A stretch of 64,000 nt of DNA from Anaerolineales bacterium (lineage in GTDB: Bacteria; Chloroflexota; Anaerolineae; 4572-78; J111): assembly GCA_015075185.1 (NCBI GenBank), contig JABTUW010000001.1:1674001-1738000 (forward strand), given 5' to 3'. Under the pieces are notes generated by a model that was not told the origin of the DNA, made no database searches, and saw only the letters and a list, made by a program, of their open reading frames with translations. Of the stretch, positions 1-64,000 are shown one piece after another. Both the position numbers and the translations under genes were made by a program. Positions within the stretch are counted from its first letter, which is position 1, and each line of letters begins with the position of its first letter.

Positions 1-350
1 CGATCGTAGATAGCCACAACGGAGTCAAATTCGGCCTCGACGGTAGCGCCCCTGATGCCCAGCCCCCGAATACCCGAGCGCAAGCCCACGAACGAGCCAA
101 CCGGCATATAGTTCAACAAGCGGCGCGGCGATTGGCTTTCATCAAATGCCTGGAGTTCACCGCTGATTACAATAAAAAAGCGATCATCCCGCTCACCCTG
201 TTTGGTGAGAACTTCCCCCTGCCGGTAGACCCGAATCTCGGCCCTGTCCACCAACTCGGCCATCTGGTCTTCAGAAAGATCAGTGGTGGCCAAATTTTGG
301 TGGAGCAGCTCGGCTAACCGGCCACGTGCAGCTTCCTGGCTTAACGGCAT
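1..350 (-). CDS. Cyclic-nucleotide-binding (CRP-like) domain protein, N-terminal part
   Basis: The reverse strand reads from an ATG at 350 without a stop to the left edge, giving about 116 residues. After an N-terminal helix there is a typical cNMP-binding beta-roll start: a stretch ending RQGEVLTKQGERDDRFFIV, followed by ISGEL. The pattern GE-x3-KQGE-x3-F-x-I-x-SGEL is characteristic of the cAMP/CRP effector domain. The glycine-rich phosphate-binding cassette and any DNA-binding or output domain would lie beyond the window, so it may be a CRP/FNR regulator or a cNMP-gated enzyme or transporter. It lies upstream of, and reads in the same direction as, whatever sits left of the window. The domain is clear; the function of the whole protein is unknown. 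Confidence 0.8.
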   Translation of the reverse strand, partial: MPLSQEAARGRLAELLHQNLATTDLSEDQMAELVDRAEIRVYRQGEVLTKQGERDDRFFIVISGELQAFDESQSPRRLLNYMPVGSFVGLRSGIRGLGIRGATVEAEFDSVVAIYD

Positions 351-424
351 AAGTCACCCTTTTGACATAACCCTATAACCTGAGTGTATTTTACCACAAA
401 ACATTAAAAAGGAGAACACCCGTT

Positions 425-2218
425 TTATTTTAGAGCATAGACAGCCGCCCGGGCCTGCTCATCCTCATAGAGCCGGGTCAGGTAGGTCTCCAGCGTTTGC
501 GGCGAAGGCGTATTGGCCAGATGGTGATAAACTACCACATACTCTATCCCTTTTTTTTGCAGCAATTGCAGGCCGGCAGAGGTGGGAAATTTGAGCATTT
601 CCTCCCGAACACGAGCGTGGTCGGCCGGGAAAAAGCCGGAGTAGCCGTTGAGCATGTCTCCCTGGAAGAAACGATTGGCCAGGAGCCAGCGGGTTGTTTG
701 TTCAAAATCCTCGACCTTACTGCTTGGAGCAAAGGGCAGCATAACAATTTTTGGCCGCGATACACTTTGAAGGTCGGCCGCACCTAACCTGGCGTGTTCA
801 TTGAGCCACGCTTGCCAGGGAACTGCTTCGGTCTGAATGGGAACAGGTTGGAGCGGCAGCGGCAGCGCCAGCATTTCAAAAATCGCCAGCACGGCCACGC
901 CTCCCGGCAACCACTTGGGGGACCCGCGCAGCCACTGGCTCAAGTTGTGCAGGCCAAAGCCGGCCAGCAGGGCCAGGTGAAGCTGGACCAGCACGGCAAA
1001 GCGGAAGGGGCTGCGTAACTGAGCAAAGCCGGGTACCCACTCTCTGACCCATTGATAGGGCTGGACTCCGCCCACATTCAAGCGCAGCCCCAGCGACAGC
1101 AGCAGCGCCAGGCCCACCGCCAGAAACAGGTAAAGTTTTATCCTTTTCCGCGGCCCCCCAAAAAGCCCCAATCCGGCCAGAGCAATAAGCCCAAGGCCAG
1201 GGAAAAGGCGCTGGCCCTGGGCAGACTTCAGGCCCAAGATGCGGCCGTAGAAAAGGTTGTAGTCCAGAAAATCACGATAATAGCTGAATTTGGCCGAGTT
1301 GGCTTCGATGGTTTGAGGGCTGCGGGTGAATTGATAAACCTCCAGTTCCCGGTACTGCGCCCACACAAAGGGCAGGGTCAGGGCTAAAGCCAGGAGAGCG
1401 ACGACCCCAAGCTGAACAGTTGTTTTCAGATTCAGGTGCGCGCGCCGGACCTGAAAAATAAAGGCCAGCGGCAAAAAGAACACGCTGAACAGGCCGTAAT
1501 AGCTGCAAATGAGGAATGTAACCGGCAAACCAAGCGCCAGGCCGAGGCTGTTTCTCCAGAAATGAGGCGAGGAGATGAGGAGACAAGGAGACAAGGAGAC
1601 AAGGGTGAGGAAACGACTCAAAAAAAACAGGGACCATAAAATGCCAAAGATGGCAACCAGTTGCAGCACCCCCATCTCTTGAGCCACAAACGGGAGCGAC
1701 TGCATGAGCAGCCCCGCCAGCAGGCTGGGCAGGGGCGGCAGTCTCCAGTGGCGCAGCAGCCAAAAGGTAAGCCAGCCGTTGAGCGTCAAAAATAAAATAA
1801 TAAGGAAATTGTAACCCAAAGCGGGTGATTGAAAGGCCAGCCAGAGCGGCGCGGCCAAGAGGGCGCTCAGCGGCTGCGGCTCCGAAAAGGCAAACGTGCC
1901 CTTATCGGGGGCAAAGATGGGCGCATCCCAGTAGCGGGGATAGCCCTGCATCTGCTGGTCAATATTCCATCGTAATGTCCACAGGTTGAAAAGAGGGACC
2001 GTCGCCGCCTCTTCGCTGCCGCGCGGGATATGGCTAAAGAGGTGCAAGGGCAGGGGATAGGTCAGGATCAAGGCCCACAGGACGAAGAATGAAAGGTAGA
2101 AGAGGGTGGATAGAGGATAGAAGATAGCCAAAACCGATTTTCTATCTACTATCTTCAATCTGCTGTCTTCAGTTTCCATTCGCCTCACCGGTTCATCGAC
2201 TCCCTTGGAGTGTATCAT
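425..2218 (-). CDS. Polytopic membrane protein, GT-C-glycosyltransferase-like
   Basis: A 597-residue protein, very hydrophobic with roughly ten or more membrane segments and a soluble C-terminal part of about 120 residues. The N-terminal region after the first membrane segment has TYPLPLHLFSHIPRG and later PIFAPDKGTFAFSEPQPLSA, the layout of GT-C-type or YfhO-like membrane glycosyltransferases in which the first periplasmic loop carries the catalytic acid. No specific donor or acceptor can be named. The start is uncertain. An ATG at 2218 is the longest choice, but the ATG at 2179 (residue 14) has a GTGAGGCGA ribosome site just upstream and is probably the true start. Two parts of the coding sequence look like absorbed low-complexity repeats: the first residues (METEDSRLKIVDRK) and an SLSPCLLISS stretch near residue 210. 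Confidence 0.6.
   Translation of the reverse strand: MIHSKGVDEPVRRMETEDSRLKIVDRKSVLAIFYPLSTLFYLSFFVLWALILTYPLPLHLFSHIPRGSEEAATVPLFNLWTLRWNIDQQMQGYPRYWDAPIFAPDKGTFAFSEPQPLSALLAAPLWLAFQSPALGYNFLIILFLTLNGWLTFWLLRHWRLPPLPSLLAGLLMQSLPFVAQEMGVLQLVAIFGILWSLFFLSRFLTLVSLSPCLLISSPHFWRNSLGLALGLPVTFLICSYYGLFSVFFLPLAFIFQVRRAHLNLKTTVQLGVVALLALALTLPFVWAQYRELEVYQFTRSPQTIEANSAKFSYYRDFLDYNLFYGRILGLKSAQGQRLFPGLGLIALAGLGLFGGPRKRIKLYLFLAVGLALLLSLGLRLNVGGVQPYQWVREWVPGFAQLRSPFRFAVLVQLHLALLAGFGLHNLSQWLRGSPKWLPGGVAVLAIFEMLALPLPLQPVPIQTEAVPWQAWLNEHARLGAADLQSVSRPKIVMLPFAPSSKVEDFEQTTRWLLANRFFQGDMLNGYSGFFPADHARVREEMLKFPTSAGLQLLQKKGIEYVVVYHHLANTPSPQTLETYLTRLYEDEQARAAVYALK
1568..1607. repeat. Short tandem repeat (GGAGACAA units) inside a coding region
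   Basis: Three exact copies of the octamer GGAGACAA, flanked by imperfect ones, lie in frame inside the membrane-protein gene. Read on the coding strand they give a hydrophobic SLSPCLL-type peptide. Such units resemble the short tandem repeats of cyanobacterial and chloroflexal genomes. An 8-bp unit shifts frame with each gain or loss, so length change would disrupt the gene. Confidence 0.6.
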
Positions 2219-2310
2219 ATCTTAACACAAATGGGCAATCGTAAGGCAAATCGGTAATTTCTCGTACGCCTGAACTTTTGCCTCACTTGTTGGAACGGGT
2301 GTTTCGGTTT

Positions 2311-3261
2311 ATGATAAATAGTGAGATGCTTCGTAACATTTCCTTTGCCCCCCGGCCACATTCAGGCCAATATTGGCGACGGTTAGCGATTTTTACCGCT
2401 GTCACTCTGACGGTGGCGGCGTTGTTTCTGCTGGTTTACTTTATCCATCTCCAGGTTAACGCTTTTATTACCCCAAACCGGGTCCCGGTCATCGGCTCAC
2501 CTGCCGAGGTAGGGTTGGCTTACCGGGATGTTACCTTGACCACCGGCGATGGATTAGAACTGGCCGGCTGGTATATCCCCGGCCGGCAGTCGAACGCCAT
2601 CATTTTGGTGCATGGGATTGACGCCAACCGCGCCGCGCTGCTGCGTCACGCGGCCCTCCTGGCCGGGGCCGGTTATCCCCTGCTGCTGTTTGACCTGCGC
2701 GGACACGGCCAGAGCGAGGGATCAGAAATAACCTATGGCTACCGCGAGGCGCTGGACGTGCAGGCGGCCGTAGATTACCTGCTGGCCTTGCCGGAAATTA
2801 AACAGGTGGGTGCTCTGGGAACGTCGCTGGGAGGGGCGGTTGTGGTCCGGGCAGCGGCGGTGGACCCGCGCCTGAAAGGCATTGTGGTTGAGAGCAGCTT
2901 TAGCAGCTTAACCGAAGCCGTGGAGGAGGCTTTCGAGGATCGCTCCATTTTTCCCAAGTGGCCCTTTGCGCCGCTGCTGGTGGCTTTGGCCGAACAACGG
3001 CTGGATCTGAAAGTGAGCGAAGTTGACTCGGCGCGAGATCTGGCGGCTCTCTCGCCGCGCCCGGTTCTAATCATTCACGGCGCTGCCGACAGCTTATTTC
3101 CCCCCGGCCACGCCCTCAAAATGTATGCCGCCGCGAAAGAGCCCAAGACATTGTGGCTTATCGAGGGCCACGGGCACGCTAATCCTATCACCGATCATGA
3201 AACGGAGTATCGAGAGCGCGTGGTTACGTTTTTTGAAAAAGCTTTCGCCTCTGAGGACTAA
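2311..3261 (+). CDS. Alpha/beta hydrolase, membrane-anchored
   Basis: A serine hydrolase of the BEM46/YqkD-like type. A single N-terminal membrane segment (AIFTAVTLTVAALFLLVYFI) tethers the enzyme, with the catalytic domain probably outside. The oxyanion HG motif (LVHGID), the LFDLRGHGQSEG strand-loop, the nucleophile elbow GTSLGG, the acid in IHGAADSLFPPG and the catalytic histidine in EGHGHANP all appear in the expected order. The substrate is unknown. A TTG at 2278 opens the same frame, and ATGs occur at 2311 and 2326. I chose 2311 as the first ATG before the membrane segment, without a strong ribosome site to decide. It is transcribed divergently from the membrane protein on its left and converges on the kinase-propeller gene on its right. 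Confidence 0.82.
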   Translation: MINSEMLRNISFAPRPHSGQYWRRLAIFTAVTLTVAALFLLVYFIHLQVNAFITPNRVPVIGSPAEVGLAYRDVTLTTGDGLELAGWYIPGRQSNAIILVHGIDANRAALLRHAALLAGAGYPLLLFDLRGHGQSEGSEITYGYREALDVQAAVDYLLALPEIKQVGALGTSLGGAVVVRAAAVDPRLKGIVVESSFSSLTEAVEEAFEDRSIFPKWPFAPLLVALAEQRLDLKVSEVDSARDLAALSPRPVLIIHGAADSLFPPGHALKMYAAAKEPKTLWLIEGHGHANPITDHETEYRERVVTFFEKAFASED

Positions 3262-3298
3262 ACGCCAAATCTCAATTAAAACGACCGCCAACCTGGGG

Positions 3299-6196
3299 TC
3301 AGGGCAGCCAGGCCGGATACCGCTCGTTTTTGGAGGTGGCAGTCACCTGAGTCCACTGGCTGCGGGGAATTTCGGTAGACGCGCTGGCGGGGGCCGGGAG
3401 AGTGTAAATATCCCAATTACTGCCGCTGTTAACGCTAAAGGCAATGGTCCGGCCATCGGGCGACCAGGCCGGTTCCCGTTCATCGCCGGGGTCGTTGGTC
3501 AGGCGGGTTAACTTCCCCCCTGGGATTTCCAGCAAAAATAAATTCCAATTGCCGTCGCGATTGCTGGCAAAGAGCAGAGTGTGGCCATCCGGCGACCAGA
3601 CCACCGGCCAATCGTCGGCGGGGTGGTCGGTAAGGCGCTGCTGGTTGCTGCCGTCGCTGTTCATGCCGTAGATTTCCACATTGCCATCACGGTCGGAAAC
3701 AAAAGCGATGCGGCCCCCATCCGGCGACCAGGCCGGCCACTCGTCGAAGCCCCGGCTGGTGGTGAGTTGAGTCACGCTGCCGCCAGTGGCATCCATTACA
3801 TAAATATCAAGATTGCCGCCTCGACCGGAGCTAAAGGCAACGCGGCGGTTATCCGGCGATAGGGCGGGCTGCAGGTCGTCCCCGGTAGTTTGGGTCAGAT
3901 TGACCGGCTGGCCGGCCTCGGAGGCCAGGTAAAGGTCGCGGTCACCGCCGGCCAGGTCACCGGAAAAGAGAGCCTCGTAGCCGGACGCGCGGCGCAGCCA
4001 AGTCAAACCACTGGCAGCAGCCGGGCCGGTCGTGGCAATCAGGCGGGTATTGGGAATCGGTTCAAAACTCAGATCAAGCAGCGCCGGGTAGCTGAGGGGA
4101 TCAACGGTCAAAGCCAGGGGCGGCGGAGTCGGCGACAGGATGGTGAGACTGGCTACCTCGGTGGCATTGGTTTGAGCGGTGGGCTGAAGGGTAGGCGGCG
4201 GAGTCGGAGTAGGCGGGGGGGTGGGGCTTGAGGTCGGAAGCATCGTCGGCGAGGGCATGGGCGTCGCCGTAGAGGTGTGCGTCGGGGAGGGAGTGGGGGT
4301 TGCGCTGGGTACAACGGCAGTGGGAGACTCAGCATGCGCTTGAGGTTGAGACACAGTGAGAGTTGTCGGCGTGGCCGTTGGTCTGGCCTGAGTTGGCGTC
4401 GGTGTCGCTGAAGGCGCAGAGGTTGGAGTTGGCCTGATCGTCTCGACGGGCTGTGGGGTTTTGGGCGCGGTTGCTTTACCGGTGACTTGTCCGGCTGAGG
4501 CGGCTGCCGTTGCCGGACCGTCCTGGGATTCGCTGGGATTAAGACCGTTGATGAGCGCCAAGGCCAGCACGAGACCGGTGATAAGCAGCAGCAGGCCCAG
4601 CAACGTCAAGCCAAAGCGGCTGATGTAAACCGGGCTAAAGCGGGCGACCGGGCCGAAATTGACCGATACATGGCTCGGCGCAGGTCTGGCTGTCACCGGC
4701 GGAGGTGTTTTGAGCAGGACTTGAGGGGAAGCTGGCCGCACGGATTCAGCCAGGGCGGCGGCGACCACAGCCGTAACGGGCTGGCGTTCGCGCCTGGGCA
4801 GTGTCACGGCCGGCAGAGTAACGGGGGGCAGGCTGAGGTGAGTCTGTTCGGCGTCTGCCTGAAGCGGCAGAGCGACGGAGAAAGTTGAGCCGACGCCCAA
4901 AACACTGCTGGCCCACAACCGCCCGCCGTGCCGTTCAATGATGCGTTTGCTCAGCGGCAGCCCCAGCCCTGCCTTTGCCGGCAGGCTGGCTGCGGCTTTC
5001 TGACTGCGGCTAAAGGTTTGAAAAATTGTGTCCAGTTCCTCATTGGACATACCCACCCCGGTATCCGAGATAAAAATGACCAGCTCTGAACCCAGCAACT
5101 CCGTTTGAACTTCGATCATGCCCTGGTCAGTATACTTGACGGCGTTGCTGAACAGGTGCAGCAGCGCCTGCCGCAGCCAGGCCGGATCGGCCAGCAAGGA
5201 TGGCAGCGGGGGAGGAGCCGTGTAGCGCACCTCCAGTTTCTTCTCTCGCGCCAGGCCGCGCGCCGTCTGCACCAGTTCTCCCAGCAATTGGGCCGTATCA
5301 ATCGGTTGGAGATCTAACTGAAAGTCATCGCTTTCCAGTTTGATCATTTCTTCCAGGCTGATGACCAGGCCAGCCAGATGGTCAATTTGCTGCCAGGCTT
5401 CGGGCAGCCAACCGCTCCGGGCTTTTCCATTGCTGGCCTGGACCGCAGTCTCAACTGCCTGCTCCAGCCCTTTGAGCGACACCTTCAATTCCTGAACCGC
5501 CCCTCCGATTAAATCGGAGAGCCGCTGGTCATGGCGATTGACCCTCTGGCGGGTACGCTCTGCCTCGCTTCTGGTCCTGGACAGTTGCTCTTTAAGACTT
5601 TCGGCCTGGGTTTGCAGTTCCTGGACGTCTTCCCTGGCCCTGAGGAGTTCCAGGGTCCGTGAGCGCAGCAGGTTTTTGCTGTCAAGCAGGCGCCGATCAA
5701 CTTTGACTATATAGCGCTGGCCCACAGTTGCCAGAAGGGCGGTTAGCAGCAGCAGGCTAAAAGGCGGCAGCAGCGCCAACAAGTTGGTCAGGGTGAATTG
5801 CCCGCTAACAAAAACGATGGTCAGGGCTACGGCTATTGAAAATAGGGCCACCACCAGCGTGACCACCCGGCTAAAAATTAAGCCGGCAATGATGATAATG
5901 GGAATAAATAGATAGGGGATAAAACCGGAGAGGGAATTGGTTTGCAAAAACATCCCGGCCACCAGGCCGATCAGTTCCAGCACCAACACATAAGCAGCCA
6001 TTGCAAATTGACCGGTCCGGCGCAGCACAAAGGCAATCAGAACTACCGCCAGGAGGGCGATAAAGTGCAGAAACCAAAGGGAGGCTGGTCCACCCAGAAT
6101 AAGAGCCAGCACCCCTCCGGTCAAACTGATGATCCCCAGGCTTAAAGTGATATAATCAAAGGCCTCTTCTTGAGCCTCGCGTACTTCATTCTCCAT
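3299..6196 (-). CDS. Histidine-kinase-like protein fused to an outer WD40/TolB-like propeller; H-box His replaced by Gln
   Basis: A 965-residue protein. Residues about 15-160 form six membrane segments. A coiled coil (about 170-225) leads to a kinase-like core. Residues about 330-450 have a clear N box (LFSNAVKYT), D box (DTGVGM) and G box (GLGLPLSKRIIERHGG), so an ATP-binding HATPase_c domain is present. In the dimerisation helix the usual HELRTPL reads QELKVSL: Gln at about residue 235 replaces the phospho-accepting histidine. A seventh membrane segment near 530, a long Pro/Thr-rich linker (repeated PTPT/PSPT) and a C-terminal propeller follow. The propeller has TolB/PD40 blades (repeated SPDGxxIAF and DIYVMDATG patterns). 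Even topology puts the kinase core inside and the propeller outside. I infer a transmembrane sensor or allosteric partner rather than an ordinary autokinase. No response regulator gene is adjacent. Confidence 0.85.
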   Translation of the reverse strand: MENEVREAQEEAFDYITLSLGIISLTGGVLALILGGPASLWFLHFIALLAVVLIAFVLRRTGQFAMAAYVLVLELIGLVAGMFLQTNSLSGFIPYLFIPIIIIAGLIFSRVVTLVVALFSIAVALTIVFVSGQFTLTNLLALLPPFSLLLLTALLATVGQRYIVKVDRRLLDSKNLLRSRTLELLRAREDVQELQTQAESLKEQLSRTRSEAERTRQRVNRHDQRLSDLIGGAVQELKVSLKGLEQAVETAVQASNGKARSGWLPEAWQQIDHLAGLVISLEEMIKLESDDFQLDLQPIDTAQLLGELVQTARGLAREKKLEVRYTAPPPLPSLLADPAWLRQALLHLFSNAVKYTDQGMIEVQTELLGSELVIFISDTGVGMSNEELDTIFQTFSRSQKAAASLPAKAGLGLPLSKRIIERHGGRLWASSVLGVGSTFSVALPLQADAEQTHLSLPPVTLPAVTLPRRERQPVTAVVAAALAESVRPASPQVLLKTPPPVTARPAPSHVSVNFGPVARFSPVYISRFGLTLLGLLLLITGLVLALALINGLNPSESQDGPATAAASAGQVTGKATAPKTPQPVETIRPTPTSAPSATPTPTQARPTATPTTLTVSQPQAHAESPTAVVPSATPTPSPTHTSTATPMPSPTMLPTSSPTPPPTPTPPPTLQPTAQTNATEVASLTILSPTPPPLALTVDPLSYPALLDLSFEPIPNTRLIATTGPAAASGLTWLRRASGYEALFSGDLAGGDRDLYLASEAGQPVNLTQTTGDDLQPALSPDNRRVAFSSGRGGNLDIYVMDATGGSVTQLTTSRGFDEWPAWSPDGGRIAFVSDRDGNVEIYGMNSDGSNQQRLTDHPADDWPVVWSPDGHTLLFASNRDGNWNLFLLEIPGGKLTRLTNDPGDEREPAWSPDGRTIAFSVNSGSNWDIYTLPAPASASTEIPRSQWTQVTATSKNERYPAWLP

Positions 6197-6363
6197 GGCG
6201 GCTAAATCCTAAATCTCTGCTTTGAACCCGGCACGGTCAAGAACGCTAACCGTTGCAGGTTGAACGTTCAGCAATGTTATTAAAGGGCAAGATAAGCTAT
6301 GTTAGCTTAAGCTTAACACAGCTATGAGTTTAAAAGCAATAGTAAAATGGGGGGAGGTTACCA

Positions 6364-6427
6364 CTCAGGTGGCTGGCACTTTTCTCCTTTGGCAAGATAA
6401 CCAAGTGCCAGTCACGTTTAGCCTGAG
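6364..6427. repeat. REP-like palindrome, family GGTGACTGGCACTT
   Basis: Inverted arms GGCTGGCACTT and AAGTGCCAGTCAC enclose about 20 bases, between the start of the kinase-propeller gene and the end of the M50B-like gene. A better-preserved copy lies at 29627-29717, where the arms match over 15 bases. The sister type GGTGACAGGCACTT occurs at 22144 and 45232. The compact hairpin form is that of REP/BIME elements moved by REP-associated tyrosine transposases. No transposase gene is present in the window. Confidence 0.7.
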
Positions 6428-6452
6428 CAGTTACGGGGGGAAGCAGAAACCC

Positions 6453-7214
6453 TCAGTCTTCGCTGGCGCTGAACCACGTTACCCAGATTGCGCCGCCGAT
6501 GAGGATTACTGCTAAAAGCGCCCACAATACAGCCCAGATAATCGCCGGGATGAAGGTGATTTCGGCCATGGATTGGGCATCATTGGCCGGAGCGTTGAAA
6601 AAACGCAGCGACAAGCCCATCACGGTGGTCAAATCGGAAAAGGCGGTCAATCCGGCCTGAATAGCGACCAGGTGCAGCAAAAAAATAATCCAACCCGGCG
6701 CTGCTTTCAGAGCTACCCAGAGGAAAAAGCCGCCAAAAATCACACCGCTGATTGTGGCCAGAATGCCGCTCAAAAAATCGCCGGAGATGATACTGGGCAG
6801 GCCGTATCGCAACGAGAGCAGGCCCATCGCCACGCCGATGATCCCCAAGGCCAACCGGCTCCAGCGGTGACTCCGGCCCAGCAAAATCAACATTGCCCCA
6901 AAAAGTGCCGCCCCAACATAACCCGCCGGTATAATCACCCAGCGCCACCCTCCCGCTGTAAAAGCCAGCCCGGCCCCATTAGGAGAAACTACAAAACGAA
7001 TAAACGTCCCGCCGGTCAGCAATGCCGCCAGGCCGTGGCTTAACTCGTGCACCAGCGTCGTCAACAAGCGAAAGGGATAAACTAAGCCGCTGAGCCACGG
7101 CACCAGGGCAACGAGCAGCGTGACCAGAGTCGCCAGGCCGATCAGGGTGAGTGTCTGTTGTGCTGAAAAATCCTCTCGCAGAGAAGGGTTGAACAGAGAT
7201 TTGATGTTGTCCAT
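6453..7214 (-). CDS. M50B-like membrane protein with HExxH motif
   Basis: A 253-residue membrane protein with about six or seven hydrophobic segments. It carries LLTTLVHELSHGLAALLTGG near residue 55, an HExxH zinc-site motif at the end of a membrane helix as in the peptidase M50B-like family. That family is related to site-2 proteases, but many members lack proven activity. The second M50 zinc motif (LDG or NxxPxxxxDG) is not obvious, so protease activity is uncertain. The gene starts 2 bases after the stop codon of the upstream metallophosphoesterase gene, with AAGG just before the ATG, so the two are almost surely co-transcribed and translationally linked. The downstream gap holds a REP-like palindrome. 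Confidence 0.75.
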   Translation of the reverse strand: MDNIKSLFNPSLREDFSAQQTLTLIGLATLVTLLVALVPWLSGLVYPFRLLTTLVHELSHGLAALLTGGTFIRFVVSPNGAGLAFTAGGWRWVIIPAGYVGAALFGAMLILLGRSHRWSRLALGIIGVAMGLLSLRYGLPSIISGDFLSGILATISGVIFGGFFLWVALKAAPGWIIFLLHLVAIQAGLTAFSDLTTVMGLSLRFFNAPANDAQSMAEITFIPAIIWAVLWALLAVILIGGAIWVTWFSASED

Positions 7215-7216
7215 CC

Positions 7217-8104
7217 TTATATCTTCTCTTCGTTGACCTGCCGCTTCACTGCCTCTGCCTCGAGCGTAAAAATAGTGATCTCCGGGCGGCAGTTAACGCG
7301 CACCCGGATAGATGACTCGCCCAGGCCGCGGTTGGTATAGAGCCACATTTTCCCCACCTGATAACGGCCGACGGGATATTTGAGGCCATAGGGCGGCGCA
7401 AACAGGGGTTTCAAAAAAGGGAGAATTACCTGCCCCCCGTGCGAATGTCCGGAAAGTTGCAAGTCAAACCGCCCGGTGGCCGCGCTGATATCGGCAAAAT
7501 CCGGCTCGTGCGCCAGCAGGACGGCTGCGCCGCTGGGAGGCAGTTGAGCTAAAACATGGTCCAGCCGGGCCTGATTCTCCCAGAAATCGTCCACGCCGGC
7601 GATGTGCAGCACAGCCTCTCCCCGGCGGAGGGTATACACGGCATTGTTCAAATCAATCATGCCGCTGTCAACCACCATCTGTCGAATTAAATCAACCTCA
7701 GCCCAATAGTCATGATTGCCCAATATGGCGACTGTACCATCCCGTGGTTTCAATTGGCTGAAGGTCGCCCTAATGTCCTCCACATAAGGCAGCGCATGGT
7801 GGCTGACAAAATCCCCGGTGATGGCTACCATGTCAGGCTGTTGCTGGTTGATCAGTTCAACGACGTGAACCAGATGGTCGCGGGTGAGCGATGTATCGGT
7901 ATGCAGATCACTGATTTGGACCAGGCGGTACCCATGAAACTCAGGCGCCAGCCGAGGCAAGACCAGGCGGATGTGTTTTAGTTCGACCCAGTCCGGCTTT
8001 ACCCTGGGCGGCAAAAAGCGGCGGTTGAACCGGGCGAAGGGCACTTCAACCACCCAGACCACCGGCATCGCTGTTTTTAAAAAAGATCGTAATAGTTGAT
8101 CCAT
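7217..8104 (-). CDS. Metallophosphoesterase, YaeI-like
   Basis: A calcineurin-type phosphoesterase of about 295 residues. The metal-binding signatures appear in order: ISDLHTD (DxH), ITGDFVSHH (GDxx), LGNHDYW (GNHD), LAHEPDF and LSGHSHGGQ (GHSHGGQ). This set and length match the YaeI/YkuE group, some of which are lipid A or UDP-sugar phosphohydrolases, though the substrate here is unknown. No signal peptide is clear, but the first 25 residues include a short amphipathic or hydrophobic stretch (LLRSFLKTAMPVVWVVEVPF), so membrane association is likely. The start is taken at the ATG at 8104; a TTG at 8113 is in frame, and neither has a strong ribosome site. It is the middle gene of a probable operon with the alcohol dehydrogenase upstream and the M50B-like gene downstream. 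Confidence 0.87.
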   Translation of the reverse strand: MDQLLRSFLKTAMPVVWVVEVPFARFNRRFLPPRVKPDWVELKHIRLVLPRLAPEFHGYRLVQISDLHTDTSLTRDHLVHVVELINQQQPDMVAITGDFVSHHALPYVEDIRATFSQLKPRDGTVAILGNHDYWAEVDLIRQMVVDSGMIDLNNAVYTLRRGEAVLHIAGVDDFWENQARLDHVLAQLPPSGAAVLLAHEPDFADISAATGRFDLQLSGHSHGGQVILPFLKPLFAPPYGLKYPVGRYQVGKMWLYTNRGLGESSIRVRVNCRPEITIFTLEAEAVKRQVNEEKI

Positions 8105-8149
8105 TTGAGTCAAAGAAGGATGAATAGAGTAACTTTACCCGGCGTCCTT

Positions 8150-9154
8150 CTATATTCCTCCTATCACCAGTACCGCTGCCCCATTAATTTGACTGCGTTT
8201 GAGCTGCAGCAACGCCTCGTTGGCCTGCTCCAGCGGGAACAGCTCGATTTCAGTTTTAACCGGCGCTTCTGCGGCCACTTGTAAAAAATCCAGCACATCC
8301 TGGCGGGTACTGTTGGCCACACTCTGGATGGTTCGCTCGTGCCAGAGCAACTCATAGGCCATTTCGGGGATGGGACTCATATGGATGCCGCCCAGGGCCA
8401 GCGTGCCGCCCCTGTCCAGCCGCTGCAATGCCAACGGCACCAACGATCCCGCCGGGGCAAAGATGATGCTGCTGTCCATGAATGCCCCGGGGTCGTCTTC
8501 CACAGCGCCGGCCCAGACCGCTCCCAACGAGCGGGCCAATCGGCGGTGATGCTCTCCTCTTGTAAAGACAAACACCTCGCAGCCCCAATGGTGCGCCACT
8601 TGCAGCACCAGATGAGCCGAGGCCCCAAAGCCGTACAGCCCCAAGCGCTGCCCCGGCTGCACCCTGCTCAAGCGCAGCGCGCGGTACCCAACTACTCCGG
8701 CACACAACAGCGGCGCCGCTTCGGCATCACTAAAAACTGCCGGAATGGGGTAGGCAAACTCCTCGTCCACAACCATATATTCGGCAAAGCCACCGTCCGC
8801 GTGCAAGCCGGTAAAGCGAATATTCTCGCACAAATTCTCCTTGCCGGTTCGGCAGTAGCGGCACTGCCCGCAAGTCTGGTACAGCCAGGGCACACCCAGG
8901 CGGTCACCCGGTTGGCGCCGGGCAACACCCTCGCCTACAGCATCCACGATCCCCACCACCTGATGGCCGGGAATAGTCGGCAGACGGGGCAGCGCCAGGT
9001 CGCCTTCAATAATGTGCAAATCGGTGTGGCAGACGCCGCAGGTATGAATTTTCAAGCGCACCTGGCCGGGGCTGGGCTGAGGCAAGTCAACCTCGGCCAC
9101 AGCCAGCGGAGCAGTGTCAATCGCGGCAGCTTGATTGAGCTGCATGGCCTTCAT
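8150..9154 (-). CDS. Zinc-dependent alcohol dehydrogenase family protein
   Basis: A medium-chain zinc alcohol dehydrogenase of 334 residues. The catalytic zinc motif CGVCHTDLHIIEGDL and PTIPGHQVVG, and the four-cysteine structural zinc site CGQCRYCRTGKENLC, are intact. The nucleotide-binding fold is present but its glycine motif is LGLYGFGASAHLVLQVA, an atypical form of GxGxxG seen in the AdhA-like zinc-binding group. It should oxidise an alcohol or reduce an aldehyde with NAD(P). The ATG at 9154 has GAGG eight bases upstream and gives the usual MKAMQL beginning; a TTG four codons earlier is less likely. It probably heads an operon with the metallophosphoesterase 45 bases downstream. The roughly 300 bases upstream contain no gene. 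Confidence 0.88.
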   Translation of the reverse strand: MKAMQLNQAAAIDTAPLAVAEVDLPQPSPGQVRLKIHTCGVCHTDLHIIEGDLALPRLPTIPGHQVVGIVDAVGEGVARRQPGDRLGVPWLYQTCGQCRYCRTGKENLCENIRFTGLHADGGFAEYMVVDEEFAYPIPAVFSDAEAAPLLCAGVVGYRALRLSRVQPGQRLGLYGFGASAHLVLQVAHHWGCEVFVFTRGEHHRRLARSLGAVWAGAVEDDPGAFMDSSIIFAPAGSLVPLALQRLDRGGTLALGGIHMSPIPEMAYELLWHERTIQSVANSTRQDVLDFLQVAAEAPVKTEIELFPLEQANEALLQLKRSQINGAAVLVIGGI

Positions 9155-9414
9155 TTTCAACCTCAACGGGTCAGGCTGGTTTGGCTACCTCACGCGAGCA
9201 GGAAATGATGCGTCGGTTATGGCAGTCGTCCTACCGTAACAACTCTTATTCTACCATAAGCAGTGGTAGGTTGCTAGTAAATTAAAAAGTTTAAACTCGC
9301 CTCAATCGCAAAAATTTGCTAAGCAATCTGGAAGGGCTTCAAATCATACTCTATCCAGTTTAAAAATCTCCCTGGAAATAGCCTGTTGTTACCATTCTAA
9401 TCTTAAATTTTCTG

Positions 9415-9423
9415 TGTTATGAT
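9415..9423 (+). promoter_or_regulatory. Extended -10 promoter for the cyclase gene
   Basis: TGTTATGAT (TGn plus TATGAT) sits 28 bases before the cyclase ATG, with a GGGGGAG ribosome site between them. No good -35 box is seen 17 bases upstream, which suits an extended -10 promoter. The rest of the 9155-9450 gap shows nothing else recognisable. Confidence 0.4.
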
Positions 9424-9450
9424 ACTCTTGTATTTGGGGGAGATATAACT

Positions 9451-12400
9451 ATGGAAACAAAAACTGCCTACATTCCGATGGATCGTTGCCAGGCATTGGC
9501 CCAGGGGATAGACCTGCCTCATCGGACTTATGGCGCGGCCTTGTTCGCTGATATTTCCGGCTTTACCCCGCTCACTGAAGCGCTGCTAAAGGCGTATGGA
9601 CCCCGGCGTGGTCCTGAGGAACTAACCCGCCAATTAAATTTCATCTACGATGCTTTGGTGGCGGAGGTTCATCGCTATGGTGGCAGTGTCATTGCCATCA
9701 GCGGCGATGCCATTACCTGTTGGCTAGACGGCGATAACGGCTTACGGGCCATTGCTTGTGGCCTGGCTATGCAGCAGGCGATGGGCCGCTTTGCTGCCCT
9801 TAAAATTCCTTCCGGCGGCACTGTTTCTTTGGCAATGAAAGCCGCGGTAGCAACCGGTCCGGTGCGCCGCTTTCTGGTGGGCACCCCGGAGATTCAATAC
9901 ATTGATGTATTGGCCGGGGCCACTCTGGATCGGATGGCAGCAGCCGAGCATCACGCCACCAAAGGTGAAGTGGTGGTAGCCCCGGAGGTATTAGCCCAAC
10001 TAGGACATACCCTGCGGGTGACCGCTTTACGAACTGACCCGGATGCGGGTCAATCATTTGCAGTTATTGCGGGATTAGACGAAGTCGTTTCTCCCCATCC
10101 CTGGCCGGCCCTTGCCTCCGAAACCCTGGCCGAGGATCAGGTGCGATCCTGGCTGCTGCCGCCGGTATATGAACGGCTGCAAGCAGGTAAGGGCGAGTTC
10201 CTGGCCGAATTACGTCCGGCAGTGGTGCTGTTTCTGAGTTTCGATGGTATTGACTATGACGGCGACGAGGCCGCCGGAACCAAACTCGACGCCTACATGC
10301 GCTGGGTGCAGACCATCCTGGCCCGTTACGAAGGCTACCTGCTGCAATTAACCGTCGGCGATAAGGGCAGTTATCTTTACACTGCGTTTGGCGCGCCGAT
10401 TGCCCACGAGGACGATGCGCTGCGCGCCGCGGCGGCGGCGCTCGAATTGCAGCATCTCCCGGCGACGCTGGATTTTATTAACGACGTCAAAATTGGCATC
10501 AGCCAGGGCCAAATCTTCACCGGCGCTTACGGGGGGACGATGCGCCGGACCTACGGGGTAATGGGCGATGACGTAAATCTGGCGGCTCGGCTCATGCAGG
10601 CCGCCGCACCGGGCCAGGTTCTGGTTAGCTCTGCGGCCAAGCAGGCCACCGCTGACACGTTTACCTGGGAGAGTCTGCCCCCCCTTAAGGTGAAAGGCAA
10701 AGCTGAACCAGTTATTGCCTTTAGTTTGGCGGGGCGGAAAGAACGCCACGCCACTCACCTGTTAGAGCCAAGGTACGCCTTGCCAATGGTGGGCCGGGAA
10801 GCTGAATTGGCCCTGGTCAAGCAGAAGTTGACCCAGGCCCTCGCCGGGCATGGCCAAATCGTCGCTATTATGGCCGAGGCAGGAATGGGGAAATCACGCC
10901 TCGTGGCCGAGGTCATTCATGCCGCTAACGACCACCATTTGGTTGGTTATGGGGGTGAATGTCAATCCTATGGAACGAACATCAGTTATTTGGCCTGGCA
11001 GACAATCTGGCGTGGTTTCTTTGGCCTCGAGCTTGTGGGGGATGTGTCCGAGCAGGTGAAGGAGCTGGAGCGACAACTCAGCCTGATTGATCCGGCCTTG
11101 GTTCCCCGCCTGCCTCTTTTAGGGGTCGTGCTCAACCTGCCAATCCCTGATAATGACTTGACCCGCACCTTTGACGCCAAACTGCGCAAGACCTCCCTGG
11201 AATCATTACTGGTGGATTGCCTGCGGGCACGGGCCAAGAAAACCCCCATGTTCCTCATCCTGGAAGATCTGCACTGGCTCGACCCTCTGTCGCACGATTT
11301 GTTGGAGGAAATTGGCCGCACCATTGCCGACCTGCCGGTGCTGCTGGTGCTGGACTACCGGCCGCTCGATTTGGAGCGTTTACAGGCCCCCCGGGTGAGC
11401 CTGCTGGCTCATTTTACGGAAATTACCCTGGCCGACTTTACTTTGCAGGAAGCGGAACAGCTCATTACCCTCAAGCTGCAGCAGTTTTTTGGCGCTCAAT
11501 CGGAAGTACCTTCCGGGTTAGGGGAGCGAATCACCGCCCGCGCCCAGGGCAACCCCTTCTACATCGAAGAATTGGTAAATTATCTTCAAGTGCAAGGTTT
11601 TGACCTGCACGACAGCGAAGCGCTTGAGCGGCTCGACCTGCCGGCCAGTCTCCACAGCCTGATTCTCAGCCGGATTGACCAACTCAGCGAAGGCCAAAAG
11701 AGTTTGGTTAAGGTAGCCAGCGTGATTGGCCGGCTGTTTAGGGCAGCCTGGTTGTGGGGCGTTTACCCGGAATTGGGTGAACCCCATCGCATTAAAGCTG
11801 ATCTGGACGTGCTGAGCCGCCTGGACCTCATCCCCATGGACACCCCCGAACCGGAGCTGACCTATCTCTTTAAACACGTAGTTACCCAGGAGGTGGCTTA
11901 CGAAAGCTTACCCTATGCCACCCGGGCGGTTCTGCACGAGCAGCTCGCCTGGTTTATCGAGCGAGCCTACAGCAGCAGCCTTGAGCAGTTTATTGATTTG
12001 CTGGCCTTTCACTATGAACGCAGCCAGAACGAGGCCAAGAAACGGGAGTACCTGCGTAAAGCTGGAGAAGCAGCTCAAGCCAACTATGCCAACGAAGTGG
12101 CGATCAGTTACTATCAACGAGTTTTACCGCTGCTGGCTGAACAAGAACAAGTAACGGTTATGCTCAAGTTGAGTGAGGTACTGCAACTGGTGGGGCAGTG
12201 GGCTGAGGCCGGCGATTTGTTGCAACAAACCTTGAAGCTGGCGGAGCAGCTAGATGACCGCTCAGCCCAGGCCTGGTGCCAAACTGCTATCGGCGAGCTG
12301 CTCAGAAAACAGGGTTTATACGCCGAAGCCTTAACTTGGTTTGAGCAGGCACGGTCAAGGTTTGAGGCCCTGGGAGACCGGGCCGGGGTTGGCCAGGTGC

Positions 12401-13125
12401 TTCACTATAGTGGCTCGTTGGCGGCTCAACAGGGCGACTACACCATGTCCAGCGCCCTTTACCAAGAGAGCCTGGCCATCCGGCGCGAGTTGGGCGACAA
12501 AGCCAACGTTGCTAAGATTCTCATCAATTTCGGTCTTGATGCGCATGAACAGGGTGACTACGAGTCAGCTTATAAGCTCTATCAGGAAAGCCTGGAGCTT
12601 CAGCGAGAGTTGGGCGACAGGTGGGCGATTGCCGTCTCGCTCAACAATTTGGGCTATCTGGCCCTGGATCAAGGTGACTATGAAGCAGCCCGCACCCACC
12701 TGGAGAGCGCCCTGGCTTTCCAGCGGGAAGTTGGCGACAGGTCAAAAATATCAGATATTCTTAACAACCTGGGAAATCTGGCTCGAAACCAGGGGAATTA
12801 TGCCTCGGCGCGTGCCCTTTATGAAGAAAGTCTGACCATTGATCGGGGTTTGGGCAATAAGTGGGGCATTGCTTATGCCTTAGAAGATATTGGAAGTCTG
12901 GCTGCCCACCAGGGACAACCAGAGCGGGCGCTGCGTTTGGTTGGGGCTGCCCAGACACTCCGTGAAGCCATTCAAGCCCCTCGCCCTCCCGCCGATCAGG
13001 CCAAACTTGAAAGTCTGCTGGAGCCGGCCAGGCAGGCCCTGGGTGAAGCAGCAGCGGTAGTTACAGCCGAGGGCCGGGCTATGTCGTTGGAAGAAGCAGT
13101 TGATTACGCCTTCCAGGCTCATTGA
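9451..13125 (+). CDS. Two-cyclase-domain AAA-ATPase with TPR repeats (soluble adenylyl cyclase-like)
   Basis: A 1,224-residue protein. Residues about 20-190 form a class III nucleotidyl cyclase domain (FADISGFTPLTEALL, then ISGDAITCW with the second metal aspartate). Residues about 250-425 form a second cyclase domain (LFLSFDGIDYDG, TVGDKGSYLYTAFG, and GVMGDDVNLAARLM). Next comes an AAA/STAND ATPase (GREAEL, Walker A AEAGMGKSRL, Walker B FLILEDLHWLD), then a helical middle region and, from about residue 880, roughly eight TPR/tetratricopeptide units (patterns such as GDYESAYKLYQESLEL). The order C1-C2-ATPase-TPR matches mammalian soluble adenylyl cyclase and many bacterial relatives. In the first domain both metal positions are kept; in the second the first metal site is atypical, so one active centre per pair is likely. 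Cytosolic; probably makes cAMP under control of the ATPase/TPR part. A CRP-like domain lies at the left edge of the window, though no direct link is shown. Confidence 0.85.
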   Translation: METKTAYIPMDRCQALAQGIDLPHRTYGAALFADISGFTPLTEALLKAYGPRRGPEELTRQLNFIYDALVAEVHRYGGSVIAISGDAITCWLDGDNGLRAIACGLAMQQAMGRFAALKIPSGGTVSLAMKAAVATGPVRRFLVGTPEIQYIDVLAGATLDRMAAAEHHATKGEVVVAPEVLAQLGHTLRVTALRTDPDAGQSFAVIAGLDEVVSPHPWPALASETLAEDQVRSWLLPPVYERLQAGKGEFLAELRPAVVLFLSFDGIDYDGDEAAGTKLDAYMRWVQTILARYEGYLLQLTVGDKGSYLYTAFGAPIAHEDDALRAAAAALELQHLPATLDFINDVKIGISQGQIFTGAYGGTMRRTYGVMGDDVNLAARLMQAAAPGQVLVSSAAKQATADTFTWESLPPLKVKGKAEPVIAFSLAGRKERHATHLLEPRYALPMVGREAELALVKQKLTQALAGHGQIVAIMAEAGMGKSRLVAEVIHAANDHHLVGYGGECQSYGTNISYLAWQTIWRGFFGLELVGDVSEQVKELERQLSLIDPALVPRLPLLGVVLNLPIPDNDLTRTFDAKLRKTSLESLLVDCLRARAKKTPMFLILEDLHWLDPLSHDLLEEIGRTIADLPVLLVLDYRPLDLERLQAPRVSLLAHFTEITLADFTLQEAEQLITLKLQQFFGAQSEVPSGLGERITARAQGNPFYIEELVNYLQVQGFDLHDSEALERLDLPASLHSLILSRIDQLSEGQKSLVKVASVIGRLFRAAWLWGVYPELGEPHRIKADLDVLSRLDLIPMDTPEPELTYLFKHVVTQEVAYESLPYATRAVLHEQLAWFIERAYSSSLEQFIDLLAFHYERSQNEAKKREYLRKAGEAAQANYANEVAISYYQRVLPLLAEQEQVTVMLKLSEVLQLVGQWAEAGDLLQQTLKLAEQLDDRSAQAWCQTAIGELLRKQGLYAEALTWFEQARSRFEALGDRAGVGQVLHYSGSLAAQQGDYTMSSALYQESLAIRRELGDKANVAKILINFGLDAHEQGDYESAYKLYQESLELQRELGDRWAIAVSLNNLGYLALDQGDYEAARTHLESALAFQREVGDRSKISDILNNLGNLARNQGNYASARALYEESLTIDRGLGNKWGIAYALEDIGSLAAHQGQPERALRLVGAAQTLREAIQAPRPPADQAKLESLLEPARQALGEAAAVVTAEGRAMSLEEAVDYAFQAH

Positions 13126-13142
13126 ACTACAGCCCGCTAGAT

Positions 13143-13195
13143 TATAGCCATCCAGTTCCCAAACTCGTTTTTGAAAACTGGATGGCTATATTTTT
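13143..13195. terminator. Bidirectional intrinsic terminator
   Basis: A perfect 15-bp stem (13143-13157 with 13176-13190) is followed by a run of Ts on the plus strand. It lies between the convergent cyclase and giant surface-protein genes, so it can serve both. Confidence 0.8.
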
Positions 13196-13211
13196 AATCC
13201 TCTCAAGCCTC

Positions 13212-16200
13212 CTATTTATCCTTCTTGGTCGAGTCGTACAGAGCGCCGCCGTCAATTGCGTCAATGCTCCCGCCCTGGTCATGGGGCACAATGGCGCCGC
13301 GTACTTCGCCGGAGCAGGAACCACCCTGTCCATCATTAGTGATGAAAAAGATATGGTAAACCCGACCATCGCCCTTACCATCACGTTCAGCGCGTACTTT
13401 AGCGCTGTTTGGGCCGAGAATATAACCGTCCGGGCTGTATTTGTCTTTCCCTACGGGCTCATCCTGGAAGATACCGGTAATTGTAATGGTAACAGGGTCG
13501 CCATCGGGATCGGTTACGCCGATCACCTTCTCCAGAACCCATAAGTTCTTGTTCGGTGGCCAGATGGTTAACGGATTGGCTGTGGCCGTTGTGCAGACCG
13601 GGGGTCGATTGATGACGGTGATGGTGATGGTTTCACTGTCGGTCAAAACAGGCGTACCGTTATCGCTGACGACGACGGTGGTAGTATAGATCCCAGTTTT
13701 GGTGGGAGTCCAGGTAAAGACTCCGGTGCTGCCGTCAATCGTCGCACCGGAGGGAGCATTGATCAAGCTGAAGGTCAGGCTGTTGGCAGGAATATCACTG
13801 TCGCTGGCAGTAGCGGTAAAGGTGAGCAGACTGCCCTTGTTGGCGCTCTTGTTGCCAATCGGATCAAGCACAGGAGCCTGGTTGACCTCGTTGACCGTGA
13901 TGGTGATAGTTTCACTATCGGTGAGGGCGGGGTTGCCGTTGTCGTTGACGATGACAGTCAGGGTATAGCTCCCCGGTCCTTGGGTTTCACTGGGGGTCCA
14001 GGTGAAGATACCGGTGCTGCTGTTGATCGTCGCACCGGAGGGAGCGTTGACCAGGCTAAAGGTTAGGGTATTCAGAGGAATGTCATTGTCGCTGGCGGTG
14101 GCAGTGAAGGTGAGCAGGCTGTCCTCGTTGATGCTCTTGTCGCCAATAGGGGCAAGTATGGGGGCATCGTTGACGGGATTCACGGTAATTGTTACCGTAG
14201 CCACGTTGGAGTCGGAAGCGCCATCATTCGCTTTGTAGGTAAAGCTGTCGCTACCATTAAAGTCCGGTGCGGGAGTATAAGTAAAGGAGCCATCCGGATT
14301 GAGCATCAAAGTACCGTTGCCAGGGCCGGTCACCAGGACCGCGGTGAGCACAGCACTATCAGTGTCGGTGTCGTTGCCAAGCACGCCGGGAGCAGGCTCC
14401 GTCAGAACGGCATCCTCATCAATGGTGTAAGTATCACTGACCGCCACAGGCGGGTTATTACGCAGGTTCAGGTTAGCCGTTTGGACCGAGGCATGGTAGC
14501 GGGAGTCTGTCAGGGTCACGGTTTGGCCTGTACTTAAGAGAATAGTGCCGTTAAAGTAGACTTTAACCGTATAGTCGCCGGGCGGCAGAAGGAGGTTCCC
14601 CAGAGGAGCGCGGCCCGCAAAATCCGTAATGACGGTTCTGGTATGGGAGAAGACTCCACCGCCGGTGACCACAAAGACCACATTCTTCTCAAACAGGCGC
14701 TGCCCGGCAGCGTCGGTCAAGGTAGCTACCAGGAGGGCGTCATCGCCGGCGAACCCGGAGACAGAAACGGGCTGCGCTTCGCAGGCATTGTCGTTGCTGG
14801 CGGATGGCGGCTCCAGGCAGAGGACAGTCGCTTGCTTGGTGATTTCGAACTTGAATGTGTTTGGTGCGGCTGAGGCTGCTTCTTGAGCCGTGCCGGGGAA
14901 GGCCGCCCGAACTTCATACTGGCCAGGCAGGCCCAGCAGCGGCAGGGTAACAGTGGCTTGCCCGGTATCGTCCGTAACCGCCGAGGCGCTTTGCGCACCC
15001 AAACCGAAGTTAACTACCCGATTTTTCAACAGTTGGTTGTTTTCATCTCTCAGGATGGCGCTAAAGGTGGCTTCGGAACCATAAGGGCCGGACGAAGCCA
15101 CATCGGGCGGATTTATTAGGGAGAGGCTGGTCGCCGGCAGGTCATCTTCGTCTACACCCGGAATGTAATAAGCACCCAGGTTTGTGGCCATGCTGACCAG
15201 CCCCACCCCGTTGACCGCCTGCACGATGTAACGGATATTCTCCGGGTTAGCTCCCAGATTAAAAGTTCCTTCCCACAGGGTCGAGTCTGCCGGATTTTGA
15301 GTCAGATCCCTGGATAGCCACGTGCCGTCACAGGTGTCAGTAGCCGAACAGACGGTGTAGGTTATCCAAACCTCTTGCACACCTGCCACCGGGTCACCGA
15401 TTACTTTGATCTTGAAATTGACCTCACCTGCTTCGGTGAGCGGGGCCGACACCTGGGCGATGACCGGGGGCGCAGCCAAAGCCGGGGTGAAACCGCTAAA
15501 CGTATCCGTATTGTCGCTGTAGTAGAGACGGAAGTTCATGGCAGAAAACCGGCGGAGCGTATTGGCCTCAAAGCCGGGAATGGTAGATTTAAACTGAGCG
15601 GGCGTTACCGCCAGTCGAGTCGTGGTCCCCCCGTTGGCCAGGGCCTCAAAGTAGTTTACACTCCACGGTTGAATTGGATAGAAGACATCAGAGAAGAAGG
15701 GCGTATGGACACTGCGGATTTCGGTGGTCGGCGCCCCGGTCAAAACCCGGACATTGGGTAGATCGTCATAATTACCACCCCGGAACCCTACTCCGCGCAA
15801 TACCACCGTGCCCGGCCCGGCCACATTACGCACCAGCAGGGGCAAAACCGGTTCTCCCGGATGAGTGAGCACATTGCCGTTAATCGAAAGGTAGAGCGCC
15901 TCGACCGTCGTACCAGGATCATCTATATCCTGAAGTTCCACAGTGCTGGTATCCATATCGAGATCGTCTGAACCGAAGGAGATGTCGGCAAATTTCAAGC
16001 CCAGGGTAGCCGCAGGGGCATCGCCCACACTGCTGACAATGGTGGCATCACTCGGCGGGTCGAGACGCGCGCCGGGCATATTGATGCTCAGCATGGGCAG
16101 CCCGAAGAGGGTCGCCCCAAGCAGAGACTTTTCGTGCAGGGCGCGCAGTTGCGGTGTCTGGGCCAGGTAGATTTGCTTGGCCTTCACCAGCGCCTGTCCA

Positions 16201-19200
16201 ACAGATACCGGCCCTGAACCGGTACGTAGCTGCCGGCTAAATTCAAGGTAGATGCGCTCGCTGTATTCCAGAAAATCAGTATCACCGTATTGATAGCCAG
16301 TGCCGCCAATAAAGGTTGCCCCCTTACGAGCAAAGGCCTGGGCCCAGTCCGGTTCAGCCGTGATCTGAGAGATGCCATGCTCATTGACGATGTTATAGCC
16401 GGAGTGGCAGCCAATGCTGAAGATCAGGGCATTCTCCAGATTGACCGGCGATGAAGTCAGGTCGGTGGAAAGCAAGCGCGACTGGTAGTCGGCGGCCAGG
16501 GCGCTGCTGGCGCTAAAGTGCCCGCCCAAAAAGACCACATCGTGCCGCTGACCCAGCAATTGGGCTGCCAGTTGGTCGGCGGTCCAGGCAAATGGGTCGT
16601 TGGGATCATTGGGGTCATCCTCATCCAGCGGCGAGACATCACGGGCGGAAATGAGGGTGTCGGCGGGAACACCCAGGCCGCTTTCAAGTTGGGACTGGAT
16701 CTCCACAGCGGCGTCGGCAAAAAAGTCGTAGCCAGTCACGAGGCTGGAAGTTGGGGTAGTCACAACGCCGTTAGCAGTGGCGAGGTAAGCATCCAGCATG
16801 TGGGTCGCATCGAACGCTGTTTCCACCAGGCGGCCCACGGCCAAATCTGGAATGGGCAAGGTGCTGACCTGCATTGACAAGTCAACCTGGGAGCCATACT
16901 CATCCTGGCCGAGCACATAATCAAGCCGCAGGCTGGCCTCTGAGGCAGTGAAAGGATTAACCGGTGGGTAGAAATCTGACTCAGGGCCAAGCAGCGCCCG
17001 GTCGGGGTAACGGAAGAAGGGGATGGCGTCGTCGTTGCCGACGATGACCACATAAGCCAGGTTCGGGTTTGCGTTCCGATAGGCCTTGACTATATCTTTA
17101 ATGGCTAAGGCCACCAGGTTCTTGGCATAGGGACACTCAGGGTTATTGTCGGCTTGAACATTTAAGTCCGCCACCCAGTCGCCCACATCAACCACAACAC
17201 CGGCAACTTCAGGACGGGCTATAAAGCTGTCAAGACGCGCCAGGAGAGCGGCCTTATCGTCAGCGCTGCCTTCCATTCGATCCAGGTCCGTTAAAATGAT
17301 GGTCTTGAAGTCAGGGCCACCGGCGGCAAAAGGAGGCAGTCCAATAGGGGCGACATCGCCACAGGAGCCGGGTTTCAGTTCAACTTCCAGGTGGAATTTC
17401 TGGGCCAGGCTGAAAGCCCCATTGCGCCCCTTGACGCGCACATAGAAATCGCCGGTATTATTCCAGGTATTGACGATCACCCCTTCGCTGGCCGTCCCTT
17501 CAAACGCCGAGATACCAATCAAACTGAGGATCTGGGCGCTGGAGAAGGCATCTTGGGCGCGGGAGCCGCGCGCAATTGCATCCGGGGCGCGAGAGCCGCG
17601 GGCCAGGGCGTCGGGAGCGTAGGCGTCGGGAGCATAGGCATCCGGCGCGAAACTATCGGGGGCGCGGGAGCCACGGGCAATCGCATCAGGAGCGCGGGAG
17701 CCACGGGCAATCGCATCCGGGGAGAAAGCCCCAACGGCAAAAGCATCGGGGGCGCGGGAACCGCGGGCAAAAGCATCGGGGGCGCGAGAGCCGCGCGCGA
17801 CTGCGTCGCCGGCAAAGGCATCGGTCGCAAATTCCGCGTTCAATTTGATGAGGTCTTGCTCGTCATCAGGCAAAATTAATTGGTCAAAGGCGGCCTGGAT
17901 ATCCTTGTAAATCGTCAGATCGTAGTTTTCCGGTAAATTGGTCAGGGTGACAATGACCTGGCTGTTGGGCTGCACCTTAAATTTGAACCAGCGTGATTGG
18001 CCCTCTTTGTCCAGAAATTGATCATAGGACTCCTGGAAGGCGTTACCATCCGAACTGAGGGAGAGCGCTGTTGGCCAGGAGTCATTACCCGGGCTGACCG
18101 GCACGCACTGGGAAAACTCTGACGTACCATCGGGGCCGGTGGCCGTTGCCGTGACAAACATGTCTTCCGGCAGGGCCGGAACAACAGGGAAAGCGTTCGC
18201 GCCAACAAAGAGAGCATCCCCATTTTCATCTGTTGTCACTACGGTAGAGCCTAAGAAGGTCTCACCTTCGCCAAAGTTAGAGGGATCGCAGGTGGAGTTC
18301 TTAAAGAATTCAAGCGTGAACTGGGTGTTGGGGGTGCTGCTGTTGAGCCGGCCTTCGATTTGGGTGGGGCCTCCATCGGGGTCATCGGGATCGAGAAAGG
18401 CCCCGGTCAAAACCGGGAAGTTTTGCAGGCTATTGGGGCCTGTATCCGGGTCACCAGCATCATTGGGCGTGACGCCATCGCCGCCCAGGTCAATGCCCAG
18501 GCCGGTGTTGGAAAAGACCGTATTGAAGCGAATGGTATTGGTGGTTGCGGTGGTGCCAGAGATCACAATCCCGGCCCCGCCGTTACCAGAGATGAGGTTG
18601 CCGGATATGGCGGCTGTTCCACCAATCATATTATTAGAGGCGTTGCTTATAAACACACCCGCGACGGTATTGCCCAGGCCGCTTGCGCCGCTGGCATCTG
18701 TGCCGATGGCGTTACATTCAAGCACGTTGCCTCCGTTGGTATCCAAACGCAGGCCGTTCTGCCCGAAACGGGTAATAATCAAGCCGCGCACGGTGGTACC
18801 GCCGCCGGTGATGTTCAAGCCATCGGCGTTCGGGCCGGCGTTAATCCCATCGAGCTTGATAAGTAAATTGAGCGGGTTACACGCAGCGCCCGGCTGGGTC
18901 GTCCCATCAATAATCAGTGGGTCGGTAATAACGAGGGTAGAAGTTAACTGAATCGTCTGCGGGCCGCCAGGGAGAATATCAAAATGGACTTCGTCGGGTG
19001 TGGCGGCGTCATTGAGACGAGCATTGGCGGCATTGATACCTTCGCGCAGCGAACAATGAGCAACGGTGCAAATGCCATCGCCGGGGTCCTCAGCCGTGTT
19101 GACGGTAAAGACAGGGCCGGTTTGGGCGGGGTCTGTTAGCTGGGCTTCATAAGCGCCGATATCACAACGGACGGTCGTATCGTTGTTGCCATCCACCGGC

Positions 19201-20759
19201 CGGAGTTCGCCGCGCTGATCGGTTGTCAGCAGGCTGCCGCTGCTATCCTTGCAGCCATTGGGATTACCCCCATCAATCGCCGGGCTGTCAGGCAGCAGCG
19301 CATGGGTAAAGGTAGTGCCGCCATTGTTCTGCAAAGGGCCGATGCGAGGGTCGGCCGTGGTTTGGTCGCCCGTGCCGTTGCTGGGACAGCCGGTGTTGTC
19401 ACCTACCAAATTGTAGCCCTGGCTATAAAAACTTTGGCTGCCAGTAGAGATGTAACCACAATCGGCCTGGGAAGAGTTAGGGGCGCTATTGCCGGCGATA
19501 ATGGTGTTCTTAAAGTAAGTTTTGCCGTAGTTGTAATTCAGGACGCCGCCGCCTTTGTCCTCGGTGGTGTTGGTGCTGATGGTGGCGTTGTTCAGCTTGA
19601 GCGTGCCCTGATTCTTAATGCCGCCGCCATATTTTTTAGCGATATTGCCGCTGATGGTGCTGTTATTGAGGATTAAGCTGCCCCGGTTGTAAATGCCGCC
19701 CCCGTATTCGGCGCTGTTGCCGCCGACAGTGCTGTTGTTGAGCGTGGCGGTGCCGTCATTCTTGAGGCCGCCGCCAAAATTACCGCTGGCCGTGCCGCTC
19801 AGCACACTACTGTAATTGAGCGTCAGCGTACCGACATTGTAAATGCCGCCACCATAGCTGCCAGACCCGCGTTCAATCGTCACCTTAGAAATAACTGCCT
19901 TGCCATAGCTAAGGATATGAAAGACCCGGTCGGAAAGTCCGCTGGCATCAATAAGGGTCTGCCCATTGCTGGCGCCAACAATTTTTATTTTGCTGTTAAT
20001 ATCCAGGTCACCGGTAGCAGCGGCATCCTCGTTCTTCCCTGGGATGGTCAGGTTATAGATACCGCTGTCCAAAATGATGGTGTCGTCATAATAACTACTA
20101 CCAGCAGGGCAGGCGCCAACAGCTTTATTGGTGTTGGCGGCAATGATGGCTTCGCGCAGGCTGCATTTGTCGTTATTGTTCAGCTCATCAGCCATGGTTG
20201 TTACGATCAAGGTTGAGGAGCTGAGGAGGGCTACTTCGGGCGTTTCAACAACAATCGTGCCGCTTAGGCTGGGGGAATCGGCCAGGAGATAAGGATATTC
20301 ACCCGCCCAGTCAAAAACACGGCTAAATGAGTCGCCGGGGAGGATTTCGCCGCTTTGCCAGTTAGTTTCTGAACCGGCGATTTTATTGCTGACAGCAGGA
20401 GGCTCACCGGCTGAACTACCGCTCTGAGTGTCTGACCCTTTGAAGATAAGCGGGAGATAAACAATCGTGGGGCTGGACAGGGCGCTGCTTGCCAGGCGTT
20501 GAGTCTGGCTGGTCTGGTTGGTCCACTGGATAGTAGCGCCGGGGGGAACGGCCAGCACGGGAGGGAAAATGCCTTCGTCGGTGATGAAGACATCCAGGAT
20601 TGTTTCAGTCGGCGAAATCGGCTCAGTCTGGAGCGGTGGGAGCTGATCGAAGAATGGGGGTGAGTCAAGCGGCCGAGAATTGGCGGAGGCCAGCGAACTC
20701 ATCAAAAATGCCAGGCCCACCAAAAAGAACCCTGCCAGAAATTTCCTGTATGTCAGCAT
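13212..20759 (-). CDS. Giant secreted multidomain protein: CSLREA/beta-helix, gingipain-like peptidase, cadherin-like repeats
   Basis: The ATG at 20759 is preceded by GGGAGGG and begins a signal peptide (FLAGFFLVGLAFLMSSLASA), giving 2,515 residues. Order of parts: a cupredoxin-like fold (about 60-180) without evident copper ligands; a CSLREAIIAANT motif and a Gly-rich beta-helix with repeated GGGIYN/LNNSTISGN units; a second CSLREG motif and another beta-helix; a pre-peptidase-like domain interrupted by RGSRAPDA repeats; a caspase-fold domain with GGHFSAS and FSIGCHSG (His and Cys of peptidase C25-type dyads); immunoglobulin-like domains; then VCBS/cadherin-like and putative Ig repeats (NDAPILAPIG, NQAPVLDPIG). 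The last about 150 residues form a small domain with CTTATANPLTIWPPN. It is likely a cell-surface or secreted adhesin/protease. Targets are unknown. No sortase or type IX sorting signal is clear. Confidence 0.88.
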   Translation of the reverse strand: MLTYRKFLAGFFLVGLAFLMSSLASANSRPLDSPPFFDQLPPLQTEPISPTETILDVFITDEGIFPPVLAVPPGATIQWTNQTSQTQRLASSALSSPTIVYLPLIFKGSDTQSGSSAGEPPAVSNKIAGSETNWQSGEILPGDSFSRVFDWAGEYPYLLADSPSLSGTIVVETPEVALLSSSTLIVTTMADELNNNDKCSLREAIIAANTNKAVGACPAGSSYYDDTIILDSGIYNLTIPGKNEDAAATGDLDINSKIKIVGASNGQTLIDASGLSDRVFHILSYGKAVISKVTIERGSGSYGGGIYNVGTLTLNYSSVLSGTASGNFGGGLKNDGTATLNNSTVGGNSAEYGGGIYNRGSLILNNSTISGNIAKKYGGGIKNQGTLKLNNATISTNTTEDKGGGVLNYNYGKTYFKNTIIAGNSAPNSSQADCGYISTGSQSFYSQGYNLVGDNTGCPSNGTGDQTTADPRIGPLQNNGGTTFTHALLPDSPAIDGGNPNGCKDSSGSLLTTDQRGELRPVDGNNDTTVRCDIGAYEAQLTDPAQTGPVFTVNTAEDPGDGICTVAHCSLREGINAANARLNDAATPDEVHFDILPGGPQTIQLTSTLVITDPLIIDGTTQPGAACNPLNLLIKLDGINAGPNADGLNITGGGTTVRGLIITRFGQNGLRLDTNGGNVLECNAIGTDASGASGLGNTVAGVFISNASNNMIGGTAAISGNLISGNGGAGIVISGTTATTNTIRFNTVFSNTGLGIDLGGDGVTPNDAGDPDTGPNSLQNFPVLTGAFLDPDDPDGGPTQIEGRLNSSTPNTQFTLEFFKNSTCDPSNFGEGETFLGSTVVTTDENGDALFVGANAFPVVPALPEDMFVTATATGPDGTSEFSQCVPVSPGNDSWPTALSLSSDGNAFQESYDQFLDKEGQSRWFKFKVQPNSQVIVTLTNLPENYDLTIYKDIQAAFDQLILPDDEQDLIKLNAEFATDAFAGDAVARGSRAPDAFARGSRAPDAFAVGAFSPDAIARGSRAPDAIARGSRAPDSFAPDAYAPDAYAPDALARGSRAPDAIARGSRAQDAFSSAQILSLIGISAFEGTASEGVIVNTWNNTGDFYVRVKGRNGAFSLAQKFHLEVELKPGSCGDVAPIGLPPFAAGGPDFKTIILTDLDRMEGSADDKAALLARLDSFIARPEVAGVVVDVGDWVADLNVQADNNPECPYAKNLVALAIKDIVKAYRNANPNLAYVVIVGNDDAIPFFRYPDRALLGPESDFYPPVNPFTASEASLRLDYVLGQDEYGSQVDLSMQVSTLPIPDLAVGRLVETAFDATHMLDAYLATANGVVTTPTSSLVTGYDFFADAAVEIQSQLESGLGVPADTLISARDVSPLDEDDPNDPNDPFAWTADQLAAQLLGQRHDVVFLGGHFSASSALAADYQSRLLSTDLTSSPVNLENALIFSIGCHSGYNIVNEHGISQITAEPDWAQAFARKGATFIGGTGYQYGDTDFLEYSERIYLEFSRQLRTGSGPVSVGQALVKAKQIYLAQTPQLRALHEKSLLGATLFGLPMLSINMPGARLDPPSDATIVSSVGDAPAATLGLKFADISFGSDDLDMDTSTVELQDIDDPGTTVEALYLSINGNVLTHPGEPVLPLLVRNVAGPGTVVLRGVGFRGGNYDDLPNVRVLTGAPTTEIRSVHTPFFSDVFYPIQPWSVNYFEALANGGTTTRLAVTPAQFKSTIPGFEANTLRRFSAMNFRLYYSDNTDTFSGFTPALAAPPVIAQVSAPLTEAGEVNFKIKVIGDPVAGVQEVWITYTVCSATDTCDGTWLSRDLTQNPADSTLWEGTFNLGANPENIRYIVQAVNGVGLVSMATNLGAYYIPGVDEDDLPATSLSLINPPDVASSGPYGSEATFSAILRDENNQLLKNRVVNFGLGAQSASAVTDDTGQATVTLPLLGLPGQYEVRAAFPGTAQEAASAAPNTFKFEITKQATVLCLEPPSASNDNACEAQPVSVSGFAGDDALLVATLTDAAGQRLFEKNVVFVVTGGGVFSHTRTVITDFAGRAPLGNLLLPPGDYTVKVYFNGTILLSTGQTVTLTDSRYHASVQTANLNLRNNPPVAVSDTYTIDEDAVLTEPAPGVLGNDTDTDSAVLTAVLVTGPGNGTLMLNPDGSFTYTPAPDFNGSDSFTYKANDGASDSNVATVTITVNPVNDAPILAPIGDKSINEDSLLTFTATASDNDIPLNTLTFSLVNAPSGATINSSTGIFTWTPSETQGPGSYTLTVIVNDNGNPALTDSETITITVNEVNQAPVLDPIGNKSANKGSLLTFTATASDSDIPANSLTFSLINAPSGATIDGSTGVFTWTPTKTGIYTTTVVVSDNGTPVLTDSETITITVINRPPVCTTATANPLTIWPPNKNLWVLEKVIGVTDPDGDPVTITITGIFQDEPVGKDKYSPDGYILGPNSAKVRAERDGKGDGRVYHIFFITNDGQGGSCSGEVRGAIVPHDQGGSIDAIDGGALYDSTKKDK
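17541..17829 (-). repeat. Coding tandem repeat encoding (A)RGSRAPDA(F/I) units
   Basis: Within the giant protein about 95 residues are built from a nine-residue theme (RGSRAPDA plus two variable residues), with shorter PDAYA/PDAFA variants between. The DNA repeats visibly on the opposite strand as gcgcgggagccacgggc-type units. The theme adds an arginine-serine patch and an acidic Asp at each turn. The block sits just before the peptidase domain, inside a predicted beta-sandwich rather than at a domain border. Confidence 0.85.
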
Positions 20760-21167
20760 GTTAAAGAACCCTCCCGGTATCAAGTACTGTTCAGCTATTA
20801 CTTTGTAAAAGAAATACGAGGGGTCTATGCGCCCCCCGCGCGAGGAAATCTTAGAGTTTTGGCAAGTCGGCAGGGTGTGGCAGCATGTGAGGTACTGGTG
20901 CTGGTTTAGCAGATGCAGATCGGGAAGTCTAAAAGAGATTGTACTTGGGAATAAGCTATACTGTAACATGGAAATCTCAGAATTTCCATAAGAAAAGAGT
21001 ATGAATCAGGTTAGAATCTGAGGAGTTTTTACTATCAATGGCTGAACCAGGCCAACCAAATGGCTCCACCCAAAATAGAACCGTCTTGCGCGAGTTTGGC
21101 GATAATCAAGATTCCAGTAAAATGCGACTCTTGGATCAAAATACAAAGTCATCAAAAGGTGTCTTTC
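20760..21167. other. Intergenic region between divergent genes
   Basis: No credible gene is present; the frames that open here extend the surface protein or the methyltransferase upstream of better starts with ribosome sites. A small inverted repeat, ATGGAAAT/ATTTCCAT, lies at 20968-20989 and may be an operator. Promoters for both neighbours must lie here but no convincing -35/-10 pair could be picked. Confidence 0.4.
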
Positions 21168-22055
21168 ATGCCAACCTCAAAATCAAACCAGGTCAACCGT
21201 TTGCTAACCGAAGCCCTCTGGAAAATTTACCACCGGCCTGACGGGTTCAGCTCCTTGACCGAGGCCAAAAATTTACCCTGGAATGAGCCTGCTTTTTCCG
21301 AACGGATGCTGCGCGAGCATCTGGACGAGTCACACGGGGCGGCAACCCGCATTGCCGCCGAGCGGGCGGCCCAGTTGGAGTGGTTGTGGGCCAAGCTGAA
21401 CCTGCAAACCGGCCGGCGGGTGCTGGATGTGACCTGCGGGCCGGGGTTGTATGCCGTCGAGCTGGCCCGCCGGGGCTGCCGGGTGGTCGGCGTGGATTTC
21501 AGCCCGGCGGCCATTGCCTATGCCAGGGATTTGGCCCTGAGCGAGGGCGTGGCTCAGCACTGCACCTTTATTGAGCAGGATGTGCGCTGTATGGATTTCG
21601 ACCGGGTCGCGTTCGATGTCGCTCTCTTCCTTTATGGACAACTGGCCGTCTTTACCAAAGCCGAAGCGCAGGCGCTGCTGCACCATCTGGCCCTAACCCT
21701 GAAGCCAGGGGGCAGATTGTGCGTCGAGCTGCTCAACCAGGAGCGGGTAGACAAAACCCGCAGCGAATGGTGGTTTACCGACGATAAAGGGCTGTGGGGT
21801 GACCGGCCCTTTTTACACCTGGGCGAACGCTTCTGGCACGAAGCCGAGGAGATGTCGGTTGAACGCTATTATATTATTCAGTTGGAAATCGGAGAGTTAA
21901 CCGAAATCTCGCTCAGCGATCAGACTTACTCCATCGAGACGATGACTGGCATGATGCGCCAGGCCGGTTTCAACTCGGTTGACATTTATCCGGCCTGGGG
22001 CCGGCTGCCCTTGTATGACGCCGACGAATGGATTGTTTACGTAGCCCAGCGATAG
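21168..22055 (+). CDS. SAM-dependent methyltransferase, class I
   Basis: A Rossmann-fold methyltransferase of 295 residues. Motif I is RVLDVTCGPGLYAVELARRG, followed by VVGVDFSPAAIAYAR (acidic ribose-binding residue D) and a late motif LTLKPGGRLCVEL. The C-terminal half has a small-molecule-binding beta sheet typical of methyltransferase type 11/25 families. The substrate cannot be named. The ATG at 21168 follows AAAAGGTG and gives the usual length; an in-frame ATG at 21060 would add an implausible leader. It stands alone, in the divergent direction to the surface protein. Confidence 0.82.
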   Translation: MPTSKSNQVNRLLTEALWKIYHRPDGFSSLTEAKNLPWNEPAFSERMLREHLDESHGAATRIAAERAAQLEWLWAKLNLQTGRRVLDVTCGPGLYAVELARRGCRVVGVDFSPAAIAYARDLALSEGVAQHCTFIEQDVRCMDFDRVAFDVALFLYGQLAVFTKAEAQALLHHLALTLKPGGRLCVELLNQERVDKTRSEWWFTDDKGLWGDRPFLHLGERFWHEAEEMSVERYYIIQLEIGELTEISLSDQTYSIETMTGMMRQAGFNSVDIYPAWGRLPLYDADEWIVYVAQR

Positions 22056-22143
22056 GTGTTAGCCCGAAACTCGCTCTCGCTCTTACTTTTCTTTGACCCC
22101 ATCTTCAGGTAGAATCTCATCTCCAATTGGCCTATTAGGCATT

Positions 22144-22236
22144 ATCGGGATTAAGGTGACAGGCACTTATCGGGCCAAGAATTAAGCTTATTCGAACAAA
22201 AAGTGCCTGTCACCTGGTTTTTCCTTATTTCCGATA
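22144..22236. repeat. REP-like palindrome, family GGTGACAGGCACTT
   Basis: Perfect 15-bp arms AGGTGACAGGCACTT (22154-22168) and AAGTGCCTGTCACCT (22201-22215), then a tail ggtttttccttatttccgat. The same arms and the same 22-base tail occur at 45232-45294, so this is a repeated unit with a defined orientation. It lies 22 bases before the next gene and may also form a hairpin in its leader. Confidence 0.8.
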
Positions 22237-22258
22237 GAGTCTATTGAAGGAGTGAGAG

Positions 22259-24880
22259 ATGAAGCGATCTGCAAAAATTTTACCTGGGGGCCTTAGAGCG
22301 ACTAACATTGTAACGGCGATAATTCTGTTCATTGGCTGCGCGGGTCAATCACCGCCGGTTACTCCCACTGCTGTTGCCGCCCAATCCAGCCCAACCCCTG
22401 CGCCGGTCTCGCCCACCACACCTGCCGAACCAACCGCCACCCCGTCTCATACCCCACCTGCCGAACCAACTGCTGCTCCAACCGTTTCGATAACAGAACC
22501 AACTTTACAGGAATATCCTGTCCCGGCCGGCTCCCACCCTCACGATGTCGCCCCCGCGCCGGATGGGCCGGTCTGGTATACCGCCCAGGCTTCAGGAGAA
22601 TTGGGCCGCCTGGACCCGCAAACCGGCGAAACTCACCATATCGCTTTGGGCCAGGGGTCAGCCCCGCATGGGGTGATTGTCGGGCCGGATGGCGCGCCCT
22701 GGATTACCGACAGCGGCCTGAATGCAATCGTCCGGGTAGACCCGGCCACAGAAGAAGTCCAGCTTTTTCCTTTGCCGGCAGAAACCGGCTACGCCAATCT
22801 TAACACGGCTGCATTTGATGGGCAGGGAATTCTGTGGTTTACGGGCCAAAGCGGCATTTATGGGCGGCTCGATCCGGCGATGGGTGAAATGGAGGTATTC
22901 GCTGCGCCCAGAGGACGCGGCCCCTACGGTATTGACGCCACACCCGCCGGTCAGGTCTACTATGCTTCGCTGGCCGGCAGCCACATCGCCCAGATTGACC
23001 TGGAAAGCGGCGCGGCTACACCGCTTGACCCACCCACGCCAGAGCAAGGGGCGCGGCGAGTCTGGTCCGATTCGCAGGGACGAATTTGGGTTAGCGAATG
23101 GAACGCGGCGCAGGTGGCTGTGTACGATCCGGCTACTCAGGAGTGGCGTGAATGGCGGCTTCCGGGGGAGCAGCCGCTGCCTTATGCCGTTTACGTGGAT
23201 GAGCAGGACACGGTCTGGCTGAGCGACTTTGCGGCGAATGCACTGGTCAGGTTCGATCCGGCGACAGAAACGTTTGAAGTCTTCCCCATTCCCAGCCCGA
23301 CCGCCAACGTGCGCCAACTGTTGGGCCGGCCCGGCGAGGTTTGGGGCGCGGAGTCGGGTACGGACAAGCTTGTAGTCATCCGTACTGCCGGCGTAACTCA
23401 GCGCAATGATCCAGCAATCGGCTCTCCCACCGAAGAGGCAGCCGTTCTCCCCCCTCCCTCCCTTTTTGATATTGCCTGGGATGACCGCTCCCCTTTTCGC
23501 GCCGGCCTGATTGATGGCGAACAGAATGTTCTGGACCAACTGCCCGGAGCAAGCGTCTATCACCTTGAGGTACAATTGAGCGATGATCTGGTCAACCTGC
23601 AAGGACGAGAGGAAGTTCTTTACACCAATCGCGAGGACGTACCGCTGTCAGAAATCTACTTTCGCCTGTTTCCCAACCTGGCCGAAGGTTCCAGCACTAT
23701 ATCGGCAGTTAAGGTCAACGGCCAGGCGGTCGAGCCAATTTACGAATTGAATCAGAGTGCCATGCGCGTGCCGCTGTCACCAGCCCTGGCGCCGGGCCAG
23801 GCAGTGGTGCTGCAAATAGACTTCGCCGTGCAAACGCCCAACGGCGAGGGCGGCAATTATGGAACCTTTGCCTTCAAAGATGGGGTCCTGGCTCTGGCTC
23901 ACTTCTACCCGCTGATTCCCGTTTACGATGATGAAGGCTGGAACATGGAAATTGCCCCCTTCATCGGCGATGTTGTCTACGCCGATACCAGTTTCTACCT
24001 GGCGCGGGTCACTGCGCCTGTGAGCCAAACTCTGGTCGCTTCGGGCTATGCCACCAGCAGAGAGCAGACCGGCTCGCAGCAGGTTGTTACCTTTGCCGCC
24101 GGCCCGGTCCGCGATTTTTACCTGGTCGCCAGCGACCGCTACAGCCCGGTCAGCCGGACGGTCGGCCAGACTACCGTCAACAGTTATGCCCCAATCGAGC
24201 TAGCCGAGGGCGCGGAAATCGTGTTAAACCAGGCCGAGGCAGCCCTGCAAAGCTATAACGAGCGTTTAGGTCCTTATCCCTTCACCGAGTTTGACCTGGT
24301 CAGCACCACTACCTTTGCCCTGGGCGTCGAATATCCGGGCATTGTCGCCATCCTGGTTGATCTGTACAACCCGGAGGGGCAGGTGCGCGGTACACCAACC
24401 GGCCCGCTCCTGGAAGGAGTGGTTGCTCACGAAGTGGCGCATCAATGGTTTTACAGCGAGGTGGGTAACGACCAGGTGGATGAGCCGTGGCTGGATGAGG
24501 CCCTGGCGCAGTACGCCACCCTGTTGTATTACCAGGATGTCTACGGCGAGTCCGGCGCGAATGGGTTTCGCCGCTCCCTGGAGCGCCGCTGGCAGCGCCT
24601 GAACCGGGCCGATGTGCCTATCGGCCTGCCGGTGGCCGCTTACGACGAGAGCAGTTACGGGGCGATTGTCTACGGGCGCGGGCCACTCTTTGTCGAGCAG
24701 TTGGCCAAGACGATGAGTCAGGAAACCTTTGCCGCCTTCCTCCGCGATTACTACCAGACCTTCAAATGGGGCATCGCCACCGGTGAAGCCTTCAAGCAGC
24801 TTGCCGAACAGCACTGCGCCTGCGATCTAACCCCGCTCTTTGAGGAATGGGTGTACCCCAAGGAGACCGCCGAGAATTAA
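22259..24880 (+). CDS. Lipoprotein: Vgb/SMP-30-type propeller fused to M1-family metallopeptidase
   Basis: An 873-residue protein whose N-terminus ends in IILFIGCAG, a lipobox, followed by a Pro/Thr/Ala linker of about 60 residues. Residues about 80-370 form a virginiamycin-B-lyase-like propeller of four-stranded blades (repeated VGPDGAPWITD, DSQGRIWVSEW, DEQDTVWLSDF). Residues about 420-870 form an M1 aminopeptidase-type domain with the gluzincin motif HEVAHQWFYSEV and, 18 residues on, the third zinc ligand in WLDEALAQYATL. The GAMEN-type exopeptidase loop is replaced by a TFALGVEYPGIV segment, so aminopeptidase specificity is uncertain. GAAGGAGTGAGAG precedes the ATG. Likely a surface-anchored peptidase. 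It converges with the ABC binding-protein gene. Confidence 0.85.
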   Translation: MKRSAKILPGGLRATNIVTAIILFIGCAGQSPPVTPTAVAAQSSPTPAPVSPTTPAEPTATPSHTPPAEPTAAPTVSITEPTLQEYPVPAGSHPHDVAPAPDGPVWYTAQASGELGRLDPQTGETHHIALGQGSAPHGVIVGPDGAPWITDSGLNAIVRVDPATEEVQLFPLPAETGYANLNTAAFDGQGILWFTGQSGIYGRLDPAMGEMEVFAAPRGRGPYGIDATPAGQVYYASLAGSHIAQIDLESGAATPLDPPTPEQGARRVWSDSQGRIWVSEWNAAQVAVYDPATQEWREWRLPGEQPLPYAVYVDEQDTVWLSDFAANALVRFDPATETFEVFPIPSPTANVRQLLGRPGEVWGAESGTDKLVVIRTAGVTQRNDPAIGSPTEEAAVLPPPSLFDIAWDDRSPFRAGLIDGEQNVLDQLPGASVYHLEVQLSDDLVNLQGREEVLYTNREDVPLSEIYFRLFPNLAEGSSTISAVKVNGQAVEPIYELNQSAMRVPLSPALAPGQAVVLQIDFAVQTPNGEGGNYGTFAFKDGVLALAHFYPLIPVYDDEGWNMEIAPFIGDVVYADTSFYLARVTAPVSQTLVASGYATSREQTGSQQVVTFAAGPVRDFYLVASDRYSPVSRTVGQTTVNSYAPIELAEGAEIVLNQAEAALQSYNERLGPYPFTEFDLVSTTTFALGVEYPGIVAILVDLYNPEGQVRGTPTGPLLEGVVAHEVAHQWFYSEVGNDQVDEPWLDEALAQYATLLYYQDVYGESGANGFRRSLERRWQRLNRADVPIGLPVAAYDESSYGAIVYGRGPLFVEQLAKTMSQETFAAFLRDYYQTFKWGIATGEAFKQLAEQHCACDLTPLFEEWVYPKETAEN

Positions 24881-24885
24881 ATATT

Positions 24886-24924
24886 AAAGGAGCGCGACCC
24901 CATCGTCGCGCTCCTTTGCTTTTT
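24886..24924. terminator. Bidirectional intrinsic terminator
   Basis: A perfect 12-bp GC-rich stem AAAGGAGCGCGA/TCGCGCTCCTTT with an 8-base loop and a GCTTTTT tail, between the convergent peptidase and binding-protein genes. Confidence 0.88.
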
Positions 24925-25885
24925 ACTGCATAAAGCTTTTGTCTACCGCCGTGTTGTAGGCGACCGGCTGTTCGATCAGCCCTTTGTCCTGCGCCCACTT
25001 GACCACATCTTCCCATTCGGCCTGGCTGGTGATTTCGTTTTCGGGGAAAGGCGGCACGTTATAAGTTCCTTGAATACTTTCCGGGATCCGCGTTTTTTCG
25101 ATCAGCACATTTCGATAAGCATTCGGGTCTTTGTTGAGATCGGCCACCGCCTTGTTCCAGGCCCGCAAAAAGGCGCGGACAGCCTCAGGCTTGTTTTCCA
25201 GGGCAGTCGTGCTAAAAGATAACACGCTCTGGGAATATTGTGCGATTTTGGTATCGTCAATCACCAAGCTGGCCCCGCCGGCAATGGCCGCCTGGCCCAT
25301 CGGGTCAGGCAGGAGAGCTGCTTTAAGCTGGCCGTTCATCAGCAGTTCAAAGCGGGTGGGAATGGCGCTCACCTCTTCAATCGCAATTTGATCGGCCGGC
25401 AGGCCCCAATCCACCAGTAAGCGATCGTTCATGTACTCGATCACGCTGTTCTGGCTGATCCCAATGGGCACATTAGCCAGATCAGCCGGGCCGCTGACAC
25501 TCACCCCTGGCGCGGCCACAATCCGAAATTGGGGGAAATCGGGATAGGCTTTGCGAGCTTTGGCCACTATTTTGACCTGGGCCTGCTCCCGGTCAAGCAG
25601 CACCGTCGAGATAAGATCATTTAATTGACCGTCAATTTCACCTGCCTGAATCAGTGCATCCCGCTCTTGGGCGCTTTTGACAGGCACTAATTCCACTTGC
25701 AGCCCCTCGGCCTCGAAATAGCCCTTATCCTGGGCGATATAGAAGGGCAGCACGTCGAGAATAGGTAATAACCCCAATTTTAGTTTCTTTTCCTGGGCAG
25801 CTTGAGGCCCAAAAGCACAGGCGTTCAGCAGCAGGGGCAGCATCAGCAGCAATGACAAACCGAGCCACAACTTGATTGATTTCAC
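24923..25885 (-). CDS. ABC transporter substrate-binding lipoprotein, NitT/TauT/SsuA type
   Basis: A 320-residue periplasmic-type binding protein of the NMT1/SsuA family. A signal sequence ends in LLLNAC, a lipobox. The mature protein has KLGLLPILDVLPFYIAQDKG, YFEAEGLQVELV and GQLNDLISTVLLDREQ, the standard ligand-cleft strands. It is expected to bind a small organic nitrogen, sulfonate or thiamine-precursor-like ligand. The start is a GTG at 25885 with a textbook GAGGAGG six bases upstream; the frame runs further upstream without a better start. No permease is adjacent. An ATPase gene of the matching family starts at 63321, too far away to belong to the same operon. Confidence 0.88.
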   Translation of the reverse strand: MKSIKLWLGLSLLLMLPLLLNACAFGPQAAQEKKLKLGLLPILDVLPFYIAQDKGYFEAEGLQVELVPVKSAQERDALIQAGEIDGQLNDLISTVLLDREQAQVKIVAKARKAYPDFPQFRIVAAPGVSVSGPADLANVPIGISQNSVIEYMNDRLLVDWGLPADQIAIEEVSAIPTRFELLMNGQLKAALLPDPMGQAAIAGGASLVIDDTKIAQYSQSVLSFSTTALENKPEAVRAFLRAWNKAVADLNKDPNAYRNVLIEKTRIPESIQGTYNVPPFPENEITSQAEWEDVVKWAQDKGLIEQPVAYNTAVDKSFMQ

Positions 25886-26124
25886 GACAAACCTCCTCAC
25901 AATTTGGAATTTGATTGAGTTCAGCTTTTGTACTGAATTTTCAGAAGATATTGAAAATACAAGAGAAAGTATATTTCGGATACAATTTTTGTCAAAACAA
26001 AGCTTTTCATTTTTCAAGTTATGCAGCAGTTCGTTTTTGGCCAAGCTTCAAGGGATTCTTCGCTCTGCAGGTCGCTTAGGATGATGCCGCTCCAAAATCT
26101 GGACAGCCAGAACCAAAGTACAAC

Positions 26125-26153
26125 TTGACGTAATGTTGCACCTGTGATAATAT
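26125..26153 (+). promoter_or_regulatory. Sigma-70-type promoter for the LysM lipoprotein gene
   Basis: TTGACG (26125-26130), a 17-base spacer and TAATAT (26148-26153), 65 bases before the ATG at 26219. It is the best -35/-10 match I found in the window. The remainder of the 25886-26218 gap is AT-rich and holds no gene. Confidence 0.7.
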
Positions 26154-26218
26154 TATGTAACGTTATGCAGAGTTATGTCGAATTACTGATGTTATCAAAT
26201 CGGCAGAAGGAGATTTTT

Positions 26219-27583
26219 ATGACAAGCTCGTCCAAACCCCTTTATTTTCTGCTTGTCCTGGCGTTGATTTTTGTTTTAACCGGCTGTGAATTAGCCCGGG
26301 ATAACAGCGAGGTTTCAGATATGAGTCCCCTGGAGGCGCTGCCCCCCACGCTAGCTCCTTTGGGAGCGCAGGAGAGCGCTCTGGTTAGCGAAGCTACTGC
26401 CGTGCCCACCGTCCTCAGCGTTCAAGCAACAATGACCCCGGCGGCATTGGCGGCCAGTGAAGCCAAGGCTGAACCCATCGAGCTTGTAGCTCCGACTGCC
26501 CAGCCATCCAGCGTTTCTGCTGAGCCGAAGGCTGAGGAGAGCGAGGCAACCGCACCCGAGGCTGAGACGCCCGGCCAATCCATTGTGGTGGATGCAACAA
26601 CACCGGAACAGCTTCCAGAAGAGGGGCCCATTGCCACTAACCCTCCGGTGAGCAATACCAATCCGGTAATCCAGGCGGCCAGCCCAGGGGGTACCTACAC
26701 GGTTCAAGCAGGGGATACACTCTTCAGTATCAGCCAGCGCTACGGCACCAGCATTGAGGCCATTGCAGCGGCCAATGGCCTGACTTCTGACCTGGTGCAA
26801 ATCGGCCAGGCTCTGACAATCCCCGATGGCAGCGAGACCTATCCTGCGCCCTATGGTGGTAACAATTACGCCCCCGCTCCTGTTCCGGCTCTCCCAAGCG
26901 GGCCGGGCGATGTTTATATTGTCAGCCCCAGCGACACCCTGTTTAGTATTGCCATGCGCTACGGAACCTCGGTAGAAGCGATTGCCAGCGCCAACAATAT
27001 CGTTTATCCTTACATCATCCGCGAAGGCCAGCCGTTGATTATTCCCGGCAATGATGGCAGCTTCCCGGTCATGCCCCCCAATGGTTATGCTCCCGATCAA
27101 GGCTATCCCCAACAACCACCGATGGATGGTTACTATCAACAGCCCGATCAGGGCTATTACCAACAACCGCCCGTAGATGGTTATTACCAACAGCCCGATC
27201 AAGGGTATTACCAACAACCCCCCATGGATGGCTACTATCAGCAGCCCGATCAGGGTTATTACCAACAGCCCGGTCAGGGTTATCCGCAGCAGCCGCCCGT
27301 AGATGGTTATTACCAACAACCAGGGCAAGGATATGCCCAGCCGCCCACAGACGGCTACTACCAACAGCCCGGCCAGGGTTACGTTCAGCCAGGGCAGGAG
27401 GGCAGCTACTATCCGGCGCCTGGAGCGATGCCCGGCGGAGCCGGGACACACACCGTTGCTGCCGGTGAAACCCTCTACTCGATTGCCCGGCGTTACGGCG
27501 TCCCGGCTGAGGCGATTGCCGCAGCCAATGGCCTGGCTAATCCTAACCAACTATTTGTCGGTCAGGTACTTTATCTGCCCTAA
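26219..27583 (+). CDS. Lipoprotein with three LysM domains and a Gln/Tyr/Pro-rich repeat
   Basis: The ATG at 26219 follows AGAAGGAG. Signal sequence LVLALIFVLTGCELA with a lipobox, then about 130 residues of Ala/Glu/Pro/Thr linker. LysM 1 has YTVQAGDTLFSISQRYGTS, LysM 2 VYIVSPSDTLFSIAMRYGTS, LysM 3 at the C-terminus HTVAAGETLYSIARRYGVP. Each ends with the usual GQxLxIP-type strand. Between domains 2 and 3 lie about 110 residues of tandem DGYYQQPDQGYYQQPP-like units. LysM binds N-acetylglucosamine polymers, so the protein probably bridges the membrane and cell wall or sheath. No hydrolase domain is present. It is a single gene between a strong promoter and a terminator. Confidence 0.88.
   Translation: MTSSSKPLYFLLVLALIFVLTGCELARDNSEVSDMSPLEALPPTLAPLGAQESALVSEATAVPTVLSVQATMTPAALAASEAKAEPIELVAPTAQPSSVSAEPKAEESEATAPEAETPGQSIVVDATTPEQLPEEGPIATNPPVSNTNPVIQAASPGGTYTVQAGDTLFSISQRYGTSIEAIAAANGLTSDLVQIGQALTIPDGSETYPAPYGGNNYAPAPVPALPSGPGDVYIVSPSDTLFSIAMRYGTSVEAIASANNIVYPYIIREGQPLIIPGNDGSFPVMPPNGYAPDQGYPQQPPMDGYYQQPDQGYYQQPPVDGYYQQPDQGYYQQPPMDGYYQQPDQGYYQQPGQGYPQQPPVDGYYQQPGQGYAQPPTDGYYQQPGQGYVQPGQEGSYYPAPGAMPGGAGTHTVAAGETLYSIARRYGVPAEAIAAANGLANPNQLFVGQVLYLP
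27079..27402 (+). repeat. Coding tandem repeat, GYYQQP(D/P/G) units
   Basis: About twelve short units (YYQQPDQG, YYQQPPMDG, YPQQPPVDG) encoded by repeated ggctattaccaacaacc-type DNA between LysM domains 2 and 3. Such prion-like spacers are prone to length change by slippage. Confidence 0.85.
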
Positions 27584-27609
27584 ATCATTCTCTTTGTCAA
27601 CAAGCTTCC

Positions 27610-27656
27610 AAGTCCTGCCCGAACTTTAATCTGAATCGGGCAGGACTTTGTTTTTA
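27610..27656 (+). terminator. Intrinsic terminator of the LysM gene
   Basis: A 13-bp stem AAGTCCTGCCCGA/TCGGGCAGGACTT followed by TGTTTTT. Confidence 0.85.
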
Positions 27657-27970
27657 AGGAAATTGATGTAACCAAGGGGCAGATAAACAACTTCCAACGC
27701 ACACTCGCCTTTGGCGTGACAAGTGCCAGGGAAAAAACACGGAGTTTTTTACCCCCATCTGCAATGGGGCAGGTGTTAATCTCTCGGCGATTTCTGCGCT
27801 CCTTGCGGTTAATTTGAGCCACAACGCTGAAGTATTTGGCGATTAATTACTTTGCCGCTATAGTGTAAGGGAAATTCCACGGGAAAGAGGCAAAACCCCA
27901 TGAAACTCTGGTTCTGCCAGGATGATCATTATCCTGAGATGTTTCCCCTGATACTTGAGGTGCTTCTGGC
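27657..27970. other. Intergenic region with degenerate repeat sequence
   Basis: No credible gene. The stretch around 27690-27825 contains imperfect repeat-like DNA (gatttctgcgctccttgcggttaa-type sequence and a small CCCCAT/ATGGGG hairpin) resembling worn intergenic repeats. No promoter was picked with confidence. Confidence 0.35.
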
Positions 27971-28522
27971 TTGATAATGAGACTCAAGCGGCAGTTGGCC
28001 GGCTGGCTCCAGCGTTTTCCTCCCCTGCGCTGGCTGCTGGCAGTGGGCGTGCGCCTGGTTGTCCCCCGGCACTATGTGGGGGCGGTAGGGGCGATCTTCA
28101 ACGATGCCGGGCAGGTGCTTTTGCTTGAGCACGTTTTCCGGCCCTACTTTCCCTGGGGTCTCCCTGGCGGTTGGGTTGAGCGCGACGAAAGTCCCGCCGA
28201 GGCCGTCCGGCGTGAAATCGAAGAAGAGTTGGGCTTAGCGGTTGAGATCAAACAGTTGCTGCTGTGCGAGTTGCAGGGGAGCGGCAGTCTAAAATACACA
28301 GTCCCCCGCAGCCTGGGCTTTGTTTATTACTGCCGTTTGAACGGTGAAAGCCAATCCTTGCTAGCCCAGGCTCAACACAGCCGCGAAATCCTGTCAATCG
28401 AATGGGTTGATCCTGTGGCGATCACCTACCCGCTCACTCCCCTTGAGTACAAGGGAGTTGCTTTGGGCAGGCAGGCGTTTGAACTGGAACAGACGAATAT
28501 CGAAAAAGTTATTAGGGATTAG
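27971..28522 (+). CDS. NUDIX hydrolase
   Basis: A 183-residue protein with a complete NUDIX box: G-x5-E-x7-REI-x-EE-x-G-L, read from GGWVERDESPAEAVRREI followed by EEELGL. The N-terminal 30 residues are basic and amphipathic (RLKRQLAGWLQRFPPLRWLL). It should hydrolyse a nucleoside diphosphate linked to another group; the substrate is not predictable. A TTG at 27971 has GAGGTG at a good distance; the ATG two codons later is the alternative. Stands alone. Confidence 0.88.
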   Translation: MIMRLKRQLAGWLQRFPPLRWLLAVGVRLVVPRHYVGAVGAIFNDAGQVLLLEHVFRPYFPWGLPGGWVERDESPAEAVRREIEEELGLAVEIKQLLLCELQGSGSLKYTVPRSLGFVYYCRLNGESQSLLAQAQHSREILSIEWVDPVAITYPLTPLEYKGVALGRQAFELEQTNIEKVIRD

Positions 28523-28642
28523 AAAAAGATATTTGTGAAGTGGACTCAAGAATTTGAGTGAATTGGCTATACTTAAACCGATCTACCTGTGCTTTAATGG
28601 GTAAGTTAATTGCTAAATATTGATCCAATAAGGAGAAAGATC

Positions 28643-29548
28643 ATGCCAACTTATCCATTCATGCAAGTTGATGCCTTTACCGACCGGCCCCTGGGCGGCA
28701 ACCCGTGCGCCATCCTGTTCGAGGCCGAAAATCTTGACGAGGCGACCATGCAGGCCATTGCCAAAGAGATGAACCTGTCCGAGACGGCCTTTGTCCGCCG
28801 CTCCGCAGTGGCCGATTTTGGGGTGCGTTACTTCACCCCGGCTGAAGAAATCCCGCTGGCGGGACACCCGACAATTGCCACCACTTTTGCCCTGGTGGAC
28901 TCAGGCCGGCTGGCCCTGACCGGCGAGCACACCCGCATCACTCTGGAGTTAAAAGTCGGCCCGATCATGGTGGATATTTACGCTTCCAGACCTGAGAGCA
29001 ATGAACTTGTCATCGAGCGCATTGTCATGACCCAGAAGAAACCGGCCTTTTTGAAAACCTATGCTCCCGCCGACATCATGCCGCTCTTTGGCTTGACCTT
29101 GGAGGATGCGCTGCCCGGCGTGCCCATTCAAACGGTCAGCACCGGCACGCCGCAGTTGATGGTTCCCGTGCGCGGCCATAACGTTTTGCGGCGCGCCCAG
29201 GTTAATCTGGCGGCGTATGCCGAGTTTCGCGCCGCTGCCGATTTCTTCAGCCCGCACCTGTTTTGCCTGGGCGGTGTGACCGCAGCCGGGCAGACCTTCG
29301 CTCGTCACTTTGGCACGCCGCCCGATCTCATGGAAGATCCTTTCACCGGCTCGGCGACGGGTGGTATGGCCGCTTATCTGTGGCGCTACGGCCTGCTGGA
29401 ACAGCCCACCTTCATCGCCGAGCAGGGCCACTGGCTGGGCCGGCCTGGCCAGGCCACGGTCGAAATCGTCGGCCCGCGTGACGACATCGAAACGGTCAAA
29501 GTCGGCGGCGGGGCGGCTACAATTGTGCGCGGGGAACTTGTGTTGTAA
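28643..29548 (+). CDS. PhzF-family isomerase
   Basis: A 301-residue diaminopimelate-epimerase-fold protein of the PhzF/YddE family. MQVDAFTDRPLGGNPCAI opens the protein, MNLSETAFV holds the catalytic glutamate, PLAGHPTIAT is the conserved phosphate/carboxylate loop, and DPFTGSATGGMAAYLW is the C-terminal signature. Most members outside phenazine clusters have unknown substrates, and no phenazine genes are nearby. The ATG at 28643 follows AAGGAGAAAGATC; an upstream frame opening at 28610 lacks a ribosome site. Confidence 0.9.
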   Translation: MPTYPFMQVDAFTDRPLGGNPCAILFEAENLDEATMQAIAKEMNLSETAFVRRSAVADFGVRYFTPAEEIPLAGHPTIATTFALVDSGRLALTGEHTRITLELKVGPIMVDIYASRPESNELVIERIVMTQKKPAFLKTYAPADIMPLFGLTLEDALPGVPIQTVSTGTPQLMVPVRGHNVLRRAQVNLAAYAEFRAAADFFSPHLFCLGGVTAAGQTFARHFGTPPDLMEDPFTGSATGGMAAYLWRYGLLEQPTFIAEQGHWLGRPGQATVEIVGPRDDIETVKVGGGAATIVRGELVL

Positions 29549-29626
29549 CTGGTAGTCATGCTATCCTGATATAAAAGGATGGGGCGCAGATTGTTCGGAT
29601 CGCCCAGACAAAGATTCAAAGCCACT

Positions 29627-29717
29627 ATTCAGGTGACTGGCACTTTCTCTGATAAGACAGACGATTGAGAACAGTAAAGTTTAGGAGTAGCCAAGTGCCA
29701 GTCACCTTTAGCTTGAG
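29627..29717. repeat. REP-like palindrome, family GGTGACTGGCACTT
   Basis: Arms AGGTGACTGGCACTT and AAGTGCCAGTCACCT match perfectly over 15 bases around a roughly 47-base centre. The flanks (TTCAGG and TTTAGCTTGAG) also match the copy at 6364-6427. Confidence 0.8.
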
Positions 29718-29800
29718 TATACGATTCAGAACAAAAATCTGCTCAATCCGTTCGATGTGCGTCCTATCGCTGCCTGGGTATAGAGGGAGGGTAAAGTTTT

Positions 29801-30076
29801 ATGGAGCAACCCGAATTTACGGCCTTGCAAGTCACAGTGTTTGTTAGAACCCGGCCCGGCGAGTCAATACCGGTACAGGAGTTCCTCAATTCGGTTCCCT
29901 TTGAAGCCCAGATGCAAGAGAATGTCAGCCAGTGGATCGAGCAGACTTTGAAAGGGGCAGGGCTGTCTTTTGAGGAAATTATCGTGGATCTGCGCACCCC
30001 CGCCACCAAAGCCAAAGCAACCGGGGACGCGAGCAAAAAATCCTCACCATTGGCCCGGCTTTTTGGAAAGAAGTAG
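29801..30076 (+). CDS. Small hypothetical protein
   Basis: A 91-residue protein, not recognised. It begins MEQPEFTALQVTVFVRTRPGES and has a basic tail SSPLARLFGKK that could dock to membrane or nucleic acid. No signal peptide or membrane segment. GGGAGGGTAAAG precedes the ATG, supporting translation. It sits 29 bases upstream of the GH99-like gene and in the same direction, so it may be the first gene of a three-gene operon. Confidence 0.6.
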   Translation: MEQPEFTALQVTVFVRTRPGESIPVQEFLNSVPFEAQMQENVSQWIEQTLKGAGLSFEEIIVDLRTPATKAKATGDASKKSSPLARLFGKK

Positions 30077-30105
30077 CCACAGAAGATTGAAGAGAGACGG
30101 GAAGC

Positions 30106-31431
30106 GTGGCCGATAAAAGGGGCTGGCGGGTATCGCTGGTGGTATTGGCGCTGCTGACCAGCATGAGCACGATAGTACTGTTGTTCGCCTGGGAGCGGAG
30201 ACCGGCGGAGGTAACTCAATCCTTCCAAACACCCCTTCCGGCAGACACCCCGACCTTACTCCTTGTGACTCCATCTCCTTCGCCTCAGCCTTTGCCTCAG
30301 CGAACCCCCACGCCGGTCCCTTTCGTTCCCACCCCGACCAGCACGCCTGTCGTCAAGCAGGTAGTTGACCCAACCGCCACGCTGAAAGCGGCTCAGCGCG
30401 CGACTGCCCAGGCCGAAGAGTCGGCCAGAGCTTTGGCTCAACTCCAAACACTGCTGGCCGCCCGCCCCACCCCCAAAGCGCCCCGCACAACTTATTACAC
30501 CCGCGAGTCGCGGCTGGTCCTGGCCCAGTACTTTGCCTGGTATGACGGCGACGGCTGGAATGACTGCAACATCAGCGCCGACGATCAACCGCTTCAGCTC
30601 TACAACTCCGACGATCCGGCGCTTATTGCTCGTCACATTGAAATGGCTGACAGTGTGGGTCTGGACGGGTTTTTACTCCATTGGTTCGGCCCCGGCGACC
30701 GCACCGACCGCAATTTTGAGACGTTGCTGGCCCGTTCCCAGTGGCGCGATTTTACCTCGACCATTGTCTTTTCTTATCATATCTGGCACGCGCTGCCCAA
30801 TCCAAGCCAGCAGAATATCGTGGAAGCTATCCGCTATGTGATGGCTCGGTACAGCGACCAGCCCAACTTTCTGCGCCTGGAAAACAAGCCGGTTCTTTTT
30901 TTCATTGATATCTACCGCACTCCAGGTGGGCAGACGCCCCAGCAGTTCTGGGCCGCCGTTCGAGATGAGGTTGATCCGCAGCGCCAGGCCTGGTGGATTG
31001 CCGAAGGGCTGGACCCTTCCTACCTGGCGGTGTTTGATGGGTTGTTTGTCTTCAAGATTACCCACGCCGATTACCCCAATGACTACCTCAAAGCCTCGCG
31101 CTGGGCTACCCGCGTTGAGCAATGGGCGCAGCAGACCGGCCAGTCCAAGCTCTGGCTGGCGACGATCAGCCCCGGCTGGGATGACCTGCGGGCCGGCTGC
31201 CACGCCGATGTGCGCGTGCCCAACACGCCGCACCGCCGCGATCGGGAAGACGGGGCGCTCTACCAGGCCACTTTCGATGCCGCTCTGCAAAGCAATCCTG
31301 ACTGGCTCCTGCTGAGCAGCTTCAACGAGTGGGTCGAGGGCACTTACATCGAGCCAAGCGTGCAATACGGCGATAAATATATGGAAATGACAAAGGAGTT
31401 TGTCAGGATTTTTAAAATTAACCGGGAGTGA
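30106..31431 (+). CDS. GH99/GH71-like glycoside hydrolase, membrane-anchored
   Basis: A 441-residue protein starting at a GTG after ACGGGAAGC. One membrane segment (VSLVVLALLTSMSTIVLLFAW), a Pro/Thr linker of about 90 residues and a catalytic-type domain from about residue 140. LAQYFAWYDGDGWNDCN begins the barrel, DSVGLDGFLLHWFGPGD follows, and SSFNEWVEGTYIEPSVQYG is the C-terminal acidic signature of the GH99-like (endo-alpha-mannosidase and WbsX-like) group. It probably acts on alpha-linked glycans outside the cell; the actual substrate is unknown. The stop codon overlaps the GTG start of the STAND-LuxR gene (GTGA), implying translational coupling. Confidence 0.75.
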   Translation: MADKRGWRVSLVVLALLTSMSTIVLLFAWERRPAEVTQSFQTPLPADTPTLLLVTPSPSPQPLPQRTPTPVPFVPTPTSTPVVKQVVDPTATLKAAQRATAQAEESARALAQLQTLLAARPTPKAPRTTYYTRESRLVLAQYFAWYDGDGWNDCNISADDQPLQLYNSDDPALIARHIEMADSVGLDGFLLHWFGPGDRTDRNFETLLARSQWRDFTSTIVFSYHIWHALPNPSQQNIVEAIRYVMARYSDQPNFLRLENKPVLFFIDIYRTPGGQTPQQFWAAVRDEVDPQRQAWWIAEGLDPSYLAVFDGLFVFKITHADYPNDYLKASRWATRVEQWAQQTGQSKLWLATISPGWDDLRAGCHADVRVPNTPHRRDREDGALYQATFDAALQSNPDWLLLSSFNEWVEGTYIEPSVQYGDKYMEMTKEFVRIFKINRE

Positions 31432-33941
31432 CAAGGTTGTCTAATTTAGAGCAGGTGGATCAACCCACCCGATTTGTGGGTAGAGAAACTGAACTCAGCG
31501 AAACAAGACAAATACTGAAAAATGCGGACTGCCGTTTGTTGACATTGGTCGGGGTGGGTGGTATTGGTAAAACGCGGTTGGCAATTAGACTGGCCAAGAA
31601 TCAACAACAGGCTTTTGCCGATGGGGTCTGGTTCGTAAACCTACAACCGCTCCAATCAGGCAAACAGATTGTTTCTGCCGTAGTGGATGCGATGGGTGTC
31701 GTGCTATCCGGTTATGACAGCCCGGAAAACCAACTTTTACAATACCTGCAAGATAAAAATTTACTTCTTCTGTTGGATAATTTTGAGCACGTATTAGACG
31801 GCGTCGAGTTCGTGATCCAGATCATTCAGCGTGCGCCGGCCGTCAAACTGTTGGTGACCTCGCGTGAAGCCCTGAGCTTACCGGAAGAATGGTTATACCC
31901 GGTCGAGGGCCTCCCTTTTCCCCTCAGCCATCAAATTGATAACGTCGAATCCATTACGGCGGTAGAATTATTTGTCGAACGGGCGCGCCAGGTAGATCCA
32001 AATTTTTCCCTGGCCGGCAACCAGGCCAGCGTCGTCCGGATTTGCCAGCTTGTTGATGGCCTGCCCTTAGCCTTAGAGATGGCGGCTTCGTGGATCAAAA
32101 CACTGCGCTGTTCGGAAATCGCGGCGGAAATCCAGCACAACCTGAATTTTCTCACCTCAAATTTACGTCATGTACCGGAACGCCATCGCAGCATGCCGGC
32201 TGTTTTTGCCCAAACGTGGGAACATTTGACGGAGAGCGAACAGGCCTTATTTAAGCGGCTGGCTGTTTTCAGAGGCGGCTTTCAGCGCGAAGCAGCAGAA
32301 TCTATCGCCGGGGCTTCTTTACCTCTACTTTCATCCTTACTCGATAAATGCTTGCTTCGCCGCGAAGCCGGGGAGCGCTATCAAATTCATGAGCTGCTGC
32401 GTCAATATGCAAACGGCAAGTTGGATGACACAGAAATAGAAGCTCTGACTGAGGCGCATTGCCATTACTATTGTGATGTCCTCGCTCAGCGAAAGCTCGG
32501 TTTGGTCGAACGCGAGCAAGTTAAGAACAGTCTGGAAATTGAAGGCGAACTGGAAAATATCCGCACCGCCTGGCAGTATGCTGTTGACCACAAACAGATT
32601 GGCGCTCTCAAGAAAGCAGCCGCGCCCTATTTCTATTTTTGCCAAATACAGAGCCGTTACCTGGAATATGCGGATGCCTCAGGACTCGCCGTGGATGTAC
32701 TCGAAGAAGCAGAAGACTTGCCAGGGTTAGCCCAAATCCTTGTTCACCAGGGCTGGATGCTCATCAGAATTGGCCGGTTTGAACAGGCTGCTGCCGGGCT
32801 TGAGCGCAGTAAAGTCTTATTTGAGGATCTCCGGCTAACTCCGGACTACGGAATGGGCTCACACCCCCTCGCTCCGCTCATTGTCCTGACCGTCATCCAG
32901 GGCGATTATGCCAAGGCCGTGGCGTTGGGTGAACAGCTCAAACTTGAGATGGCCGAGAGTACGGACAAACAGAACCTGGGCTTTGCCTGTTATGGCCTGA
33001 CCAGCGCCTACCTCAATCTAGGACAGTATGAAGCCGCTTTAAAAAACGCAGAAGAGGCCATCAAATTGTTTGATGAAATTGGTAATCATTGGATTAACGC
33101 TTATTGCCACATTGAATTGGGCAATGTTCATCGGGCTATGGGTCACTATGCCAAGGCCGAACGTCATTATCGGGAAAGCCTCCGTATCAGGAAAGATTAT
33201 CGAGACCCGGAAGGTATTGCCGTTGCCGCCAAACATTTGGGCGAAATATCCCTTTTGCAGCATGATTATCAGGCCGCGCGGCAGTTGTATGAACAGAGTT
33301 TATCCCTTTACCAGAAGCTGAACGATCAGGGAGGATTGGCTGCCGCCCATCATGGTCTTGGGCAGGTGGCCTACCAGGCGGGCGTTGCCGACTTGGCCGC
33401 ACGCCATTTCCGGGAAGCGTTAGACATTGCCGACAAAATCAATTTTGTACCGTTGCTGCTGTCGCTACTGATTGATATTGGCGCCTTGATGCTCACCAAC
33501 GATCTCAAAAATCGCGGCCTGGAACTGCTGCGATTGGTCCATGCTCATCCGGCCAGCAATCAGCAGCAGCAAAAGAAGGCTGCCTCTCTGCTTGATAGCA
33601 GTTCCATTATTAATGATGCTCCCCTACCCGATTTAGAAACGACAATTATCGCTTTACGACATGAACTGCTGGACTTTGTACCCGTTTCGCCCACCGCCAC
33701 AGAGTCTGCCCTCATCGAACCCCTGACCGAGCGCGAACTGGAAGTGCTGCACTTAATCGTACAAGGCTTATCAAATCCGGCGATTGCCGAACAACTGTTT
33801 ATCTCCGTCGGTACAGTCAAAACCCATACCAACCGCATTTACGGCAAATTGGGTGTGACCAATCGTGTTGAAGCCGTTATCAAAGCCCAAGAATTGTCGC
33901 TCCTCAGCGATAAACCCTTCCCCCCAAAACTAAACCCCTAA
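31428..33941 (+). CDS. STAND ATPase (NB-ARC-like) with TPR repeats and LuxR-type DNA-binding domain
   Basis: An 837-residue transcription regulator of the MalT/LAL-like type. Walker A is LVGVGGIGKTRLAI, Walker B LLLLDNFEHVLDG, and a sensor region has LLVTSREALSLPEE. A GLPLALEMAASW motif ends the NB-ARC-like region. Residues about 390-690 are TPR units (GQYEAALKNAEEAIKLF, GHYAKAERHYRESLRIR, HDYQAARQLYEQSLSLYQ). The C-terminal HTH is a full LuxR domain (LTERELEVLHLIVQGLSN, then VGTVKTHTNRIYGKLG). The start is a GTG overlapping the previous stop by four bases. It presumably responds to a ligand sensed by the TPR part and controls transcription; targets are unknown. Confidence 0.88.
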   Translation: MTRLSNLEQVDQPTRFVGRETELSETRQILKNADCRLLTLVGVGGIGKTRLAIRLAKNQQQAFADGVWFVNLQPLQSGKQIVSAVVDAMGVVLSGYDSPENQLLQYLQDKNLLLLLDNFEHVLDGVEFVIQIIQRAPAVKLLVTSREALSLPEEWLYPVEGLPFPLSHQIDNVESITAVELFVERARQVDPNFSLAGNQASVVRICQLVDGLPLALEMAASWIKTLRCSEIAAEIQHNLNFLTSNLRHVPERHRSMPAVFAQTWEHLTESEQALFKRLAVFRGGFQREAAESIAGASLPLLSSLLDKCLLRREAGERYQIHELLRQYANGKLDDTEIEALTEAHCHYYCDVLAQRKLGLVEREQVKNSLEIEGELENIRTAWQYAVDHKQIGALKKAAAPYFYFCQIQSRYLEYADASGLAVDVLEEAEDLPGLAQILVHQGWMLIRIGRFEQAAAGLERSKVLFEDLRLTPDYGMGSHPLAPLIVLTVIQGDYAKAVALGEQLKLEMAESTDKQNLGFACYGLTSAYLNLGQYEAALKNAEEAIKLFDEIGNHWINAYCHIELGNVHRAMGHYAKAERHYRESLRIRKDYRDPEGIAVAAKHLGEISLLQHDYQAARQLYEQSLSLYQKLNDQGGLAAAHHGLGQVAYQAGVADLAARHFREALDIADKINFVPLLLSLLIDIGALMLTNDLKNRGLELLRLVHAHPASNQQQQKKAASLLDSSSIINDAPLPDLETTIIALRHELLDFVPVSPTATESALIEPLTERELEVLHLIVQGLSNPAIAEQLFISVGTVKTHTNRIYGKLGVTNRVEAVIKAQELSLLSDKPFPPKLNP

Positions 33942-34148
33942 ATAAACCCTCGATAGACGACTTTCTCCTGTTTGTAGCTTAAAGTAAAACCATCAAATCA
34001 AATTATCGTTTCACCGACCAAAGGAAGCGCGGCAGGTCATCCACGGCTATCAACCGGCGCTGAAATAACTCGGTAAATTGTGATCATCAACAGAAATGTT
34101 GTGTCAATAAATCAAACAAACATCAATAAAAGAAAGGATCAAACGAAA

Positions 34149-34968
34149 ATGACAACTTTAACCCCTGAAATGGAAGCCCTCAAGGCTAAACTGAAGGCGA
34201 CCTGGATGTCCGGCGACTTTGGGCAGATTGCCGAAACTTATGCTCCCGGCGCGGCCGAGTTTGTCAACCGCCTCAACCTACGGCCCGGTGAGCGCGTTCT
34301 GGACGTGGCCTGCGGCACCGGCAACCTGACCATCCCGGCGGCTCGAAGCGGGGCCAGCGTCATCGGCCAGGACATTGCCCCCAATCTGTTGGAACAGGGC
34401 CGGGCCAGGGCCAATGCCCAGGGCCTGACCATCCGCTTTGAGGAGAACGACGCCGAGGCGCTACCCTATGACGACGCCGCATTTGATACCGTCATGACCA
34501 TGTTTGGGGCTATGTTTACGCCCCGGCCCGACGTGACCGCGGCAGAACTGGCTCGAGCCTGCCGGCCCGGCGGGCGCATCGCTATGGCCAACTGGACGCC
34601 GGGCGGCTTCATCGGCCAGATGTTCAAAATTGTGGGCAAATATGTCCCATCGGCCCCCGGTATGCCCTCACCCCTGCTGTGGGGCGATGAAGCCATCGTC
34701 GCCGAGCGGCTCAACGGCAGCGTGGCCGATCTCCGCCTCACCCGGCGCTCGATCACCTTCAACTTCCCTTTACGCCGGCCGAGGTAGTGGAGTCTTCCGC
34801 CGCTACTACGGCCCAACCTACAAGGCATTCGGCGCTCTGGATGAAAAAGGCCAGGCCGCGCTGCACCAGGAGTTAGAGCAGCACTGGGCGGCCCACAATC
34901 AATCCAGGAATGGGGTGACGCGGGTGGAATCGGAATATCTGGAGGTAGTGGCCGTCCGGGCCTCGTGA
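34149..34968 (+). pseudogene. Class I methyltransferase broken by two single-base deletions
   Basis: The ATG at 34149 opens a type-11 methyltransferase (motif I VLDVACGTGNLTIPAA, then VIGQDIAPNLLEQ, and later ACRPGGRIAMANW). The frame ends early at 34787 after SITFNFPLRRPR. Restoring one base in the TTT run at about 34768-34771 gives NFPFTPAEVVE, and restoring a second T near 34793-34794 re-enters a third frame that continues FRRYYGPTYKAFGALDEKG to a stop at 34968. Together these give a normal-length family member ending VESEYLEVVAVRAS. Both lesions are missing Ts within about 25 bases, so either a recent pseudogene or sequencing/assembly errors is possible. The two halves are given here as one gene. 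Confidence 0.78.
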
Positions 34969-34999
34969 ATTAAAACGATAACCCATTGGAGGTAAAAAT

Positions 35000-35027
35000 A
35001 AAAACGCCCCGAATTCGGGGCGTTTTT
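35000..35027. terminator. Bidirectional intrinsic terminator
   Basis: A perfect palindrome AAAAACGCCCCGAA/TTCGGGGCGTTTTT with A and T runs on either side, between the convergent methyltransferase remnant and dnaK. Confidence 0.92.
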
Positions 35028-35041
35028 AGATTTAAATTGAC

Positions 35042-36940
35042 TTACGCTTCGGTAAATTCGCCTTCGACGACGTTCTCGTCGGTGGTCTTGCCGGAGCCGT
35101 TGCTGCCTTGACCGTTGGTGTAGCCGGTCTGCGGCTGCTCCTGGTAGGCGGCCTGGCCGAGCTTCATCATGGCCTGCTGCAAGGCTTCGCTCGTGCTGAC
35201 GATGCGAGCTTTGTCGTCACCCTCCAGGGCCTTCTTCACGTCGGCAACCTTGCTTTCGACTTCAGCCCTGGCGGCGGCATCGGCCTTGTCGCCCAGATCC
35301 CGCAGCGACTTTTCCGCCTGGTAGACCAGGTTGTCGGCCAGGTTGCGGGCCTCGATGAGAGCCTTGCGCTCGCGGTCGGCGTCGGCGTTCTTCTCGGCTT
35401 CCTGGACCATCCGGTCAATGTCGCCCTTGTTCAGGTTGGTGCTGGCGGTAATGGTGATCTTCTGCTCCTTGCCGGTCGCCTTGTCCTTGGCGCTGACGTT
35501 CAGAATGCCGTTGGCGTCAATATCAAAGGTGACTTCAATCTGCGGCAAGCCGCGCGGCGCGGGCGGGATACCTTCCAGCCGGAAGCGCCCCAGGGTCATG
35601 TTGTCGCCGGCCATGGGCCGCTCGCCCTGCAAGATGTGGATGTCCACGGCGGTCTGGTTGTCGTCGGCGGTGCTGAAAATCTCGCTCTTCTTGCTCGGGA
35701 TGGTCGTGTTGCGCTCGATCAGGCGAGTCATTACACCACCTAATGTTTCGACACCCAGGCTCAGCGGGGTCACGTCCAGCAGCAGCACGTCTTTCACATC
35801 GCCGGCCAGGACACCGCCCTGAATGGCCGCGCCAACCGCCACCACTTCATCCGGGTTGACCCCCTTGTGCGGCTCTTTGCCCCCGGTCAATTTCTTGACC
35901 AGCTCCTGGACCATCGGCATGCGGGTCGAACCGCCCACCAGCACGACTTCGTCAATCTTGCCGGGGGAGAGACCGGCATCCTTAAGGGCCTGGTCAAACG
36001 GGCCTTTGACCCGGTTCAACAGGTCGTCGGTAATCTGCTCAAATTTGCTGCGGGTCAGCTTGAGTTGCAGGTGCTTTGGCCCGCTGGCATCGGCGGTGAC
36101 AAAGGGCAGGTTAATTTCTGTCTCCATGACGGAAGAAAGTTCAACCTTGGCCTTTTCCGCCGCTTCTTTCAGGCGTTGGAGCGCCTGCTTGTCCTTGCTC
36201 AGGTCAATGCCTTGCTCTTTCTTGAACTCGGCCACCATCCAATCCACCACCCGCTGGTCCCAGTCGTCACCGCCCAGGTGGGTGTCGCCGTTGGTCGCTT
36301 TGACTTCGATGACGCCGTCGCCAACTTCCAGCACGCTCACATCGAAGGTCCCACCGCCCAGGTCAAAGACGAGAATGGTTTCGTTGTTCTTCTTGTCCAG
36401 GCCGTAAGCCAGGGCAGCGGCCGTCGGCTCATTGATAATCCGGCGCACGTTGAGACCGGCGATCTTACCGGCGTCCTTGGTCGCCTGGCGCTGGCTGTCG
36501 TTAAAGTAGGCCGGCACCGTAATAACGGCTTCTGTGACCGGCTCGCCCAGGTAGGCTTCGGCATCAGTCTTGAGCTTCTGCAAAACCATCGCCGAAATTT
36601 CCTGCGGCGTGTAGGATTTATTCATCACCGGGATGCGCACGCGAGCGTCGCCGCTGGGGCCTTTCTCGACGTGGTAGGAGAGCATTTTGCGCTCAATCTC
36701 GGTATCTTCGTAGTTGCGGCCAATCAAGCGTTTGATGGAGTAGATGGTGTTGTCGGAGTTGGTCACTGCCTGGCGCTTGGCCGTTTGCCCAACCAGTCGC
36801 TCCTGGTTCTTGTTAAAGGCCACGACACTGGGGGTCGTCCGGCCCCCTTCGGCGTTGGCAATCACGACCGGATCGCCGCCTTCCATCACCGCGACGACAC
36901 TGTTGGTTGTACCCAAGTCAATTCCTATAATCTTAGCCAT
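35042..36940 (-). CDS. dnaK: Molecular chaperone DnaK (Hsp70)
   Basis: A 632-residue Hsp70. The nucleotide-binding domain has [17 protein letters not shown], the phosphate loop [19 protein letters not shown] and [16 protein letters not shown]; the substrate-binding domain includes [16 protein letters not shown]; the C-terminal lid ends in VVEGEFTEA, close to the usual acidic tail. It refolds proteins in the cytosol with DnaJ and GrpE partners. Neither partner gene is adjacent, unlike the common grpE-dnaK-dnaJ order, so this may be a stand-alone copy. TTTAGGAGGATAGATTACT precedes the ATG. No CIRCE element (TTAGCACTC inverted repeat) was found upstream, so HrcA control is not supported by the sequence. 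Confidence 0.97.
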
Positions 36941-37066
36941 AGTAATCTATCCTCCTAAAATAAATAAGTGCCTTTTATGCACGAATTATTCGAGTTTTGT
37001 TATGTGACCATCATAAGCGATAATTGTTAGAATTTTGCTAGATTCATGATAGAATGATATTAGAAG

Positions 37067-37130
37067 GACCGCAGACCGCCGACGGACGACCACCGAAAAT
37101 ATTGCGGTCAGTGGTCAGCGGTCTGCGGTC
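37067..37130. repeat. GC-rich palindromic repeat upstream of the PfpI gene
   Basis: Perfect 13-bp arms GACCGCAGACCGC and GCGGTCTGCGGTC around about 38 bases that contain smaller CGGTC repeats. It ends 21 bases before the next ATG, so if transcribed it would form a strong hairpin next to the ribosome site AAAAGGAG. Confidence 0.75.
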
Positions 37131-37151
37131 AAACAAAAGGAGAAACATTGT

Positions 37152-37676
37152 ATGAGACTCAAAGGTAAACGAACTGCTTTTTTCCTCGAAGAAGGCTTTG
37201 AGGATTTGGAGTTCTGGGTCACCGTCATGCGGCTGCGCGAGGAAGGCGCAGTTGTGACCATTGTCGGCACCAAGGCCGACAAAACGGTACATGGCAAAAA
37301 TGCCCTGACCGCCACCAGCGAAGTCGCAGCCGAGACCGTCAGCGCCAATGACTTCGATGCTGTGGTCGTCCCTGGCGGCTGGGCCCCCGACAAGCTGCGC
37401 CGCTACCCGGCGGTGACCGGCCTGGTCCGCCAGGCTTACGAGCAGGATAAGATTGTCGGCTTGATTTGCCACGCCGGGCTGGTCGGCATCTCTGCCGGGA
37501 TTGTGCGGGGGCATCGGGCGACGGGCAGCCTGGGCATCAAGGATGACCTGGTCAACGCCGGGGCCACCTGGGTAGACGAGCCGGCCTTCCGCGATGGCAA
37601 CATTGTCTGGGGGCGGGTGGTGGAGGATATTCCGGCCTTTTGCCGGGAGTTGGTCAAGGCGATTGCGGAAGAGTGA
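37152..37676 (+). CDS. DJ-1/PfpI family protein (putative protease or deglycase)
   Basis: A 174-residue class I glutamine-amidotransferase-fold protein. FLEEGFEDLEFWVTVMRL begins the fold, VVVPGGWAPD gives the oxyanion strand, and GLICHAGLVG carries the nucleophile cysteine followed by a histidine, as in PfpI/YhbO proteases and deglycases. The elbow glutamate lies in LEEGFEDLE. It likely protects against protein damage in the cytosol; real activity is untested for most members. AAAAGGAGAAACATTGT precedes the ATG. It is divergent from dnaK; the shared intergenic region could allow common stress control, but this is inference. Confidence 0.9.
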   Translation: MRLKGKRTAFFLEEGFEDLEFWVTVMRLREEGAVVTIVGTKADKTVHGKNALTATSEVAAETVSANDFDAVVVPGGWAPDKLRRYPAVTGLVRQAYEQDKIVGLICHAGLVGISAGIVRGHRATGSLGIKDDLVNAGATWVDEPAFRDGNIVWGRVVEDIPAFCRELVKAIAEE

Positions 37677-37680
37677 GAAG

Positions 37681-37757
37681 AGAGGGGGGAATGGAGGGTT
37701 GGAAGGTTGGAAGGATGGAATTTTTACCAACCTTCCAGCCTTCCAACTTCCCTATTT
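37681..37757. repeat. Palindromic low-complexity repeat (GGTTGGAAGG)
   Basis: GGGTTGGAAGGTTGGAAGG faces CCTTCCAGCCTTCCAACTTCCC across an AATTTTTACC centre. It lies between the convergent PfpI and ChuX-like genes and overlaps the last codons of the latter. It could act as a terminator hairpin. Confidence 0.65.
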
Positions 37758-38246
37758 CCCGTATCGCTCCATCAACAATCCAAACTGCTCCTGCGCTGCT
37801 TCTGATTGGGCATAAACCCGCCAGAAGACATGCCCGGCGGCGTTGGCAAAGTTGAGCGAGGTGGTTTGGCCGTCGCGCTTGTGGTTGGCTTTGACTAATA
37901 GCAGGATGCGCCGGGCAGCGGCAATGCGGATATGCAGATTGTAGACCGGGTCAATCGAGTTGAGCCAATCACCGGTGCGATAGAGCGTCTCGGCAGGGAA
38001 TTTTAGCTCGCATACCGCGTCCCGGTTGCGAACGAGGGACATCACCTCGCCCCAACCGCGCACATTTTCCAGCACCGTGTCCAAATCAGCCAGCGGAATT
38101 TCCACCACCTCGTCGGACATGGCGATCATAATCTCCACCTCCGGCGCGGCAATTTTGGCCTGTAAGTCCATGGCCGAGAGGCGAGGATTTTGTTGAACAA
38201 CGCTTTTCAACTCCGTCAGGTCGTGCTGGTCATTATTTGAATTCAC
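37752..38246 (-). CDS. ChuX/HutX-like heme-utilisation carrier (putative)
   Basis: A 164-residue protein starting at a GTG (38246), eight bases after the stop of the M28 gene. The central and C-terminal pattern resembles the HemS/ChuX/HutX heme-binding fold: VRGWGEVMSLVRNRDAVCEL, then NLHIRIAAARRILLLVK and a closing SLNFANAAGHVFWRVYA, equivalent to the family's SIxFFxxxGxxxFKIY strand. The family usually ends in GRDE, which is YAQSE here, and an obvious heme-ligand histidine is less clear, so heme binding is only inferred. The N-terminal 40 residues (LKSVVQQNPRLSAMDLQAKI) resemble the family's small helical start. No other heme-uptake genes are nearby. Confidence 0.5.
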   Translation of the reverse strand: MNSNNDQHDLTELKSVVQQNPRLSAMDLQAKIAAPEVEIMIAMSDEVVEIPLADLDTVLENVRGWGEVMSLVRNRDAVCELKFPAETLYRTGDWLNSIDPVYNLHIRIAAARRILLLVKANHKRDGQTTSLNFANAAGHVFWRVYAQSEAAQEQFGLLMERYGK

Positions 38247-38254
38247 AATTTATC

Positions 38255-39403
38255 TCAATTGCTCTGCTTCTCCTCCAGCCAGACTTCCAGCGTCCGGCCG
38301 ACCCGTTCCAGGCTTTCGGGCGCGACCTTGTCGGCGGTATCGGCGGTAGTGTGATGGTAGGGGTAATCAAAGTCAATAATATCCACGGCCGGGATGCCGC
38401 GTTCTAAAAAGGGGACGTGATCATCAATCATGGCATACTTGGGTTGGGGGATGAATTGGGCCTGATAGCCTAATTCAGCGGCAATCGCCCAGATTTCCTG
38501 GCGGAGAAGTTCGTTTGAGTTTTTTTCAAAAAAGATATTCTGGTCGGCATCGCCAACCATATCAACCAGGATCATGCTCTGGGGGTTGACGGTCAAGTTC
38601 CCGGCCATGTACCGGGCGCCCACCGAATAAGGCCAGCCATCCAGATTACCCCGATCCTCGGCATCGAAGAAAGTCAGCCAGACTTCGTTTTGCAATTTGT
38701 CGGCTTCCAGTACACGGGCCAGTTCCAGCAGCACGGCCACCCCGCTGGCCCCGTCGTTGGCTCCCTCGATCCACTCGCTCTGCCTGGCCGGGTCGGGGTC
38801 TTTATCGGCGGCGGGGCGGGTATCGTAATGCGCGCCCATAATAATAATTGGCCCGCTGCCCCTTTTGCCGACAATGTTGCGGCCCTTTACTCCCATAAAA
38901 AGAAATTCCCGGGTCTCGACCGCCCAGCCCTGCTCCTCCAATGCAGCGATGATGTAATCACCGGTAGCCCAGCCGGCCTCGCTGCCGGTGGGGCGGGGAC
39001 CGAAGGCCGTCTGTCCCAGGACGTACTGGTAGGCAGCTTCGCCGTCAAAGATTAAGGCTGAGTCTGAGGCTAAGGCGGAGGTTGCTGCCGCTGTTGAAAC
39101 TAAAGTTGGCTCAGAGGCGGCGGGAGTGGGTAGAGGTAAGGTGGTTATCGGCGTGGGGAGAGGAGAGGCTGCGACCGGCGTTGGCGGAGGAGAATTGAGA
39201 GACACCGCAATCGCCGGCATGGGTGTTTGGGTAGGCGTCGGCACAGCCGCTTGGGTCGGAACGGGAGTCGCGGGGATAGCGGCGGCTGAATGCTCGGGGC
39301 GCGAGGTCAAGAAAATGATAATGCCGGCACTGAGCAGAGCCACGCCGGCCAAAATTATAACGGGAGGGAGCCACTCAGGTAGACGATTAGAATTAGTCCC
39401 CAT
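38255..39403 (-). CDS. M28 family zinc peptidase, glutaminyl-cyclase-like, membrane-anchored
   Basis: A 382-residue protein. A membrane segment near residue 20 (PPVIILAGVALLSAGIIIFL) is followed by a Pro/Thr linker of about 90 residues and an M28 catalytic domain. The metal ligands appear in order: AHYDTRPAADKD (His), GANDGASG (bridging Asp), FDAEDRGNLDG (catalytic Glu and ligand), LVDMVGD (Asp), and DYPYHHTTADT (His). The arrangement with DGWPYSVGARYMA resembles glutaminyl-peptide cyclotransferases, so it may form pyroglutamyl ends or act as an aminopeptidase outside the membrane. The ATG at 39403 overlaps the stop of the upstream ricT gene by 11 bases; the in-frame extension to 39493 overlaps much further and is less likely. 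Confidence 0.83.
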   Translation of the reverse strand: MGTNSNRLPEWLPPVIILAGVALLSAGIIIFLTSRPEHSAAAIPATPVPTQAAVPTPTQTPMPAIAVSLNSPPPTPVAASPLPTPITTLPLPTPAASEPTLVSTAAATSALASDSALIFDGEAAYQYVLGQTAFGPRPTGSEAGWATGDYIIAALEEQGWAVETREFLFMGVKGRNIVGKRGSGPIIIMGAHYDTRPAADKDPDPARQSEWIEGANDGASGVAVLLELARVLEADKLQNEVWLTFFDAEDRGNLDGWPYSVGARYMAGNLTVNPQSMILVDMVGDADQNIFFEKNSNELLRQEIWAIAAELGYQAQFIPQPKYAMIDDHVPFLERGIPAVDIIDFDYPYHHTTADTADKVAPESLERVGRTLEVWLEEKQSN

Positions 39404-40274
39404 TCTCTTCTTCTTTGGGCTTGTTGGCCGGCTGGCTGTCTTGTTTCTCTTTGGCTCTGGCGTCGCCCTGGAGCACCTGGATTTCAGCCGCACTGACTTC
39501 CACGTAGGTATCGCTGCCTTCCATTTCCAGGATACAAGCTTCTTTGATGATATTCAGCCCTCGCACGGTAGCCACCGCGCCCTGGGTGGTTTTGACCTGG
39601 CTGCCAACTTTGGGTAGCTCCTTTTTCATTTCGGCATACATTTCATCTTCATAGGCCAGGCAGCACAACAAGCGCCCGCACAGCCCCGATATTTCCGCCG
39701 GGGCCAGGGGCAAGCCCTGGAGCTTGGCCATCCGAATGGAAACCGGGTGGAAATCGGTCAGCCAGCTTGAACAGCACAGCCGGCGGCCACAGCGGCCATA
39801 CCCGTCCAAAATTTTGGTTTCATCGCGCGCGCCGACCTGTTTCATCTCGATCCGTGTCCGCAGGGAACGGGCCAACTCTTTGACCAGGTCTCTAAAATCC
39901 ACGCGCTGTTCCGAGACAAATGAGAACAGCAGCCGTGATCCATCAAAACTGTACTCGGCCTGAAGCACTTTGATCGGTATCTGCATGGCGCTGACCAGTT
40001 CCTCACATTTTTCCAGGGCCACCGGCTCCTGGGCCTTGAAATGTTCGGCCTGCAACAAATCTACCGGCGTGGCCAGGCGCATCACCCGCTTGAGCTTGCT
40101 TTTGATGTCGCTCTTGGGTACTTCACGGCTGGCCATGGCCACTATCCCCAATTCGATACCGCGCGAGGTTTCGACAATCACCCGATCCTCAAGTTTGAAA
40201 TGCTCAAAGGGCAACGGGTCAAAATAATATATTTTCGTTACAGGTTTAAATCTAACACCAACAACCAGGGGCAT
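39393..40274 (-). CDS. ricT: PSP1-domain protein, RicT/YaaT-like
   Basis: A 293-residue protein of the PSP1/YaaT family. It starts VVGVRFKPVTKIYYFDP, has the PSP1 core DLVKELARSLRTRIEMKQVGARDE and the cysteine-rich segment CGRRLCCSSWLTDF followed by GLCGRLLCCLAYE. In Bacillus RicT these cysteines bind an iron-sulfur cluster in the RicAFT complex, which affects RNase Y and sporulation. Here only the T subunit is visible; RicA and RicF are absent from the window. The position directly downstream of holB matches the Bacillus holB-yaaT order, supporting the name. The C-terminal tail is charged and low-complexity (KEKQDSQPANKPKEEENGD). Cytosolic. Confidence 0.88.
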   Translation of the reverse strand: MPLVVGVRFKPVTKIYYFDPLPFEHFKLEDRVIVETSRGIELGIVAMASREVPKSDIKSKLKRVMRLATPVDLLQAEHFKAQEPVALEKCEELVSAMQIPIKVLQAEYSFDGSRLLFSFVSEQRVDFRDLVKELARSLRTRIEMKQVGARDETKILDGYGRCGRRLCCSSWLTDFHPVSIRMAKLQGLPLAPAEISGLCGRLLCCLAYEDEMYAEMKKELPKVGSQVKTTQGAVATVRGLNIIKEACILEMEGSDTYVEVSAAEIQVLQGDARAKEKQDSQPANKPKEEENGD

Positions 40275-40299
40275 AGTATCCTCTATTCTAAAAGTAACA

Positions 40300-40375
40300 G
40301 TGTTGCAAAGTTGCAGAGTAGCAAGGTAACAAAAATGTTACTCTGCTACCCTGCAACCTTGCTATCTGCTACTCG
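40300..40375. repeat. Inverted low-complexity repeat (TTGCAGAGTAGCAAGG)
   Basis: GTTGCAGAGTAGCAAGGTAAC faces GTTACTCTGCTACCCTGCAAC across AAAAAT, with a further direct copy of the right arm. The repeat reaches into the holB end and supplies its last codons (SSR and the stop), which suggests the gene end was remodelled by repeat DNA. Confidence 0.7.
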
Positions 40376-41354
40376 GTAATTTTAACAACAACACTTCCAA
40401 ATTAAGCCTGGGATTGACATTTCGTTCCAGGTTGATCAACGCCGTCCGCAGGCAAGCGACCATTTCGCTGGCCTGGGTCAAGCTGCTGCGGCGAGCCAGA
40501 GCTTGCAGCCGGTCTCGCCAATCCAGATTCATAATTTTAGTCTGGGCTGCGCCACTTTGCAACAAGAGCAGGTCGCGCCAGATGGTCAGCCAGAGAGTCA
40601 GCGCTTCCTTGAGCATCACCCCATCGCGACTAAGCTGCTGGGCGTAGGCCAGCCGCTCGGCCCGACCCATCCCCAACAATTCGACCAGTTCCTGCAAATA
40701 ACGCTCGCGCCGGGCCAGGAGTTCTTGATCGGTTAGAGCTTTAACTGCCCAGCCCAGGCGGCCGGCCGCGAGTTGGGCCAGCAGTTCGGCCTGCTCCGGC
40801 GTGGCCTGCCAATAATCTTGCAATGCCTTAGCGACTGTTGGGGTAGACAGAGGCCGCAGGGCCAGCATCTGGCAGCGCGAAACGATGGTCGGCAGCAGTG
40901 TACCGGGGTCGGTCGCAGTCAGCGCCAGCACAACCTGTGAGGCCGGCTCTTCCAGAGTTTTGAGCAGGGCATTGGCCGCGCTCTGGGTGGCCCGTTCAAA
41001 GTTGCACAGCGCGACCACCCGGTACTGGCCCTCATTGGGTGAGAGAGACAGCTCCCGCTGCAAATTCCGGATGTCGTCAATCTTCAGAGCCTGGTTATCG
41101 CCGTCGAGGATGCGCACGTCGGGGTGATTGCCGCTGATAATCTTGCGGCACGAGGCGCACTGGCCGCACGGTTGGGGCGTTCCCTGGCAGTTGAGACGCT
41201 GGGCCAAAAATCGAGCTACGGTGCTTTTGCCCACATTGGGCGGGCCGGTGAGCAGCAAGGCCTGGGGGATGCGTCCGGCGGCGTGCTGCCGTTCTAATAA
41301 GTCCAGCGCCCACTCATGGCCAATCACCTGAACTTTAAAGGAAGGAGTATTCAT
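40362..41354 (-). CDS. holB: DNA polymerase III delta-prime subunit
   Basis: A 330-residue clamp-loader subunit. It begins VIGHEWALDLLERQHAAGRI, has Walker A LTGPPNVGKSTVARFLA, the four-cysteine zinc module CGQCASCRKI and HPDVRIL, and the AAA second region FERATQSAANALLKTLEEPA. The last motif is the SRC-like arginine-finger region (IVSRCQMLALR). It loads the sliding clamp during replication. In the operon it follows the receiver-GAF-kinase gene by 13 bases and precedes ricT by 87 bases holding a repeat. No strong ribosome site is seen before the ATG, so it may depend on translation of the gene upstream. Confidence 0.92.
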   Translation of the reverse strand: MNTPSFKVQVIGHEWALDLLERQHAAGRIPQALLLTGPPNVGKSTVARFLAQRLNCQGTPQPCGQCASCRKIISGNHPDVRILDGDNQALKIDDIRNLQRELSLSPNEGQYRVVALCNFERATQSAANALLKTLEEPASQVVLALTATDPGTLLPTIVSRCQMLALRPLSTPTVAKALQDYWQATPEQAELLAQLAAGRLGWAVKALTDQELLARRERYLQELVELLGMGRAERLAYAQQLSRDGVMLKEALTLWLTIWRDLLLLQSGAAQTKIMNLDWRDRLQALARRSSLTQASEMVACLRTALINLERNVNPRLNLEVLLLKLPSSR

Positions 41355-41367
41355 GGGGCGTCAAACG

Positions 41368-43062
41368 TCAAGCTTCACGGGGCAGGTATATGGTAAAGGT
41401 CGTGCCCTGACCCAACTCGCTCTCCACCTCGATTTTGCCTTTGTGCCGCCCGATAATGGCAGAGGTAATGGAAAGGTCGAGGCCGTAAGCATGCTCGTCG
41501 GTTTCATAAAAGGGGTCAAAGATGTGGCGCATATCTTCGGGTGAGATACCCTGGCCGGTGTCGCTGACAATAAGCTGGACTTCGGAACCGACCGTCCGGC
41601 TGATAACCCGCAGGGCGCCGCCTTGGGGCATAGCACGGTAAGCGTTGCGGATTAAATAAAAGATGGCCTGCTCCATTTGCTGCGGGTCAACGATGACATG
41701 AGGCAGGTGGGGATCAAAGCCGCGCACGAATTTGACCTTCTGATTAACCTCATTTTCCTGGCTGTACCTCAACCAGGCCTGTTCAATAACGTCGTTGAGG
41801 TTGGTTGGCTGGGGCTTGTAATTACGCTGGCCCGAAAAATCGAGCAGACTTTGGATAATCTCCTGGCAGCGCAAAGCCTCTTGCTCCAGAGTTGAGACAA
41901 GTCGAAGCTGCTCCGCCTCGCTCAATTCATGATTGTTGAACTCCGGCAAATGTTGGAGGATAGTATTGATCGGGGTATTGATTTCCCTGGCCACGCCGGC
42001 CGCCATATAGCCCAGCGCAGCCGCTTTCTCGGCGATGAGCAGTTGCTGGTTGGCCTGCTGGAGCTGCGAGGTGCGCACCTTAACCGTTTTTTCCAATTCA
42101 CGGCTCGACTGCTCGGCCTGGTTAGCACTGGAAGCCAGCCGGGTATAGAGGCGAGCATTTTCAATGGCAATGCTGGCATAATCAGCCATCGCCGCCAGCA
42201 AATTGAGGTGTCGCTCGCTAAACGCCTGAACTTTACTCTTGTTGTTGACCGCCAGCACCCCAATCACCCGGTCGGTGACTTTAAGGGGCACATTCAGCAG
42301 GGACTTGACAAAATAGCCGGTGGTGACTTTGAAAGAGTCATCCTGGTTCATCCCGCCGATCATAACCGGCCGGCCGGTGCGCACAACCTGGCCGGCGATG
42401 CTGTCCTGGATTTTCAAGCGCGAGGTTTTGGCGTTTTTCTCGCCCATGCCCCGGGCCGCCCGCAAATACATTTCCCCGGAAGAGTCGTCCACCAGCATAA
42501 TTGAGCCTTCTTCGGCCCCGGTCAAATAGACGGCGGCTTCGACAATCCGGTTGAGAATTTGCTCCAGGTTTTGCAGCGAGGTCACCGAGCGGCCAATTCC
42601 AAACAAAAAGCGCAGTTCCTGCACCCGGTTTTCAAGCTGCTGGTTGACCTTGAACACGGCTTGGGTCAGTTGGTCGCGCTCCCGCCGCAGCCGCGACTCG
42701 TTCAAGGCGCGGTCAATCGCCCCCAGCATTTCGTCAATGGCAAACGGCTTGATAATATAATCCCGCGCGCCCAGCCGGAAGGCTCGCACCGCCGTGCCCT
42801 CCGACCCGTGAAAGGTCATCAGGATGGCCGGGGTGTCCAACCCTTTTTCACGCAAACTTTCCAGCAGTTCCAGGCCGCCCATGCGCGGCATCACCAGATC
42901 AGAAATGATCAGGTCCACCTTTTGGGTCAGGGTAATTTCCAGCGCATCTACCCCATTGCGGGCTTCGAGCATGTGATAGCCGTTTGGTTCCAGCACGTAT
43001 TCACGCAAAAATTTCAGGCTATCTTCGCGGTCGTCAACCGCCAAAACCGTTTCACCAGCCAC
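41368..43062 (-). CDS. Response regulator-GAF-histidine-kinase-like hybrid; phospho-acceptor His replaced by Arg
   Basis: A 564-residue cytosolic signalling protein. Residues 1-120 are a receiver domain with the phospho-accepting Asp55 in LIISDLVMPRMGG and the Lys in YIIKPF. A coiled coil leads to a GAF domain (about 150-305), then a second coiled coil and a kinase-like core. The dimerisation helix reads AALGYMAAGVAREINTPI where the normal form is AGIAHEINNPL: Arg at about residue 359 replaces the phospho-accepting histidine. The codon is AGG, so a single sequencing error cannot explain it. The ATP domain is intact (N box LIRNAYRAM, G box DTGQGI). I infer a phosphorylation-responsive regulator that binds ATP but does not autophosphorylate at the standard site. 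It heads the operon with holB and ricT. Confidence 0.88.
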   Translation of the reverse strand: MAGETVLAVDDREDSLKFLREYVLEPNGYHMLEARNGVDALEITLTQKVDLIISDLVMPRMGGLELLESLREKGLDTPAILMTFHGSEGTAVRAFRLGARDYIIKPFAIDEMLGAIDRALNESRLRRERDQLTQAVFKVNQQLENRVQELRFLFGIGRSVTSLQNLEQILNRIVEAAVYLTGAEEGSIMLVDDSSGEMYLRAARGMGEKNAKTSRLKIQDSIAGQVVRTGRPVMIGGMNQDDSFKVTTGYFVKSLLNVPLKVTDRVIGVLAVNNKSKVQAFSERHLNLLAAMADYASIAIENARLYTRLASSANQAEQSSRELEKTVKVRTSQLQQANQQLLIAEKAAALGYMAAGVAREINTPINTILQHLPEFNNHELSEAEQLRLVSTLEQEALRCQEIIQSLLDFSGQRNYKPQPTNLNDVIEQAWLRYSQENEVNQKVKFVRGFDPHLPHVIVDPQQMEQAIFYLIRNAYRAMPQGGALRVISRTVGSEVQLIVSDTGQGISPEDMRHIFDPFYETDEHAYGLDLSITSAIIGRHKGKIEVESELGQGTTFTIYLPREA

Positions 43063-43180
43063 ACCCTTGCTCCTCAGAAAATAGTGACAGTGCTATCTAA
43101 TCATAGAGGCAGAATGAATTTTTGTAAAGTGGAACCAAGTCCTTGGATAGGGAGGCCGAAACCGCCTGACTTTAGAAACA

Positions 43181-43215
43181 AGAGTAGGGGCAGGTCTGAG
43201 ACCAGCCCCTACTCT
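43181..43215. repeat. Palindromic repeat, family GTAGGGGC/GCCCCTAC
   Basis: AGAGTAGGGGC (43181-43191) pairs with GCCCCTACTCT (43205-43215). Relatives occur at 47870-47897 and 50224-50256. It lies between the VanW stop and the kinase hybrid start and may act as a terminator. Confidence 0.75.
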
Positions 43216-43239
43216 TACTCCCAGGGTTGGGTGTCCTGC

Positions 43240-45063
43240 TTATGTCCGGCCGCCGGTGCCGACCTTGAACACGGCCCGCCAGGGTTGATAGTGGCTGAAG
43301 ACTTCATCCTCATGAATCACTTTATCACCCTCTTTGACCGTGCGCTTGATCAACACATCCAGGCCGTCAACGGCCCAATCTACCTGCTTGGTAGCGCCCT
43401 TGGGTAGGGTGGGGTCGTTTTCATAGAGGGGCGGGCCATGTTTGACCGGGTTGCTCGTTTCCGGCTCGCTCAGCGTGACCTCCCGGCCTGTTTTAGTGCT
43501 GTAGAATTGGAAGGTGACGGTGCCCGCTTCCAGGTCGGTCATAGTTTGGATCAGCAGGTGGTAAGCCGTGTCATTGCGGAACCTAAAGTCCACATCCGGC
43601 GTGTACACGGTGGCGTCCAGGCCCGGCACCGATTGGGTCTCGTACCAGCCGACCCGGTAGCCATGCGCCCAGCGCTCCACAATTTCATAACCGCCCAAAA
43701 AGGCCGCCCGGAAGGCTGTCGTGCTCACCTGGCAAACGCCGCCGCCCAGCCCCACACTGGTCCGGTTGCCTTGAATAATCAGCGACTCGTTGAAACCGGC
43801 CTCTTTGGTAACTTCGCCCAAATGTTTGTTGAACGAGAACACGCCCCCCGGCGGGACGACCACCCCGTTAAACCTGGAAGCCGCCAGGGCAATATTCTGC
43901 ATGCGCGACTCGTTCGACCCTTTGAAATAGGTGGTGGCTTCATTAACCAGTTCCCTGATACCCAATTTTTCCGGCTCTTTGCTCGACACCAGCGCCGGCT
44001 TGACCGTCACCGGTAGTTCGACCAGGTGGGTCTGCCGGTTGGGCAAGGCCATAATCTGCTCAAAGGTCGCTTCGACATCCAGCGAGCGCCCATCCTGGCT
44101 TTCCTGCAACACGATGAGCTGGTTGGTTTCGGGGTCGAATTCCAGCCGGGCATCCGTTGGTTCCCGCTCGAGGGCCTGGGCAATCTGCTCAACGTACGGC
44201 GCAAACTTTTCGCGGTTGGGCGTCATCGAATACTCGGTTTTACCGGCGTCGTTGACCTTTGAGGTAATGTCCATCAAGCCGACCAGCGCCTCTCGTTCCA
44301 GCCGCCACTCGGTTATGCCCGTTTCCCCTTTGAAGCGGAAGAGCAACGGCCGGCCAATCAGGTTTTCTGCCTGCTGGCGGGCGGCTTCGACATCGGTGAT
44401 GGCGGGCAGGACTTGCTGCACCACCGGGATAACGACCTGGCCGTTGTTGGCAAACAAGGCGCTCTCGATGAGCGGCTGCGTTGCCTCGACATTCATTCGC
44501 CGCCCGCGCTGCGCCTCGATGACCTCGATCCGGGCATTGGGGTGGATCACTAACTGCGCGTCTCGCGGCATCTCGTTGATTTTATCGGCCAAACCTTGCA
44601 GCAGTTGGTTGGTTGGGCCGGTATCGTAGAGGATCGTTGGCTCGATGTTGCGCGGGCTGCGCAGCAAACTCAAATGCGTCAGCATATCGGCGATGAGATC
44701 GCCCTTGCGACCGATGTCATAAGCGGCGTTGGCCGTCGTCACCACGTCTACCCGCATGCCCAACTCCTCGCCGCTATAGGTCCAGGTGTCAGAGCCGTAG
44801 CGAATGGTCACCTGCCGGGCCAGATAATCCGGGGCGCGCCGGCCGATAGCGGCCATCACTTCGGCCTGGCTCAGCCCGCCCACGTCAATCCCGGCCACTG
44901 AAACCCCCGGATAGATGCGGTTGAGATAGATCACCTGGTAAGCCAGAGTCAAAAACACCATGATCACCAGCAAGCCGCCGGTAGCCAGGACAAATAACAC
45001 CGGCAGCCACAGGCCGGCCGATGTTTTGAGCGGTTTGATGAGAGGTTGGGTAATTGGACTCAT
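43240..45063 (-). CDS. VanW-like cell-wall protein with peptidoglycan-binding domain
   Basis: A 607-residue protein with one N-terminal membrane segment (LPVLFVLATGGLLVIMVFLTLAYQ). The middle contains two copies of a PG-binding-4-like region (IRYGSDTWTYSGEELG and RPLLFRFKGETGITEWRLER). The C-terminal VanW domain has FSFNKHLGEVTKEAGFN and the signature GLGGGVCQVSTTAFRAAF. This matches the YoaR/VanW group. VanW is found in some vancomycin-resistance clusters but its biochemical role is not established, and no van resistance genes are present here. The catalytic domain is predicted outside the membrane. Confidence 0.9.
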   Translation of the reverse strand: MSPITQPLIKPLKTSAGLWLPVLFVLATGGLLVIMVFLTLAYQVIYLNRIYPGVSVAGIDVGGLSQAEVMAAIGRRAPDYLARQVTIRYGSDTWTYSGEELGMRVDVVTTANAAYDIGRKGDLIADMLTHLSLLRSPRNIEPTILYDTGPTNQLLQGLADKINEMPRDAQLVIHPNARIEVIEAQRGRRMNVEATQPLIESALFANNGQVVIPVVQQVLPAITDVEAARQQAENLIGRPLLFRFKGETGITEWRLEREALVGLMDITSKVNDAGKTEYSMTPNREKFAPYVEQIAQALEREPTDARLEFDPETNQLIVLQESQDGRSLDVEATFEQIMALPNRQTHLVELPVTVKPALVSSKEPEKLGIRELVNEATTYFKGSNESRMQNIALAASRFNGVVVPPGGVFSFNKHLGEVTKEAGFNESLIIQGNRTSVGLGGGVCQVSTTAFRAAFLGGYEIVERWAHGYRVGWYETQSVPGLDATVYTPDVDFRFRNDTAYHLLIQTMTDLEAGTVTFQFYSTKTGREVTLSEPETSNPVKHGPPLYENDPTLPKGATKQVDWAVDGLDVLIKRTVKEGDKVIHEDEVFSHYQPWRAVFKVGTGGRT

Positions 45064-45231
45064 GCTTCCAGTTCCAAATCTGGTCTTAAATCAATATATC
45101 ATATCATCGGGAATCATAGCAGAGGAACGCCAGCCGTCAATTACAGCCAGCCAACGCTTCTCCTATAGTATACCGGCGATAAGGTAGACCGTCAACTCAT
45201 CTTATGTAATGCTAACCGAAGTCAGTGGGTT

Positions 45232-45294
45232 AAGGTGACAGGCACTATCGGATTTAAAAGTGCCTGTCACCTGGTTTTTCCTTATTTCCGATAG
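45232..45294. repeat. REP-like palindrome, family GGTGACAGGCACTT
   Basis: Arms AGGTGACAGGCACT (45233-45246) and AGTGCCTGTCACCT (45259-45272) with an exact 22-base tail shared with the copy at 22144-22236. It ends 36 bases before the LLM gene. Confidence 0.8.
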
Positions 45295-45330
45295 CGGCTG
45301 GTATAATAGAGACGAAAGGAGATCGGCCCC

Positions 45331-46254
45331 ATGAAAATAGATTTCGGCTGGGAAATCCCGACCGGCCGCCGCCGTCCCCCGCGAGCAGGAATAAGCTACG
45401 AAGCGCACCTGCGCCGTATCCTCGACCGCCTGAGCGGCCATTTCCACTCGGCCTGGGTCCCCGACCACTTCATAGACGGTCAGGCGAATGTGCCGGAAGC
45501 GCTGGTCACGCTGAGTTACCTGGCCAGCCTCTACCCGGCGCTGCATTTCGGCTCGATTGTACTCGGGCAGAATTACCGCAACCCGGCTTTGCTGGCCAAA
45601 ATGGCGGCAACCTTACAGCAATTGAGTGGCGGGCGCTTCATTCTGGGCCTGGGCGCAGGCTGGAAGGAAGAAGAGTACCGCGCCTACGGCTACGATTTTC
45701 CCTCCCTGCCAGTCCGCATTGCCCAACTGGCCGAGGTTGTCCAAATTTGCCGGGCCATGTGGGATCCGGCCCAATTTGAAGCGACCTTTCACGGCCAGTA
45801 TTACCACATTGACCAGGCAATCTGCCAGCCCAAGCCCGTCCCGCCGCCGGTAATGCTTGGCGGCGGCGGAGAAAAGCTGATGCTGCGGGTCATCGCCCAG
45901 CACGCCGATTGGTGGAACCTGGTCGGCGTGACGGCCGAGACCTACGCTCATAAAAGCGAGGTCCTCCGGCGTCACTGTGCCGACGTGGGGCGAGACCCGG
46001 CCAGCATCCGTAAAACCTGGGCCGGGGTTGTGAGTATTGCCCGTACCCGCCCGCAGGCCGAAACGGCCATGATTGGCTATCCTATCTGGCCGGAAGATAC
46101 GCCCATCCTCGGCACGCCTGCCGAAGTGGCGGCCCAATTGCAGCATTATACGTCGCTGGGGGTGAATTGCTTCATTCTGGGTTTTGCCGACGAGCCGGAG
46201 ATGGCGGGGATGGAGCTGTTTATCAATGAGGTTATGCCCCACTTTAAAACGTGA
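45331..46254 (+). CDS. LLM-class flavin oxidoreductase, F420- or FMN-dependent
   Basis: A 307-residue luciferase-like monooxygenase-fold protein. GHFHSAWVPDHFIDG gives the start of the barrel, GSIVLGQNYRNPALLAKMAATL the substrate and flavin strands, SGGRFILGLGAGWKEEEYRAYG the phosphate-binding glycine segment, and PPPVMLGGGGEKLMLRVIAQHADWWN a later barrel part. The family oxidises or reduces small molecules with F420 or FMN; which cofactor is used cannot be told, though the architecture is typical of F420-dependent members. AAAGGAGATCGG precedes the ATG. Stands alone, divergent from the VanW gene. Confidence 0.87.
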   Translation: MKIDFGWEIPTGRRRPPRAGISYEAHLRRILDRLSGHFHSAWVPDHFIDGQANVPEALVTLSYLASLYPALHFGSIVLGQNYRNPALLAKMAATLQQLSGGRFILGLGAGWKEEEYRAYGYDFPSLPVRIAQLAEVVQICRAMWDPAQFEATFHGQYYHIDQAICQPKPVPPPVMLGGGGEKLMLRVIAQHADWWNLVGVTAETYAHKSEVLRRHCADVGRDPASIRKTWAGVVSIARTRPQAETAMIGYPIWPEDTPILGTPAEVAAQLQHYTSLGVNCFILGFADEPEMAGMELFINEVMPHFKT

Positions 46255-46343
46255 AGCCTAACGATTTCCATACTCGTTAATTGAAGTCATTACGTTTTAC
46301 GGATTTTCAGGTAAGTACCTGCCCCATGAGAGGATCAGACTTA

Positions 46344-46598
46344 ATGACCAAACGGTATCCCGTCAAACCGCCGGCAGCTATCGGCGGGGTTTACGAGCAA
46401 AAATGCAGCCATTGCGGGGGCAGCGGCCAGGAACCGGGGCTGGGTGATTTAACCTGCCGGGAGTGCTTTGGGCGAGGCCGCCGCAAATGGCGCATCGAGG
46501 AGTGCGAAGTGTGTGGAGGCAAGGGCAGCCACCATTTTGGCCTGACCCGATGTAAAAGCTGTCAGGGTCGCGGCTGGACGGGTCGGGATGTGGGCTAA
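46344..46598 (+). CDS. Free-standing DnaJ-type zinc-finger protein
   Basis: An 84-residue protein consisting almost entirely of four CxxCxGxG-type units (CSHCGGSG, CRECFGRG, CEVCGGKG, CKSCQGRG), the zinc-binding centre of DnaJ, without a J domain or the C-terminal substrate-binding part. It should bind two zinc ions and may help in disulfide or protein folding work. The ATG at 46344 follows AGAGGATC; upstream in-frame ATGs at 46326 and 46281 are weaker. Isolated small proteins of this type occur in other bacteria, with unknown roles. Confidence 0.78.
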   Translation: MTKRYPVKPPAAIGGVYEQKCSHCGGSGQEPGLGDLTCRECFGRGRRKWRIEECEVCGGKGSHHFGLTRCKSCQGRGWTGRDVG

Positions 46599-46639
46599 CA
46601 CAGCCGAGAATGCTGCTTTGCTGGACCGCGGCTTCACCG

Positions 46640-47011
46640 TCACAAAAGTAACAGCAGCGCCGCGCCCCCACTTAAAAGAAGGTGGCTGACCGCCACAGTA
46701 TCCTCTAGCTCTACCGAACCAACTAACTCTGTCTGGCCCTGATAGACTTTATATTGCCTTCCTTCACGGCGGAGATGGCCCACAAAAAAGTTCCAGCCTC
46801 GATAGACTTTATAACTTTCCCCTTCTAACCTGACTCGACCTATAGAATGGATGCCCCCCTGGTAGATATGGTAATAGCCCCCTTCCTGCTCGATCCGGCC
46901 CACAAAGTCCGTCCAGCCCCGAAAAATATTATAATAGCCGCCCTCTTGCTCGACGTGACCCACAAACTCCGCCGCACCGTTATAAACTCTACAGTTTGCT
47001 TGTTCAGCCAT
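46640..47011 (-). CDS. Beta-strand repeat protein with five about-21-residue units
   Basis: A 123-residue protein not tied to a known function. It consists of five tandem units of about 21 residues: GYYNIFRGWTDFVGRIEQEG, GYYHIYQGGIHSIGRVRLEG and related ones, each with two likely beta strands (aromatic YY-x-(I/V)-(Y/F)-x-G then (F/S)-(V/I)-G-x-(V/I)). This layout resembles the small four-fold beta-flower repeat proteins, an inference from pattern only. The tail is hydrophobic (LLLSGGAALLLLL) and could anchor it to a membrane. GAAAGGTTAGC precedes the ATG. It converges with the zinc-finger gene. Confidence 0.68.
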   Translation of the reverse strand: MAEQANCRVYNGAAEFVGHVEQEGGYYNIFRGWTDFVGRIEQEGGYYHIYQGGIHSIGRVRLEGESYKVYRGWNFFVGHLRREGRQYKVYQGQTELVGSVELEDTVAVSHLLLSGGAALLLLL

Positions 47012-47174
47012 GCTAACCTTTCATCATATCTTGCAAAAGGGTGGGACAGCAGGAGGGGATTAACCTTCAGGGTTCTGTCTCGGTCAGGATTGCTCCAAAT
47101 AGTTCTGGCTTTTCACCCCGCAGGCGAGGAGAGACGATAATTTGTAAAACCTATTTTCGGGTTAATTGGTCATC

Positions 47175-47675
47175 TCAGCCCAGGGACGTTTGCCGGGCTG
47201 TCACCAGCAAGGAGTCAATTTCTCTGATCGCCTCGGTAGTGGATATACCGGCCGCCGCCGCCCATTCTTGATAGAGGCTTTCCCGCGTCTTTTGCAGGGT
47301 GGCCGTATCGGTTTGGCCTAAGGGCTTGCGCCGGCCCCAGGCGGTGAGGTCCCGCACCACTTCGCACACATCCCGGAATGAGCCTTGCTTCAAGCGATTG
47401 ATCAGTTCCAGGTGCCGCCGGTGGTGGTTTTTCTCCAGGGGAGCTGGCGGGCTTTTCAATAAGTTGCGGTAAAGATCGAGGTCGCTCTTGACCGTTGCCA
47501 GGCGCAACACGTGGGTCTCTTCACTTTTGACCGGTATCCAGACAGTCCGCTTGGGCAGCGTGATCTTGTAATACAGGTACGTCCCCTTCTCGGAGAATCT
47601 TTTTTCCTCAATCTCGGCAATGCGGCCTACGCCATAGGTCAGATGCACAACCAAATCGCCAACTTTGAATTGCAT
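47175..47675 (-). CDS. carD: CarD/CdnL-family transcription regulator
   Basis: A 166-residue protein. It begins FKVGDLVVHLTYGVGRI, the Tudor-like RNA-polymerase-binding strand set of CarD/CdnL/TRCF-RID proteins, with TLPKRTVWIPV completing the domain. The C-terminal helices (LINRLKQGSFRDVCEVVRDL, ending in the ESLYQEWAA helix) are the DNA-interacting CarD part. CarD stabilises open promoter complexes at many genes including rRNA. AAGGAGTGACC precedes the ATG. Its own promoter may use a TATAAT-like box at about 47783-47788 on the reverse strand, but the -35 is poor. Confidence 0.88.
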   Translation of the reverse strand: MQFKVGDLVVHLTYGVGRIAEIEEKRFSEKGTYLYYKITLPKRTVWIPVKSEETHVLRLATVKSDLDLYRNLLKSPPAPLEKNHHRRHLELINRLKQGSFRDVCEVVRDLTAWGRRKPLGQTDTATLQKTRESLYQEWAAAAGISTTEAIREIDSLLVTARQTSLG

Positions 47676-47869
47676 TAGGTCACTCCTTCACTCGGTCATA
47701 TCACCGGCGCCGTCTGGACTGGTCAAACCCATCCCCATGACCTTCACGGGGCTTGCAGCCCAGGCCAACAACCTCATAGAGTAATTATAGCCTGAAGGAG
47801 GCTAAAAAGATATAAAGGGCCTTCAATCTGGGCTAATATGTCTTTTTGCGCCCGATCAACCGGTTGCAA

Positions 47870-47897
47870 GTAGGGGCGAACGGCCATTCGCCCCTAC
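47870..47897. repeat. Palindromic repeat, family GTAGGGGC/GCCCCTAC
   Basis: GTAGGGGCGAA (47870-47880) pairs exactly with TTCGCCCCTAC (47887-47897). The 367-base gap between carD and the His-rich gene also has the short hairpin TAGCCT/AGGCTA near 47788; nothing else is evident. Confidence 0.75.
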
Positions 47898-47967
47898 CCC
47901 AAAATCGGGGACATCCCCGCCTGTTATCGGTTCATTAACGTTTCTTCACACAATCTTCATCGAAACT

Positions 47968-47998
47968 TTGAGATAACTTCAAACGGCCCGTTTATACT
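47968..47998 (+). promoter_or_regulatory. Possible promoter for the His-rich YtkA-like gene
   Basis: TTGAGA at 47968-47973 and TATACT at 47993-47998, with a spacer of 19 bases that is longer than ideal. It is 45 bases before the ATG at 48043, which has AAGGAGG eight bases upstream. Confidence 0.3.
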
Positions 47999-48042
47999 CG
48001 CTTTAATTGTTTTTAAACTATTGGCGCAAGGAGGTTAACTTT

Positions 48043-48840
48043 ATGATACTCGACTTGATCAAGTATTTCTTACCAGGCTTCACCGGCTTATTGCTCCTTT
48101 TAACCTTGCCGGCGCTGGCTACGGCCAGCCCCCCGAGTAGTTGCAGCGAACCGGGCGCTGAGGCCATAAAGGTCGAACTGGATTTCGCCACCAGCCCGGT
48201 CAAAACAGGCAGCAATGAAGTTGTCGTCAAACTGTACAACGCCGACGGGCAGCCGGTCGGCGGGGCTGAAGTGACGGCGGTGGCAGCCCAGCCCAGCCAC
48301 GACGAGACCGGGGACGACCATTCTCACCAGGCCCAGGATGAGGCTCAGCCGCAGGCTGACCCAAGTTGCGATACTGAAGCTGAAGCCAGCCATCAACCGG
48401 CGCAAGCAAACGAACATGATCTGGCCGATATGGCCGGTCAGGCCGGGCCGGAGATGGACAATCATCAACCGGCGCAAGCGGCTGAACATGATATGGCTGA
48501 CATGACCGCGGAAACCGTAGCTGAAGCAGACGACCATCAACCGGCGGCTGAGGCCGGTCACAGCGAAGGACACTCCGGGGGTCACGGTCAGGCCGGCCCG
48601 GCGGAATTAGCCGCCACTTCTACGCTGGGCGAATATGAGGGACAGGTCAGCTTTACCACTGAGGGCCGGTGGCTGGTCAAAGTCAATCTTTCGGCGCGGG
48701 GCCGGAGTCAAGAAGTTGAATTTACGGTTGACGTGGTCAAGCGCGGGCCAAATTGGTATGTCCTGGGCGGCTTTTTGAGCCTGAATACGGTGGTAGTGGC
48801 TGTGGCAGCGGTAATGAAACACAGAACGGCGGAAGCCTGA
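48043..48840 (+). CDS. YtkA/FixH-like exported protein with a His/Met-rich insertion
   Basis: A 265-residue protein with a signal peptide (FLPGFTGLLLLLTLPALATA) and a C-terminal membrane helix (VLGGFLSLNTVVVAVAAVM). The first and last parts form a YtkA-like beta sandwich (VKTGSNEVVVKLYNADGQPV and EGQVSFTTEGRWLVKVNLSA). Between them lies a roughly 110-residue insertion rich in His, Asp, Met and Glu, with three NEHDLADMAG/AEHDMADMTA-type units spaced by HQPAQA segments and a final GHSEGHSGGHG. This suits copper, nickel or cobalt binding outside the cell. The stop lies 16 bases before the polyferredoxin gene, so the pair is likely co-transcribed. FixH-type proteins assist cytochrome oxidase assembly; function here is inferred. 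Confidence 0.7.
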   Translation: MILDLIKYFLPGFTGLLLLLTLPALATASPPSSCSEPGAEAIKVELDFATSPVKTGSNEVVVKLYNADGQPVGGAEVTAVAAQPSHDETGDDHSHQAQDEAQPQADPSCDTEAEASHQPAQANEHDLADMAGQAGPEMDNHQPAQAAEHDMADMTAETVAEADDHQPAAEAGHSEGHSGGHGQAGPAELAATSTLGEYEGQVSFTTEGRWLVKVNLSARGRSQEVEFTVDVVKRGPNWYVLGGFLSLNTVVVAVAAVMKHRTAEA

Positions 48841-48856
48841 ACGGCGGTAGGAGACG

Positions 48857-50209
48857 ATGATAAACATCCCTGAAAAAAATCTGTTAAAGAATAAAGTTGT
48901 CGCCGGCCTTATCAAAAGCTGGTGGTATCCCGGCCTATTTCAATGGCTCACCCTGGCGATTTTTGCCCTCATCATGTACGAACTGGTGTTTGGGCCGGTC
49001 TCGGCCCACGACAACTTCGGCACGGCGATGACCTGGGTGCTGTGGTGGCCGCTTATTCCCATCCTTTTCCTGGCCGTGGGCCGGTTCTGGTGCGCCGTTT
49101 GCCCCTTTGCGACGGTGAGTGACCTGGTACAAAAGTTCGTTGGTAATGAACGTCCGGTGCCCAAGTTTTTGAAGCAGTACGGCATCTGGATTATTGACGC
49201 TGCTTTTATTTTGATTACCTGGGCCGATCATGTTTGGGGTGTGGTCGAATCACCCTGGGGCTCCGGCGTCCTCTTGCTGACGCTAACCACCGGCGTGGTG
49301 GTTTCGGGCGCTTTCTGGCAGCGCCGGACGTGGTGCCGTTACCTGTGCTTCCTGGGCGGTTTGTCCGGCAACTACGCCCGAACAGGCATGCTGGCTCTCC
49401 GCGCCACCCCGCAAACGTGCGCTACATGCAAAGTCAGCGCCTGCTACAAAGGCGCGGCCGCTGCCCCCGGCTGCCCCATGTTCGAGTTCCCCCGCACGAT
49501 GGATACCAATGCCCGCTGCAACCTGTGCGGTTACTGCATCAAAAACTGCCCCAATGACTCAATTAAACTAACGCTGCGCCTGCCGACAAAGGAACTATGG
49601 TTCATTCGTAAGCCCAAGCTGGAAGAAGCCTTCCTGGCCGTGGTGATTATGGCCATTGTCTTTGTACAGAATATCACCATGCTCGAAGTTTGGGGGTCCA
49701 TCTTGAGCTGGCTGGAGCGGGTCACCGGCACCGACAGTTACTATGTCACCTTCACCCTCACCTTTATCATCGCCATGCTGATCCCCATCGCCCTGTTAAC
49801 CCTGACTGGGGTAGTGGCTAAACGGTTCAACGGCGACTCGGTCATGCAGAACTTTACCAAGTTTGGCTATGCCATTATTCCCCTGGACGTGGCCGGGCAT
49901 GTGGCCCACAACCTGTTCCACCTGCTGGCCGAAGGCAAATCCGTGTTTTACACAGCCCTGATGCTGGTGGGCCAGGAGGTAGGGCACGGAGTCTCACCGG
50001 CGCTCCTGGACATTTCTACCATTCAACTGCTGCAATACATCCTGCTTGCTCTGGGTATTGCCGGGGCGCTCTACACCGCTTACCGGATTACTCAGGGTAA
50101 CTATCGGGGCAAAACCTGGGGCGCCTTGCTGCCATACGCTGCTTTAATCCTGCTGCTGGGTGCAGTGAACATCTGGCTGTTTATCTTGCCGATGGCCATG
50201 CGCATGTAA
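48857..50209 (+). CDS. Membrane-bound polyferredoxin, NapH/NosR/CcoG-like
   Basis: A 450-residue membrane protein with about eight hydrophobic segments. It has WCAVCPFATV (CxxCP) in the first cytoplasmic loop, WCRYLCFLGG as a second, degenerate form of that motif, a CATCKVSACYKG cluster, and a full ferredoxin motif CNLCGYCIKNCP. The C-terminal helices include histidines that could bind heme (HVAHNLFHLL). It resembles electron-transfer membrane proteins of the NapH, NosR and CcoG (RdxA/FixG) type that pass electrons in periplasmic metal or nitrogen oxide systems. GTAGGAGACG precedes the ATG. Together with the His-rich protein upstream it suggests a metal or respiratory assembly function. Confidence 0.8.
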   Translation: MINIPEKNLLKNKVVAGLIKSWWYPGLFQWLTLAIFALIMYELVFGPVSAHDNFGTAMTWVLWWPLIPILFLAVGRFWCAVCPFATVSDLVQKFVGNERPVPKFLKQYGIWIIDAAFILITWADHVWGVVESPWGSGVLLLTLTTGVVVSGAFWQRRTWCRYLCFLGGLSGNYARTGMLALRATPQTCATCKVSACYKGAAAAPGCPMFEFPRTMDTNARCNLCGYCIKNCPNDSIKLTLRLPTKELWFIRKPKLEEAFLAVVIMAIVFVQNITMLEVWGSILSWLERVTGTDSYYVTFTLTFIIAMLIPIALLTLTGVVAKRFNGDSVMQNFTKFGYAIIPLDVAGHVAHNLFHLLAEGKSVFYTALMLVGQEVGHGVSPALLDISTIQLLQYILLALGIAGALYTAYRITQGNYRGKTWGALLPYAALILLLGAVNIWLFILPMAMRM

Positions 50210-50223
50210 GTCAATCGGGGTGG

Positions 50224-50260
50224 ACGTAGGGGCAGGCCTGAAACCTGCCCCTACGTTGTT
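50224..50260. terminator. Bidirectional terminator, GTAGGGGC-family hairpin
   Basis: Perfect 13-bp stem ACGTAGGGGCAGG (50224-50236) with CCTGCCCCTACGT (50244-50256), 7-base loop and TGTTTTC, between the convergent polyferredoxin and DUF5946-like genes. Confidence 0.8.
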
Positions 50261-50261
50261 T

Positions 50262-50726
50262 TCAACCATCCCGCTTTGTCGCAGGGTTCAGATCCCGGAT
50301 CAAGGCTTCGGTGTCCGTGAGTACGCTTTTCGCCCAGAGTTCGACGTCGGCGCAATAGAAGTCGGGATTGTCCAGCCGGACATCGGCGATGGTCCGGGTC
50401 CAGATCAGCCCCTCCGTTGAAATCTTCTCTCCTGTGGTAATACTCCACTTCCTTTGACGGCTGTCGAGCTTGCGCCGGTTCTGCGCTCTGACCTCCGCCG
50501 GTGTTTTACCCTCCTGGATAAATTGGACCAGCAGCGCTCTTGTGCCTAACCAACCCTGGCGCGAGTAGGCGTTGTGCTGGAGCATATAGCAGGCGACGGT
50601 CAGATGATGGACCGCGCCGTAAGTGGCAGGATTTTCAAACTCTTTAGCCAGGCACAGATCAAAACGATCACGGCACTGTTCCCCGGCCGGAAGCTTGGCC
50701 CCGCAGAGAGGGCAAGGCGGTGACAT
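50262..50726 (-). CDS. DUF5946-like small protein
   Basis: A 154-residue protein. It starts with a small zinc-ribbon-like motif CPLCGAKLPAGEQC, then HHLTVACYMLQHNAYSRQG, a combination typical of the DUF5946 family found in Chloroflexota and actinobacteria. The function is unknown; the family often lacks neighbours in common. The ATG at 50726 follows AAAGGAGTTACC; the frame extends a further 12 codons to 50762 without a better site. No membrane segment or signal peptide. It lies beside a palindromic repeat on its 5' side. Confidence 0.65.
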   Translation of the reverse strand: MSPPCPLCGAKLPAGEQCRDRFDLCLAKEFENPATYGAVHHLTVACYMLQHNAYSRQGWLGTRALLVQFIQEGKTPAEVRAQNRRKLDSRQRKWSITTGEKISTEGLIWTRTIADVRLDNPDFYCADVELWAKSVLTDTEALIRDLNPATKRDG

Positions 50727-50748
50727 CGGGGTAACTCCTTTGTAAATA

Positions 50749-50832
50749 GCCCTCACCCCCAACCCCTCGCTCTGCCCTCCCTACGGTCGTCCCAGGGGGA
50801 GAGGGGAGTCGGGCCAGCGACGGGGTGAGGGC
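50749..50832. repeat. Palindromic repeat (CCCTCACCCCCAACCCC)
   Basis: GCCCTCACCCCCAACCCCTC faces GAGGGGAGTCGGG and CGGGGTGAGGGC over about 85 bases, a known style of long intergenic repeat in filamentous Chloroflexota. It overlaps the region just upstream of the DUF5946-like start. Confidence 0.6.
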
Positions 50833-50852
50833 TTTTCGTCGTGGATCTTGAG

Positions 50853-51434
50853 CTAAGCGGAGGCGTCTTTATTCCGCTGCTTCCTGCGCCGGATGACAAC
50901 AATAGCCAAGCCGCCGAGCAGCCCGCCAATTGAGCCGCAGCAGGTTCCGCCCACCAGGAAGGTCAGGCCCAGCAGGCCGCTGGCGACGTGCTGCCACTTC
51001 CAGACCCGGCCATCCTCCAAAATCGCCAAATTAACCTGGTAGCCGGCCTCGAAATTACAGGCCTGCACCTGGAGGCTGTCAATTACTGGTCGCGGCGGTG
51101 ACGGCACGGTAAAGTGCAGCGGGGGATCGCACGGCGGATTAATCGAAACATCCTGGGGCCAGGCGCTTTCCTCCCAGCACGGGTCTGCGGCGTAGGGCGG
51201 GCAGTAGTAGACCCGCTGGTCCGAGGTTTGGACATAAACAAACCAGGCATACCGGCTCATACCCGTCCCAGCCGCCAGAATTTTTACCGGCCTGGCCGGG
51301 AGCGGCGGCAGAGGCTGCCAGCTTACCAAACTGCCCCGCTGGTAGCCATACCCCAGCCAGCCGCCGGCCAGCCCGCCCAGGAGCAGGAGGGCCAGGGCCA
51401 GCAGGACAAGCGTCCCTGTTTTGGTTCTGTTCAT
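50853..51434 (-). CDS. Hypothetical two-helix membrane protein
   Basis: A 193-residue protein with an N-terminal membrane helix (GTLVLLALALLLLGGLAGGWL) and a C-terminal one (LLGLTFLVGGTCCGSIGGLLGG) followed by a basic tail RRRKQRNKDASA. The 110 residues between are outside the membrane and contain cysteine pairs (VYYCPPYAADPCWEE, NPPCDP), which may form disulfides, and a short repeated-strand look (ILEDGRVWKWQ). I do not recognise the family. No ribosome site is clear before the ATG. Confidence 0.55.
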   Translation of the reverse strand: MNRTKTGTLVLLALALLLLGGLAGGWLGYGYQRGSLVSWQPLPPLPARPVKILAAGTGMSRYAWFVYVQTSDQRVYYCPPYAADPCWEESAWPQDVSINPPCDPPLHFTVPSPPRPVIDSLQVQACNFEAGYQVNLAILEDGRVWKWQHVASGLLGLTFLVGGTCCGSIGGLLGGLAIVVIRRRKQRNKDASA

Positions 51435-51796
51435 TGGGCAGCAACTTTTGAAGATAGGACTTTCGCTTGGATGTCATTTATAATAAACTGGTCACACGAA
51501 TTTGCAAATATGTGCCTCAATTTGGAACCTGTTTGCTCATTCCTGCGTCTACATGGTAATTTGATATTAATGCGGGAGATTTGTACTAAACTGACTATAG
51601 TTTTCCGGTCAAAATCATGTTATAATATCAATGAAAAGTTCGCTTAAAGACTCGCTTCAATCCTGATTCGGTTCACCCCTCCCACTTGCCCCTTGCCTCC
51701 AAGCTTCCGCTCTTCCCTGCCAACGTCTAAAAGAAGCCCTCAAGTCCCAAGTAAGCGTTAGCTCCAAACACAGGCCAATAGCCTGAGGAGGACGCT
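51435..51796. other. Intergenic region upstream of the caspase gene
   Basis: 362 bases between divergent genes with no credible gene. The only recognisable element is the extended -10 at 51618-51626. The base composition becomes AT-richer here than in the flanking housekeeping genes. Confidence 0.4.
51618..51626 (+). promoter_or_regulatory. Extended -10 promoter for the caspase-like gene
   Basis: TGTTATAAT, a perfect TGn-TATAAT extended -10, about 170 bases before the ATG. No good -35 is seen 17 bases upstream. The long leader between it and the start is unexplained. Confidence 0.45.
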
Positions 51797-53485
51797 ATGC
51801 CCAGACGCCTGGCCTTACTGATTGGCAATACAAAGTTTGAAAACTCAAAAAGCTTTCCACCCCTGCGGACACCGATTAATGATGTCCAGGATTTCGCGGC
51901 TGCCCTGCAAAAACACGGCGACTTCGAAATCTTCGATACCCTGATTGATGCGAAGTGTGAGACTATCAATCAACAGATCGAGAATCTGTTCAATAAGGCT
52001 GAACGAGATGATCTGATCCTGTTTTACTATTCCGGTCACGGCTACCGGGGATCGGATGGCCACCATTATCTGGTTGCGCTGAACACCCACCCTGATCTCT
52101 TGCGCTCAACCGGCGTTTCCGAGGCGTTTATTCAGGATATTATGAGCATTAGCCGCTCCCAACAGCGGATTGTGATCCTGGATTGTTGCTTCAGCGGCGC
52201 ATTTGCTGAAGGACGGAAAAGTGGGGTTGGCGAGCCGCTGCAGTTTGATGAATTAAGAGGCGAGGCGACGGCCATTTTGGCCTCGTCGGGCACCATTCAA
52301 TATTCGTTTGAAGAGAAGGGCCGCAATTCACTCTTTACCCGATTTCTGTTGGGGGGCATCGAGACGGGCGAGGCCGACCAGGATGAGGATGGCGGCATTT
52401 CTGTTGATGAACTGTTTAATTATGCGGAATCGCGGGTTAGAGCGATGCGTCCAGAGCAGAAACCAGTCAAAAATGCGGGTGCTAACGAGGACCAGATTTG
52501 TATTGCCAGGAGTCCTGATGGCGCAGCCGTAAAACGCTATAATTTGCCCAATATTCGGGCCTTACTCACCGAGGGTTTCAGCGGCGACGAGCTGCGTGAC
52601 TTTATGTATGATGAGCTCAGGCCGGCCTATGACGAAATCAGCGAGGAAACGGGTAAAAAAGACCTGATCCAAAAGTTGATTGAATGCGCCGAGCAGAAGG
52701 TTTTGTTTGATACCGTTCTTGCCTGGGCCAAAAGCAGCAATGAGACCCAATACGATAAACATAAGCCCTACTATCACAAGGAGCCTCTGCCGCGTGACCA
52801 GGCGCCTCTGCCCAAACCCGAGGTCAAAGCTGAAGAGAAGCCGGCGTTCTACTATAATCGTATTTTCTACGCCCTGGTCGGGCTGGTCGGGCTGGTCGTG
52901 CTGGGGGTGATTGCTGCTGCTTTCTGGCTGGGGCCGCCGAACCCTCCCACCCCTACGCCCGCAACAAGGGGTGGGCCTGGTATTAGCGTTCCCCTCCCAG
53001 CCATCACCGTCGAGAAGCTGGAAGAGGATCTTAACAGAGAAGCCGCTGACCCCCTCCAACCCCGCCGGGGAGATTATATCGCCGTACCTTCCCGCGTCCA
53101 TACCGTGGGGCGGACTGAATTTGTGACTAACTATCAGAGGTATTTGTGGCTCTTTGTCTGCAAGCGGGTTCAGGGCGATATTTTCTGCCAGGCTCAAGAA
53201 TTAAGACTCACCGCTTCAGGCCGTTGGGATGATTTTGTTGACATTGGCGCTGACAATCCACAGGATGATTGTGGCGTGTTTGAGATCAGTTTTGTGGTGC
53301 TGAATGAACAGGCCCACGAGCAGTTCAGTCAAATTGCCAACGGACCGGTGGCCGAGGCTAATCTCCCTGGTGGCGAAGAAAGAGTGCGGTTCGAGGCCAA
53401 GCGCGAGTTGGATAGCCTTGGCCGCTCGATAGCCTGCGAGGCCCTGGCCCGGGCCGCTTCGGTACCGGACCCCGTGGTCAATTGA
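51797..53485 (+). CDS. Caspase-like (C14) protease with effector-associated domain and membrane anchor
   Basis: A 562-residue protein. Residues 1-240 form a caspase domain: LALLIGNTKF, FYYSGHGYRG with the catalytic His at about 81, and VILDCCFSGAF with the catalytic Cys at about 131. DQDEDGGISVDEL at 194-206 is a perfect EF-hand-type loop (DxDxDGxIxxxE), which could make it calcium-responsive as in metacaspases. Residues about 250-320 (NIRALLTEGFSGDELRDFMY, then KDLIQKLIECAEQ and ETQY) look like an effector-associated domain, a bacterial death-fold-like adaptor (EAD7-like by pattern). A membrane helix at about 357-378 is followed by a Pro/Thr stretch and an unrecognised 170-residue domain with DNPQDDCGVFEISF. 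Most likely a membrane-tethered cell-suicide effector. GAGGAGGACGC precedes the ATG. Confidence 0.85.
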   Translation: MPRRLALLIGNTKFENSKSFPPLRTPINDVQDFAAALQKHGDFEIFDTLIDAKCETINQQIENLFNKAERDDLILFYYSGHGYRGSDGHHYLVALNTHPDLLRSTGVSEAFIQDIMSISRSQQRIVILDCCFSGAFAEGRKSGVGEPLQFDELRGEATAILASSGTIQYSFEEKGRNSLFTRFLLGGIETGEADQDEDGGISVDELFNYAESRVRAMRPEQKPVKNAGANEDQICIARSPDGAAVKRYNLPNIRALLTEGFSGDELRDFMYDELRPAYDEISEETGKKDLIQKLIECAEQKVLFDTVLAWAKSSNETQYDKHKPYYHKEPLPRDQAPLPKPEVKAEEKPAFYYNRIFYALVGLVGLVVLGVIAAAFWLGPPNPPTPTPATRGGPGISVPLPAITVEKLEEDLNREAADPLQPRRGDYIAVPSRVHTVGRTEFVTNYQRYLWLFVCKRVQGDIFCQAQELRLTASGRWDDFVDIGADNPQDDCGVFEISFVVLNEQAHEQFSQIANGPVAEANLPGGEERVRFEAKRELDSLGRSIACEALARAASVPDPVVN

Positions 53486-53493
53486 CAGGAGCT

Positions 53494-53623
53494 ACGCGGT
53501 CATGTCATTTCGAGCGACGATAGGAGCGAGAAATCCCTCAAAACGGCTCTTGCAAGACGAGGCATTAGAGATTTCTCCCTCCGCTCCGCTCCGGTCGAAA
53601 TGACATGCTTAGGCTTACCGCGT
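53494..53623. repeat. 130-bp palindromic element (CATGTCATTTCGA)
   Basis: Outer arms ACGCGGT and ACCGCGT, then ATGTCATTTCGA and TCGAAATGACAT, with GAGCGAGAAATCCCT partly matched by AGATTTCTCCCTCCGCTC nearer the centre. Such CATTTCGA-based palindromes are scattered repeats in several phyla. It follows the caspase gene by 8 bases and could act as its terminator. Confidence 0.75.
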
Positions 53624-53652
53624 AAGTTCTATCAATTGAGAGGAGGTAATTT

Positions 53653-54408
53653 ATGAAATCAGTAACCTCTCGCTACTTAGTCCTGGCAGTTGCAGCCCTG
53701 TTGGGTTTGACGCTAATTGCCGCAGGTCCAAACGCGCCTGCAGCGGCCAGAGACTCATTCAGGTTTAACCTTAGTTCGGACTACGGCGACTCAGACACCT
53801 CTGCTGATTTTACCGTCTTGCAAGCTGGCTGTATTCTGGCCCAGATTCCCTCGTGGACCGCTTCCGGCAGTATCCAGAAGGCGGAAGAACTATCTCTGGT
53901 CCTTTATGGACCCGATACATCTGGCTATTACGCCCGCAGTGATGGCAGCGCTTCCAGTATCGTCCCCTTGTGGACCAGCTACGCGGCGCAATCTTCAGAC
54001 GTTGGGTCGCTAGACCAATGGAGGATTTCGGTGTTTAACTTTTCCAAGAGCGGGACGGCTCAAGGAACGGTCTCCTTCGAATACCCACCTACCCCGATGC
54101 CCTGCGAATTCAGGGCGGCCATATCCCGCGACCGCACCTCGGGCAAAGTCGTCTTGAGCTGGCGCTACACGGGCGTGCCCTTCCGTAGTAGCAGCTTTCT
54201 GGTTGAGCGTTCAACCAACGGTAGACAGTGGAGCGTGGTCAGGGATTGCGCCCAGGAATTCTCAAGCCAATCCGATGATTATGCCTGCGCCGACAACGGT
54301 TTGACCAGCGGCGCCACCTACTACTATCGCGCCTGCACCACCCCGAACACAGACTGTACCGGCATTGACGCCACCACCACGCCGCCGGTCTCGATCCAGG
54401 CGCCATGA
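53653..54408 (+). CDS. Secreted protein with fibronectin-type-III-like domain
   Basis: A 251-residue exported protein. The signal peptide is YLVLAVAALLGLTLIAAGPN. The first part of about 110 residues is not recognised (CILAQIPSWTASGSIQKAEE) and contains a GTVSFEYPPTP end. The C-terminal 100 residues look like a fibronectin III fold (GKVVLSWRYTGVPFRSSSFL, then TSGATYYYRACTTPN). It probably acts at the cell surface as a binding module. GAGGAGGTAATTT precedes the ATG. It is the next gene after the caspase but separated from it by the 130-bp palindrome. Confidence 0.68.
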   Translation: MKSVTSRYLVLAVAALLGLTLIAAGPNAPAAARDSFRFNLSSDYGDSDTSADFTVLQAGCILAQIPSWTASGSIQKAEELSLVLYGPDTSGYYARSDGSASSIVPLWTSYAAQSSDVGSLDQWRISVFNFSKSGTAQGTVSFEYPPTPMPCEFRAAISRDRTSGKVVLSWRYTGVPFRSSSFLVERSTNGRQWSVVRDCAQEFSSQSDDYACADNGLTSGATYYYRACTTPNTDCTGIDATTTPPVSIQAP

Positions 54409-54430
54409 ACTGCGGACAACATCCTCGTAG

Positions 54431-54853
54431 TCATCCCTGTGGGTAGGTTTGGATCATATAACTGACCGACTGCCGGATCAGTTCGCTCAGGGTGGGCAGA
54501 TCAACATCGGCCAGGCGCTTGACATACAAACACGACTTGCCGGTGGTATATTTGCCCAGCCGTTGCATGAGGTCGCCGTAGCGGTCGAAGCCGGCCATAA
54601 TATACACGGTCAAATTCTGTTTGCGGGGCGAAAAGCCGGTCAGGAAGTAATCACCCTCCTGCCCGCTGGCGTATTTGTAATGGTAGCTGCCAAAGCCGAC
54701 CATGCTGCTACCCCACATGCGCGGCTCGCTCCCCGTAATCTCGCGCATCAGCTTGACCAGGGCCAGGCAGTCCAGCCGTTTCTGCTCAGGGCTGACGCCC
54801 TGGAGAAACTGCTCCACGCTTTGCTCGGTTGGTTTTGTTTTGAGTTCCGCCAT
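54431..54853 (-). CDS. DUF1801 domain protein
   Basis: A 140-residue protein of the DUF1801 (YdhG-like) family. The family core is visible in KLMREITGSEPRMWGSSMVGFGSYHY, and LTVYIMAGFDRYGDLMQRLG follows; family members are small stand-alone proteins whose function is unclear (some are called iron chaperone-like). No membrane segment. A truncated second copy lies at 55726-55953, sharing the first 58 residues with about 91% nucleotide identity by eye. The ribosome site is AAGGGGGC before the ATG. It sits downstream of, and in the same direction as, the toxin-antitoxin-like cassette. Confidence 0.85.
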   Translation of the reverse strand: MAELKTKPTEQSVEQFLQGVSPEQKRLDCLALVKLMREITGSEPRMWGSSMVGFGSYHYKYASGQEGDYFLTGFSPRKQNLTVYIMAGFDRYGDLMQRLGKYTTGKSCLYVKRLADVDLPTLSELIRQSVSYMIQTYPQG

Positions 54854-54889
54854 TTGGTATTGCCCCCTTTTTGACCTGAGCCACTCAAA

Positions 54890-55108
54890 CTAGGCAACTA
54901 CAGGGGTGAGTTTGAAAACCCGAGCCAGGCGTGCGGCTGCCTTAAGGTCTCCCCGGCGCAGGGCCAAGCGGACCTCATCCAATTTTTGAGCGTCGGTCAG
55001 GGAGAGATAAGGCGACCATGCCTCGTCGGTATAGATAAGTTCGACCTCGACCTCGGCCACGTATTCCCCTTCGTGGACAAGTTTTGAAAGCTGTCTTTTT
55101 GTCATCAC
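54890..55108 (-). CDS. Small protein, third gene of a toxin-antitoxin-like cassette
   Basis: A 72-residue protein not named, beginning [20 protein letters not shown] and ending [23 protein letters not shown] helices (the exact tail reads [14 protein letters not shown]). It has no membrane segment. The ATG overlaps the stop codon of the DUF4258 gene by four bases (ATGA). Proteins of this size paired with DUF4258 genes act as antidotes in several TA systems, so I infer an antitoxin role. Confidence 0.6.
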
Positions 55109-55425
55109 TTTCTCCTCATATAATCGTCAGACCATTGGTCCGGGTCGGGCCTGTAAGCTGTCACTAAAACAGCAGGGGCAGAAGCTTGCTTTGGAATGCC
55201 CCAAACCACATGGATAGGGTTATTTTGAAGATCATACTGAAGCACCAACACGCAAGGACCTTTGGGATAATCAGGATAATCTTCTAAGATGACCCCGCTC
55301 GATACACCTGATATGACGTCTCGCACAAAAATATTATCATTAGCCAGTTCATCGTAGCCATGCGCTGATATTCTTATCTCGCCACGTTCAATAAGTACTA
55401 ACACCTGCTGGAATAGTTGACTCAT
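55105..55425 (-). CDS. DUF4258 domain protein, probable RelE/ParE-like toxin
   Basis: A 106-residue protein with a DUF4258 core: [41 protein letters not shown] and [13 protein letters not shown]. The fold is related to the RelE/ParE/BrnT toxin superfamily. The ATG overlaps the stop of the DUF433 gene by four bases, and its own stop overlaps the next start by four, so the three genes are translated together. Toxicity is inferred from the family, not shown. Confidence 0.75.
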
Positions 55426-55655
55426 AAAGCGGCTTCTAACAAATAGACTCTTTCATTCCGTAGCATATCACAGGCATAGGCCAGGCAGGCTTGAATATCT
55501 TCGGCCTCCAAGCCAGGATAGTTGCACAGTATTTCGTCCTGGGGCCAGCCTTGCGCTAACAGGTCAAGAATAAACTCAACCGCCAGCCGGGTGCCTTTGA
55601 TAATGGGCTTGCCGACAAGAATTTTCGGATCAATCACTATTCGTTCTTCCCACAT
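55422..55655 (-). CDS. DUF433 domain protein, probable VapB-like antitoxin
   Basis: A 77-residue protein with a DUF433 helix-turn-helix: [55 protein letters not shown]. The family includes antitoxins of type II systems, usually paired with a PIN-like toxin. Here the next gene is a DUF4258 protein instead. The ATG at 55655 follows AGAGGAAATACATT; an upstream extension to 55691 lacks support. First gene of the three-gene cassette. Confidence 0.8.
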
Positions 55656-55725
55656 AATGTATTTCCTCTTTTTACTGCTACTGAGAATCACAAACCGGTG
55701 AGCGGTTTGCTAAGCATAGGTAAAA

Positions 55726-55953
55726 TCATACCTCAAGCGCAGCAAATAATCTAACCCCAATTGCTCCCTTTGCCGCAAAATGGTAGCTGCCGAAACCGAC
55801 CATGTTATTACCCCACATGCGCGGTTCGCTCCCCGTCATCTCGCCCATCAGCTCGACCAGGGCCAGGCAGTCCTGCCGTTTCTGCGCCGGGCTGACGCCC
55901 TGGAGAAACCCCTCCACGCTTTGCTCAGTTGGTTTTGTTTTGAGTTCCGCCAT
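55726..55953 (-). pseudogene. Truncated DUF1801 copy
   Basis: The first 58 residues match the DUF1801 protein at 54431-54853 (MAELKTKPTEQSVE, PRMWGNNMVGFGSYH), then the sequence departs into FAAKGAIGVRLFAALEV and a stop. The similar segments are 54679-54853 and 55779-55953, with about 15 differences over 175 bases by eye. The conserved family C-terminus is missing, so it is probably non-functional. Duplicate and full copy bracket the TA-like cassette. Confidence 0.8.
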
Positions 55954-56037
55954 GTTTTGCTCCTGCTGGGGTTAGCGCTGTGTTCGGGTCGAAGAATTTG
56001 GCAAATGAGGGTTTGATCTGATGGTCCATCTTTTAGC

Positions 56038-57546
56038 TCACATATAAAACTTGTACTGCGATTGAATGACTCCACCTTCTGAGATATGCTTCATGATCTC
56101 ACCTACTTTATGAGAAAAGGAGAGTGTAATTGGTGTACCATCTGCGAAAGAACAGTTATTTACATTCATTTTAGTCAGGACTAATACCTCTCGAAGCAAT
56201 TCTTTAGGCGAACTTCCACCTATATGCTGTATAACTTGCCAGGGTTCTGGTACATATGGTCTCGGATATGTCTCCAGGTAAGGGATAAATCCCATTGTAT
56301 ACAAAAAATGTTGCTCGTTTTCAACGCAAAAATATGTACCTCTAAGCGGGGGATAATTGCCCTCACGAAATAGACGGATACCTGATTGGTTTAAAGCTAC
56401 AAAATCCGCTTCACAGCTAGGAAAAATGGACTCTATCCCCTCATACAAGCCATCAATTTCGTTATGTTCTCCCCTTTCAGCTCCCCAAAATTTGGAGGTC
56501 TTATGAATCACTACACGGCTTGGTGGATTACCTCGGATTTTTATATACTCTTTAAGTATATCACCTATGAGTTTTTTTGCTCGCTCCGTAGTTAAATGAG
56601 GCATCTTCCCCAATTTATCTGCATCCCACTTGAATTGCTCCCCTCTTAAAACAAGACCTTGCCCTAAATAATCAAAAGCCTGGGCTACACTTGAACGCAT
56701 AGTTAACGAGGCATCAGAAGCTTGTGCTACATAGAAACTAATCCCTATGTAACAAGTATCTGGTTCTAAAGTAGTCGGTCTCCAAGGTATGCCACCAGCC
56801 TTATAATATTGAGCTGTACAGAAATTCCAAGCACGAGTAGCAATTTCTTGTACATCTCGCTTGCCTTCAATGGTCCGGCGTTTAATGAGCTGTACTGGTA
56901 TTGGGGTAGGTTGTCTCATAGCCCTCGCTTTGATTTCTCTACGTAGGTCTAGAAAAAAGTTACCTGATATCCGAACAGTATCAGCTAACGTTACCATATC
57001 AGAAGTTAAGGCGATAATAATAATATTGGGTGTTGGGTCGGTTTGGGTGATACTGGCTAAACTATCCTCAATTAAATCAGCTAATGCTAAAACCCTATCT
57101 TGTTTGGGTTCAATATCGAGGACTCTTTTTAACTCCCTGGGATTAATGTGTCGTTCCCATAAAGGATTCGTCTGAAACTCACATTGAAACGGCGATTCTT
57201 TGTTAAACCCAACAAAGTCACGGTTAATAATTTTATTAAAACGACGTAATGTTTGGTAAGTAGCTTCATCTTCTGACAAGGTTACTTCTTGTTCTTCTGG
57301 TTTAACCCGTATAGTTTCAATATTCTCGCTCTCAATATGAGAAGAGCATTTCTCTATCCATTCCTGTGCATCTGAGATAGTTTCACGTGTTCCAATAAAC
57401 CCAAGCTTTATTTCTGATGGATGAAAACCTACCACATTCTTGCCAAATGGCCCATACTCCGCTAGACCCGTTTTGCTATCCTCGTGCTCAAAATAATCCC
57501 CAAATTCAAGTTTTGGCTCTTTAAAATATTCTGTCTCAATATGCAT
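56038..57546 (-). CDS. Short prokaryotic Argonaute (MID-PIWI), catalytically inactive type
   Basis: A 502-residue protein. The C-terminal half is a PIWI domain: TTLEPDTCYIGISFYVAQAS, then SSVAQAFDYLGQGLVLRG, PSRVVIHKTSKFW and the family end ELLREVLVLTKMNVNNCSF followed by ITLSFSHKVGEIMKH. N and PAZ domains are missing, as in short pAgos. The first catalytic Asp position reads GIS instead of GID, and the third reads HKTSKF, so the DEDX tetrad is not preserved: it should bind guide and target but not slice. The region of residues about 150-260 is the MID domain for guide 5'-end binding (LADLIEDSLASITQT to KRRTIEGKRDVQEIATRAWN). The ATG at 57546 lies inside the last codons of the upstream gene (11-base overlap) with GAGG upstream. 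The codons are AT-rich. Confidence 0.93.
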   Translation of the reverse strand: MHIETEYFKEPKLEFGDYFEHEDSKTGLAEYGPFGKNVVGFHPSEIKLGFIGTRETISDAQEWIEKCSSHIESENIETIRVKPEEQEVTLSEDEATYQTLRRFNKIINRDFVGFNKESPFQCEFQTNPLWERHINPRELKRVLDIEPKQDRVLALADLIEDSLASITQTDPTPNIIIIALTSDMVTLADTVRISGNFFLDLRREIKARAMRQPTPIPVQLIKRRTIEGKRDVQEIATRAWNFCTAQYYKAGGIPWRPTTLEPDTCYIGISFYVAQASDASLTMRSSVAQAFDYLGQGLVLRGEQFKWDADKLGKMPHLTTERAKKLIGDILKEYIKIRGNPPSRVVIHKTSKFWGAERGEHNEIDGLYEGIESIFPSCEADFVALNQSGIRLFREGNYPPLRGTYFCVENEQHFLYTMGFIPYLETYPRPYVPEPWQVIQHIGGSSPKELLREVLVLTKMNVNNCSFADGTPITLSFSHKVGEIMKHISEGGVIQSQYKFYM

Positions 57547-58930
57547 CTTCGGCCTCATCCTCATCCGGTTGACCAAGTAAGTCAAAAAAGCTGAGATTCT
57601 TTATGTCTTCGATTTCGTCATACGTGGCAGGGTCGTAAGGAATGGAAAATTCAGCTATGGCAAAAGCAGGTCTTCGTTCAATTGCAATGATAGGTTCATC
57701 ATCCGAACGTGAGTCTAATTTTATTCGAGCAACTACGGCTTGAGAATTTAATCCGGCTAAAGAATCAGACCAAAACAAAACATGATTTCGCACATGTTGA
57801 TTGGTTTCTCTAGCCTTCTTACGAGTTGTGTAAGAGCCGACCTTATTTGAATCAAATGGAATGATACCATCCTGTGTAAAGAAATACTTCGGAATGATTT
57901 GCAAGAACCAAGATTTACCGAATTTTTTAAAACTTAAATCAGCAGCAAGATGTCTCCAAAATTTATCATAACCATATTCATAATACTTTGCCACAGTCCT
58001 GATAGATGTACGTCCTGTAATTATGTTAAACCATCTCTGCTTATACTCTTTTACAGTTGCATCAGGCTTTATCACGAAATAGTGTCTGTTAAAATCTTTA
58101 TCATATCTAATACCAAATCTGCGTAAGTGATTAGTCAGCATTTGATTCAGTAAATCAACATAATGCCGGCTTCCCACTTCATCTTGCCATAAAGTTTCTG
58201 ATAACTCCCAACTGACATTCTTTGTATCATAATGATCTCTGAAAATACAGCCTTCGTTACTGAGGTCTGAGAAGGTGTAGAGCCTCTGATTAACAACAAT
58301 GAATGGTGGGGTAAAGCCTTGTATATGCTTCCAAATATCTTCACGTCTTTTTGCCTGACACGGAGCAGACCATACTTTTTCAGGCCATTTTTGGAGCCTC
58401 AGTAAATTTGAGAAAAGTCGCTCCTTTTGATTGAATGATATGCGGGGTGGGCTTATACCTGCAATTTCTTGAAGGCGAGACAAACAATTAGGGGTAAATT
58501 CATCAACCGCTTTGCCAAAATCTATTTTGAAGGGAGGATGCCATACATTCGGAGTGGTTTTTATATATGACTTGACATCTTTCCAATAGAGTTTATCATC
58601 ATCAGGATGATAAATTATGTAAATTACAGGATAGCTAGATTTGTGCCAAAGGTCCAAATCATCTTTAGAAATGCCTCTGGCCGAAAAACTGGTTGATGTA
58701 TCACTGACGATATAACTTGCACCGGATTTAGCTTGAACCTTAATAATTCCACCTGTAGCTTCATAGCCTTTTCCATCCGGCTTCGGTATTACAACTTCTA
58801 TTTCTCCGTCTATTCCGAAGTCATCTTTTGTTAACTCACGCCAAATGCATTTCATTTCGTGAATTACAATATTTATCCGGTCTAAACCTTTCCATTCGCT
58901 AAACTTAGAGGGTAATACAGTTTTTGGCAT
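57536..58930 (-). CDS. DUF4365-nuclease/APAZ fusion (DREN-APAZ) partner of the short Argonaute
   Basis: A 464-residue protein. The N-terminal DUF4365 domain (about 1-170) is a PD-(D/E)XK-type nuclease: DFGIDGEIEVV supplies the acid (about Asp41) and GGIIKVQAKSG the Q-x-K pair (about Gln66, Lys68); DDLDLWHKSSYPVIYIIYH closes the fold. The C-terminal part is an APAZ domain, the Argonaute-docking region (YDKFWRHLAADLSFKKFG, LQIIPKYFFTQDG, HVRNHVLFWSDSLAG). The pairing with a short pAgo and this domain order match the SPARDA group, in which guide-directed target recognition turns on indiscriminate DNA and RNA degradation. The nuclease residues look intact. The ATG at 58930 is favoured; a GTG three codons earlier (58939) is possible. 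Confidence 0.92.
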   Translation of the reverse strand: MPKTVLPSKFSEWKGLDRINIVIHEMKCIWRELTKDDFGIDGEIEVVIPKPDGKGYEATGGIIKVQAKSGASYIVSDTSTSFSARGISKDDLDLWHKSSYPVIYIIYHPDDDKLYWKDVKSYIKTTPNVWHPPFKIDFGKAVDEFTPNCLSRLQEIAGISPPRISFNQKERLFSNLLRLQKWPEKVWSAPCQAKRREDIWKHIQGFTPPFIVVNQRLYTFSDLSNEGCIFRDHYDTKNVSWELSETLWQDEVGSRHYVDLLNQMLTNHLRRFGIRYDKDFNRHYFVIKPDATVKEYKQRWFNIITGRTSIRTVAKYYEYGYDKFWRHLAADLSFKKFGKSWFLQIIPKYFFTQDGIIPFDSNKVGSYTTRKKARETNQHVRNHVLFWSDSLAGLNSQAVVARIKLDSRSDDEPIIAIERRPAFAIAEFSIPYDPATYDEIEDIKNLSFFDLLGQPDEDEAEDAY

Positions 58931-58972
58931 GACACACACTTTTCACTGCTGAGGATAATTGTATGTGGATAT

Positions 58973-58981
58973 ATTATATCA
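58973..58981 (-). promoter_or_regulatory. Extended -10 promoter for the SPARDA operon
   Basis: On the reverse strand TGATATAAT (TGn-TATAAT) lies about 43 bases before the ATG at 58930. No -35 match is seen, as usual for extended -10 sites. The adjacent stretch to 59180 is AT-rich and holds no gene. Confidence 0.55.
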
Positions 58982-59181
58982 TAAAGCATCACTTTAGACG
59001 CCAACAGACTGTTTCGCTTAACCATTCGAAAAAAATTTGGAGTAACAAGTAATTCTAATTTTAGAATTCGTTTTATCACACCTATGACTCCCCAGGCAAT
59101 ACCCTAACAAGAGCCAGCTTTTGGCTGATCTAAAACTTGCAGTAAGTTCGGGCCAACCTTGCCTTTAGCTTGACTCGAATC

Positions 59182-59335
59182 ATTGGCCTGTTCTGAAAGA
59201 ACTATTGGCTTGTTCTGGGAGAACTATTGGCATGTTTTGGGAGAATCATTGGCTTGTTTTGGGAGAATCATTGGCTTGTTCTGGAAGAACCATTGGCTTG
59301 TTCTGGAAGAACTATTGGCATGTTTTGGGCCGGGG
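59182..59335. repeat. Seven tandem 22-bp units with palindromic GTTCTnnnAGAAC cores
   Basis: Units begin ATTGGC(T/A/C)TGTT(C/T)TG and run 22 bases each from 59182; the seventh ends near 59335. In five units the core is palindromic or nearly so (GTTCTGGGAGAAC, GTTCTGGAAGAAC, GTTCTGAAAGAAC). The copies are not separated by unique spacers, so this is not CRISPR. It may be an operator or iteron-like cluster, or simply a minisatellite. Confidence 0.85.
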
Positions 59336-59406
59336 TTGGCAGGAGGGGTAAACTTTTAAAAACAAGCCTCCCGGCGGTTTCAAGACACCGGGAGTCTCCT
59401 AATACC

Positions 59407-59439
59407 AGACCTGCCAGGTTTGTTAAACCTGGCAGGTCT
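59407..59439. repeat. Palindrome AGACCTGCCAGGTTT, terminator-like
   Basis: Perfect 15-bp stem AGACCTGCCAGGTTT/AAACCTGGCAGGTCT with a GTT loop, ten bases before the stop of the DUF4469 gene on the reverse strand. A common repeat style; can terminate transcription from that side. Confidence 0.75.
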
Positions 59440-59448
59440 ACAGAAAGT

Positions 59449-60147
59449 CTAACCAACCGTCAGCGTTGCATTGAGGCTGCCGCTGCGCAGGCTGCTGGAG
59501 TTCAGCATGGTCCGCACTTCCAGGGTGTAGTCGCCGGAGGGCAGGCCGGCCGGGACCAGGAACATCAGCTCGGTGTTGGTGTTTTTGCCCACCACCTCAA
59601 CCCGGACCTCATCACCCTTGCCGCCGCTAAAAAAGATGCCCTGCGAAGTGTCGGCGGGATCGAACTTGAGCTTGTCGCCGGCCAGTTGGCCCATGCCGCC
59701 GGGGGTCAGGCGGCTGTCGCGCTCGCCGCTGTTCAGATCGGTGTACTCCAGCGGGCGCGGGCGGACTTCGCCGGCCGGTTGTTTTTGGGCCTGGGCGTTG
59801 ATCTGGATGGCCCGGCGAAGCTGCGGGCCGGGGCTGGTGGTCGCTTCAATCCAGTTGCGGCTGGGGATGAAGCCGTCCGTCTGGCCGTCAAAGTTGCCTT
59901 TAACGCTCATGCCGCAGTTGACCAGCGGCGTGTTGACCCGGAAGCCGTCCAGCAGCAGCCCTTCGACAATGGTGAAGAAGTCCATGAGCACGGCGTAGGC
60001 GTCGGCCTCGGTCGTGGTCGAACCGCGGGCGACCATGCGCTTGATGATGTCGTTCATGGTGATGGTGCCGCTGGATTGGACAATGGCCCGGTAGTGGTTG
60101 GCCCCGTTGGTGAGGGGGTTGCGGTGTAATGAATACCAAATCGGCAT
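59449..60147 (-). CDS. HU/IHF-like DNA-binding protein with DUF4469 C-terminus
   Basis: A 232-residue protein. The N-terminal part (IIKRMVARGSTTTEADAYAV, DFFTIVEGLLLDGFRVNTPL) has the helix and strand arrangement of HU-type DNA-binding proteins in the Bvu_2165/DUF4469 group; the C-terminal immunoglobulin-like DUF4469 domain includes NTELMFLVPAGLPSGDYTLE. The first residues MPIWYSLHRNPLTNGANHYR are typical of this family. It is expected to bind DNA; function is unknown. The ATG at 60147 follows AAGGAGG. The frame extends upstream to 60351 only across repeat-like DNA, so the shorter start is correct. Confidence 0.8.
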   Translation of the reverse strand: MPIWYSLHRNPLTNGANHYRAIVQSSGTITMNDIIKRMVARGSTTTEADAYAVLMDFFTIVEGLLLDGFRVNTPLVNCGMSVKGNFDGQTDGFIPSRNWIEATTSPGPQLRRAIQINAQAQKQPAGEVRPRPLEYTDLNSGERDSRLTPGGMGQLAGDKLKFDPADTSQGIFFSGGKGDEVRVEVVGKNTNTELMFLVPAGLPSGDYTLEVRTMLNSSSLRSGSLNATLTVG

Positions 60148-60269
60148 AAAAGGGAGCCTCCTTAGCTCCGGTGGAATAAGGTTAAAAATAAACAATGTTA
60201 GGATTTTAACCTTAGAAAGCTTAAAAAAACACCCCAGGAATTGGGGGTTTTGGGGGTATAAAACTTGAA

Positions 60270-60842
60270 CCACGAAAGAGCGAAGTTGATACAAAGGCAC
60301 GAAAAAATGATAGGAGATGCTGAAAAGAAACCATTTTTGTCCCGTTCGCAAACAAGTTGAACTTTATTCCCTGGCTCAAGGCGCGAGGCTGAAGCCATCG
60401 CACTGAGAGAGCAAAGCTCTACGAGCTAAATTAGCCCACCGGGCTTCGCTCTTTTAGTCCGACGGCTTCAGCCTCGGCTACCAACCGCAAGGCCATGTTG
60501 TGCAACATCTTTGCGAACACCACAAAAAGAAGCCATTTTCGTGCCTTTTTCACTTTCGTGAGGGTCGTGTTTCTAAACCTGCCCTAAAATGAATGAACCA
60601 CGAAAGGGCGAAGTTGATAAAGGCACGAAAAAATTATACGAGGTGCTGAAAAGAAGCCATTTTCGTGCCTTTTTCACTTTCGTGAGGGTCGTGTTTCTAA
60701 ACCTGCTCCAAAATGAATGAACCACGAAAGGGCGAAGTTGATAAAGGCACGAAAAAATGATAGGAGGCGCTAAAAAAACCGTTTTCGTGCCTTTTTCACT
60801 TTCGTGAGGGTCGTGTTTCTAAACCTGCTCCAAATTGAATGA
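60270..60842. repeat. Tandem 124-bp palindromic units (about 2.7 copies)
   Basis: Unit 2 (60597-60720) and unit 3 (60721-60842) start ACCACGAAAGGGCGAAGTTG and end TCACTTTCGTGAGGGTCGTG plus TTTCTAAACCTGC. Within a unit the ends are inverted: AAAGGCACGAAAA with TTTTCGTGCCTTT. Unit 1 is split, with its front half at about 60270-60335 and its back half at about 60525-60596, because about 190 bases with another hairpin lie inside. Together these fill the 749-base gap between the DUF4469 and PD-(D/E)XK genes. Confidence 0.85.
60384..60476. repeat. Nested hairpin element (CGAGGCTGAAGCC)
   Basis: CGAGGCTGAAGCCATCGCACT faces AGTCCGACGGCTTCAGCCTCG (19 of 21 pairs by eye) with an inner AGAGCAAAGC/GCTTCGCTCT stem. 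It interrupts unit 1 of the 124-bp repeat array, so it is probably a mobile insertion into that repeat. Confidence 0.7.
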
Positions 60843-60896
60843 ACTCGAGGCAGTGAAGCGCTGGCAATTGGAACGATAATTTTATATAATGGGGCT

Positions 60897-61625
60897 ATGG
60901 TCATTCAGGAAACCCTGAACTATCTTTTTGATCATAAACCCCACCTTCTCGCGCCGCACCTCACGCCCTGGATGAGTGAACTGCCCCGCTTCGCCGACTT
61001 TGTGGCAGCGCACCGGGACAAGATCCGTAAGAAAATCAGGGGGAGCCGCAGCGCCGACGGGTTGCAGGACCTGCGGGCCGAACTGGAAACAGCCTATTTA
61101 TTCCTCCGCGAAAAGCGTTTTACCCTGGCCTATGAGCCTTACGGCAAAGGGACGGGACGCGGGCCTGATTTTGCGGTGACCTTCAGAACCCGGCTCACCT
61201 TTAATGTCGAGGTCACGCGCATGCGGCTCTCTATTCGCGAGCAGGATGCAGGCGAGCCGCCTCTCTTTGACCCGCAGGCTGAAGGCCGGCGGCTGGCCGA
61301 AATTGTAGGCAGTAAACTTAGCCAGATGTTACCCGGCATGATGAATCTCCTGGTGATTGTGGCGGATCAGCCGGCCCTGTGTGAGCTGGAGGTGGGCCAG
61401 GTGATGAACCAACTCAAGGAGCGGGCCGAACAAAAAGAAGCCCGGTTATTCCAGCGGCACAGCTTTCGCCACACCGCCGATTTCTTCAAGTACTACCAGC
61501 GCCTCAGCGGCGTTTGGCTCAGAAGTACGGGCCAGCATGAAACCGGAAAATGCCCCGTTTTGTGGCTAAACAACCAGACTAAACACCCGCTGCCTGCGCC
61601 TGTTTGTACGATCCTTCAGCGATAA
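60897..61625 (+). CDS. PD-(D/E)XK nuclease-like protein
   Basis: A 242-residue protein not placed in a named family. It has LRAELETAYLFLREKRFTLA, then GPDFAVTFRTRLTFNVEVTR, a Glu-helix followed by PDF and an E-V-T motif as in PD-(D/E)XK-type folds, with Thr in place of the usual Lys. Activity is therefore doubtful. The C-terminal half is helical (QVMNQLKERAEQKEARLF). The ATG at 60897 is immediately preceded by AT-rich DNA (TTTATATAATGGGGCT), whose TATAAT at about 60880-60887 could be a -10 box giving a very short leader; no ribosome site is clear. It lies in the accessory region after the repeat array. Confidence 0.55.
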   Translation: MVIQETLNYLFDHKPHLLAPHLTPWMSELPRFADFVAAHRDKIRKKIRGSRSADGLQDLRAELETAYLFLREKRFTLAYEPYGKGTGRGPDFAVTFRTRLTFNVEVTRMRLSIREQDAGEPPLFDPQAEGRRLAEIVGSKLSQMLPGMMNLLVIVADQPALCELEVGQVMNQLKERAEQKEARLFQRHSFRHTADFFKYYQRLSGVWLRSTGQHETGKCPVLWLNNQTKHPLPAPVCTILQR

Positions 61626-61658
61626 TTCCTCATCTTCATCATTCGCCGGTCGCCCCAC

Positions 61659-61692
61659 ACAAAAGAGCTATCCAAAATAGCTCTTTTGTCAG
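61659..61692 (+). terminator. Intrinsic terminator
   Basis: A 12-bp stem ACAAAAGAGCTA/TAGCTCTTTTGT with a 7-base loop, 34 bases after the nuclease-like gene. Confidence 0.7.
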
Positions 61693-61755
61693 CTCACAAG
61701 CCGCCCAAATGAGTGTAGACAAGCGGGCCGGAAGACGGTAAGCTTGGAAACCAGA

Positions 61756-63009
61756 ATGCTGAAACAAGTTTCCGTCTTTTGGGCTAAACGAATAAGCGGG
61801 CTGCCCGCCCTGCCGGTTGTCTTCTCCATCTCCTTCTCCTACCTGCTGTCGCTGGGCCTGATCGGCGGGGGCGTTTATCTGCTCTGGGCATGGTCTCGAC
61901 GGGCCTGGGCCTACAACCCGCAGCTTGATCGTTACGGGTTTGACCCGAACGTCGGTTTCAACCTGCCGACCGCCCTCCTGGCCGCCGGGCTGGCCCTGCT
62001 GCTCTGGGCCTTCGCCGGGGGCTGGCTGATGCGCGGGCTGGGCAGCCTGATAAGCCGCTCCCGGACCAGGGGCGACCGGCCCCGGGACACGCGCCACGGG
62101 CGGGTGCAGCGCCTGCCCCGGCCCGATGGGTCGGAGCTGCAGGTCGAGTTCTACGGCCCGGAGCACGGCCCGACGATTATCCTGACCCACGGCTGGAGCT
62201 TTAACAGCACGGAGTGGTACTACGCCAAGCAGGCCCTGAGCCAGCACTTCCGGCTCATCGTCTGGGATTTGCCGGGACTGGGCCGCTCGACCCGGCCCGG
62301 CAATAACGACTACAGCCTAGAAAACCTCGCCCACCACCTCGAAGCCGTGTTGGCCCTGGCCGGCGGCCAGCCGGCCATCCTGCTGGGGCACAGCATCGGC
62401 GGCATGATCACCCTGACCTTTGCCCGCCTCTTTCCCGACCTCCTGGCTACCCGTGTGGCCGGGCTGGTCCTGGTCCATACCACTTACACTAACCCCGTCC
62501 GCACCATTGACAACGCCGACCTCTACACCGCCCTGGAGCGGCCGGTGCTGGTGCCGTTGTTACACCTGGCTATCTGGCTGTCGCCGCTGGTCTGGCTGCT
62601 CAATTGGCTGAGCTATCTCAACGGCATGACCCACGTCTTCACCAAGCAGAACGGCTTTGCCGGGAGCGAAACCTGGGATCAAGTGGAGTTCTTCGCCCGG
62701 CTCCAGTCGCAAGCCGCCCCGGATGTTCTGGCCCGCGGGATGTTAGGCATGCTCCACTACGACGCCACCGACGCGCTGCCGCAGATTGACATCCCCACCC
62801 TGGTGATACCGGCCGATCACGATCCCATCTGCAGACCAGAGGCCAGCCAGCGCATCCACCAGGATATGCCGGCGGCCCAGCTCGCGCCGCTGGCCCCGGC
62901 CAGGCATATGGGCTTTATTGAGCATCATGAGCAGTTTGCTAAAATTGTGGGGGATTTTACCCGCGCCTGCTTCGCTGCGCCCACCCACCAACCCGTGCTG
63001 CCCAGGTAA
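61756..63009 (+). CDS. Alpha/beta hydrolase, membrane-anchored
   Basis: A 417-residue protein with two N-terminal membrane helices (FSISFSYLLSLGLIGGGVYL and LPTALLAAGLALLLWAFAGG) and a hydrolase domain. The nucleophile elbow is LLGHSIGGMITL, the oxyanion strand TIILTHGWSFNS, the acid lies in VIPADHDPICRPE and the histidine in PARHMGFIEHH. WDLPGLGRSTRP matches the usual second signature. The substrate is unknown; the enzyme is probably on the membrane surface. The ATG at 61756 is preceded only by TTGGAAACC, so the start is uncertain; a TTG at 61744 is the alternative. Very GC-rich, unlike the neighbours on its left. Confidence 0.83.
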   Translation: MLKQVSVFWAKRISGLPALPVVFSISFSYLLSLGLIGGGVYLLWAWSRRAWAYNPQLDRYGFDPNVGFNLPTALLAAGLALLLWAFAGGWLMRGLGSLISRSRTRGDRPRDTRHGRVQRLPRPDGSELQVEFYGPEHGPTIILTHGWSFNSTEWYYAKQALSQHFRLIVWDLPGLGRSTRPGNNDYSLENLAHHLEAVLALAGGQPAILLGHSIGGMITLTFARLFPDLLATRVAGLVLVHTTYTNPVRTIDNADLYTALERPVLVPLLHLAIWLSPLVWLLNWLSYLNGMTHVFTKQNGFAGSETWDQVEFFARLQSQAAPDVLARGMLGMLHYDATDALPQIDIPTLVIPADHDPICRPEASQRIHQDMPAAQLAPLAPARHMGFIEHHEQFAKIVGDFTRACFAAPTHQPVLPR

Positions 63010-63058
63010 ACAGCAGATAACGTTCATAATAAGGTTAAGAGTAATTGAAGCCCCACTA

Positions 63059-63131
63059 TGGGACGCGGATTAAATGGATCAAACGAATTTAAGACATTTT
63101 TATCCGAAAAATCCGTCGAATCCGAGTCCCA
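63059..63131. repeat. Palindromic element (TGGGACGCGGATT)
   Basis: TGGGACGCGGATT (63059-63071) pairs with AATCCGAGTCCCA (63119-63131) with one mismatch. Its middle has GGATCAAACG and ATCCGAAAAATCCG segments, giving further partial pairing. Confidence 0.65.
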
Positions 63132-63150
63132 TTTCCCACGAGTCTTATTG

Positions 63151-63241
63151 TCAGGACTTACGCAAAACGCATCCTGAATAGGCCGAGCGAAGCGAGTGCC
63201 GTATCGAAGGGCGTGTTTTGCGGCAGTTGCATGAGTCCTGA
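63151..63241. mobile_element. MITE-like element, 91 bp, ends TCAGGACT
   Basis: The left end TCAGGACTTACGCAAAACGC matches, inverted, the right end GCAGTTGCATGAGTCCTGA (TCAGGACTyAyGCAA shared). The interior is a GCGTGTTTTGCG-type stem. TCAGGACTTACGCA-like ends are typical of IS-derived MITEs. No target-site duplication is obvious. It sits 80 bases before the ABC ATPase start. Confidence 0.6.
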
Positions 63242-63320
63242 TTTTTGTAAACTTGCCCCTGTGCTCACTCTCATATATGATATTAACGTGTTGAACGTTC
63301 CAACATTCAACATTAACGCC

Positions 63321-64000
63321 ATGCCCAACTCACCCGAAATCATCGTCAATTTTAACGCCATGTCCTTTGTCTACCCCGGCGGAGCGACCATCTTTCAGGA
63401 TTTCTCCTGGCAGGTCAAGCGGGGCGAAACGTGGGCCATCATCGGGCCAAGCGGCTGCGGCAAGAGCACCCTGCTCTATCTCATCGCCGGGCTGCGTAAA
63501 CCCAGCAGCGGCCAGCTGCTGGTAGATAACCAGCCCATCACCCGGCCCCGGCCCCAAACCGGCCTGATTTTGCAGGATTACGGCCTCTTACCCTGGGCCA
63601 CGGTCTGGGATAACGCCGCCCTGGGGCTGGATATTCGCCGCTTTTACGGGCCTGACGGCAAGCACACCCCGCTGGACGAGTCTTTCGGCGATCAGCAGGC
63701 GCGGGTGGATTACTGGCTGGACCGCCTCGGCATTCGCCACGTGGCCCGGCAGTATCCTAACCAGATTTCCGGCGGCCAGCGCCAGCGCACGGCCATCGCC
63801 CGCACCCTCGTCCTCAATCCCGATTTGCTGTTGATGGATGAACCGTTCGGCGCGCTCGACGCCCTGACCCGCGAGGATTTGCAGCGGCTTACCCTGGAAC
63901 TCGGCGCCGAACGCAAGCTGACCACCATCCTCGTTACCCACAACATTGACGAGGCTGTTTTTATGGGCCGGCAGATCATGGTCTTGACCCAGCCGCCGAC
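63321..64000 (+). CDS. ABC transporter ATPase, NitT/TauT/SsuB type, N-terminal part
   Basis: Open from the ATG at 63321 to the right edge (226 codons read, no stop). It has Walker A IIGPSGCGKSTLLYLIAGL, Q-loop LILQDYGLLPW, ABC signature ISGGQRQRTAIARTLV, Walker B LLLMDEPFGALDALTRE and the switch His in VTHNIDEAVFMG. The pattern GLLPWxTVxDN is typical of the SsuB/TauB/NrtD/ThiY-partner ATPases. The ABC binding protein at 24923-25885 belongs to the same transporter class but is 37 kb away on the other strand. The permease may lie beyond the window. Confidence 0.92.
   Translation, partial: MPNSPEIIVNFNAMSFVYPGGATIFQDFSWQVKRGETWAIIGPSGCGKSTLLYLIAGLRKPSSGQLLVDNQPITRPRPQTGLILQDYGLLPWATVWDNAALGLDIRRFYGPDGKHTPLDESFGDQQARVDYWLDRLGIRHVARQYPNQISGGQRQRTAIARTLVLNPDLLLMDEPFGALDALTREDLQRLTLELGAERKLTTILVTHNIDEAVFMGRQIMVLTQPP

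Follow-up and report, generated by a model that had tools for sequence, protein, structure and literature searches.

A SPARDA-type operon pairing a short Argonaute with a DUF4365-APAZ protein in an Anaerolineales genome, placed apart from the classic DUF4365 systems

Results

Organization of the operon

The window, a 64,000-nucleotide stretch of an Anaerolineales genome (contig JABTUW010000001.1), carries on its minus strand two open reading frames that overlap out of frame. The upstream gene (57536..58930, ATG start) encodes a DUF4365(DREN)-APAZ effector of 464 amino acids, and the downstream gene (56038..57546, ATG start) a MID-PIWI short prokaryotic Argonaute (pAgo) of 502 amino acids; the 11 shared bases (57536..57546) hold the ATG of the pAgo gene and the TGA of its partner, so both frames and their overlap are as originally predicted. 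Alternative starts would lengthen the partner to 467 amino acids (a GTG three codons upstream, extending the gene to 58939) and the pAgo to 515 (a TTG). The overlapping gene order, likewise out of frame, recurs in all six relatives read with upstream DNA, where the overlap measures 11 bases in L010, 20 in L011, 11 or 20 in L077 depending on start choice, and 14 in the near-copies L008, L009 and L012 (the last two 98% identical to L008).

The two genes had also been proposed to share an extended -10 promoter. An extended -10-like element, TGATATAAT, does lie upstream of the operon (58973..58981, minus strand, 42 bases from the ATG), and within the window TGNTATAAT occurs once on this strand and three times on the plus strand. 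A sigma-70 scan requiring a -35 box gave this promoter no support, returning eight sites between 55700 and 59500 against 9.4 expected from shuffles; as there is no excess, the element stays a candidate promoter.

The DUF4365-APAZ partner

DUF4365 is the sole Pfam domain in the partner (6.2e-21), while the PADLOC profile Aga_REase-PNTD1-PNTD2 (4.3e-74) spans residues 3-438, APAZ included, and the fold search matches EaeSPARDA (9qbp_C, E 1.1e-27). The Pfam search of this protein found neither a TIR or SIR2 effector, as in SPARTA and SPARSA, nor the HNH effector of SPARHA. Pfam, PADLOC, solved-structure and fold matches thus agree on DUF4365 plus APAZ.

The predicted PD-(D/E)XK residues are intact: D41, Q66 and K68 are equivalent to D41, Q60 and K62 of NbaSPARDA (Nba), and D/Q/K occurs in 65/65 sequences of the clade to which the operon belongs. 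Residue correspondences, here and below, are those of sequence alignments. Among residues of the Nba DREN tetramer, E45 is kept, whereas E13, R33 and D31 are replaced by W, L and R. We considered these residues as a family hallmark, but Q29, D31 and R33 vary within classic SPARDA as well, so that their absence from the window clade says little. At the position of Nba R122, which docks the DREN domain, 10/11 classic rows have arginine and the window protein has phenylalanine.

Guide pocket, interfaces and insert of the short pAgo

The 502-residue protein had been described as ending in a PIWI domain and lacking N and PAZ domains, and this description holds: it matches short pAgos over its full length, both as a profile (PADLOC pAgo_I, 1.3e-149, residues 4-502) and among solved structures (9om4_B, 1.4e-87; fold match, TM 0.82), and showed neither an N nor a PAZ domain. 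By sequence alignment rather than structural superposition, S270 and T350 occupy what we take to be the positions where active Agos have aspartate; D occurs at 270 in 5/64 clade members.

The RKQTNK guide-pocket motif (PMC6299218) is present as R202, K206, Q219, T225, N241 and K249, kept in all 64 clade sequences except for T225 (63/64), which points to a putative 5'-phosphate guide pocket. Its residues R202, K206 and K249 correspond to the Nba 5'-phosphate residues R183, K187 and K240 (64/64), and the Nba nucleotide-2 residues Q224 and N232 and the DREN-docking residue E30 are likewise kept throughout (64/64). Other contacts differ. Neither W159 nor W201, the two tryptophans that form part of the first-nucleotide pocket in NbaAgo, occurs in any of the 64 clade members, and at the guide sugar and backbone contacts S447, N451, R221 and R459 the Nba residue is found in 0, 0, 2 and 1 of 64, the first two positions being variable in classic SPARDA as well. 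At the Nba PIWI-PIWI positions R287, E253, K324, E360, R285 and F256, the Nba residue recurs in 0, 0, 1, 0, 1 and 0 of 64, with E360, in a gapped stretch, falling opposite S377 or C378 according to the alignment. R285 is arginine in 11/11 classic rows, against 0/17 clade rows in one alignment and the single one of 64 in the larger. AcaSPARHA, listed as a filament, also lacks these contact residues, so their absence leaves filament formation by the clade compatible with the data.

All 64 members carry an insert of roughly 30 residues that is the clade's own, at about residues 76-105 of the window pAgo (57232..57321, minus strand), where it is predicted to be unordered (pLDDT <50). The spacing from E72 to F111 is 37-47 residues in 64/64 members, compared with 15 in the genome's SMEK-linked pAgo; between matched columns, the region measures 36-45 residues in the clade vs 7-22 in others.

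Phylogenetic position

Profile, solved-structure and fold searches lead to systems in which a short pAgo is paired with a nuclease-APAZ protein, supporting the original SPARDA-type reading, and the combination of a short pAgo with DUF4365-APAZ makes this a SPARDA by domain make-up, on which sequence, profile and fold evidence agree. Relatives were aligned from the best 120 of 1612 and the best 120 of 349 proteins (58 and 60 aligned, respectively). Both the pAgo and the APAZ tree join the classic DUF4365 SPARDAs (Nba, Xau, Eae) to SMEK systems and keep the window clade apart. A single DUF4365 clade, a test chosen after the first tree had been seen, was rejected with AU p values of 0.00138 (pAgo), 0.00607 (repeat pAgo tree) and 0.000183 (APAZ). 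The pAgo tree left out clade rows P0009, P0028, P0096 and P0120 as well as L009 and L012, the repeat tree eight long, partial or distant rows, and the APAZ tree three SPARTA rows. This rejection concerns ancestry; the SPARDA name rests on domain make-up, as in published usage, which includes SMEK, MRR and HNH forms (PMC12205087).

The suggestion of a divergent lineage is upheld by both trees, but not for the reason first given, an unusual host. The clade is not host-specific: its members include Planctomycetota (L010, L077) and, among the matches listed, entries named Coleofasciculus and Syntrophobacteraceae. Another member, L009, comes from Ornatilinea apprima P3M-1, a named Anaerolineae strain.

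An independent gain of DUF4365 was considered as well. In a tree of the domain alone, the 27 domains linked to an Ago all fall on one side, but support is weak (73/86) and neither one gain nor two is shown; of its 35 rows, eight are Chloroflexota DUF4365 domains assumed not to be Ago-linked, three of which (L085, L087 and L088) hardly match the DUF4365 model.

Genomic surroundings

With 39% GC in a window of 55%, the operon is AT-rich, a drop that suggests recent acquisition. AT-richness is not a trait of the clade: among the six relatives only L011 has a like drop (41.5% vs 56-57%), with a smaller one in L009 and L012 and none clear in L008, L010 and L077. Adjoining the 3' end of the operon is a truncated second DUF1801 copy (55726..55953, minus strand), of which 175 bases (55779-55953) match a portion of the intact copy (54431-54853) with 91.4% identity; it is possibly an insertion scar. 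The sister species G001, the only further genome of the genus covered by the search, yielded no pAgo match. A clean empty site was not found there; its one DUF1801 gene (L112:4163-4582) adjoins a homologue of window positions 50262-50762, indicating that the region is rearranged.

The sharp GC drop, the truncated copy at the operon edge, the lack of a pAgo match in that genome and a promoter that the scan does not support would all fit a recently acquired cassette lying silent or decaying in its host. Both frames are open, key residues are intact and full-length relatives are 80-87% identical among the matches listed, and we regard loss of function as improbable.

Defence genes adjoin four clade loci (L008, L009, L011 and L012; L010 and L077 lay outside the scan), L012 being counted through a type I restriction gene 99.7% identical to the scanned one of L009. 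The two flanking genes of the window gave only a caspase-domain match in PADLOC. No RNA family reached its gathering score between 50000 and 64000, and no tRNA was found in the window. None of 50,697 phage records matched, and one distant locus (33% identical) lay on a viral contig; distant relatives are also carried on plasmids (100 of 72,556 records). Such carriage would fit plasmid-plasmid competition, and with it a pAgo whose guided DNA binding controls host genes or plasmid copy number, immunity being secondary, but intact nuclease residues in the partner are unexpected for a pure regulator and defence genes adjoin the relatives, so we consider this highly improbable.

Discussion

The two proteins probably act as a SPARDA-type defence system that senses DNA through an RNA guide. 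The pair would form a heterodimer and load a small guide RNA, and the guide-loaded complex would bind complementary invader DNA. Oligomerisation would likely follow target binding, and the DUF4365 domains of the oligomers are predicted to cut nucleic acids without selectivity, so that the infected cell is stalled or killed. We infer the RNA guide, DNA target, inactive PIWI domain, collateral cutting and abortive outcome, as well as activation by an oligomer or filament, from NbaSPARDA, TmuRE-Ago, XauSPARDA and AcaSPARHA.

The unique insert and the clade's own residues at known oligomer contacts mean that activation could differ, and the DUF4365 nuclease might instead be confined to the bound DNA in an otherwise guided defence. 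We think this unlikely, though a shade less so than a silent cassette, given that the two DUF4365 systems compared through their published accounts, Nba and Tmu, cut collaterally upon activation, and that the catalytic residues and APAZ fold are the same as in collateral systems.

Within the preferred reading of collateral defence, we expect from the clade's differences that the logic is shared but that the preference for the first guide nucleotide and the contacts within the oligomer are not. A bolder version, which we hold only tentatively and think somewhat doubtful, is that short-Argonaute nucleases arise by swapping effectors onto a shared Ago-APAZ platform and that the clade represents a second DUF4365 machine, reached by an effector exchange of its own, with a different first guide base, a different oligomer and a pAgo insert that gates nuclease docking. 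By keeping catalytic and guide-phosphate residues while altering reported contacts, the clade lends itself to telling essential contacts from dispensable ones, and a different first-base pocket would widen the guides usable in collateral-nuclease detection tools. The same genome encodes a second short-pAgo operon, with SMEK-APAZ (L007:5703-8611), which makes it possible to ask in a single host whether two short pAgos divide their labour.

Comparison with known systems

NbaSPARDA, XauSPARDA and EaeSPARDA resemble the window system in domain make-up, DREN catalytic triad, RK-type guide pocket and overall folds; they differ in belonging to a separate clade, whereas the window clade lacks W159/W201, rarely has the PIWI-PIWI residues and carries the insert. 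RNA-guided, DNA-triggered collateral cutting has been shown for NbaSPARDA, and its authors left open, in their published account, whether other SPARDAs share filament activation (PMC12205087). A XauSPARDA filament (9qcc, by record title) has since been deposited, but the tree places Xau together with Nba in the classic group.

AcaSPARHA (HNH-APAZ plus short pAgo; 9om4, a filament by record title) is the top solved match, for the pAgo by sequence and fold and for APAZ by sequence, but has HNH instead of DUF4365; its group on the pAgo tree (four rows, two partial) forms its own branch (100/99). SMEK-APAZ systems share the operon of a short pAgo with a nuclease-APAZ protein and an RK-type pocket, but differ in their effector and, on the pAgo tree, join the classic DUF4365 SPARDAs rather than the window system. 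TmuRE-Ago, the DUF4365-APAZ system of Thermocrispum municipale, has the same two domains and was compared by published description, according to which it degrades DNA in an RNA-guided, DNA-triggered manner and prefers 5'-OH, 5'-U guides (PMC10810196); in view of that preference, the intact 5'-phosphate motif of the window pAgo leaves its guide chemistry unsettled. SPARTA and SPARSA likewise pair a short pAgo with an APAZ partner but use TIR or SIR2 NADase effectors, and on the pAgo tree the SPARTA rows and 2/3 SIR2 rows lie far off, the third (L047) forming a long branch inside the wider nuclease group.

Organization and family placement of the operon

The original prediction placed two open reading frames here with an 11-base overlap, and reading of the sequence bears out both positions and overlap, on the minus strand: a DUF4365-APAZ protein (the partner; 57536-58930, 464 aa counted from ATG) precedes a short Argonaute (pAgo; 56038-57546, 502 aa counted from ATG). 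The same order, with an out-of-frame overlap of 11 to 20 bases, is kept in all six relatives with upstream DNA (L008, L009, L010, L011, L012 and L077, of which L008, L009 and L012 are near-copies; L013, a partial pAgo at a contig end only, was left out), arguing at the sequence level that the pair is a conserved operon rather than a chance neighbourhood.

Profile and structure comparisons, proposed as a check on the assignment to SPARDA, place both proteins with the SPARDA and SPARHA systems (DUF4365/DREN and HNH effectors, respectively). The partner matches Pfam DUF4365 (6.2e-21) and, over residues 3-438, PADLOC Aga_REase-PNTD1-PNTD2 (4.3e-74); the pAgo has no match among Pfam and NCBIfam models, but aligns along its full length with PADLOC pAgo_I (1.3e-149). 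The solved chains nearest the pAgo are AcaSPARHA 9om4_B (1.4e-87) and then NbaSPARDA 9jsb_A (3.2e-62); those nearest the partner are 9om4_A over residues 139-397, the APAZ region (1.6e-24), and next the DUF4365-APAZ chain 9qbp_A over residues 15-392 (1.3e-20). AlphaFold models of the two proteins (mean pLDDT 85.6 and 81.3) have SPARDA and SPARHA chains as top fold matches, including 9om4_B for the pAgo (TM 0.82) and APAZ-only chains for the partner (target-normalised TM 0.71 to 0.81). Against 9qbp_C, the partner model gives E 1.1e-27 with a whole-chain TM of only 0.47 (rmsd 15.6), indicating that domain orientation differs.

Several other features lie near the operon. Tandem repeats occur close upstream (59177-59328; 22-base unit, 6.9 copies) and at 60525-60844 (124-base unit, 2.6 copies, 94% matches). 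A caspase-domain protein is encoded about 2.5 kb away (51797-53485; Peptidase_C14 1.7e-23, PADLOC caspase 6.6e-14). A dispersed repeat of about 150 bases (53481-53648) has 15 further copies in this genome (84-93% identity) and is also present in the sister species. At 54431-55953, DUF433, DUF4258 and a 72-aa ORF form a toxin-antitoxin-like row, flanked by intact and truncated DUF1801 copies. For a polyferredoxin encoded in the flank, the top organism-named matches come from Chloroflexota and Clostridium ranks lower, in agreement with the Chloroflexota-like genome of the original prediction.

Distribution and probable acquisition

Recent acquisition of the operon is likely, judging from its composition and surroundings. 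GC content is 39.0% in the operon and 54.5 and 56.6% in the flanks. About 85 bases separate the pAgo stop codon from the end of a DUF1801 gene fragment, which is 175 bases long and shares 91.4% identity with a complete copy whose start is 1.1 kb off. The sister species, the only further genome searched within the genus, has no pAgo match; DUF1801 is present there once, in rearranged surroundings. The window's genome also encodes a second short-pAgo operon, SMEK-APAZ (496 aa; SMEK_N 2.2e-38) with a pAgo of 473 aa (L007:5703-8611, G000:C5), which is similarly AT-rich (37.6% GC vs 55-59%); its pAgo is 36% identical to the window pAgo over residues 110-502.

Relatives of the pAgo comprised 1612 proteins at E <= 0.001 among 7998 scored, the best 120 of which, the window's own included, share at least 59% identity with it; organism names among the matches listed include Thermoflexales, Chloroflexota, Coleofasciculus and Syntrophobacteraceae. 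PF14280 was present in every one of the best 120 of 349 partners. Any pAgo relative was found in 11/400 Chloroflexota genomes (window's own included), 15/294 Planctomycetota genomes (centre included), 2/41 genomes related to that of the window (its own and one of the same class) and 100/72,556 plasmids (all <60% identity). Among the genome matches, only the window's own and two from Planctomycetota (59-60% identical) appear clade-like, the others being more distant.

Among scanned genes, defence genes neighbour the relatives: one for a Septu-like ATPase and one for an Mrr-like nuclease at L008, and one for an Hma-like ATPase at L011; L009 (Ornatilinea apprima P3M-1) neighbours type I restriction, as does L012 by 99.7% identity. 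Two of the remaining genes scanned at these loci gave no match.

Phylogeny and effector history

On a 52-row pAgo tree, the window operon and its near relatives form a clade of 17 rows (100/100), to which a Hymenobacter DUF4365 system attaches on a long branch (98/87). A separate clade (18 rows, 100/99) unites the classic DUF4365 SPARDAs with SMEK systems, and HNH systems make up a third group. Constraining all DUF4365 rows to one group was rejected on this tree (p 0.00138), on a 44-row tree leaving out 8 long, partial or distant rows (p 0.00607), and on a 41-row APAZ tree (p 0.000183), where a SIR2 row and SMEK rows fall inside the classic group, also splitting DUF4365. On these trees, therefore, SPARDA as defined by its domains does not form a single lineage, whether through gain or through replacement; the pAgo tree implies at least 5 effector changes. 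On a tree of the DUF4365 domain alone (35 rows), all 27 Ago-linked domains fall to one side with weak support (73/86), compatible with one gain or two.

Other effector arrangements were encountered. Three Planctomycetota genomes encode TIR-APAZ with a short pAgo (L079:921-4092, L080:1144-4171, L082:1022-4088); these pAgos group with nuclease-linked systems rather than SPARTA on the pAgo trees, and their APAZ regions score 110-120 bits with the window-clade profile, compared with at most about 5 in three SPARTA rows, so that TIR-linked short pAgos possibly arose a second time. A viral contig of 67 kb (L113:3609-6425, IMGVR_UViG_2884622180_000001) encodes, directly upstream of a short pAgo, a DUF4062 protein that may be a further effector type; DUF4062 is reportedly a TIR-like NADase. 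A Chloroflexota genome carries an Mrr-TIR-APAZ double effector, a type already described, adjoining a short pAgo (L029:2277-4022).

Ryazansky 2018 already places DUF4365-APAZ proteins in the diverse APAZ group IIb, so some clade members may be in that tree.

Predicted mechanism and comparison with characterized systems

By homology with systems in PMC12205087 and PMC10810196, the complex would take up short RNA, pair with invader DNA, form oligomers and release collateral nuclease activity. No experimental work on Chloroflexota SPARDA or on SPARHA was found among the matches listed in the literature searched, whose coverage leaves out many journals.

Alignment transferred the Nba residues that PMC12205087 reports (each of the 30 looked up carries the paper's letter) to the window proteins, and conservation was counted in 64 clade pAgo sequences, or 65 for the nuclease triad, which is invariant (65/65). 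Residues contacting the 5'-phosphate (window R202, K206, K249) and nucleotide 2 (Q233, N241) are likewise invariant, and the RKQTNK motif, as set out in PMC6299218, is complete, its T being kept in 63/64. The aromatic first-nucleotide pocket is absent, Nba W159 and W201 corresponding to window D189 and K222; tryptophan occurs at neither place in the clade (0/64), whereas classic SPARDAs have it in 2/11 and 9/11, respectively. The Nba guide sugar and backbone contacts S447, N451, R221 and R459 are kept in 0, 0, 2 and 1 of 64 members, which counts against identical guide handling in the clade and Nba.

At the DREN-docking surface, Nba E30 is kept in 64/64 members and R122 is not. The pAgo segment E72-F111 spans 37-47 residues throughout the clade (64/64) vs 15 in the SMEK-linked pAgo; in matched alignment columns it has 36-45 residues in 17/17 clade rows and 7-22 in outside rows, two partial ones having no sequence there. 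This insert is unordered in the AlphaFold model and lies about 10 residues before the position of Nba N86, a DREN contact according to PMC12205087; that it has a role in DREN docking is speculation.

For the six residues of the Nba PIWI-PIWI contact, the number of clade members with the Nba residue is 0, 0, 1, 0, 1 and 0 of 64, the sharpest difference being R285 (R in 11/11 classic DUF4365 pAgos vs 1/64). AcaSPARHA, listed as a filament structure, likewise lacks all six, so their absence predicts that clade oligomers use contacts differing from those of Nba, not that filaments are absent.
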